Part shown: piece after piece, positions 1 through 23,395 of the stretch
Numbering within the stretch: position 1 is the first letter of the stretch
How the letters are laid out: each line of letters starts with the position of its first letter
IMG/VR virus record: IMGVR_UViG_3300032304_000772
Span: 1 to 23,395 of that record
Origin: a virus
Length of the DNA: 23,395 bases
Direction: 5' to 3' (one strand)
The notes under the pieces: model-generated
The model's database searches: none
Seen by the model: the letters and a program-made list of their open reading frames with translations, nothing else
What the model was told of the DNA's origin: nothing
Translations under genes and position numbers: made by a program

Positions 1-1
1 A

Positions 2-103
2 GGAGATGTACCTCCGATCAGCCAAGAGTTGGGAGATCAGTGCCATGAAAAGTTGGGTTTAAATCATTCAACGGGCGAGATTAAGTATGATATCGTAGGC
101 TAA
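2..103 (+). CDS. C-terminal end of an unknown protein (partial)
   Basis: An open frame enters from the left edge and stops at TAA 101-103, giving 33 residues that start GDVPPISQEL and end IKYDIVG. No alternative frame is open over the same stretch. I recognise no family from this tail. It lies just upstream of, and on the same strand as, a tiny ORF and the desaturase, so it is probably the preceding gene of the same transcription unit. Confidence 0.5.
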   Translation, partial: GDVPPISQELGDQCHEKLGLNHSTGEIKYDIVG

Positions 104-116
104 AGGACACGGGGTC

Positions 117-209
117 GTGGCCATAGATTCAACACCGTGGCGCAGTTTTGAACACATAGAAAGACTAGAGCATATCTGCAAGATTGTTCTAGCATCAGGA
201 AATTATTAA
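117..209 (+). CDS. Possible 30-residue peptide, coupled to desaturase
   Basis: A GTG at 117 follows an AAAGGA Shine-Dalgarno-like run at 103-108 and opens a 30-codon frame (VAIDSTPWRSF ... LASGNY) ending at TAA 207-209. That stop overlaps the desaturase ATG as TAATG. The frame fills almost the whole gap between its neighbours, which suits a small coupled phage gene. No family is recognised. With a GTG start and this length it could be a chance ORF, and the gap could simply be a leader. Confidence 0.35.
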   Translation: MAIDSTPWRSFEHIERLEHICKIVLASGNY

Positions 210-913
210 TGGATATTATCATAGCAACGTTGGTGATGACGCATATCACAATAGTGTGCGTTACACTGTACTTGCATAGAAATCAAGCACATAGGGGAAT
301 TGAATTTCATCCAGCACTCAGTCACTTCATGCGTTTTTGGCTGTGGATGACCACAGGCATGACTACCAAGCAATGGGTAGCTATCCATCGCAAGCATCAT
401 CAGAACACAGATGTAGAAGGTGATCCACATAGTCCACATGTATTTGGTATTTGGCAGCTAGTCTTTGGAGGAGTTAAGTTTTATAATCGTGCAGGTAGTG
501 ATGCCCATATGGTTATAAAATACGGAGCAGGTACTCCTAAAGACTGGATTGAGCGAAAACTTTATACACCTCACCATCGCCTTGGCATTCTCTTGATGTT
601 GATCATAGATCTGTTATTATTTGGGCCATGGGGATTCTTAGTGTGGGGTGTTCAGATGATATGGATACCGTTCTGGGCCGCTGGATTTATTAACGGTGTT
701 GGACATTGGTGGGGATATCGCAATGGTGAAACCAAAGACCATTCGCATAATGTAATGCCTTGGGGCATACTGATTGGTGGAGAAGAGCTACACAACAATC
801 ATCACTTGGATCCTGCCAATCCTAAACTAAGCCGTCGCTGGTTTGAATTTGACATTGGTTGGATGTGGTTTAAGTTATTCAGCTATGTAGGATTAGCTAA
901 ACTTAGAACATAA
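209..913 (+). CDS. Membrane acyl (fatty acid) desaturase
   Basis: Probable delta-9-type acyl-CoA or acyl-lipid desaturase, a di-iron integral membrane enzyme that introduces a double bond into acyl chains. All three histidine boxes are visible: HRNQAH at residues 23-28, HRKHH at 60-64 and HNNHH at 195-199, the last inside GEELHNNHH. The supporting GHWWGYRN motif, with an extra histidine ligand, lies at 165-172. Hydrophobic stretches at about 1-22, 36-52 and 126-162 fit the usual membrane hairpins. At 234 residues it is shorter than typical bacterial members (about 280-400), lacking much of the N-terminus but keeping all the metal ligands. RBS AGGAA at 196-200; the start overlaps the stop of the small upstream ORF. 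A strong terminator follows immediately. In a phage it is an auxiliary metabolic gene that would alter host membrane fluidity, which is inference. The family call is firm; the substrate is unknown. Confidence 0.92.
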   Translation: MDIIIATLVMTHITIVCVTLYLHRNQAHRGIEFHPALSHFMRFWLWMTTGMTTKQWVAIHRKHHQNTDVEGDPHSPHVFGIWQLVFGGVKFYNRAGSDAHMVIKYGAGTPKDWIERKLYTPHHRLGILLMLIIDLLLFGPWGFLVWGVQMIWIPFWAAGFINGVGHWWGYRNGETKDHSHNVMPWGILIGGEELHNNHHLDPANPKLSRRWFEFDIGWMWFKLFSYVGLAKLRT

Positions 914-940
914 AAAAAGGGCTCCGAAGAGCCCTTTTTT
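912..940. terminator. Bidirectional intrinsic terminator
   Basis: Perfect stem GGGCTC (919-924) and GAGCCC (929-934) with a CGAA loop, flanked by A-runs on the left and T935-940 on the right. It therefore works on both strands. It separates the convergent desaturase (+) and the minus-strand operon, ending both transcripts. Confidence 0.93.
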
Positions 941-971
941 ACTATCAGTATATACCGCTATGCGGGGGATA

Positions 972-1253
972 TTATTTCTTAGTTGCACCGTTATTTACAA
1001 ACGAATACATTTTTTCCGCAGTTTCTAGAACTTTATCTAGTCCTGGAAACTCTGGCATACCAACTGTAGTAACGATCTGACCAGTCTTCTCGTCACGCTT
1101 GGCAGTCATTTCCCAACCTTGGAACTTTGAGTGGAACTCATCGCTTAACATGCCCTTGGCCATGTCCAAGATATCTGTGCGGATTTCATATCCGTTTTTA
1201 TTGAATTTTACTTCTGGTAGTTTCATTTCTGGTGTGAAATTTGTTGTAGACAT
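972..1253 (-). CDS. Small phasin-like protein (93 aa), tentative
   Basis: Last gene of the minus-strand operon, with a strong RBS (AAGGAG, complement of 1260-1265) and a good ATG. The 93 residues begin MSTTNFTPEMKLPEV, have a mixed charged middle (residues 35-62) and end in an amphipathic helix with LDKVLETAEKMYSFVNN. The C-terminal helix and the phasin-like neighbour suggest a small granule- or membrane-surface protein, but I see no decisive phasin signature here and the label is only a suggestion. No transmembrane segment or cysteines. It shares the CATACACACA-AAGGAG leader with other genes of the operon. Otherwise best called a conserved-looking hypothetical protein. Confidence 0.72.
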   Translation of the reverse strand: MSTTNFTPEMKLPEVKFNKNGYEIRTDILDMAKGMLSDEFHSKFQGWEMTAKRDEKTGQIVTTVGMPEFPGLDKVLETAEKMYSFVNNGATKK

Positions 1254-1288
1254 ATTTTTCTCCTTGTGTGTATGTGTCTAATTACTGC

Positions 1289-1492
1289 TTATTTTGCCGA
1301 ACTTACGGCAAAATTCTTTACAACCAGCTGACTCAATGTCAATGCATTTTGACTAGCAGTCTTAAAGAATGCAGTCTGTGCGTCGATGACTTCGATAAAA
1401 CCGGTTTTGATTGTTTTGTCAACAATGAATGTGTTGACTACATTTTTTTTAGCGTTTTGTACGCTGTCAATGATTACGTCTGGTGAAAACAT
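1289..1492 (-). CDS. Phasin-like small helical protein (67 aa)
   Basis: The sequence is almost wholly amphipathic helix. Its central segment, IDAQTAFFKTASQNALTL, resembles the core helix of phasins, which coat polyhydroxyalkanoate granules. Full-length phasins are usually 110-190 residues, so this would be a minimal or shortened version. RBS AAGGAGAAG (complement of 1496-1504) is strong and the CACACA leader is present. It sits between an alpha/beta hydrolase and another small protein on one transcript. If truly phasin-like it could bind host storage granules or lipid surfaces. The evidence is composition and a short motif only; an unrelated helical small protein is possible. Confidence 0.72.
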   Translation of the reverse strand: MFSPDVIIDSVQNAKKNVVNTFIVDKTIKTGFIEVIDAQTAFFKTASQNALTLSQLVVKNFAVSSAK

Positions 1493-1583
1493 TTACTTCT
1501 CCTTAGTGTGTGTATGGTACTGTTAACAACTACTTATCTTTCGCTGTCAACGTAGTATATATGCTTTTAGCTCTAGAAGCAAC

Positions 1584-2159
1584 TTATTTCTTGAATTTTT
1601 TTGTTCGTTCTTTGATAATTTTGATTACTTCGTCGTTGAGCACCACTTCATAGTGGTTGTAGTCGACTTCGATCAGTTCCATATCCACATGATGCTTTTG
1701 ACTGTCAATGCTGACTACCCCGTCGTTGGCCACTGGTATAAATGGACTTTGCCCTTTAACTGTAACCACATTAGTCCACGGATGCTGTATCTTGATTTTA
1801 TTGGCCTGTTTCATGGCCCAACTGCTGGGACCTATATCGCGCATGAGTCTACTGAACGGCAGGAAAAACTGTGCAAAATCTGCCACTTCAGCTCCTCCAT
1901 ATGGTGTACTAAGAGTCACTGCTCCTAGAACCTGCGTTGGAATAGCATTGGCAATATGCAGTGAATAGATACCGCCCAAACTATGTGCTATAAAAAAAAT
2001 ATCGTTAACATTCGACAACTGTTGGATTATTTCTTTTAGATTGTTTTCAAACCCGTTGCGACTGTCATAGTCTACAGATATACCTGTACCTATTTTTTGT
2101 CGAATGTAGTTAAAACTTTCACTTGTGGCACTGGCACCATGTATGTACACAGGAGTCAT
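1584..2159 (-). CDS. Alpha/beta hydrolase (lipase/esterase-like)
   Basis: A 191-residue protein with the fold's landmarks: an oxyanion-hole HG at residues 7-8, nucleophile elbow AHSLGG with Ser60, a probable acid Asp146 in ANDGVVS, and a probable catalytic His169 in DYNHYEVV. The order Ser-Asp-His and the DGVV context resemble lipase, PGAP1-like and acyl-esterase families. There is no signal peptide, so it is probably cytoplasmic. The start is ATG at 2157-2159, three bases after the cupin stop, with GGGAG upstream, so the two genes are co-transcribed. The neighbouring phasin-like genes make a storage-polymer or lipid substrate conceivable, but nothing in the sequence fixes it. A hairpin at 1563-1580 follows the stop but lacks a T-run. 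Confidence 0.85.
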   Translation of the reverse strand: MTPVYIHGASATSESFNYIRQKIGTGISVDYDSRNGFENNLKEIIQQLSNVNDIFFIAHSLGGIYSLHIANAIPTQVLGAVTLSTPYGGAEVADFAQFFLPFSRLMRDIGPSSWAMKQANKIKIQHPWTNVVTVKGQSPFIPVANDGVVSIDSQKHHVDMELIEVDYNHYEVVLNDEVIKIIKERTKKFKK

Positions 2160-2162
2160 TGA

Positions 2163-2579
2163 TTACTCCCAAGCTGCTGGTGCTGGTATATCGCAGGGAC
2201 CTTGTGCAGGTTCTGTGCCGTAATCCGCTGGAGTAATAATTTCAAGATATTCCATGTCTGGACTGTAATCGTACAAGTAATGCACAATGCCCGGACGTTG
2301 TTGTACACAGTCGCCCGCTTCCACTAAATGGATCTTGTCTTCATACATGAACTTGGCCCAGCCCTTTAACATGTAAACGATTTGGAACTCGGCTACATGA
2401 ATGTGCCAGCCTGTGCCACCCGAGTTTTCTGGGGGTAAGTTGGCTCGAGTAATGTGTGCTAGAACCCGACCGTTGGTAGCGTCTGCTACTCCTAGATCTT
2501 TGTAAAGAAAAAAGTCACGTAAACCGCCACCTTTAAACTCTACTTCAGAACCTTTGACGTGTGAAAACTTTGTAGTCAT
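2163..2579 (-). CDS. Cupin-domain protein
   Basis: A single-domain 138-residue cupin. Motif 1 is seen as GWHIHVAEFQIVYMLKG, with the HxH metal-ligand pair and a following Glu. Motif 2 is GDCVQQRPGIVHYLYD, with the G...PG..H pattern. These histidines normally bind Fe, Mn or Zn, and cupins range from dioxygenases and isomerases to binding proteins, so the activity cannot be named. The C-terminus ends in a proline/alanine-rich tail. The RBS is a perfect AGGAGGT (complement of 2587-2593), the strongest in the operon, suggesting high expression. It is translated immediately upstream of the hydrolase with a 3-base gap. Confidence 0.88.
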   Translation of the reverse strand: MTTKFSHVKGSEVEFKGGGLRDFFLYKDLGVADATNGRVLAHITRANLPPENSGGTGWHIHVAEFQIVYMLKGWAKFMYEDKIHLVEAGDCVQQRPGIVHYLYDYSPDMEYLEIITPADYGTEPAQGPCDIPAPAAWE

Positions 2580-2633
2580 CTAGAAGACCTCCTGTGTGTA
2601 TGTATATATCTCTTGCAGTGCAAGAGTTAATGC

Positions 2634-2753
2634 TTAGTTGTTGTAGACGGCTTTAGCTTCTTCTACGCGACCCTGACGAGCAAGGCTAGCCGCATAACGT
2701 GCTTCGCCAACGGCTACTAGCACGGTCCAGATATAGTTTAAAATTGTTTTCAT
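2634..2753 (-). CDS. 39-residue conserved-type small protein
   Basis: Short ORF starting ATG at 2751-2753 with AAGGAATC upstream. It overlaps the stop of the preceding 58-residue gene by four bases (ATGA), which indicates translational coupling. The sequence starts MKTILNYIWTVLVAVGEARY and ends AKAVYNN, with a hydrophobic N-terminal half and an RxGRxEEAKAxY tail. From memory this tail pattern occurs in tiny proteins of proteobacteria and their phages, function unknown. The codon use and coupling make it a convincing real gene despite its size. Confidence 0.72.
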   Translation of the reverse strand: MKTILNYIWTVLVAVGEARYAASLARQGRVEEAKAVYNN

Positions 2754-2926
2754 AGATAAGATTCCTTGTGAGAATTGAATTGTTGGATGTAGTTTTCCAA
2801 CTGTGCGGCATCGGTAATGCCTTTGGTACTTAGATATGCATCTAAGCGGCTTTGATAGCTGCTACCTGGAAACATTTCGGATAAACGTTCTAGGATGGCT
2901 AGCATTCTGTTTGATATGTATTTCAT
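2750..2926 (-). CDS. 58-residue hypothetical protein
   Basis: First gene of the minus-strand operon. ATG at 2924-2926 is preceded by ACAGGGACTTAC, a modest RBS, and by the same CATACAC leader box seen at downstream genes. The protein begins MKYISNRMLAILERLSEMFP and ends QQFNSHKESYL: one amphipathic N-terminal helix and a second helical segment. No cysteines, no clear membrane span and no recognised domain. The four-base overlap with the next small gene supports that both are translated. Confidence 0.7.
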   Translation of the reverse strand: MKYISNRMLAILERLSEMFPGSSYQSRLDAYLSTKGITDAAQLENYIQQFNSHKESYL

Positions 2927-2984
2927 GTAAGTCCCTGTAAGTGTATGTAGTACTAATGGTTTCTACTGAGTATTTAGTTAGTTG

Positions 2985-3000
2985 TTGTGCAATCGCACAA
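2985..3000. promoter_or_regulatory. Inverted repeat in divergent control region
   Basis: TTGTGC (2985-2990) and GCACAA (2995-3000) form a perfect 6-bp dyad with an AATC centre, midway between the divergently transcribed genes at 2926 (-) and 3082 (+). It could be an operator for a phage or host regulator. The short TTTCTT that follows makes it a poor terminator. The rest of the 2927-3081 gap holds the sigma70-like promoter and a late-type motif listed separately. Confidence 0.45.
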
Positions 3001-3011
3001 TTTCTTAGGCT

Positions 3012-3040
3012 TTGCCCTAGATTCTAAGTTAGTTTATAAT
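3012..3040 (+). promoter_or_regulatory. Sigma70-like promoter for the 3082-6341 genes
   Basis: TTGCCC (3012-3017), a 17-base spacer and a perfect TATAAT (3035-3040) put transcription start near 3047, about 35 bases before the ATG at 3082. A late-type GGTAAATA lies just downstream at 3053-3060. Both signals face the nucleotidyltransferase cluster, so it may be expressed both early and late. Prediction from consensus only. Confidence 0.6.
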
Positions 3041-3081
3041 GTTAAAACTTTGGGTAAATATACTACCACTTCGGGAAACAC

Positions 3082-3366
3082 ATGAAATTAAGAACTCGAT
3101 CGATTCTGCAAGAGCTGAATGAAATAGCAGAAGTACGTAACAAAGACTCGCTGTACGAGGGCAGAGCTGTTAACATCATCAATTCTGCTATCAACCTAAT
3201 AGAAACTCTGAATGAGCACTATGGTCCAACTGAGGCTGATGAATTAGAGCGCAGATTGATTAATGCTATCAAAGGCAAAGAACCTGCGAAATTCACCCGA
3301 GGCATACGTAGAATAGCTGAGTCTAGAAAACAAAAGAAAATATTGGAAAATAAAGAAAATGAGTGA
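3082..3366 (+). CDS. Small charged helical protein (94 aa), unknown
   Basis: The first gene of the rightward nucleotidyltransferase cluster. It begins MKLRTRSILQELNEIAEV and is rich in Lys, Arg and Glu, predicted almost entirely helical, with a very basic C-terminus (residues 70-90). The N-terminus contains L-N-E and I-A-E tripeptides that match the T4 prohead protease recognition pattern (L/I-x-E). No domain is recognised. RBS is weak (CGGGAAACAC). The stop overlaps the next gene by 8 bases (3359-3366), so the two are coupled. It may be a head-associated or DNA-associated small protein, but that is inference. Confidence 0.72.
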   Translation: MKLRTRSILQELNEIAEVRNKDSLYEGRAVNIINSAINLIETLNEHYGPTEADELERRLINAIKGKEPAKFTRGIRRIAESRKQKKILENKENE

Positions 3367-4126
3367 TCTATTTGAAGGCGGTAACATATTCAAAGATGAT
3401 GCTGGTACTGTACTAACCAAGAGAATATCTAAAGCAGATGTACTGCCCACTGTGCAGTGGTTGGAAAAAGTCACAGGTCTTGAACTCACAGACCACATGT
3501 TAGGTACCACTGGCAAAAAAGAGACCAGCGGCGATCTAGATCTAGCCATCGACGCCAACGAAGTTAATAAAAATGAATTTGCAGCCAAACTTAGTCAATA
3601 TATTGCAGATGAGGGCGGCGATCCAAAAGAATGGATTAGAAAATCCGGCATCTCTGTGCATTTTAAAACTCCCATCAAAGGAGACCCAGACAACGGATAT
3701 GTACAAGCTGACTTTATGTTTGGTGAGCGTGAATGGATGAAGTGGAGTATGCAAGGCGGCAAAGAAGGATCAGAACTCAAGGGTTCACACCGCCACATGA
3801 TTCTCAGCAGTATTTCAAAAGCTAGAGGACTAAAATGGAGTTTCCAGAACGGTCTAATGAATCGTGAAACCAACGAAGTTATTACCAAAGATCCCAACGA
3901 GATCGCTAAGAAACTGCTAGGTCAAACAGCCACACCTAAGGATCTACAAGATCCAGAAGCAATCATTGATTACATTATTAAACTACCTAACTACGAAGAA
4001 CTGATAGCAGACGCTAGGCAGTCGCTAGAAAAGGAAGGTGTCAAACTTCCAGTAGCAGGTAAGGTGGAAAGTTTTCAACCGGGATCGGGTGCTTGGTTCC
4101 GTAAGATGATTGAAATCGTAAAATGA
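3359..4126 (+). CDS. Nucleotidyltransferase-fold protein (polymerase-beta type)
   Basis: The 255-residue protein shows the nucleotidyltransferase superfamily signature: LGTTGKKETSGDLDLAID, giving the G-T/S loop at residues 49-52 and the metal-binding pair Asp59/Asp61, and a third acidic strand YVQADFMFGE with Asp118. These three carboxylates would coordinate two metals for nucleotidyl transfer. The acceptor substrate is unknown; tRNA, protein or small-molecule targets are all known in the superfamily. The C-terminal half (130-255) is a family-specific domain I cannot name. The neighbour at 4123 is a divergent paralogue. The gene overlaps both neighbours (8 and 4 bases), a tightly coupled cassette. 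This one lacks an MRAFEFL-type N-terminus. Confidence 0.82.
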   Translation: MSDLFEGGNIFKDDAGTVLTKRISKADVLPTVQWLEKVTGLELTDHMLGTTGKKETSGDLDLAIDANEVNKNEFAAKLSQYIADEGGDPKEWIRKSGISVHFKTPIKGDPDNGYVQADFMFGEREWMKWSMQGGKEGSELKGSHRHMILSSISKARGLKWSFQNGLMNRETNEVITKDPNEIAKKLLGQTATPKDLQDPEAIIDYIIKLPNYEELIADARQSLEKEGVKLPVAGKVESFQPGSGAWFRKMIEIVK

Positions 4127-5244
4127 GAGCGTTTGAATTCCTAAATGAGGGATGGAGTAAAAAATACAAAAGTTCCATCAACTGTTCAAATCCAAAAGGA
4201 TTTAGTCAACGGGCTCATTGTCAAGGAAAAAAGAAAAAAGAATCTCTAGGCGAAGGCGGATGGGATACTACTTTAACACAGGGAACAGTGTTGAAGCCAG
4301 CTGCGGTCAGCAGAGCATTGGATGTGGTTGATCAGTTTGTTAAAGATTTTAATGAATACCTCAAAGACAAAGATCTAAGTCCGGTACAACGTGGTAAGGC
4401 CACAGGCAGCAGTGCTTATTACAAACAGGATCAAGAAGAGGATCCTGATAAAATTTACGGGGACGTTGACCTACAAATGATCGCTCCCCCTATAGAAGGA
4501 AAAAGCTACGGACAATATTCTGCGTTCTGGAATAACCTAGCTGACGAATTTGTTAAAACAGGTGCTGCTCCCTACGTAGATAATACTGAAAGCAAACCCG
4601 GTCACCCAATTGTAAAAATAGGGGACAACGAATATGTACAGATTGACTTTATGTGGCACGAACCAAAGATGGCTGATTGGGGTGCAACTCGTGTGACTCC
4701 CGAGCGCGGTGTCAAAGGATTGTTAGCTGGCAACATGTACAGTGTTACTGGCGAAATCATGGACATGAGTATTCAACATGCCGGAGTACAGTTAAAAGTT
4801 ATAGATAATCAGCGTGTGCCGTTCAGCAAACAAAAAGACACAAAAACAGTTACAGTTACAACTGATCCCAAGACTTGGTTGTTGGACATTTTCAAATACC
4901 AAGCAGAACAAATGAATGTTAAAGATGCCGAGGCAGATAGTCTGCTGACAGCGAACCCGGGTTCAGATATCGCCAATATCAAGATCTCGGCAATGGCCAA
5001 CGGTATCAAAGGATTGGCCAAGAGCTTTGAAGCCAATGAAATGTTTGGTCAACAAGATCTAGCTAAGTTTTCATCAGCTGATGATTTCTTAACACAGTGG
5101 ATGAATCGCTACGAAGAAAAAGCCATGCTTGATGTCAATGCTAAGAAGCGCGACAAAGCAGAAACCCCCGAAGCCAAGGCCCGAGCCGACAGCGACAGAA
5201 AGAAAGTATTGCAAGGCCTTGAGATGGTCAAAGGATTGTTTTAA
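4123..5244 (+). CDS. Nucleotidyltransferase-fold protein with capsid-targeting-like N-terminus
   Basis: A 373-residue relative of the preceding gene. The signature is GKATGSSAYY (G95-S97) followed by YGDVDLQM (Asp114, Asp116), with a third acid in YVQIDFMWHE (Asp175). The first ten residues, MRAFEFLNEG, resemble the T4 internal-protein capsid targeting peptide and end in a prohead-protease-like L-N-E/G site. Residues 11-40 hold a cysteine/histidine module (SINCSNPKGFSQRAHCQG then a KKKK tract) that could bind metal or nucleic acid and that I recall from other T4-like phage proteins. The C-terminus is lysine/alanine-rich helix. Translation is coupled to the upstream gene by an ATGA overlap. 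Inference: a virion-packaged, injected nucleotidyltransferase; the target is unknown. Confidence 0.78.
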   Translation: MRAFEFLNEGWSKKYKSSINCSNPKGFSQRAHCQGKKKKESLGEGGWDTTLTQGTVLKPAAVSRALDVVDQFVKDFNEYLKDKDLSPVQRGKATGSSAYYKQDQEEDPDKIYGDVDLQMIAPPIEGKSYGQYSAFWNNLADEFVKTGAAPYVDNTESKPGHPIVKIGDNEYVQIDFMWHEPKMADWGATRVTPERGVKGLLAGNMYSVTGEIMDMSIQHAGVQLKVIDNQRVPFSKQKDTKTVTVTTDPKTWLLDIFKYQAEQMNVKDAEADSLLTANPGSDIANIKISAMANGIKGLAKSFEANEMFGQQDLAKFSSADDFLTQWMNRYEEKAMLDVNAKKRDKAETPEAKARADSDRKKVLQGLEMVKGLF

Positions 5245-6341
5245 TGAGAGCATTTGAGTTTTTAGTAGAAGCCAAGGTTGGACGAGAACTGCAACATGCA
5301 GAGGATCTCGTTATCATCGAAGGCTCAGCTGGCGGAATTCGCGCTCTTAATGCTATAGCAGGTCTTCCCAAGGATCTTAAAAATCTGCGCATCAAGTGGG
5401 ACGGATCTCCAGCTATATACTTTGGCCGTGACGAAAGTGGAGAATTCTTCCTTACAGATAAAAGCGGATATCTAGCCAAAGGCTACGATGGCAAGGCCAA
5501 GAGCCCAGAGGCATTGAAATCCATGCTAGGCGGTCGTGGCAAAGAAGTAGACGAAAAGCGTCAACAGTTTATTGGCGAAATGGGAGAACTGTTTCCCAAG
5601 ATAGAATCAATCGTCAGTGATAAGTTTAGGGGCGTTATATTTGCCGATGTGCTGTTCTATAACAAGCCCCCAATGAACGATCAAGGAGAGTTTGAATTTA
5701 CTCCAAATGTGGTCACATACAGTATACCTGAAAAATCTACATTGGGCGCACAGATAGACAACAGCAGTGCTGGACTAGTCATGCATAAATTTAATGACGC
5801 ACCCATTACAGGTGATGTTCCGGGCATCGACAGTAACGCAGGTGTATTTGTTATACATCACATACAAATTACCACACCCCCTAAAATTGACGCATCTGCT
5901 GTAAATGCAGCCAAGGGAGTATTAAATCTCAACAAGATGGCCATTGACAGCTTATTAGATGACGGCAAGTTAGCTGCGGACAAACTAACAGACTTTAAAG
6001 CCATACTGTATAAATTTGTTAACAGTCAGGTTGACACCGGTAATCTTACTGGCCTAAATCAAAAGTTTGATCAATGGTTGGCAGGCAGTGGCGTTTCAAT
6101 TCCCAAACAGGAAAAAATTAAAAAACTTAGAGCAGAACAGGCCAAGGGATTTGCAGCCATATTTGATGCCTGGGAAGCCATCATGCAGGCCAAAGATGCT
6201 GTGATCGCAGACATTGATCAAAACAGTCCTGTGAAACAAAGCGTGGGCGGTAAACCAGGCGGCGAAGGTTACATAGTGGGCGATATCAAACTAGTGCCTA
6301 GACTGCACTTTACCATGGCAAATCGAGCCAAAATACGCTGA
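5244..6341 (+). CDS. KxDG (ligase-like) protein, DUF6267-type, capsid-targeting-like N-terminus
   Basis: Starts MRAFEFLVEA, nearly the same as the upstream protein and again ending in an L-x-E/A site. Residues 50-61, IKWDGSPAIYFG, carry K51-x-D53-G54-S55, the nucleophile motif of covalent nucleotidyltransferases (DNA/RNA ligases, capping enzymes). An acidic strand VIFADVLFYN (about 131-140) could be the motif III equivalent. The C-terminus has EGYIVGDIKL (341-350), which looks like motifs IV and V, but their spacing is tighter than in known ligases and 290 residues from K51 is far. From memory this matches the phage family DUF6267, function undefined. RBS AAAGGA and a TAATG overlap tie it to the cluster. 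It may be an RNA- or DNA-end-modifying enzyme, which is inference. Confidence 0.78.
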   Translation: MRAFEFLVEAKVGRELQHAEDLVIIEGSAGGIRALNAIAGLPKDLKNLRIKWDGSPAIYFGRDESGEFFLTDKSGYLAKGYDGKAKSPEALKSMLGGRGKEVDEKRQQFIGEMGELFPKIESIVSDKFRGVIFADVLFYNKPPMNDQGEFEFTPNVVTYSIPEKSTLGAQIDNSSAGLVMHKFNDAPITGDVPGIDSNAGVFVIHHIQITTPPKIDASAVNAAKGVLNLNKMAIDSLLDDGKLAADKLTDFKAILYKFVNSQVDTGNLTGLNQKFDQWLAGSGVSIPKQEKIKKLRAEQAKGFAAIFDAWEAIMQAKDAVIADIDQNSPVKQSVGGKPGGEGYIVGDIKLVPRLHFTMANRAKIR

Positions 6342-6365
6342 TCTCGCACGTTTTCTCCAAAGCAA

Positions 6366-6397
6366 TATAAATACTATGCCGGCCTCTGAGCGAGGTC
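6366..6397 (+). promoter_or_regulatory. T4-type late promoter with 5' mRNA hairpin
   Basis: A perfect T4 late promoter TATAAATA at 6366-6373 predicts transcription start near 6379. The transcript would open almost directly with a hairpin, GGCCTC (6381-6386), loop TGAGC, GAGGTC (6392-6397), which can protect the 5' end. AAGGAG at 6405-6410 then serves the ATG at 6419. Together these suggest strong late expression of the 117-residue protein. Confidence 0.8.
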
Positions 6398-6418
6398 ATT
6401 GATTAAGGAGAAAATATC

Positions 6419-6772
6419 ATGGCAGATTTAATTTCACAAACAGTTGGTTCAACAACTTTCGGTGCTAACTTTGAACAAATCGTTAACACACAAGGCCTAA
6501 GCGGTCGTCTATTAGTATGCACAATCGTAAAAGATGCAGGCGATGCAACAGAAGCAGAATTGGTAGCATGTCTAAAAGCACTAGGTAATGCTGGTGGTGA
6601 CGGTACAGGTTCTGACATCGGTGGTCCAGATGCATTCACAGTAGCAGCAGTTTCTGACTTTGACGGTACAGATCCAGTTTACGTTGTACTACAAGGTACA
6701 GGTACACCTACTACAACTCCAGTAACTGGTTTCACACTAGCTATTGTAGCAACACTAGGTCTAGCAGTTTAA
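6419..6772 (+). CDS. Probable abundant virion protein (117 aa), unknown
   Basis: A 117-residue protein in its own transcription unit: perfect late promoter, 5' hairpin, ideal RBS and a strong terminator. The sequence (MADLISQTVGSTTFGANF at the start, then Gly/Thr/Ala-rich, VTGFTLAIVATLGLAV at the end) looks like a small beta-rich structural protein. Two cysteines (VCTIV and VACLK) are visible. No lysine-rich or catalytic motif is present. Its codons repeat a few favoured triplets such as GCA, ACA and GGT, unlike its neighbours, which fits high expression. A capsid decoration or tail-associated protein is my best guess, without family evidence. Confidence 0.8.
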   Translation: MADLISQTVGSTTFGANFEQIVNTQGLSGRLLVCTIVKDAGDATEAELVACLKALGNAGGDGTGSDIGGPDAFTVAAVSDFDGTDPVYVVLQGTGTPTTTPVTGFTLAIVATLGLAV

Positions 6773-6795
6773 TATTTCCTAGGGATGGGAAGACT

Positions 6796-6819
6796 AAGCC
6801 CACTTCGGTGGGCTTTTTT
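6796..6819 (+). terminator. Intrinsic terminator with UUCG loop
   Basis: AAGCCCAC (6796-6803), TTCG loop, GTGGGC (6808-6813) and T6814-6819. The extra-stable UUCG tetraloop and T-run make this a textbook terminator, isolating the 117-residue gene from the next one. Confidence 0.93.
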
Positions 6820-6839
6820 ACGACCATGATTTCTATAGG

Positions 6840-6847
6840 TGTAAATA
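6840..6847 (+). promoter_or_regulatory. Late-promoter-like TGTAAATA
   Basis: TGTAAATA lies 11 bases before the ATG at 6858 and directly follows a terminator, so a promoter is expected here. Predicted start near 6853 would leave only about five leader bases and no Shine-Dalgarno. Either transcription starts elsewhere or the gene uses a near-leaderless message. Two mismatches to the consensus core make it weak. Confidence 0.4.
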
Positions 6848-6857
6848 GTAGCAGATT

Positions 6858-7253
6858 ATGCCTAGATACAGAATTATTACTTTGATCGACATTACCAGAA
6901 CCAATGCTGGTAAATCGGATCCCAGCGATTTTAAAATCAAACAACAGCAGAACTTTAATAGTCTTAGACAGGCCATTGAATTGAGATCCAACGTCAGCTG
7001 GACCTCCGATCCCAAAGAATTTAAAGGAAGACTTCCTGCACCATTAGAAGGCAAAGCCACGCATTGGATCTGGGAGTTTGATGTTGAACGAGAAGACACA
7101 TTCTTAAAAAACAGCGATCCTGTTGGATTATTATTAGACGATCTAAATGGCGTCCCTATCATAGATGGGCTAAATAATACAGCAGTTATTGATCCTGCAG
7201 CATTTCAAACTCGAGGTTCGGATACCAACATCTGGGTGAGTGAATTACGCTAA
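6858..7253 (+). CDS. Unknown phage protein (131 aa)
   Basis: Begins MPRYRIITLIDITRTNAG and continues with charged, aromatic segments (GKATHWIWEFDVEREDTF) and an acidic C-terminal half. It lacks signal peptide, membrane span and cysteines. The MPRYRI..L.DITR start is one I associate with uncharacterised proteins of T4-like marine phages, but I cannot give a function. It sits between a terminator on the left and a late promoter on the right, so it may form a single-gene unit. A start without an evident Shine-Dalgarno is odd; no better in-frame start is seen. Confidence 0.75.
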   Translation: MPRYRIITLIDITRTNAGKSDPSDFKIKQQQNFNSLRQAIELRSNVSWTSDPKEFKGRLPAPLEGKATHWIWEFDVEREDTFLKNSDPVGLLLDDLNGVPIIDGLNNTAVIDPAAFQTRGSDTNIWVSELR

Positions 7254-7257
7254 GTCG

Positions 7258-7344
7258 GATAAATAAATGTTACAAAGGCACATACAAGGCAGTTACTAAC
7301 TTAGGCACATGGCTCGGAGCGAGCACTTGACTTAACATACAAGG
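7258..7344 (+). promoter_or_regulatory. Late promoter and long leader of gene 7357
   Basis: GATAAATA at 7258-7265 is a one-mismatch late promoter, start about 7271. The leader of roughly 85 bases holds two copies of ACATACAAGG (7280-7289 and 7335-7344), the second being the RBS for the ATG at 7357, and a GCTCG-GAG-CGAGC hairpin near 7312-7324. The duplicated RBS-like element and hairpin suggest leader-level control, unproven. Confidence 0.55.
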
Positions 7345-7356
7345 AAACAGCCACAA

Positions 7357-7704
7357 ATGGCCACTAAAGAAGCTGTAGCACAACTAGCTGCACTACCTGA
7401 GCGGGTAGCGGTAGTTGAAATCAAAGTAGAAGCAATCAATGAAAAACTCACTGATATCAAAGCTGATGTCAGAGATATGCACGACTGCTTAGACAACACT
7501 CGTGATCTACTAGCAGACAAACTGAAAGAAATGGCTGAGGCATCAAACAGTCAACACGATGATCTGTATAAAAAGATTAGCGAGATAGAAAAAAGCAAAG
7601 ACAAATTAATGCTTTACGGAATGGTTGGCGCTGCGTTTGTAGCAGGCGCAGGTTGGAGTGGTGCAATTAACTTCCCAATGATACTCAAGTTCTTTGGCAT
7701 GTAA
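7357..7704 (+). CDS. Coiled-coil protein with C-terminal membrane span (holin/XhlA-like)
   Basis: Residues 10-80 form heptad-rich coiled coil (VEIKVEAINEKLTDIKADV and similar). Residues 84-112 are hydrophobic with small residues, LYGMVGAAFVAGAGW then INFPMIL, consistent with one membrane span or a short hairpin. This architecture matches haemolysin XhlA-type lysis accessory proteins and some phage membrane-anchored coiled coils. One cysteine at residue 44. RBS AAGGAAA; late promoter upstream; terminator immediately downstream, so a monocistronic late gene. A lysis or membrane-anchoring role is likely but the exact family is not certain. Confidence 0.75.
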   Translation: MATKEAVAQLAALPERVAVVEIKVEAINEKLTDIKADVRDMHDCLDNTRDLLADKLKEMAEASNSQHDDLYKKISEIEKSKDKLMLYGMVGAAFVAGAGWSGAINFPMILKFFGM

Positions 7705-7721
7705 AATATACGCACTTAAAT

Positions 7722-7743
7722 AAGGACCATAGGTCCTTTTTTT
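7722..7743 (+). terminator. Intrinsic terminator abutting the next start codon
   Basis: AAGGACC (7722-7728), ATA loop, GGTCCTT (7732-7738), then T-run to 7743, with the ATG of the next gene at 7744. It is a good terminator for the 7357 gene. For read-through RNA it would also bury the only purine-rich RBS candidates (AAGGA and AGG) in a stem just before the start. Confidence 0.85.
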
Positions 7744-8184
7744 ATGACTGATATATCCAAAAGATTTGAATCGTTAATTGTAGCCGCTCAAAAAAAGCTG
7801 GCTGAAAATAACCAGATACTGCCTGTTAAAACCCATAACGGAATTTTAGTAGGAGATGTTCTGATTCAAAGCCACGGCCATCTAAAAGATCTTTGGAAAA
7901 AAGATCAGTTGATCTACAAAGAAATCAGCCTAAACGATGTGGCCATTAGATTGGCTAATCTTTTGGCCAGGAACCGGAATATCATACACTGCGATCAGTT
8001 ATATAAAGCAGATCAAGATTACGGCAGATGGTTCGCAGAATGGCAGATGTTAAAGCAGCAATATCACAATTCTTTGAAATCAGGCAATCATGATCGTGCT
8101 GACATGCTGTTAGCACGGTACGAAGACAGCAAATCTAGGGCCGAAACAGCCAAAAAGACAGCACTAGGTTTGATTGGACTGTAA
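7744..8184 (+). CDS. Unknown phage protein (146 aa)
   Basis: Begins MTDISKRFESLIVAAQKKL. The middle holds a short region with a beta-like segment (GILVGDVLIQSHGHLKDLW), followed by long helices rich in Lys, Gln and Arg. No membrane segment or catalytic motif is recognised. The start lies directly after a terminator T-run and without a free Shine-Dalgarno, so expression may be controlled by the hairpin or by a message starting elsewhere. The stop codon overlaps the late promoter of the next gene. Probably a virion or assembly factor by position; function unknown. Confidence 0.75.
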   Translation: MTDISKRFESLIVAAQKKLAENNQILPVKTHNGILVGDVLIQSHGHLKDLWKKDQLIYKEISLNDVAIRLANLLARNRNIIHCDQLYKADQDYGRWFAEWQMLKQQYHNSLKSGNHDRADMLLARYEDSKSRAETAKKTALGLIGL

Positions 8185-8190
8185 TAAATA
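8183..8190 (+). promoter_or_regulatory. Late promoter AATAAATA overlapping a stop codon
   Basis: AATAAATA begins inside the TAA stop of the 146-residue gene. Start is predicted near 8196, leaving 9 bases to the ATG at 8205 and about 21 to the ATG at 8217. The latter has GGA at 8208-8210 as a possible RBS, which favours 8217 as the true start. Confidence 0.6.
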
Positions 8191-8204
8191 TAGTATCACT
8201 ATCA

Positions 8205-9530
8205 ATGGATGATTTTATGAAGACCCAAGACTTATTCGCAATTAACAGGCAGGCAAAAAAGCTCAACGAAGGTTTGGCTAGAACCTTTGGCAAAAAAATT
8301 AACCTAGAAAATTTCAATGTTCAACAGCTGGAAGATGCACGTAATAAGCTACGTACACAACTAAGCCAAGCACGGACAGAATCAGGCTTTAATGAAAATC
8401 TAGAAAACGATGCTTATCATGAGGCCAAGTTCATGCTTGATGCCATCATTGCAGAAATAGCAGAAAGAGAGCAAATTGTTTCTGAACCAGTAGCAGAAGG
8501 CACAGGCATCGACAAAGACGAAGTGTTGGCCATTCTTAAAAGATTTGATGAAAACATGAATGAGATTGGTGGCTACGGTGACCCAGATCACGATAAAATC
8601 ATCCAAGCATTAGAACAAGGCGATGTTGAATCTGCTGTTGAAGTAGTATGGTATGCATACTCTGATCAAGACGGCGGCGAACTACGTGACATGGACAACT
8701 ACATAGAAGATCTAGAAGATCAATTCAAAGATATGGTCGGTGAATCAGACGACGAAGGCGGCGAAACTGACGACGGTTACGCACTAGCATCAGCAGGTCA
8801 TGGTAGTGATGAAGACTATGGTGATTTTGGTCGCGATGAATCATTTGACTCAAACACCAACGAAGCTTATATTAACAGTGCCAAAGATGCTATTGATATA
8901 CTAGCAGATCTTAGAAAACAATCTAAAATGGCAGAATTGGGTCAAGGTGATCCTGTTCGACCTAACCAAATAGTAAACGATCTATGGGATGTGATCACAT
9001 GGATCGAAGCCAATATGAAAGAATCAATGGCAACAGAAAGCACACAAGGAGACAATATGAGCAATTTAAGAGAAGGTGAAATCCAGCAAGCGTCTGCGAT
9101 CGTCACAGCAAAAACAATGGTTGACAGAGTAGGTCGTTGGATTGAAGAACTTTCTGGTATGGAGAACGACACTCTATTACAGCTAGGCGATTCCATCCGT
9201 GATGAAATGGGTCAAGCACAAGCCAAGGCATTTATTGAAGCTGTAGCTCCTGCTATCCAACAGGCTTTAGAAAATCTAAAGACCACACGCGAAACTCTAG
9301 CAACAGGTGTTCGTACATTAACCGGCGAAGAGCAACCTGCAGAAATGTTAGGTGGCGGCGATGATGCAGGCGGCATGGAAGCTGAGCCAGATGCAATGAA
9401 TGCAGAACCAGAAATGGGAGATGAGTTCGCAGCAGCAGAACCGGCGTCAGGCGGCGAAGCAGCAGCAGGTCGTGAACAACGTGAAAGCATCCAGTTTCAA
9501 AATCGTTTAATGAAAGTACTAGCAGGTTAA
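8205..9530 (+). CDS. Acidic, probably head-associated protein (441 aa)
   Basis: Long acidic protein. The ATG at 8217 is a better start than 8205: it has an RBS and gives MKTQDLFAINRQAKKLNEG, whose L-N-E/G is a T4-prohead-protease-like site. Numbered from 8205, residues 40-115 are helical, 120-185 hold a charged region with YGDPDHDKI, and 185-220 are an Asp/Glu/Gly-rich linker. A second helical domain spans about 280-375, and an Ala/Glu/Gly/Met low-complexity tail follows. Such acidic helical proteins with cleavage sites are typical of T4 prohead core or internal proteins, so a scaffold or core role is a reasonable inference. No enzyme motif is visible. It is followed by two small genes with tight spacing, suggesting an operon. 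Confidence 0.8.
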   Translation: MDDFMKTQDLFAINRQAKKLNEGLARTFGKKINLENFNVQQLEDARNKLRTQLSQARTESGFNENLENDAYHEAKFMLDAIIAEIAEREQIVSEPVAEGTGIDKDEVLAILKRFDENMNEIGGYGDPDHDKIIQALEQGDVESAVEVVWYAYSDQDGGELRDMDNYIEDLEDQFKDMVGESDDEGGETDDGYALASAGHGSDEDYGDFGRDESFDSNTNEAYINSAKDAIDILADLRKQSKMAELGQGDPVRPNQIVNDLWDVITWIEANMKESMATESTQGDNMSNLREGEIQQASAIVTAKTMVDRVGRWIEELSGMENDTLLQLGDSIRDEMGQAQAKAFIEAVAPAIQQALENLKTTRETLATGVRTLTGEEQPAEMLGGGDDAGGMEAEPDAMNAEPEMGDEFAAAEPASGGEAAAGREQRESIQFQNRLMKVLAG

Positions 9531-9531
9531 T

Positions 9532-9795
9532 ATGAACTCTACAGCCAACCTTCTGCGCAAGTATGCCGACATACTAAGTGAAGCACCGATGCCAGCTCCA
9601 GGCATAGCACCAGCACCAGCAACACCTGGACAGCCTCCAGCAGCAGGTCAAGCAGCAGGTGGCGTAGATCCCAAGCAGGCTGCTGCAATGATCAAACAAC
9701 AAGCAGATCAGAAAAAAGCCATACAGGATCAGATCAAGCAAGCCGAACAGTCTTTGGCTAACTTAAGAAAACAACTAGCAAGTATAGGCCAATGA
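9532..9795 (+). CDS. Small Pro/Ala-rich coiled-coil protein (87 aa)
   Basis: The N-terminus, MNSTANLLRKYADILSEAP, ends in an L-S-E/A pattern like a prohead protease site. Residues 20-48 are Pro/Ala/Gly repeats (APGIAPAPATPGQPPAAGQ) and residues 50-87 are a Gln/Lys-rich coiled coil (IKQAEQSLANLRKQLAS). It starts one base after the preceding stop (RBS CAGG) and overlaps the next gene by ATGA. Composition suggests a head-internal or assembly linker; no family is recognised. Confidence 0.72.
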   Translation: MNSTANLLRKYADILSEAPMPAPGIAPAPATPGQPPAAGQAAGGVDPKQAAAMIKQQADQKKAIQDQIKQAEQSLANLRKQLASIGQ

Positions 9796-10166
9796 GAATT
9801 TTTGAATTTGCAGGTGACGATAACTTAGATAAGTTTATTGTGGTCCTTAAAAACTTTATTGGCAGATACGCCAGTAAAGGCCAAGCCGCCAAATTAAATT
9901 GGAAAGGCCTGGATAAGATAACCAAATCAAGCGGCATAGAGTTAGTGGCTGATTATGAAACATTCAAGGCCATGTATGATTCTAGTCCGCAACTACAGGC
10001 CATGGTTAAAAATTTCAATGCCGACGGTATTGAATTAAACGTGCCCGGCGCCAAAGACGAAGAACCAAAAGGTGATGGCACCCAAACTCCTCAAGACAGT
10101 CAAGCGGCTGTGGACAAAATAGCAGCATCGGCAGCTCCCCAGCAATTGGCACAAACTCAGGCTTGA
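9792..10166 (+). CDS. Unknown protein with MRIFEF N-terminus (124 aa)
   Basis: The start MRIFEFAGDD resembles MRAFEFL of the two enzymes upstream, but without an L-x-E cleavage tripeptide. Residues 12-90 look like a compact alpha/beta domain (LDKFIVVLKNFIGRYA, then GIELVADYETF). Residues 90-124 are a disordered Gln/Ala/Thr tail. It overlaps the preceding gene by four bases. The last codons overlap the -35 box of the exonuclease promoter. Function unknown; position among likely head genes suggests a virion component. Confidence 0.72.
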   Translation: MRIFEFAGDDNLDKFIVVLKNFIGRYASKGQAAKLNWKGLDKITKSSGIELVADYETFKAMYDSSPQLQAMVKNFNADGIELNVPGAKDEEPKGDGTQTPQDSQAAVDKIAASAAPQQLAQTQA

Positions 10167-10199
10167 CAACTTAGATAAAATTCTGTAATATATACAGAA
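10163..10199 (+). promoter_or_regulatory. Sigma70-like promoter with overlapping palindromic operator
   Basis: TTGACA (10163-10168), a 17-base spacer and TAATAT (10186-10191) form a near-consensus promoter. Start is expected at 10197-10199, essentially at the ATG at 10199. A dyad, TTCTGTA (10181-10187) and TACAGAA (10193-10199), perfect over 7 bp each side, covers the -10 box and the first base of the start codon, an ideal repressor site. No Shine-Dalgarno is present. Confidence 0.75.
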
Positions 10200-10903
10200 T
10201 GACTACAAATCAATTCACTCCTCCTCCGTTTGTTGAGAAGTTTCAATATAAGAACTGTCAACAAATCAACGATCCTGTAACACGTAAAAGAGTCTATTTG
10301 ACTCCCGATGGCGAAAGCCTGCCCAGCGTTACTACTATCCTTAGTGCTACTAAAGATATGACAGCACTGAACGAATGGAAAAAACGTGTAGGTGAACAAA
10401 AAGCCAAAGAAATTACCACAGAGGCCGCAGGTGTTGGTACTGCCATGCACAGTAATCTTGAAAGATTTATTGCAGGCATACAACGACAGCCAGGCAACAA
10501 CCCAGTTCATGTACAGGCCAACTCAATGGCTGATCAAATTATCATCAATGGGTTATCTGATGTTAACGAAGTTTGGGCCATGGAACAGAGTTTATACTTT
10601 CCAGGCCTGTATTCTGGCACAACTGACCTAGTGGCTGTTTACAAAGATCGTCCTAGTGTATGTGATTACAAGCAAACCAACAAGCCCAAGAAAGCTGAAT
10701 GGGTCGAAGATTACTTTTTACAGCTGGTTGCCTATATACTAGCACATAATGAAGTATACGGCACAGACATCCGTGAAGGTCATGTGTTCATGTGCAGTCG
10801 AGCCTGTGAATATCAACAGTTTGATCTATTACCCCAAGATTTCAACAAATATCAGGATATGTGGCTCAACAAGGTAGAGGAATACTATACTAGCCTAAGA
10901 TAA
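10199..10903 (+). CDS. PD-(D/E)XK exonuclease (MGME1-like)
   Basis: A 234-residue nuclease of the PD-(D/E)XK superfamily, resembling the RecB-type mitochondrial exonuclease MGME1. Visible landmarks: VGTAMHSNLERF with His84 and Glu88, the conserved entry helix; GLYSGTTDLVAVY with Asp143; VCDYKQTNKPKK with Asp156-x-Lys158, the core catalytic pair; and the downstream helix FLQLVAYILA with Gln175. It would degrade or process DNA ends, for host DNA breakdown, recombination or replication. It is driven by its own sigma70-like promoter and has no RBS, suggesting leaderless or near-leaderless expression, unlike the late genes on each side. Its TAA stop is part of the next late promoter. Confidence 0.9.
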   Translation: MTTNQFTPPPFVEKFQYKNCQQINDPVTRKRVYLTPDGESLPSVTTILSATKDMTALNEWKKRVGEQKAKEITTEAAGVGTAMHSNLERFIAGIQRQPGNNPVHVQANSMADQIIINGLSDVNEVWAMEQSLYFPGLYSGTTDLVAVYKDRPSVCDYKQTNKPKKAEWVEDYFLQLVAYILAHNEVYGTDIREGHVFMCSRACEYQQFDLLPQDFNKYQDMWLNKVEEYYTSLR

Positions 10904-10906
10904 ATA
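10899..10906 (+). promoter_or_regulatory. Late promoter GATAAATA containing a stop codon
   Basis: The exonuclease's TAA stop (10901-10903) is embedded in GATAAATA. Start near 10912 leaves a leader of about 20 bases with RBS AGAGGA (10919-10924) ahead of the GTG start at 10932. Confidence 0.65.
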
Positions 10907-10931
10907 CTCTATAAAGTTAGAGGATATCATT

Positions 10932-12554
10932 GTGGCAGTTGTTCAAATCTCGAAAATCCAGGTCAGACGCGGCCGAAAGAATTCAGTAAGCGGTGCAATA
11001 CCTACCCTAAGCTCGGCAGAGTTTGCATGGGCTGTCGATACCCAAGAACTATTCATAGGTAACGGTAGTGTTGCCGAAGGTGCTCCTTATGTGGGCAATA
11101 CTAAAATACTAACAGAGCATGACAATATACTAGAACTAGCTTCTAGCTATCGTTTTGCATCTGATGACGTGGCCATTTACACGTCTATATCAAGATCCTT
11201 ACAGACCAAGTTGGATGAAACTGTAAGCGTTTTAGATTTCGGTGCTTTGCCCGACGGCAGCACAGACTGTACCACTGCGTTCGAGACAGCATTCACAACA
11301 CTGTTTGTAGACAGTGATGAAAAATATCGAAAAGTTCTATTAATACCCAACGGTGCTTATCTCTTCGCTAGAGATTTACAAATTCCTTCATTTGTTAGAA
11401 TGCGGGGAGAAACTAGAGAAGGCGCTGTGCTGAACTTTGGAGTTAACAATATTCGTTTAATAACATCAACAGGAGAAACTTCTCCATCTGCGTTTAGCAG
11501 TGTTGACCGACCAGAACATATTGAAGTTTCAAATTTAACAATTGATAGAACATTGGGTCAGACCACTCTTTCAGGTTTAATCAAGGGCAAGTTTCATGAT
11601 GTAACTTGGCGTGGCGAATACGACACCACAGACATCACACAGCCAGCATCAACTGATTTACCAATAACTCCTGGTGCAGTTTTTTGGTCTAACTCCAGCG
11701 CCGGAACTGCATTAACTGACACTGAGTTTGTGAATTGTAGATTCGAAGGCAACAGTCTTAGTATTAAATGTCTACAGACTGTATTTGCAGAGACTCGAGT
11801 AAAATTTACAGCATGTGATTTTTTCAATAACCACACTGGTGTGTTTGTAGACAGTGATGTAGTTGGAATATTAACTGCTTGGGATTTCAAAGACTGCGGC
11901 TTTGACGAAATTTATTTTCAAGCATTTAGATCTATACAGGGAAGAAAAACTGCTTTCAACAGATGTAAATTTACACGCTGTGGAAATGGCAATGGAGAGC
12001 CAAGTCTTCCAATCACCAACGTGATCTATTTCGGTGATGATCGAGCCAATACTGTTTTAGATTGTTCGTTTGATCGCCAACAACAGGCAGGCATTGTTAC
12101 ATCCACAGCAGTACCTGCTATCGCAGAAGTTTTTAATTCTAACCTAACGGTTATGAATGACAAGATACACAGTCCTATCTTTACCTACGACACCCTAGGC
12201 AAACCTTTGATGGTGTTGTCGGCATTTCATAGATTTATCAATGTAAATTATGTATTAAGACTAGGCGGCTTTTCTAGAACTGGCAAGATAACATTGTCAG
12301 TAGACGATGACCTTAACAAAGTTTCAATAACTGATCAGTATCAGTATTCAGACTCTACAATAACCAGCCAAGGGGGAACTATCATGACAGGTTTTGAATT
12401 CGGTGCAGTGTTACTCAGTAACGGTGCATTTACAAGGGACAACGTTCTATCAGATTCCACCTTAACCACAGACACAGTAGCGATCGTTTATAAAAATCCT
12501 ACTGCAACTGGCAAAACCGGAGACATTATCTTTGATGTTTCCTACGGTGTTTGA
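10932..12554 (+). CDS. Beta-helix tail fibre / tailspike
   Basis: GTG start with AGAGGA seven bases upstream. Residues 3-60 (QISKIQVRRG, then FAWAVDTQELFIGNG) match the small N-terminal attachment domain common in phage fibres (major tropism determinant type). Residues about 97-120, VLDFGALPDGSTDCTTAF, match the start of a pectate-lyase-3-type right-handed beta-helix, and the long Cys-, Asn- and Asp-rich body (130-430) fits beta-helix coils. Residues 430-540 are a beta-rich C-terminal tip. It probably trimerises and binds or cleaves a surface polysaccharide. No clear catalytic residues can be assigned. The next gene overlaps its 3' end by 20 bases (12535-12554). Confidence 0.88.
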   Translation: MAVVQISKIQVRRGRKNSVSGAIPTLSSAEFAWAVDTQELFIGNGSVAEGAPYVGNTKILTEHDNILELASSYRFASDDVAIYTSISRSLQTKLDETVSVLDFGALPDGSTDCTTAFETAFTTLFVDSDEKYRKVLLIPNGAYLFARDLQIPSFVRMRGETREGAVLNFGVNNIRLITSTGETSPSAFSSVDRPEHIEVSNLTIDRTLGQTTLSGLIKGKFHDVTWRGEYDTTDITQPASTDLPITPGAVFWSNSSAGTALTDTEFVNCRFEGNSLSIKCLQTVFAETRVKFTACDFFNNHTGVFVDSDVVGILTAWDFKDCGFDEIYFQAFRSIQGRKTAFNRCKFTRCGNGNGEPSLPITNVIYFGDDRANTVLDCSFDRQQQAGIVTSTAVPAIAEVFNSNLTVMNDKIHSPIFTYDTLGKPLMVLSAFHRFINVNYVLRLGGFSRTGKITLSVDDDLNKVSITDQYQYSDSTITSQGGTIMTGFEFGAVLLSNGAFTRDNVLSDSTLTTDTVAIVYKNPTATGKTGDIIFDVSYGV

Positions 12555-12972
12555 TCTACATGGCGTAGATAGGATTGCCGAATGGAAAAGATTCAGAGAA
12601 TGTTTGGAAGACAGCCATTCTCCGTTAGATGATGTTGTCCGGCTTTGGGCATCAGCACCGTTTGTCAACCCCTATCTAGATCCCCAAAGTCCAGAATCCT
12701 GGCCGGATCCCTGGAAACTTCTGCTCGATTTAAAACTAGACGACCTTGCAATTTCATTAGGTATGCTGTACACTATTAAATTAACTCGTCGGTTTATGAA
12801 CGTTCCAATCGAGATACATATGTCTATGCTACCACAAGAGAAAACACATCGATTTCCAGTCGTTGTTAACGGAACTGCGGTTCTGAACTGGGAATATAAT
12901 TCTGTAGTAGATATTGGCAGTTTAAAAAATATTCAAACCACCTTGATTTATTCTAAATCGGGTTCGCTATAA
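12535..12972 (+). CDS. Unknown phage protein (145 aa)
   Basis: I prefer the ATG at 12535 to the TTG one codon upstream. The protein is MFPTVFDLHG ... IYSKSGSL, with the tryptophan/proline-rich segment LWASAPFVNPYLDPQSPESW and WPDPWKLLLDL. The second half has LTRRFMNVPIEIHMSML and looks beta-rich. From memory, proteins with this WPDPWKL motif are widespread in marine T4-like phages next to tail or RNR genes, function unknown. It overlaps the fibre gene by 20 bases, suggesting co-translation. Its TAA stop is part of the nrdA late promoter. Confidence 0.8.
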   Translation: MFPTVFDLHGVDRIAEWKRFRECLEDSHSPLDDVVRLWASAPFVNPYLDPQSPESWPDPWKLLLDLKLDDLAISLGMLYTIKLTRRFMNVPIEIHMSMLPQEKTHRFPVVVNGTAVLNWEYNSVVDIGSLKNIQTTLIYSKSGSL

Positions 12973-12975
12973 ATA
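12968..12975 (+). promoter_or_regulatory. Late promoter TATAAATA before nrdA, containing a stop codon
   Basis: A perfect TATAAATA whose TAA is the stop codon of the preceding gene (12970-12972). Start near 12981, leader about 23 bases, with AAGAAGAGAG as a modest RBS for the nrdA ATG at 13004. RNR genes are usually early or middle in T4, so a late motif here is notable. Confidence 0.65.
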
Positions 12976-13003
12976 CCATCTAAGAAAGACAAGAAGAGAG
13001 CAC

Positions 13004-15337
13004 ATGACCATTACAGTAATAAAAAGAGACGGCACTAAAGAACCACTAATGATTGAAAAGTGGCAGGCACAGGTAGCAAAGGTATGTAAGGGAATCGCTG
13101 ATGTTAGTCAGTCAATGATCGAAATAAAAGCGCAATTACATTTTTATGATGGCATTACAACAGAAGACATTGACGGCATCACTCTACGTGCTATTGTAGA
13201 TTTAATTGATATTGAAAGCAATCCAGACATCGGTCACACCAACTATCAATATGTGGCAGGCAAACAACGCCTAAGCATGTTGCGTAAAGATGTATATGGC
13301 AGTTACGAACCTCCTCACCTTTACGAAATCGTAAAGAAGAATGTAGCTACTGGTCTTTATACAAATGAACTATTGGAGTGGTACACTGAAGAAGATTGGA
13401 ATAAAATGAATGACATGCTGGATCATGCCAAAGATGAAGAATATGGATATGCCAGCATCGAACAACTGATTGAAAAATATCTAGTAAAAAATCGTGCTAC
13501 AAAACAAACATACGAAACTCCGCAAGTTAGATATATGATTGCCGCGGCAACGGTCTTCCACAAAGAAGAACCTAATAGTGCTCGTATGCGTTACATCAAG
13601 GAATATTATAATGCAGCATCAGACGGACTTTTCACACTGGCCACGCCAGTGTTGGCAGGGCTTGGTACTCCTACTAAACAGTTTAGTAGTTGCGTACTTA
13701 TTAGGTCGGATGATGATTTGGACAGTATTTTCGCGTCAGGGGAAATGATGGCCAAGTATGCCAGCAAACGTGCTGGCATTGGCTTAGAGATAGGTCGTCT
13801 ACGCTCATTAGGCAGTCCCATTAGAGGCGGAGAGATTATGCACACTGGCATGATCCCATTCCTGAAGAAATGGTTTGGTGATTTGAGAAGTTGTAGCCAA
13901 GGAGGCATTCGTAATGCATCAGCCACTGTGTTCTATCCCATATGGCATTTACAATTTGATGATCTTATTGTTCTCAAGAATAATCAAGGAACAGAGGAAA
14001 CCAGAGTCCGACACATGGACTACGGAGTTGTACTGTCCGCATTCTTCTGGAGACGATTCAAGAACAAGGAAGACATAACATTCTTTGATCCCAACGAAGT
14101 ACCAGACCTATATGAAGCTTTCTATAAGGATGCTGACAAGTTTGAAGAGTTGTATTTGAAATACGAAAAGCGCAAAGACCTGCGTAAGAAAACAATGAAT
14201 GCCGAAGAAGTGTTTAAAAGCGGTATTCTAAAAGAACGCACAGACACAGGTAGAATCTATTTGGTGTTTATTGATAATGTTATGAACCAAGGACCTTTTG
14301 ATCCCGAATATCATACCATTTATCAATCAAACCTATGCTGCGAGATTCTGCTGCCCACTAAGTCTTTTAAGCGATTGGACGACCCTGAGGGACGCATAGC
14401 GTTATGTACTCTCGGTTCCATTAATTGGGGGGCCTTCCGTAACCCGGAAGATATGAGACGAGCCTGCAGAATCCTACAGCGTAGTTTATGTAATATTCTG
14501 GACTATCAAGATTTTTTGAGCATTCAGAGTCAATTATCAAACGAAGAAATCCAACCGTTGGGTATCGGAGTTACTAACCTTGCCTATTGGCATGCAAAAA
14601 GGGGGCTGAAATATGGAGAAAGAGATAGTTTGGCGGAAGTTAAAGGTTGGATGGAGCATCAGGCCTATTATCTTACAGAGGCCACTGTGGAACTGGCCAA
14701 GGAAAGAGGCGCCTGCAAGCACAGCTCACTGACTAGATATGGCCAAGGTATATTCCCCTGGGAACTACGTGCTAAGGCCGTTAACGAACTTGCAGACTTT
14801 ACTCCTGAATTAGACTGGGAGCCGTTGCGCGAACAAATGAAACAATACGGAGTTCGCAACGCAACACTAATGGCGATTGCACCAGTGGAGTCGAGTTCTG
14901 TGGTTATCAATTCAACCAACGGCATTGAAATGCCAATGAGTTTGATCTCCACCAAAGAATCTAAAGCCGGTTCGTTTACACAAGTAGTTCCCGAATACAA
15001 TAGGTTAAAAAACAAATATCAACTAATGTGGGATCAGAAAGATTGCACAGGCTATATCAAGACTGCATCGGTATTGGCAGTGTATGTAGACCAAAGCATT
15101 TCGACAAACACATTCTATAATCCAGCACACTTTCCAGATCGTAAAGTGCCAACTACATTAATTGCCAAAAATTTGATGCAAGCACAGATATGGGGGTTGA
15201 AAACATTCTACTACAGTTTGATCAACAAGGCCGGCAGTAGACAAGAACAACGAACACCAGAAGTACACTACAACGGATTCCATAACGAACGTGAAGTAAT
15301 CGAAGAAGATGACGACTGCGAGGCTTGTAAGCTATAA
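13004..15337 (+). CDS. nrdA: Ribonucleoside-diphosphate reductase class Ia, large subunit
   Basis: Reduces ribonucleoside diphosphates to deoxy forms for phage DNA synthesis, in complex with NrdB. At 777 residues it is close to the E. coli protein (761). The N-terminus (about 1-90) is an ATP-cone regulatory domain beginning TVIKRDGTKEP. The active site is complete: redox pair Cys230 (FSSCVLI) and Cys468 (ALCTLGSIN), radical Cys445 and Glu447 in SNLCCEI with Asn443, and the radical-transfer pair Tyr736-Tyr737 in TFYYSLINKAG. The C-terminal shuttle cysteines are Cys772 and Cys775 in CEACKL. The residue after the radical Cys, Leu in E. coli, is Cys446 here. nrdB follows only after two unrelated genes. 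Late promoter upstream; stop overlaps the next start as TAATG. Confidence 0.97.
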   Translation: MTITVIKRDGTKEPLMIEKWQAQVAKVCKGIADVSQSMIEIKAQLHFYDGITTEDIDGITLRAIVDLIDIESNPDIGHTNYQYVAGKQRLSMLRKDVYGSYEPPHLYEIVKKNVATGLYTNELLEWYTEEDWNKMNDMLDHAKDEEYGYASIEQLIEKYLVKNRATKQTYETPQVRYMIAAATVFHKEEPNSARMRYIKEYYNAASDGLFTLATPVLAGLGTPTKQFSSCVLIRSDDDLDSIFASGEMMAKYASKRAGIGLEIGRLRSLGSPIRGGEIMHTGMIPFLKKWFGDLRSCSQGGIRNASATVFYPIWHLQFDDLIVLKNNQGTEETRVRHMDYGVVLSAFFWRRFKNKEDITFFDPNEVPDLYEAFYKDADKFEELYLKYEKRKDLRKKTMNAEEVFKSGILKERTDTGRIYLVFIDNVMNQGPFDPEYHTIYQSNLCCEILLPTKSFKRLDDPEGRIALCTLGSINWGAFRNPEDMRRACRILQRSLCNILDYQDFLSIQSQLSNEEIQPLGIGVTNLAYWHAKRGLKYGERDSLAEVKGWMEHQAYYLTEATVELAKERGACKHSSLTRYGQGIFPWELRAKAVNELADFTPELDWEPLREQMKQYGVRNATLMAIAPVESSSVVINSTNGIEMPMSLISTKESKAGSFTQVVPEYNRLKNKYQLMWDQKDCTGYIKTASVLAVYVDQSISTNTFYNPAHFPDRKVPTTLIAKNLMQAQIWGLKTFYYSLINKAGSRQEQRTPEVHYNGFHNEREVIEEDDDCEACKL

Positions 15338-15654
15338 TGCTAAAACAGTTCTTTATTTGGATGCAACGAGACGAAGGTTGGAAAACCATGATGGCCGTAG
15401 TGTATGCCATCATATGTCTAGTAGACTTTGTGATCATGCCTATGGCCATCACAGCATTTAAAGGACATGGTCTACAGGAATTCATTATCAATAATCTAAG
15501 AACATTTGACCCTGGAATACAAACACAGATATTACAGGTAGTGGCAAAAGAATATTCCCCCTTTACACTTCAAGGGGCAGGATTGTTTCATCTGGCGTTT
15601 GGTGCGCTACTAACAGGAAGTGCGTTAAGCAAATCAAAAGCAGAGGAGAAGTAG
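15337..15654 (+). CDS. Two-span membrane protein, holin-like
   Basis: A 105-residue protein with an amphipathic start (MLKQFFIWMQRDEGWKTM), a hydrophobic span at about 19-40 (VVYAIICLVDFVIMPMAI), a loop with aromatic and polar residues, and a second span at about 78-97 (LQGAGLFHLAFGALLTGSA), ending in a lysine/glutamate tail. Size and layout suit a phage holin, perhaps of the gene-transfer-agent-type 3TM holin group, which I cannot confirm. Its start overlaps the nrdA stop (TAATG) and it lies directly before the adhesin gene, so it is probably expressed with them. Confidence 0.75.
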   Translation: MLKQFFIWMQRDEGWKTMMAVVYAIICLVDFVIMPMAITAFKGHGLQEFIINNLRTFDPGIQTQILQVVAKEYSPFTLQGAGLFHLAFGALLTGSALSKSKAEEK

Positions 15655-15655
15655 C

Positions 15656-18550
15656 ATGGCCGTAAATCAGATTTTTAACTTAAAGAATACTAGCCTGGCG
15701 CAATGGCGAACAGGTGATCACCACAGTAAAAACCCCCAGTGGTTGAATGACAATGGTATATGGCGTAGTGATAACAACAAAAATATTGATGTCATCACTA
15801 CAGTGAACTTTCCAGCCGATGGCTATTACAACTTCAAGTATACTGCTATCAATTATTCAACCTTTACCATTGACGGATTTAACCTTCCCGAAAGCCAAGC
15901 CTTTGAAAGAATGTACAGCGAAATAGTATGGGTCACGGCCGGCAACCACAGTATCCGTTGCAGAGCCAATGCCAAAACCGGCACTAGAAATTGTGCTATG
16001 ATTATTGATGATGACACACAGTTGGTTCGTGTCTGGAACTTGATGACCAATGGCACTAAAGACTGGCAAAACAATCCAGTCAACATAGTGCGTCAGCCTA
16101 CTCAGAGCAATTATTGCAAACTATTAAATGACTTTGGTGTTTGGCCCAGTACCGGCGAAACTTTTGACTACACTTGGATGATTGATTTTCCAGTTGATGC
16201 CTACTATAACTTTAGAGGCGCAATTGATAATTTAGGTCAAGCATGGATAGACGGTCAACCGTTGGCTGATATCAACGGACAGACCAAAGAATACAACTCT
16301 ACCAAGTTTATCACCGCTGGTAGAAAAGCCCTGCGTATCACAGGCAGAAACACCGGCGGCCCCAAAGCAGCCGCATTTGTCATTGAAGGCTCTATTAAAG
16401 ATCTAGTAGCCGCAAAAGCCAATGCTAATTCCGCAGTAGCCACTGCCGATCAAGCACTTCAAGAAATGAATACGGCCAAGGCTCAAATGGATCAGGCAAG
16501 GTGGAAACAGATACCTATGAATAGTGTTTCCATCAGAACTTCAAATGCCGGTGGCTATAAATCTGCATCTGCCAACAGCCTTGTGATGAATCTAGATGTA
16601 TTGAACTACACTTCTGGTACCACATGGACTGACAGCAACAATAGATTCAATGCCACATTGACACAGCCTCCAGTCTATACTAGCGGGCAGGGCAGTCACT
16701 TTTCTTTTAATGGCACTAGTCAGCGTGGCAATATAGGCATGCCAGTGACCAACGACATGACCTGGATCATATGGTTCAATACAACTAGCTCTGCGGGTAA
16801 TCCAAATGCTCCATGGTATCAGGCTCCAATGATGGTAGGCGGTGAGTTGGGAGGCGATGTTGCCGACATGGGTATTTGTCTAGCACAGGGCCGCATCCTG
16901 TTTGGGATGGGTCAGCCTGACACCACATTTGTATCTACTAGATCTTACAATGACGGCAACTGGCATCAATTGGCTGTTACTCGTAATATCGCCACTGGAC
17001 AAGCACAGATTTTTGTAGATGGTGTGTTAGACAACACACATACTAATTTTCCAAAAGGTGCCAGAATCAATACTGGATTAGGCATTGCGGCCAATCAAGA
17101 TGGCAACGCAAAGTTCCAAGGCAAACTGGCACAGATTAGAGCATACAATTCAGTACTGACACAATCACAGATACAAGCATTGTACTCGGTACACGGTTCT
17201 CGATTCTTGCCTGTGGCAGAAAAAGCCAAGGATCCCACTGACAACAAACAGGTAGTGGCCTACAACAATGGCAGCGGAGTAACTGTAACAAAATCTGATT
17301 CAGTATCCGGTGGCGGATTTAGTGCCAGTTACGAAGTGTCTGCCTATGCCACATACAATCAATCAGCCAGTGCTGAAGTCACTAGAACTGGTGCCGCAGT
17401 CTATGTTGGTCAGTCATACAGCGTGGGTGCTGAGGCCACAGCAGAAGTAGGCAACGAATATATTGGTTGCCAAATGCGTGCCTGGGTAGACTTGACTGTC
17501 ACTGAAGAAGCCTATGCTGCCGCTGGACTCAATGGCAACAATGCTTATGTCACAGCAGGTGCATGTTGTATAGTACGAGCCGAAACAGGTCTAGCGGCAG
17601 AAGGCCATGTCAGCAATCCATATGGTCCAGATGTAGAAATGGGAGCAGAAGGTTGTGTGTTTGCCGAATCGGGTGCTAAAGCCGAAATACTCATTGAAAT
17701 CGGGCAAAACGGAGTCCAGTGCGAAGGCGGAGTAGCCATTGGTAGTTGTGTGGGAGTAGAAGGTAGCGTTACTGTAGAAGCCGGCGGTGTGGGTGCCAAT
17801 GCCGGTGCTGGTGTGACTTATGGCAGCGACCATTTTGAACTTGAGGGTGGGTACCAGTCTACATTCAAAGATGGCAAACTTACTATGGGAGTGTCTGGAA
17901 GTGTTGCGGCTTATGTGGGCCTCGAAGATGTCAATGTTAGCACCAGTGTAGACACTAAAGAAATCATAAAGACAGGGTTAGAAACCTATCGAGCACACAA
18001 ATATGTGTACGAAAACCGCAAGCAGATTTACAATACTGCGGTATCAGCATCTAATCAGGCCACTGCCTATGTAAGCAATTTGGCACAGACCACAGCAAAC
18101 AACACAGCAAAAACATTCACTGATGCTGGTTATCAAATTGAAAACGGCATTGTCAAAACAGGTGGCAAGATAGCCGATTCCTGTACAGACGCAGCCGGTA
18201 AAGCATTTAAGGCTATCTCAGGTGGTGGTAAGATTGTGTGTACCATGATGAACGAAGAATACGGCTTTGGATCATATCGCAATGCCATATGGTTGCGCTA
18301 CGGTGCCAACTTGCCAGAAGCCGATGTTTACCAGCGTGGCTATCACACATTGTTCTTGCCATTGGTTGCGTATGCCAAAGGTACAGGAAGAACCAATCAG
18401 TGGGTTAAGACAGCATTAGAACACATCGCTCGTCATAGAACCAGCGACATCTATCTAGAAATGAAAGGCCGTCGTAGAGACACACTAGGTCGAGTATATC
18501 GCACAGTGTTAGAGCCATTGTGCTATGTAGTAGGAAAAATTACTAAGTAA
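15656..18550 (+). CDS. Large fibre/adhesin with LamG lectin domain (964 aa)
   Basis: Strong RBS (GAGGAGAAG). Layout: two tandem beta-sandwich repeats (about 8-118 and 120-250), each with a DFGVW/DNGIW box, FPxDxYYNF and a WIDG/TIDG motif resembling PA14-like carbohydrate-binding folds; a short helical coil (252-285, KANANSAVATADQAL); a LamG/concanavalin-like domain (about 308-516, with NDGNWHQLAVTR and AQIFVDG); a Gly/Ala/Glu/Val-rich repetitive stalk (about 540-785); a helical region; and a conserved C-terminal domain (about 857-964, GGKIVCTMMNEEYGFGS). From memory this last domain recurs at the ends of other phage tail proteins. Probably a distal tail or host-recognition protein. Its location between nrdA and nrdB is unusual. 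Confidence 0.85.
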   Translation: MAVNQIFNLKNTSLAQWRTGDHHSKNPQWLNDNGIWRSDNNKNIDVITTVNFPADGYYNFKYTAINYSTFTIDGFNLPESQAFERMYSEIVWVTAGNHSIRCRANAKTGTRNCAMIIDDDTQLVRVWNLMTNGTKDWQNNPVNIVRQPTQSNYCKLLNDFGVWPSTGETFDYTWMIDFPVDAYYNFRGAIDNLGQAWIDGQPLADINGQTKEYNSTKFITAGRKALRITGRNTGGPKAAAFVIEGSIKDLVAAKANANSAVATADQALQEMNTAKAQMDQARWKQIPMNSVSIRTSNAGGYKSASANSLVMNLDVLNYTSGTTWTDSNNRFNATLTQPPVYTSGQGSHFSFNGTSQRGNIGMPVTNDMTWIIWFNTTSSAGNPNAPWYQAPMMVGGELGGDVADMGICLAQGRILFGMGQPDTTFVSTRSYNDGNWHQLAVTRNIATGQAQIFVDGVLDNTHTNFPKGARINTGLGIAANQDGNAKFQGKLAQIRAYNSVLTQSQIQALYSVHGSRFLPVAEKAKDPTDNKQVVAYNNGSGVTVTKSDSVSGGGFSASYEVSAYATYNQSASAEVTRTGAAVYVGQSYSVGAEATAEVGNEYIGCQMRAWVDLTVTEEAYAAAGLNGNNAYVTAGACCIVRAETGLAAEGHVSNPYGPDVEMGAEGCVFAESGAKAEILIEIGQNGVQCEGGVAIGSCVGVEGSVTVEAGGVGANAGAGVTYGSDHFELEGGYQSTFKDGKLTMGVSGSVAAYVGLEDVNVSTSVDTKEIIKTGLETYRAHKYVYENRKQIYNTAVSASNQATAYVSNLAQTTANNTAKTFTDAGYQIENGIVKTGGKIADSCTDAAGKAFKAISGGGKIVCTMMNEEYGFGSYRNAIWLRYGANLPEADVYQRGYHTLFLPLVAYAKGTGRTNQWVKTALEHIARHRTSDIYLEMKGRRRDTLGRVYRTVLEPLCYVVGKITK

Positions 18551-18555
18551 AAATT

Positions 18556-19656
18556 ATGAGCAAACAACAATACAACTTAAACACAAAGACAGACTATCTA
18601 AATCGCAAGATGTTTCTAGACCCGGCAGGGCCTGTTACTATCCAACGCTTTGAAGAAGTAAAATACAAAAAGATTGCAGACTTTGAAGCTACTGCACGTG
18701 GATTCTTTTGGCAACCGGAAGAGATCAGTTTGACTAAAGATTCAAACGATTTCAAAGAAGCCAGCGATGCTGTTAAGCACATCTTCACCAGCAACCTGCT
18801 ACGTCAAACAGCCTTAGACAGTTTACAAGGTCGCGGGCCAAGTCAGATTTTTACACCTGTAATATCTTTGCCAGAACTAGAAGCACTAGTCTACAACTGG
18901 ACTTTCTTTGAAACCAATATTCATTCAAAGAGTTATAGCCACATCATTCGTAACATCTATAATGTGCCCAAAGATGTGTTCAACACCATTCACGACACCA
19001 AAGAAATTGTAGACATGGCATCTAGCGTAGGCAACTATTACGAAGAACTGCACATTATCAACTGCCGTAAACAAATGGGCGAAACCATCCCAGAAAAAGA
19101 ATACATCCGAGCAATTTGGATGGCTCTACATGCCAGCTATGCTCTAGAAGCGTTCCGCTTTATGGTATCATTTGCCACAAGCCTTGCAATGGTAGAAAAT
19201 AAAATCTTCATGGGCAATGGTAACATTATCCAATTGATCCTACAAGACGAACTGCTACACAAAGGTTGGACTGCATTTTTAATTAATCAAGTGGTTAAAG
19301 AAGACAACCGATTCGTTGAAGCCAAAGCAGAGTGTGAAGCGGAAGTATATGCATTGTATCTAGATGTTATCCGTGAAGAAAAACAATGGGCTGACTATTT
19401 GTTTAACAAAGGACCAGTGATTGGTTTGAATGCCAATATTCTCAAAGACTTTGTGGACTACACAGCAGTGGGCGCATTGAAAGAGATCGGTATTAAGTAT
19501 ACCAACCCTGCACCAAAGTCAACTCCTATTCCTTGGTTTAACAAGCACGTTGACACAAGCAAAAAACAAACAGCATTACAGGAAAGCGAATCAACAAACT
19601 ATGTTATCGGTGTAATGAGTGACAGTCTTGATTACGAGGCTCTTCCGGAGTTATAA
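18556..19656 (+). CDS. nrdB: Ribonucleoside-diphosphate reductase class Ia, small subunit
   Basis: The di-iron/tyrosyl-radical subunit partnering NrdA. At 366 residues it is close to E. coli NrdB. Ligands visible: Asp88 (LDSLQGRGP), Glu119 and His123 in FFETNIHSKSY, Glu198 (ALEAFRF), and Glu232 and His235 in QDELLHK. The radical is Tyr127, and the C-terminal tyrosine of NYVIG is the radical-relay residue. Compared with E. coli ETIHSRSY, this protein has one extra residue (Asn121) between the first Glu and His ligands, so the Glu is displaced by one. All flanking spacings match. The RBS is poor (AAGTAAAAATT), unlike its neighbours. The stop overlaps the following 55-residue gene. Confidence 0.96.
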   Translation: MSKQQYNLNTKTDYLNRKMFLDPAGPVTIQRFEEVKYKKIADFEATARGFFWQPEEISLTKDSNDFKEASDAVKHIFTSNLLRQTALDSLQGRGPSQIFTPVISLPELEALVYNWTFFETNIHSKSYSHIIRNIYNVPKDVFNTIHDTKEIVDMASSVGNYYEELHIINCRKQMGETIPEKEYIRAIWMALHASYALEAFRFMVSFATSLAMVENKIFMGNGNIIQLILQDELLHKGWTAFLINQVVKEDNRFVEAKAECEAEVYALYLDVIREEKQWADYLFNKGPVIGLNANILKDFVDYTAVGALKEIGIKYTNPAPKSTPIPWFNKHVDTSKKQTALQESESTNYVIGVMSDSLDYEALPEL

Positions 19657-19823
19657 TGTATAAAGTGCAATTTAAAGCCAAATCTCCTTACGGTGCATGG
19701 CAGGTCGTAGGTAACTACGGGACAGAGTCTCAAGCAATATCATCTGCGCTAGCCAAGAAACGTGCAGGCGCATTGTTGGTTAGGGTTTTAGATAAAAGCG
19801 GCTCTATAGTTTATACAGGATAA
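19656..19823 (+). CDS. 55-residue small protein, unknown
   Basis: ATG at 19656 overlaps the nrdB stop (TAATG). The protein begins MYKVQFKAKSPYGAWQVVGN and ends DKSGSIVYTG, with a predicted beta-alpha-beta pattern (ALAKKRAGALLVRVLD). It fills the gap before glutaredoxin, is in frame with coherent codon usage and is positioned as a coupled operon member. No family is recognised. Confidence 0.72.
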   Translation: MYKVQFKAKSPYGAWQVVGNYGTESQAISSALAKKRAGALLVRVLDKSGSIVYTG

Positions 19824-19832
19824 AAGATAAAA

Positions 19833-20060
19833 ATGAAAGCAATTGTATGGAGTAAGGACTATTGTCCTTTTTGCGACCAGGCCAAAAACCTGCTCAAGAT
19901 GAAAGGCATCGAGTTCGAAGAAAAGAAAATTGGACACGGATATACTAAAGAACAATTATTAGAAGCCGTGCCTACAGCAAGAACAGTACCACAGATTTTT
20001 CTAGACGAAACCTTGATCGGTGGGTTCACTGAGTTGAAACAACATCTTCAAAAGGTCTAA
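19833..20060 (+). CDS. Glutaredoxin
   Basis: A 75-residue glutaredoxin with the redox motif Cys11-Pro-Phe-Cys14 (KDYCPFCDQ), the cis-proline segment ARTVPQIF and the GGFTEL glutathione-binding motif. It would reduce the C-terminal cysteine pair of NrdA, the natural reason for its place after nrdB. No RBS of note (AAAGATAAAA). The stop is 20058-20060, two bases before the TTG start of the next gene. Confidence 0.93.
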   Translation: MKAIVWSKDYCPFCDQAKNLLKMKGIEFEEKKIGHGYTKEQLLEAVPTARTVPQIFLDETLIGGFTELKQHLQKV

Positions 20061-20062
20061 CA

Positions 20063-20932
20063 TTGCGTAGACTGTTCACGTTCGGCTGCTCATTTACAAA
20101 TTATATTTGGCCGACATGGGCCGATTTTTTAGGTACAGAGTTTGATTATTTTGAAAACTGGGGAATCCCTGGCCTAGGAAATGTCGCGATAGCCAATAGA
20201 TTAGCAGAAGCCCATAGCAAACACAAATTTACCAAAGACGACACTGTTGTAGTTCAGTGGAGTTCTCACATAAGAAATGACTATCACACCTTTGAATTTA
20301 ATCCCAGGGGATACAGATGGAAAACTAAAGGTAGTATGTTCAATTATATAAACAGACCTATTTACGATGCACGATGGATAGCATTATTTTTTGATGAACA
20401 GTCCTATCTAATGTATTCATTGAACTCTATGGTACTTGTTAAAAATATGTTAGAAAATATAGGGTGTCAGTGGGCTATGACCAGTATGTCCGATTTCAGC
20501 AAGGCTGGATCTGATATAAACGATCCCAATGGATATGGGGAAAACAGTGGATCGGGCAAAGACATATGGACAGGCAAGGGCTTCGATAACAACATTGATT
20601 TTTCCATGTATCGAGAAACTATAGGGTTTGACACCTGGTGTGAATCACTTCTCGCTTACTCAAAGCACTCTGCGGATAAACACTATCAGTGGCAGGATGT
20701 AAATGATGCCGAACCGTGGGTTGATCCTCATCCAAGTATAGAACAACATTATAATTGGATGAACGATGTTCTAAAGGCAAAGTTAGGACTACCTTCAGCA
20801 GCACCAACAATTACACAACAACAATGGTTAGATCAAGCTGAAAAGAATTATGAAGAAACCAAAGATTATTTTCTTTTTGAACAAAAAATGATGGATCTAC
20901 CCAATTGGAAAAAACCCTACATAGGATATTAA
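20063..20932 (+). CDS. SGNH-type hydrolase-like protein
   Basis: TTG start with AAAAGG at 20050-20055. The N-terminus RRLFTFGCSFTNY matches SGNH block I, with Ser10 as the candidate nucleophile in GCSFT. WGIPGLGNVAIANRLA is like the block II Gly/Asn region, and VVVQWSSHIRND resembles a following conserved strand. DPHPSIEQHYNW near residue 225 is the block V Asp-x-His. At 289 residues it fits esterase-like SGNH proteins, whose phage members may modify sugars or cell-wall groups. Many phage and host members of this type are uncharacterised. Adjacent to glutaredoxin with tight spacing, so part of the same transcript. Confidence 0.8.
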   Translation: MRRLFTFGCSFTNYIWPTWADFLGTEFDYFENWGIPGLGNVAIANRLAEAHSKHKFTKDDTVVVQWSSHIRNDYHTFEFNPRGYRWKTKGSMFNYINRPIYDARWIALFFDEQSYLMYSLNSMVLVKNMLENIGCQWAMTSMSDFSKAGSDINDPNGYGENSGSGKDIWTGKGFDNNIDFSMYRETIGFDTWCESLLAYSKHSADKHYQWQDVNDAEPWVDPHPSIEQHYNWMNDVLKAKLGLPSAAPTITQQQWLDQAEKNYEETKDYFLFEQKMMDLPNWKKPYIGY

Positions 20933-20953
20933 CATGAATAAAGGATATAAAAA

Positions 20954-21244
20954 ATGCTAATCGACAAAGGCGTATCAGAAGGTGAAGTAATCACCATCAA
21001 ACTTACCAGCGGCGAAGAAATCGTAGCTAAACTAGTCGAAGACGGTGCTGCATATTATAAATTAAGTCGCCCTATGGTAATAGGTATGGGTGCGCAAGGC
21101 CCGGGTCTAATGCCTTATTTGTTTACTGTACATCCAGACAAGGAAGTAAAGTTAAATAAAAATGTAGTAGCAATGGCTGAAGCCACTGACAAATCGTTCG
21201 CCGATCAGTTTGTGCAGTCAACTACCGGAATTAAACTAATTTAA
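20954..21244 (+). CDS. Sm-like (LSm-fold) small protein, tentative
   Basis: A 96-residue protein preceded by AAGGA at 20941-20945. The N-terminal stretch GEVITIKLTSGEEIVAKLVE is the strand-turn-strand pattern of the Sm1 motif, with a Gly-Glu-Glu turn. The middle has YKLSRPMVIGM, and the C-terminus is a helix with FADQF. Sm-like proteins normally form RNA-binding rings, but the Sm2 part is not obvious, so RNA binding is unproven. I associate similar sequences with uncharacterised conserved genes of T4-like marine phages. Confidence 0.75.
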   Translation: MLIDKGVSEGEVITIKLTSGEEIVAKLVEDGAAYYKLSRPMVIGMGAQGPGLMPYLFTVHPDKEVKLNKNVVAMAEATDKSFADQFVQSTTGIKLI

Positions 21245-21253
21245 GGATATCAA

Positions 21254-22063
21254 ATGCCATTTATTCCAGGCCGCTCAGGTATATCAGATGTTTATTCAAG
21301 CACTAACGTTTTTGCCAACAACGTGCCAGTAGCACTACATCTGCCTCCGTTGCCTAGTCCTAACTCGGCAGCTCCAGAACCAGTTCAAGTAAACATTAGT
21401 TTTGAACAGGAGGAAGCACTTGCCGCATCATCTGCAGCAGCAACTTCACCTGAAGAAAGAGAAGTTGGCCTTGCAGGTCGAGGCGAAGTCCCTCAAGAAG
21501 GAGAGCCAGAGCTTGCCACACCCGACTCTCGAGGACCGATAAGTTCTGTTTTATTTGTAGGACTCGGACAAACTATTGATTCTTGTTTAGCAGAAGCAAA
21601 ACAGGGCAAATGGAAGGAGAACGGAGCAAATCCATTAATCGTTGCCTGTTACAATGCTGTTGGCTTTAAACTTCGCGATGATAAAACTCCGTGGTGCGCA
21701 GGGTTTGCAGGAAGTATCCTAAAACGAGCAGGATTGCCCGCTCTCAAAACTCTCAGTAGCCTAGCATACGGAAATTATGGAACAAATGTTCCTATAAATG
21801 ATCCCAGCAAGTTTAGATTAAATGATATTATTATCTTTACTAGAGCTGGCGGTGGACACATTGGATTTTTTAGGGGCTATAATCCATCAACAGGAGCATT
21901 GTTGATCGCCGGTGGCAACCAAGCAGACAACCTCACTGAGGTTGGATTTAGAAAAAGTACCAGCATGCCTTTGAGTAAGGTAAGACGTGCTTGGTCAATA
22001 CCTCCAGAATATGATAAACCTGTAACGTTTAGTGGTTCTGGCAGCTCAATTAAGGTGGTATAA
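21254..22063 (+). CDS. Cysteine peptidase/amidase-type lysin (TIGR02594-like)
   Basis: Residues 125-250 form a NlpC/P60-CHAP-like peptidoglycan hydrolase of the TIGR02594 type. Candidate catalytic residues are Cys148 in TPWCAGFAGSILKRAG, His202 in GGGHIGFFRG and a polar third residue near Asn222 (AGGNQADN). The N-terminal 30 residues (PFIPGRSGISDVYS, then NVFANNVPVALHL) resemble PAAR-like or attachment sequences of phage tail proteins, and residues 31-95 are a Pro/Ala/Glu-rich linker. This suggests a virion-associated lysin rather than a free endolysin. RBS AAGGA six bases upstream. Its stop overlaps the next start (TAATG). Confidence 0.82.
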   Translation: MPFIPGRSGISDVYSSTNVFANNVPVALHLPPLPSPNSAAPEPVQVNISFEQEEALAASSAAATSPEEREVGLAGRGEVPQEGEPELATPDSRGPISSVLFVGLGQTIDSCLAEAKQGKWKENGANPLIVACYNAVGFKLRDDKTPWCAGFAGSILKRAGLPALKTLSSLAYGNYGTNVPINDPSKFRLNDIIIFTRAGGGHIGFFRGYNPSTGALLIAGGNQADNLTEVGFRKSTSMPLSKVRRAWSIPPEYDKPVTFSGSGSSIKVV

Positions 22064-22473
22064 TGAAAAAATTATTTTGGAACATACTAGGATTTTTAAG
22101 TTTAGGAATGGCCTACATTGGAGTTATTACTCCAGGACTACCCTACAGTATTTTTGTGGTGTTTGCCGCTTACTGTTTCTCAAAAGGTTCAGAGCGTATG
22201 CACAAGTGGATTTACAATCACAAGTTATTTGGACCGTTCTTAACTAACTGGAATCAAAAACGTGTGTTTCCAACAAAGATGAAATTCTTTATGTTAGGCA
22301 TGATGAGCACCAGTTTAATTATAATGTTTTTTACAGGAGTTAAACCAATTGGAATTATCAGTACTGCTGGCTTTATGGCCCTTGTTGCCATTTGGGCTTG
22401 GCGTTTTCCTGGGAGCGTGGAAGAACACCAAAGAAGAATCGATAGCGGAGAAAAGGTAGGATGGCTAAAATAA
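22063..22473 (+). CDS. DUF454 (YbaN-type) inner-membrane protein
   Basis: A 136-residue membrane protein of the YbaN/DUF454 family. Conserved features are PGLPYSIFVVFAAYCFSKGS, the HKWIYNHKLFGPFL motif after the first hairpin, and a short basic loop around residues 64-74. Spans are about residues 7-39, 76-92 and 96-113. The family's function is unknown; some members occur near lipid or redox genes. RBS is AAGGTGG. The start overlaps the lysin stop and the end overlaps the next gene by 13 bases, so this is one operon. Confidence 0.88.
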   Translation: MKKLFWNILGFLSLGMAYIGVITPGLPYSIFVVFAAYCFSKGSERMHKWIYNHKLFGPFLTNWNQKRVFPTKMKFFMLGMMSTSLIIMFFTGVKPIGIISTAGFMALVAIWAWRFPGSVEEHQRRIDSGEKVGWLK

Positions 22474-22718
22474 CACTAGAACAATTATGCGACATAGCAT
22501 TTGCCATGGAAGAAGGCGACCCGTTTGATTGGGGAGTTTTTGCCAACGGCAAGGAAGAAGCTATGAAAATGATAGGATCCAGTATCCTGGAGCAGTTTGA
22601 CAAAGACATTATAGATGACGAAGCTCGATTGATTTTGTTATCCACTATAACTAAATTGGTAACTGAAAACATGATTCTTCATTCAAAAATGTTGACAACG
22701 AGTAAAAAAGATAGTTAA
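22461..22718 (+). CDS. Unknown small phage protein (85 aa)
   Basis: Starts MAKITLEQLCDIAFAMEEGD, includes DPFDWGVFANG, then helices ending LVTENMILHSKML. Acidic and mostly helical, with no membrane span. I recall similar proteins with the EEGDPFDWG motif in T4-like marine phages, without a known role. It overlaps the DUF454 gene by 13 bases and is the last gene before the cold-shock leader. Confidence 0.78.
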   Translation: MAKITLEQLCDIAFAMEEGDPFDWGVFANGKEEAMKMIGSSILEQFDKDIIDDEARLILLSTITKLVTENMILHSKMLTTSKKDS

Positions 22719-22768
22719 ATAGCTTATATGAAAAATTTGTTAGTTAGAGTAATTGAGACAGGCAATAA

Positions 22769-22825
22769 CCTTTGTGTTAGTACCGCGAGATGAAATTGGC
22801 ATATTAGTAATATATAACACAAAGG
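22769..22825 (+). promoter_or_regulatory. Inverted repeat covering the cold shock gene RBS
   Basis: CCTTTGTGTTA (22769-22779) is the exact reverse complement of TAACACAAAGG (22815-22825). The right arm includes AAAGG of the Shine-Dalgarno, nine bases before the ATG at 22836. The 35-base loop contains an ATATTA-G-TAATAT dyad (22801-22813), which could form a competing structure. An 11-bp perfect stem here would hide the RBS and could be a translation switch. Confidence 0.72.
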
Positions 22826-22835
22826 AAAAAGTAAA

Positions 22836-23039
22836 ATGGTAACAGGTAAAGTAAAATGGTTTAATGATGCAAAAGGTTTTGGATTCATTACTCCTGACAA
22901 CGGTGGCGCAGATTTATTTGCACACTTTTCACAGATTAACTCGACTGGCTTTAAGAGCTTGCAAGAAGGTCAAAGTGTAAGGTTTGAAGTAACAATGGGT
23001 CAAAAAGGACAGCAGGCTAGCAACATTCAGCCAGCTTAA
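22836..23039 (+). CDS. Cold shock protein (CspA-type)
   Basis: A 67-residue single cold-shock domain. RNP1 is KGFGFI (residues 13-18) and RNP2 is LFAHF (27-31), both intact; the start [14 protein letters not shown] is canonical. It binds single-stranded RNA or DNA and acts as an RNA chaperone or antiterminator. The leader carries an 11-bp inverted repeat that sequesters the RBS. The tmRNA acceptor piece follows within about 15 bases of the stop, so the two may share a transcript. Confidence 0.95.
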
Positions 23040-23052
23040 AGAATTGTTGTAA

Positions 23053-23107
23053 TTCCTTCAAAGCGAAGGCATGTTGGACGAGGGTTCGAATCCCTCCAGG
23101 TCCACCA
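23053..23107 (+). ncRNA. ssrA: Permuted tmRNA, acceptor (3') piece
   Basis: This tRNA-like 3' half ends in an encoded CCA (23105-23107). T-arm: GAGGG-TTCGAAT-CCCTC (23080-23096). The acceptor strand CAGGTCC (23097-23103) pairs with GGGCCTG at 23201-23207, placed downstream, so the gene is circularly permuted. The third pair is G-U, the alanyl-tRNA synthetase identity element, and the discriminator base is A. CATGTTG (23070-23076) pairs with CAGCGTG (23221-23227), forming the stem next to the tRNA-like core. A CCTTC/GAAGG hairpin lies at 23055-23069. The true 5' end is uncertain. Confidence 0.88.
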
Positions 23108-23121
23108 AAAGAGGATATGAT

Positions 23122-23199
23122 ATGCAAAAATGTAGAGTATGCGACTTTATAGTAATAACACTACTAACATTTCTAATCATATTACATTTCTTTTTTTGA
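23122..23199 (+). CDS. Possible 25-residue membrane micropeptide in tmRNA intervening segment
   Basis: The segment between the two tmRNA pieces (23108-23200) contains GAGGA (23111-23115), then ATG at 23122 and 25 codons ending TGA at 23197-23199, one base before the coding piece begins. The peptide starts MQKCRVCDF, with a CxxC, and continues as a hydrophobic run (IVITLLTFLIILHFFF), a plausible membrane span. The spacing from the RBS is good. It may be a chance ORF in AT-rich spacer. Confidence 0.35.
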   Translation: MQKCRVCDFIVITLLTFLIILHFFF

Positions 23200-23200
23200 T

Positions 23201-23395
23201 GGGCCTGCATTTGGTTTCGACAGCGTGAGATAGTAGAGACGGCAACACGAGAGGCGATGGACGTAATCCAAGCAAAAAACGTAAATGCAAACGCAGATAC
23301 ATTCGACTTCAGCGCAATGAGCTTCACTGGAAACACAGTTTCTGGTAACAGCAGAGTTGCACTAGCTGCCTAAAAAACAGCGGTCCGGGGTAGGA
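23201..23395 (+). ncRNA. ssrA: Permuted tmRNA, coding (5') piece, truncated by window edge
   Basis: Begins GGGCCTGCATTTGGTTTCGACAG, the tmRNA 5' domain, with acceptor pairing to the upstream piece. The tag frame opens at the probable resume codon GCA at 23287 and runs 28 codons to TAA at 23371-23373. It starts ANADTFDFSA and ends NSRVALAA, the expected protease-recognition tail. GCA-AAC is a typical tag start. Downstream AAAAAACAGCGGTCCGGGG begins a pseudoknot-like region and is cut at 23395. The tag rescues stalled ribosomes and marks the peptide for proteolysis. Confidence 0.88.

What the first reader, a model, noticed from the sequence alone, without database searches (positions are those of the whole stretch)
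23053..23395. Circularly permuted, two-piece tmRNA in a T4-like phage
Seen: an acceptor half with encoded CCA precedes a coding half with GGTTTCGAC, and they pair by a 7-bp acceptor stem with a G-U third pair (alanine identity) plus a 7-bp inner stem. Known: permuted, processed tmRNAs occur in alphaproteobacteria and some cyanobacteria and betaproteobacteria. Inference: the phage carries its own ribosome-rescue RNA, acquired from such a host, which both limits the possible host and suggests control of stalled host or phage messages during infection.
Basis: partly seen in the sequence, partly recalled or inferred. Interest (0 to 1): 0.85.

Follow-up and report, generated by a model that had tools for sequence, protein, structure and literature searches.

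The report
Phage two-piece tmRNA carrying a mini-gene
A T4-like phage carries its own two-piece ribosome-rescue RNA, a kind already known in some phages, but the spacer that should be cut out between the two pieces encodes a tiny membrane peptide, and in related phages the same slot holds many different mini-genes.

Summary
ARAGORN and two Rfam models call a circularly permuted tmRNA at the window's 3' end: CCA at 23105-23107, acceptor 5' end at 23201, G3-U70, 7+7 bp stems, and a 28-aa tag ending ALAA. The contig ends before the RNA does. Permuted tmRNA in T4-like phages is already published (phage Melnitz, 2022), so that part is a new member of a known kind.

New here is the intervening sequence (IVS, 23108-23200). 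It is a self-contained mini-gene: Shine-Dalgarno, ATG at 23122, a 25-codon single-membrane-span peptide, and TGA one base before the acceptor stem. Seven contigs carry this ORF in the same slot (pN/pS 0.25). Across 207 distinct phage IVSs, 55 hold an ORF filling at least 60% of the spacer (about 10 expected). Of these, 32 are membrane-like (0.2 expected), and one is a thioredoxin. None of 45 bacterial IVSs does. The same IVS type occurs with different tags, so the slot behaves as an exchangeable cargo site.

The claim that permutation limits the host is not supported: cultured Pseudomonas, Stenotrophomonas and Xanthomonas phages carry permuted tmRNAs. The window groups with beta-type tmRNAs; direction of transfer is unresolved. 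Peptide function is untested.

The parts
22836..23039 (+). cspA-like cold-shock protein gene (67 aa), directly upstream and possibly co-transcribed
   Evidence: translation; Pfam CSD 6e-30; the same cspA-to-tmRNA order is visible in L006, L029, L084, L115
23045..23107 (+). acceptor (tRNA 3') piece of the tmRNA: inner-stem strand, T arm, acceptor 3' strand CAGGUCC, ACCA; encoded CCA at 23105-23107
   Evidence: RF04321 match start; ARAGORN 3' tRNA domain 23069-23107. The true 5' end of this piece is not determined.
23108..23200 (+). intervening sequence (IVS) predicted to be removed during maturation; its two ends pair and extend the acceptor stem
   Evidence: between the ARAGORN domains; fold; end complementarity in 39/45 ORF-bearing and 158/165 other viral IVSs
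23122..23199 (+). 25-codon ORF inside the IVS, MQKCRVCDFIVITLLTFLIILHFFF*, single membrane-span peptide, with SD AGAGGA upstream (23110-23115) and its TGA one base before the acceptor stem
   Evidence: translation; homologues at the same place in L083, L131, L136, L369, L370 and (partial) L371, pN/pS 0.25; codon-position-3 excess p = 0.02
23201..23395 (+). coding (tRNA 5' + mRNA-like) piece: acceptor 5' strand GGGCCUG, GGUUUCGAC, inner-stem strand, tag; 3' end lies beyond the contig
   Evidence: ARAGORN 5' tRNA domain from 23201; RF04321/RF01850
23287..23373 (+). tag reading frame, 28 aa ANADTFDFSAMSFTGNTVSGNSRVALAA plus TAA
   Evidence: ARAGORN; SFTGN-type tags recur in more than 70 viral contigs

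Best explanation
The element is a phage-borne, circularly permuted, two-piece tmRNA of the beta-type lineage. Its excised spacer has become a cargo slot for a very small gene. The precursor, perhaps starting from cspA, folds so that the two tmRNA halves form the tRNA-like domain and the IVS makes a hairpin stacked on the acceptor stem. Host RNase P would cut before G23201 and host 3' processing would trim to CCA 23107. Host alanyl-tRNA synthetase would charge it through G3-U70. With host SmpB it would rescue ribosomes stalled on broken messages and tag the products with the 28-aa peptide ending ALAA for ClpXP-type proteolysis. The IVS carries its own SD, start, 25 codons and stop, so either the precursor or the released spacer can be translated into a one-span membrane peptide. 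The SD and start are paired with the end of the ORF in the predicted fold, so translation and tmRNA folding probably compete. Shown by computation: gene form, pairing, covariation, tag frame, ORF conservation and slot diversity. Inferred: processing, charging, rescue, translation of the peptide, and any role of the peptide.
For: tmRNA. IVS ORF: 55 of 207 distinct viral IVSs have an ATG ORF of at least 18 codons filling at least 60% of the IVS, against 10.0 expected from shuffles; 32 are membrane-like against 0.2 expected; an SD-like leader is present in 52 of 55. With dinucleotide shuffles on an earlier set the figures were 39 of 143 against a mean of 6.0 and a maximum of 12. In the first scan, whose pattern did not specify the IVS, 18 of 63 IVSs carry an ORF. 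Window-type ORF in 7 contigs, pN/pS 0.25, codon-position test p = 0.02. 45 bacterial IVSs are short (median 28 nt in the 28 parsed of the 30 best hits) and none of the 17 that reach 40 nt holds such an ORF. A thioredoxin (PF00085, E 4e-21) sits in the IVS of L077, L529 and L530. The same IVS type occurs with short and long tags.
Against: No expression, processing or protein data. None of the 8 records of cultured phages examined has an ORF in the IVS, and no cultured-phage record matches the window peptide. The ORF 3' end is also constrained by RNA pairing with the SD region, which could mimic part of the C-terminal conservation; the codon-position signal survives trimming that end. The YGLLY family alone is not significant in that test (p = 0.10). 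Four of the seven viral scans specified TGATGGGC at the end of the IVS, so the stop-codon position is biased in those sets. Shuffle p-values ignore relatedness among sequences. The tmRNA is cut by the contig end, so its last pseudoknot and terminator were not seen in the window itself.
Confidence: 0.82

Rival explanations
1. The tmRNA is functional, but the IVS is only a spacer whose ends must pair; the ORF is a by-product of a T-rich hairpin and is not translated.
For: End pairing is conserved with and without ORFs; most IVSs (152 of 207) have no such ORF; the SD is paired in the fold.
Against: ORF and membrane-peptide counts far exceed shuffles; codon-position bias and pN/pS of 0.25-0.48 in the ORF families tested; unrelated ORF families including a full thioredoxin domain; stop placed just before the acceptor stem.
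Confidence: 0.12
2. The tmRNA is a decaying or decoy copy captured by chance and no longer works in rescue.
For: Gene is at a contig end; phage tmRNA-like RNAs without a tag frame exist (DS6A, reported in PMC11915505).
Against: G3-U70, both stems, GGUUUCGAC and a full tag frame ending ALAA are kept; compensatory changes in relatives.
Confidence: 0.04
3. The gene was recently taken from the phage's present host, so it names the host group.
For: Phage and betaproteobacterial permuted tmRNAs share a branch apart from alphaproteobacteria, 100/100.
Against: The window's acceptor-half pattern occurs in only one contig of the 85k-species bacterial collection, and that contig is itself a T4-like phage; beta bacteria score 169-296 bits with RF01850 and the window 117; permuted tmRNAs occur in phages of hosts with one-piece tmRNA.
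Confidence: 0.08

Closest known systems
Two-piece tmRNA (ssrA) of OM43 myophage Melnitz and pelagimyophages (PMC9004378)
   Same: Permuted two-piece tmRNA in T4-like aquatic phages with NrdA/NrdB; ARAGORN-called
   Different: Melnitz's was placed with alphaproteobacterial tmRNAs and linked to a glutamine riboswitch; the window's groups with beta-type and carries an SD-ATG-ORF in the IVS
Betaproteobacterial permuted tmRNA (Rfam RF01850; merged model RF04321, PMC11915505)
   Same: Gene order, tRNA-like domain, GGUUUCGAC, G3-U70, tag ending LAA; both models match above the gathering score
   Different: Bacterial tags are about 10 aa (ANDERFALAA) and IVSs about 25-43 nt without ORF; here a 28-aa tag and a 93-nt coding IVS
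Permuted tmRNAs of Menderavirus, Samunavirus, Xanthomonas X1 and XacN1
   Same: Permuted phage tmRNA with an IVS whose ends pair
   Different: Their IVSs are non-coding hairpins; tags are 12-14 aa
tRNA-Ala gene inside the IVS of one nominally archaeal permuted tmRNA (PMC11915505)
   Same: Extra cargo inside a tmRNA IVS
   Different: A tRNA, reported as a single case; here protein-coding cargo recurs in many phages

Membership tests
Permuted (two-piece) tmRNA | Acceptor piece with T arm and CCA lies upstream of the coding piece | tested here: met
Permuted (two-piece) tmRNA | 7-bp acceptor stem with G3-U70 and inner stem, kept by compensatory change | tested here: met
Permuted (two-piece) tmRNA | Covariance model above gathering score | tested here: met
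   RF04321 130.1 bits against 47
Permuted (two-piece) tmRNA | Tag frame with resume codon and degron-like end | tested here: met
   28 codons ending ALAA-stop
Permuted (two-piece) tmRNA | Precursor is cleaved into two RNAs and the IVS removed | not testable with these tools
   needs RNA from infected cells
Permuted (two-piece) tmRNA | Alanine charging, SmpB binding, trans-translation | not testable with these tools
   needs biochemistry
beta_tmRNA (RF01850) lineage | Groups with betaproteobacterial and not alphaproteobacterial permuted tmRNAs | tested here: met
   branch 100/100 separating alpha; 117.2 bits against a gathering score of 84
beta_tmRNA (RF01850) lineage | Descends from inside the bacterial beta clade | tested here: inconclusive
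   phage monophyly not rejected, p = 0.83
Known small-ORF families (Pfam, PHROGs) for the IVS peptide | Profile match | tested here: not met
   no match

The most novel reading that the evidence does not exclude
In many aquatic phages the spacer of the permuted tmRNA is an exchangeable cargo slot. It holds micro-genes (mostly one-span membrane peptides, once a thioredoxin) or structured RNAs, released or exposed by tRNA-type processing. Expression of the cargo is thereby coupled to maturation of the ribosome-rescue RNA.
Probability: 0.65. Interest if true: 0.75.

Novelty: new variant of a known kind. Interest (0 to 1): 0.6.

Why it matters
It would show phages packing protein-coding genes into the throw-away part of a structured RNA precursor, with RNase P-type processing shaping a messenger. 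It gives a defined set of unannotated phage membrane peptides to test (lysis timing, superinfection exclusion, host takeover). It also shows that phages carry a large, largely unannotated reservoir of two-piece tmRNAs with unusual tags, which bears on how the beta-type two-piece tmRNA lineage arose and spread.

Tried and rejected
blastn of the window tmRNA against phage records: no match; a related viral tmRNA (L034) was needed to reach cultured phages. An idea that bacterial beta tmRNAs descend from phage ones came from a FastTree tree. IQ-TREE kept most beta bacteria near the base and the AU test did not reject a single phage clade (p = 0.83), so it is dropped as unproven. Rfam scan of 16 loci with structured IVSs found no family in the IVSs at gathering score. 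Promoter/terminator scan around the gene gave nothing above chance. Peptide searches against phage genomes, Pfam and PHROGs gave nothing for the membrane peptides. Two early scripts for parsing bacterial IVSs failed on the alphaproteobacterial T-loop; ARAGORN's own domains replaced them. One class-wide control sample gave mostly sub-threshold hits.

Full report
Observation. The last 350 bases of the window hold a circularly permuted tmRNA. ARAGORN gives 23015-23464, beyond the contig end. Rfam gives RF04321 at 130.1 bits and RF01850 at 117.2 bits, both above the gathering score. The acceptor piece ends in CCA at 23105-23107; the coding piece starts GGGCCUG at 23201; the tag runs from 23287 to 23373. 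The 7-bp acceptor stem has the G3-U70 alanine signal, and the inner stem has 7 pairs. Relatives keep the acceptor stem through compensatory changes at pairs 4-6 and keep G3-U70 in 294 of 297 parsed cases. The window record is only 23,395 bases long, so the 3' end of the RNA is missing.

Surroundings. The fragment carries nrdA, nrdB, an exonuclease and a baseplate-hub/lysozyme homologue, a fatty-acid desaturase, a DUF454 protein and a cold-shock gene directly before the tmRNA. NrdB is closest to Xanthomonas phage X1 and Stenotrophomonas phages.

What was overlooked. The spacer between the two halves (IVS, 23108-23200) contains AGAGGA, an ATG at 23122, 25 codons and a TGA ending one base before the acceptor stem. 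The peptide, MQKCRVCDFIVITLLTFLIILHFFF, has a strongly hydrophobic stretch. Six other contigs have this ORF (one partial), all in the IVS of a permuted tmRNA. Its pN/pS is 0.25, and variable sites favour codon position 3 (p = 0.02).

The slot. I collected permuted tmRNAs from viral contigs with seven pattern scans. Of 207 distinct IVSs, 55 hold an ATG ORF of at least 18 codons filling at least 60% of the IVS; shuffles predict 10. Of the 55, 32 are membrane-like; shuffles predict 0.2. An SD-like leader is present in 52. Dinucleotide shuffles on an earlier subset give 39 against a mean of 6. The first scan did not specify any part of the IVS, and there 18 of 63 carry an ORF. ORF types are unrelated to each other: the window type, MNDDLTxLxIGVVVVLVVFALVLL-like peptides, a YGLLY family, several soluble peptides, and a thioredoxin (PF00085, E 4e-21). 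The same IVS type is found with short and with long tags, so IVS and tag recombine. IVS ends are complementary in ORF-bearing and other IVSs alike, and in the window the SD is paired with the ORF's 3' end. The slot is therefore framed by an RNA constraint and its interior is free.

Bacterial control. In 398 genomes of the phylum, 136 have RF04321 matches. I parsed 45 bacterial IVSs, including those with the longest spans; they are short hairpin-like spacers, and none of the 17 that reach 40 nt holds such an ORF. Four betaproteobacterial-type genes have IVSs of 25-43 nt.

Origin and host. A pattern from the window's acceptor half hits only one contig in the 85k-species genome collection. That contig encodes phage proteins and is a T4-like phage binned with a bacterium. 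On a tree of the tRNA-like domain, phage and beta-type bacterial sequences separate from alphaproteobacteria with 100/100. A single phage clade is not rejected (p = 0.83), so the direction of transfer is open. Cultured phages of Pseudomonas, Stenotrophomonas and Xanthomonas carry permuted tmRNAs, some unannotated. Their hosts have one-piece tmRNA (established knowledge, not tested here). Permutation therefore does not name the host.

Prior knowledge. Melnitz and other aquatic phages with two-piece tmRNA are published (PMC9004378). The 2025 tmRNA database lists 79 phage tmRNAs and mentions one IVS with a tRNA gene and one with a repeat, but no protein-coding IVS (PMC11915505). No paper in the searched library was found to describe ORFs in the IVS. 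That library lacks most subscription journals, and the 2004 paper on the third two-piece lineage is not held.

Mechanism. Most likely the RNA is processed by host enzymes, charged with alanine and used with host SmpB to free ribosomes stalled on broken messages, with a longer tag than usual. The IVS is probably translated from the precursor or after release. None of these steps was tested.

Limits. No expression data. Four of the seven viral scans specified TGATGGGC, which biases stop position. Shuffle tests ignore relatedness. No cultured phage examined has the ORF.

Noticed in passing
L010:1001-1268, L124, L096 and related loci (IVS regions): Non-coding IVSs of phage permuted tmRNAs fall into recurrent sequence families that look structured (for example GTTTAGGGTGATATG..., GTGACGCTGGGGAAGAGTAATAGTCAGCGG..., AGTTGTCCTAGATGAAAGAAACCTC...), with no Rfam match at gathering score in the loci scanned.
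   Followed up: partly
L077, L529, L530 (IVS): A complete 84-aa thioredoxin gene lies inside the tmRNA IVS.
   Followed up: partly
L027, L039, L055 upstream of the acceptor piece: A further small membrane-peptide ORF (MKAYQ.IVA.LIV...VFM) ends at the start of the tmRNA acceptor piece.
   Followed up: no
L488, L491 (Samunavirus), L487 (XacN1), L492 (X1): Permuted tmRNAs in cultured phages that are not annotated in the record stretches shown.
   Followed up: partly
L486:1634-1747: The Moby record annotates a hypothetical protein (CPT_Moby_106) on top of its permuted tmRNA, probably a false gene call.
   Followed up: no
L309 / G001 contig C228: A T4-like phage contig is binned into an Alteromonadales MAG; its tmRNA IVS encodes MKPTLLYYLFEGKRF...
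   Followed up: partly
window 209-913: Fatty-acid desaturase gene (PF00487) in a T4-like phage fragment, a possible auxiliary metabolic gene.
   Followed up: no
L111, L061, L075, L092: A second long-tag class (STGEVTVSGK-like) ends in FAV or LAV rather than LAA.
   Followed up: no
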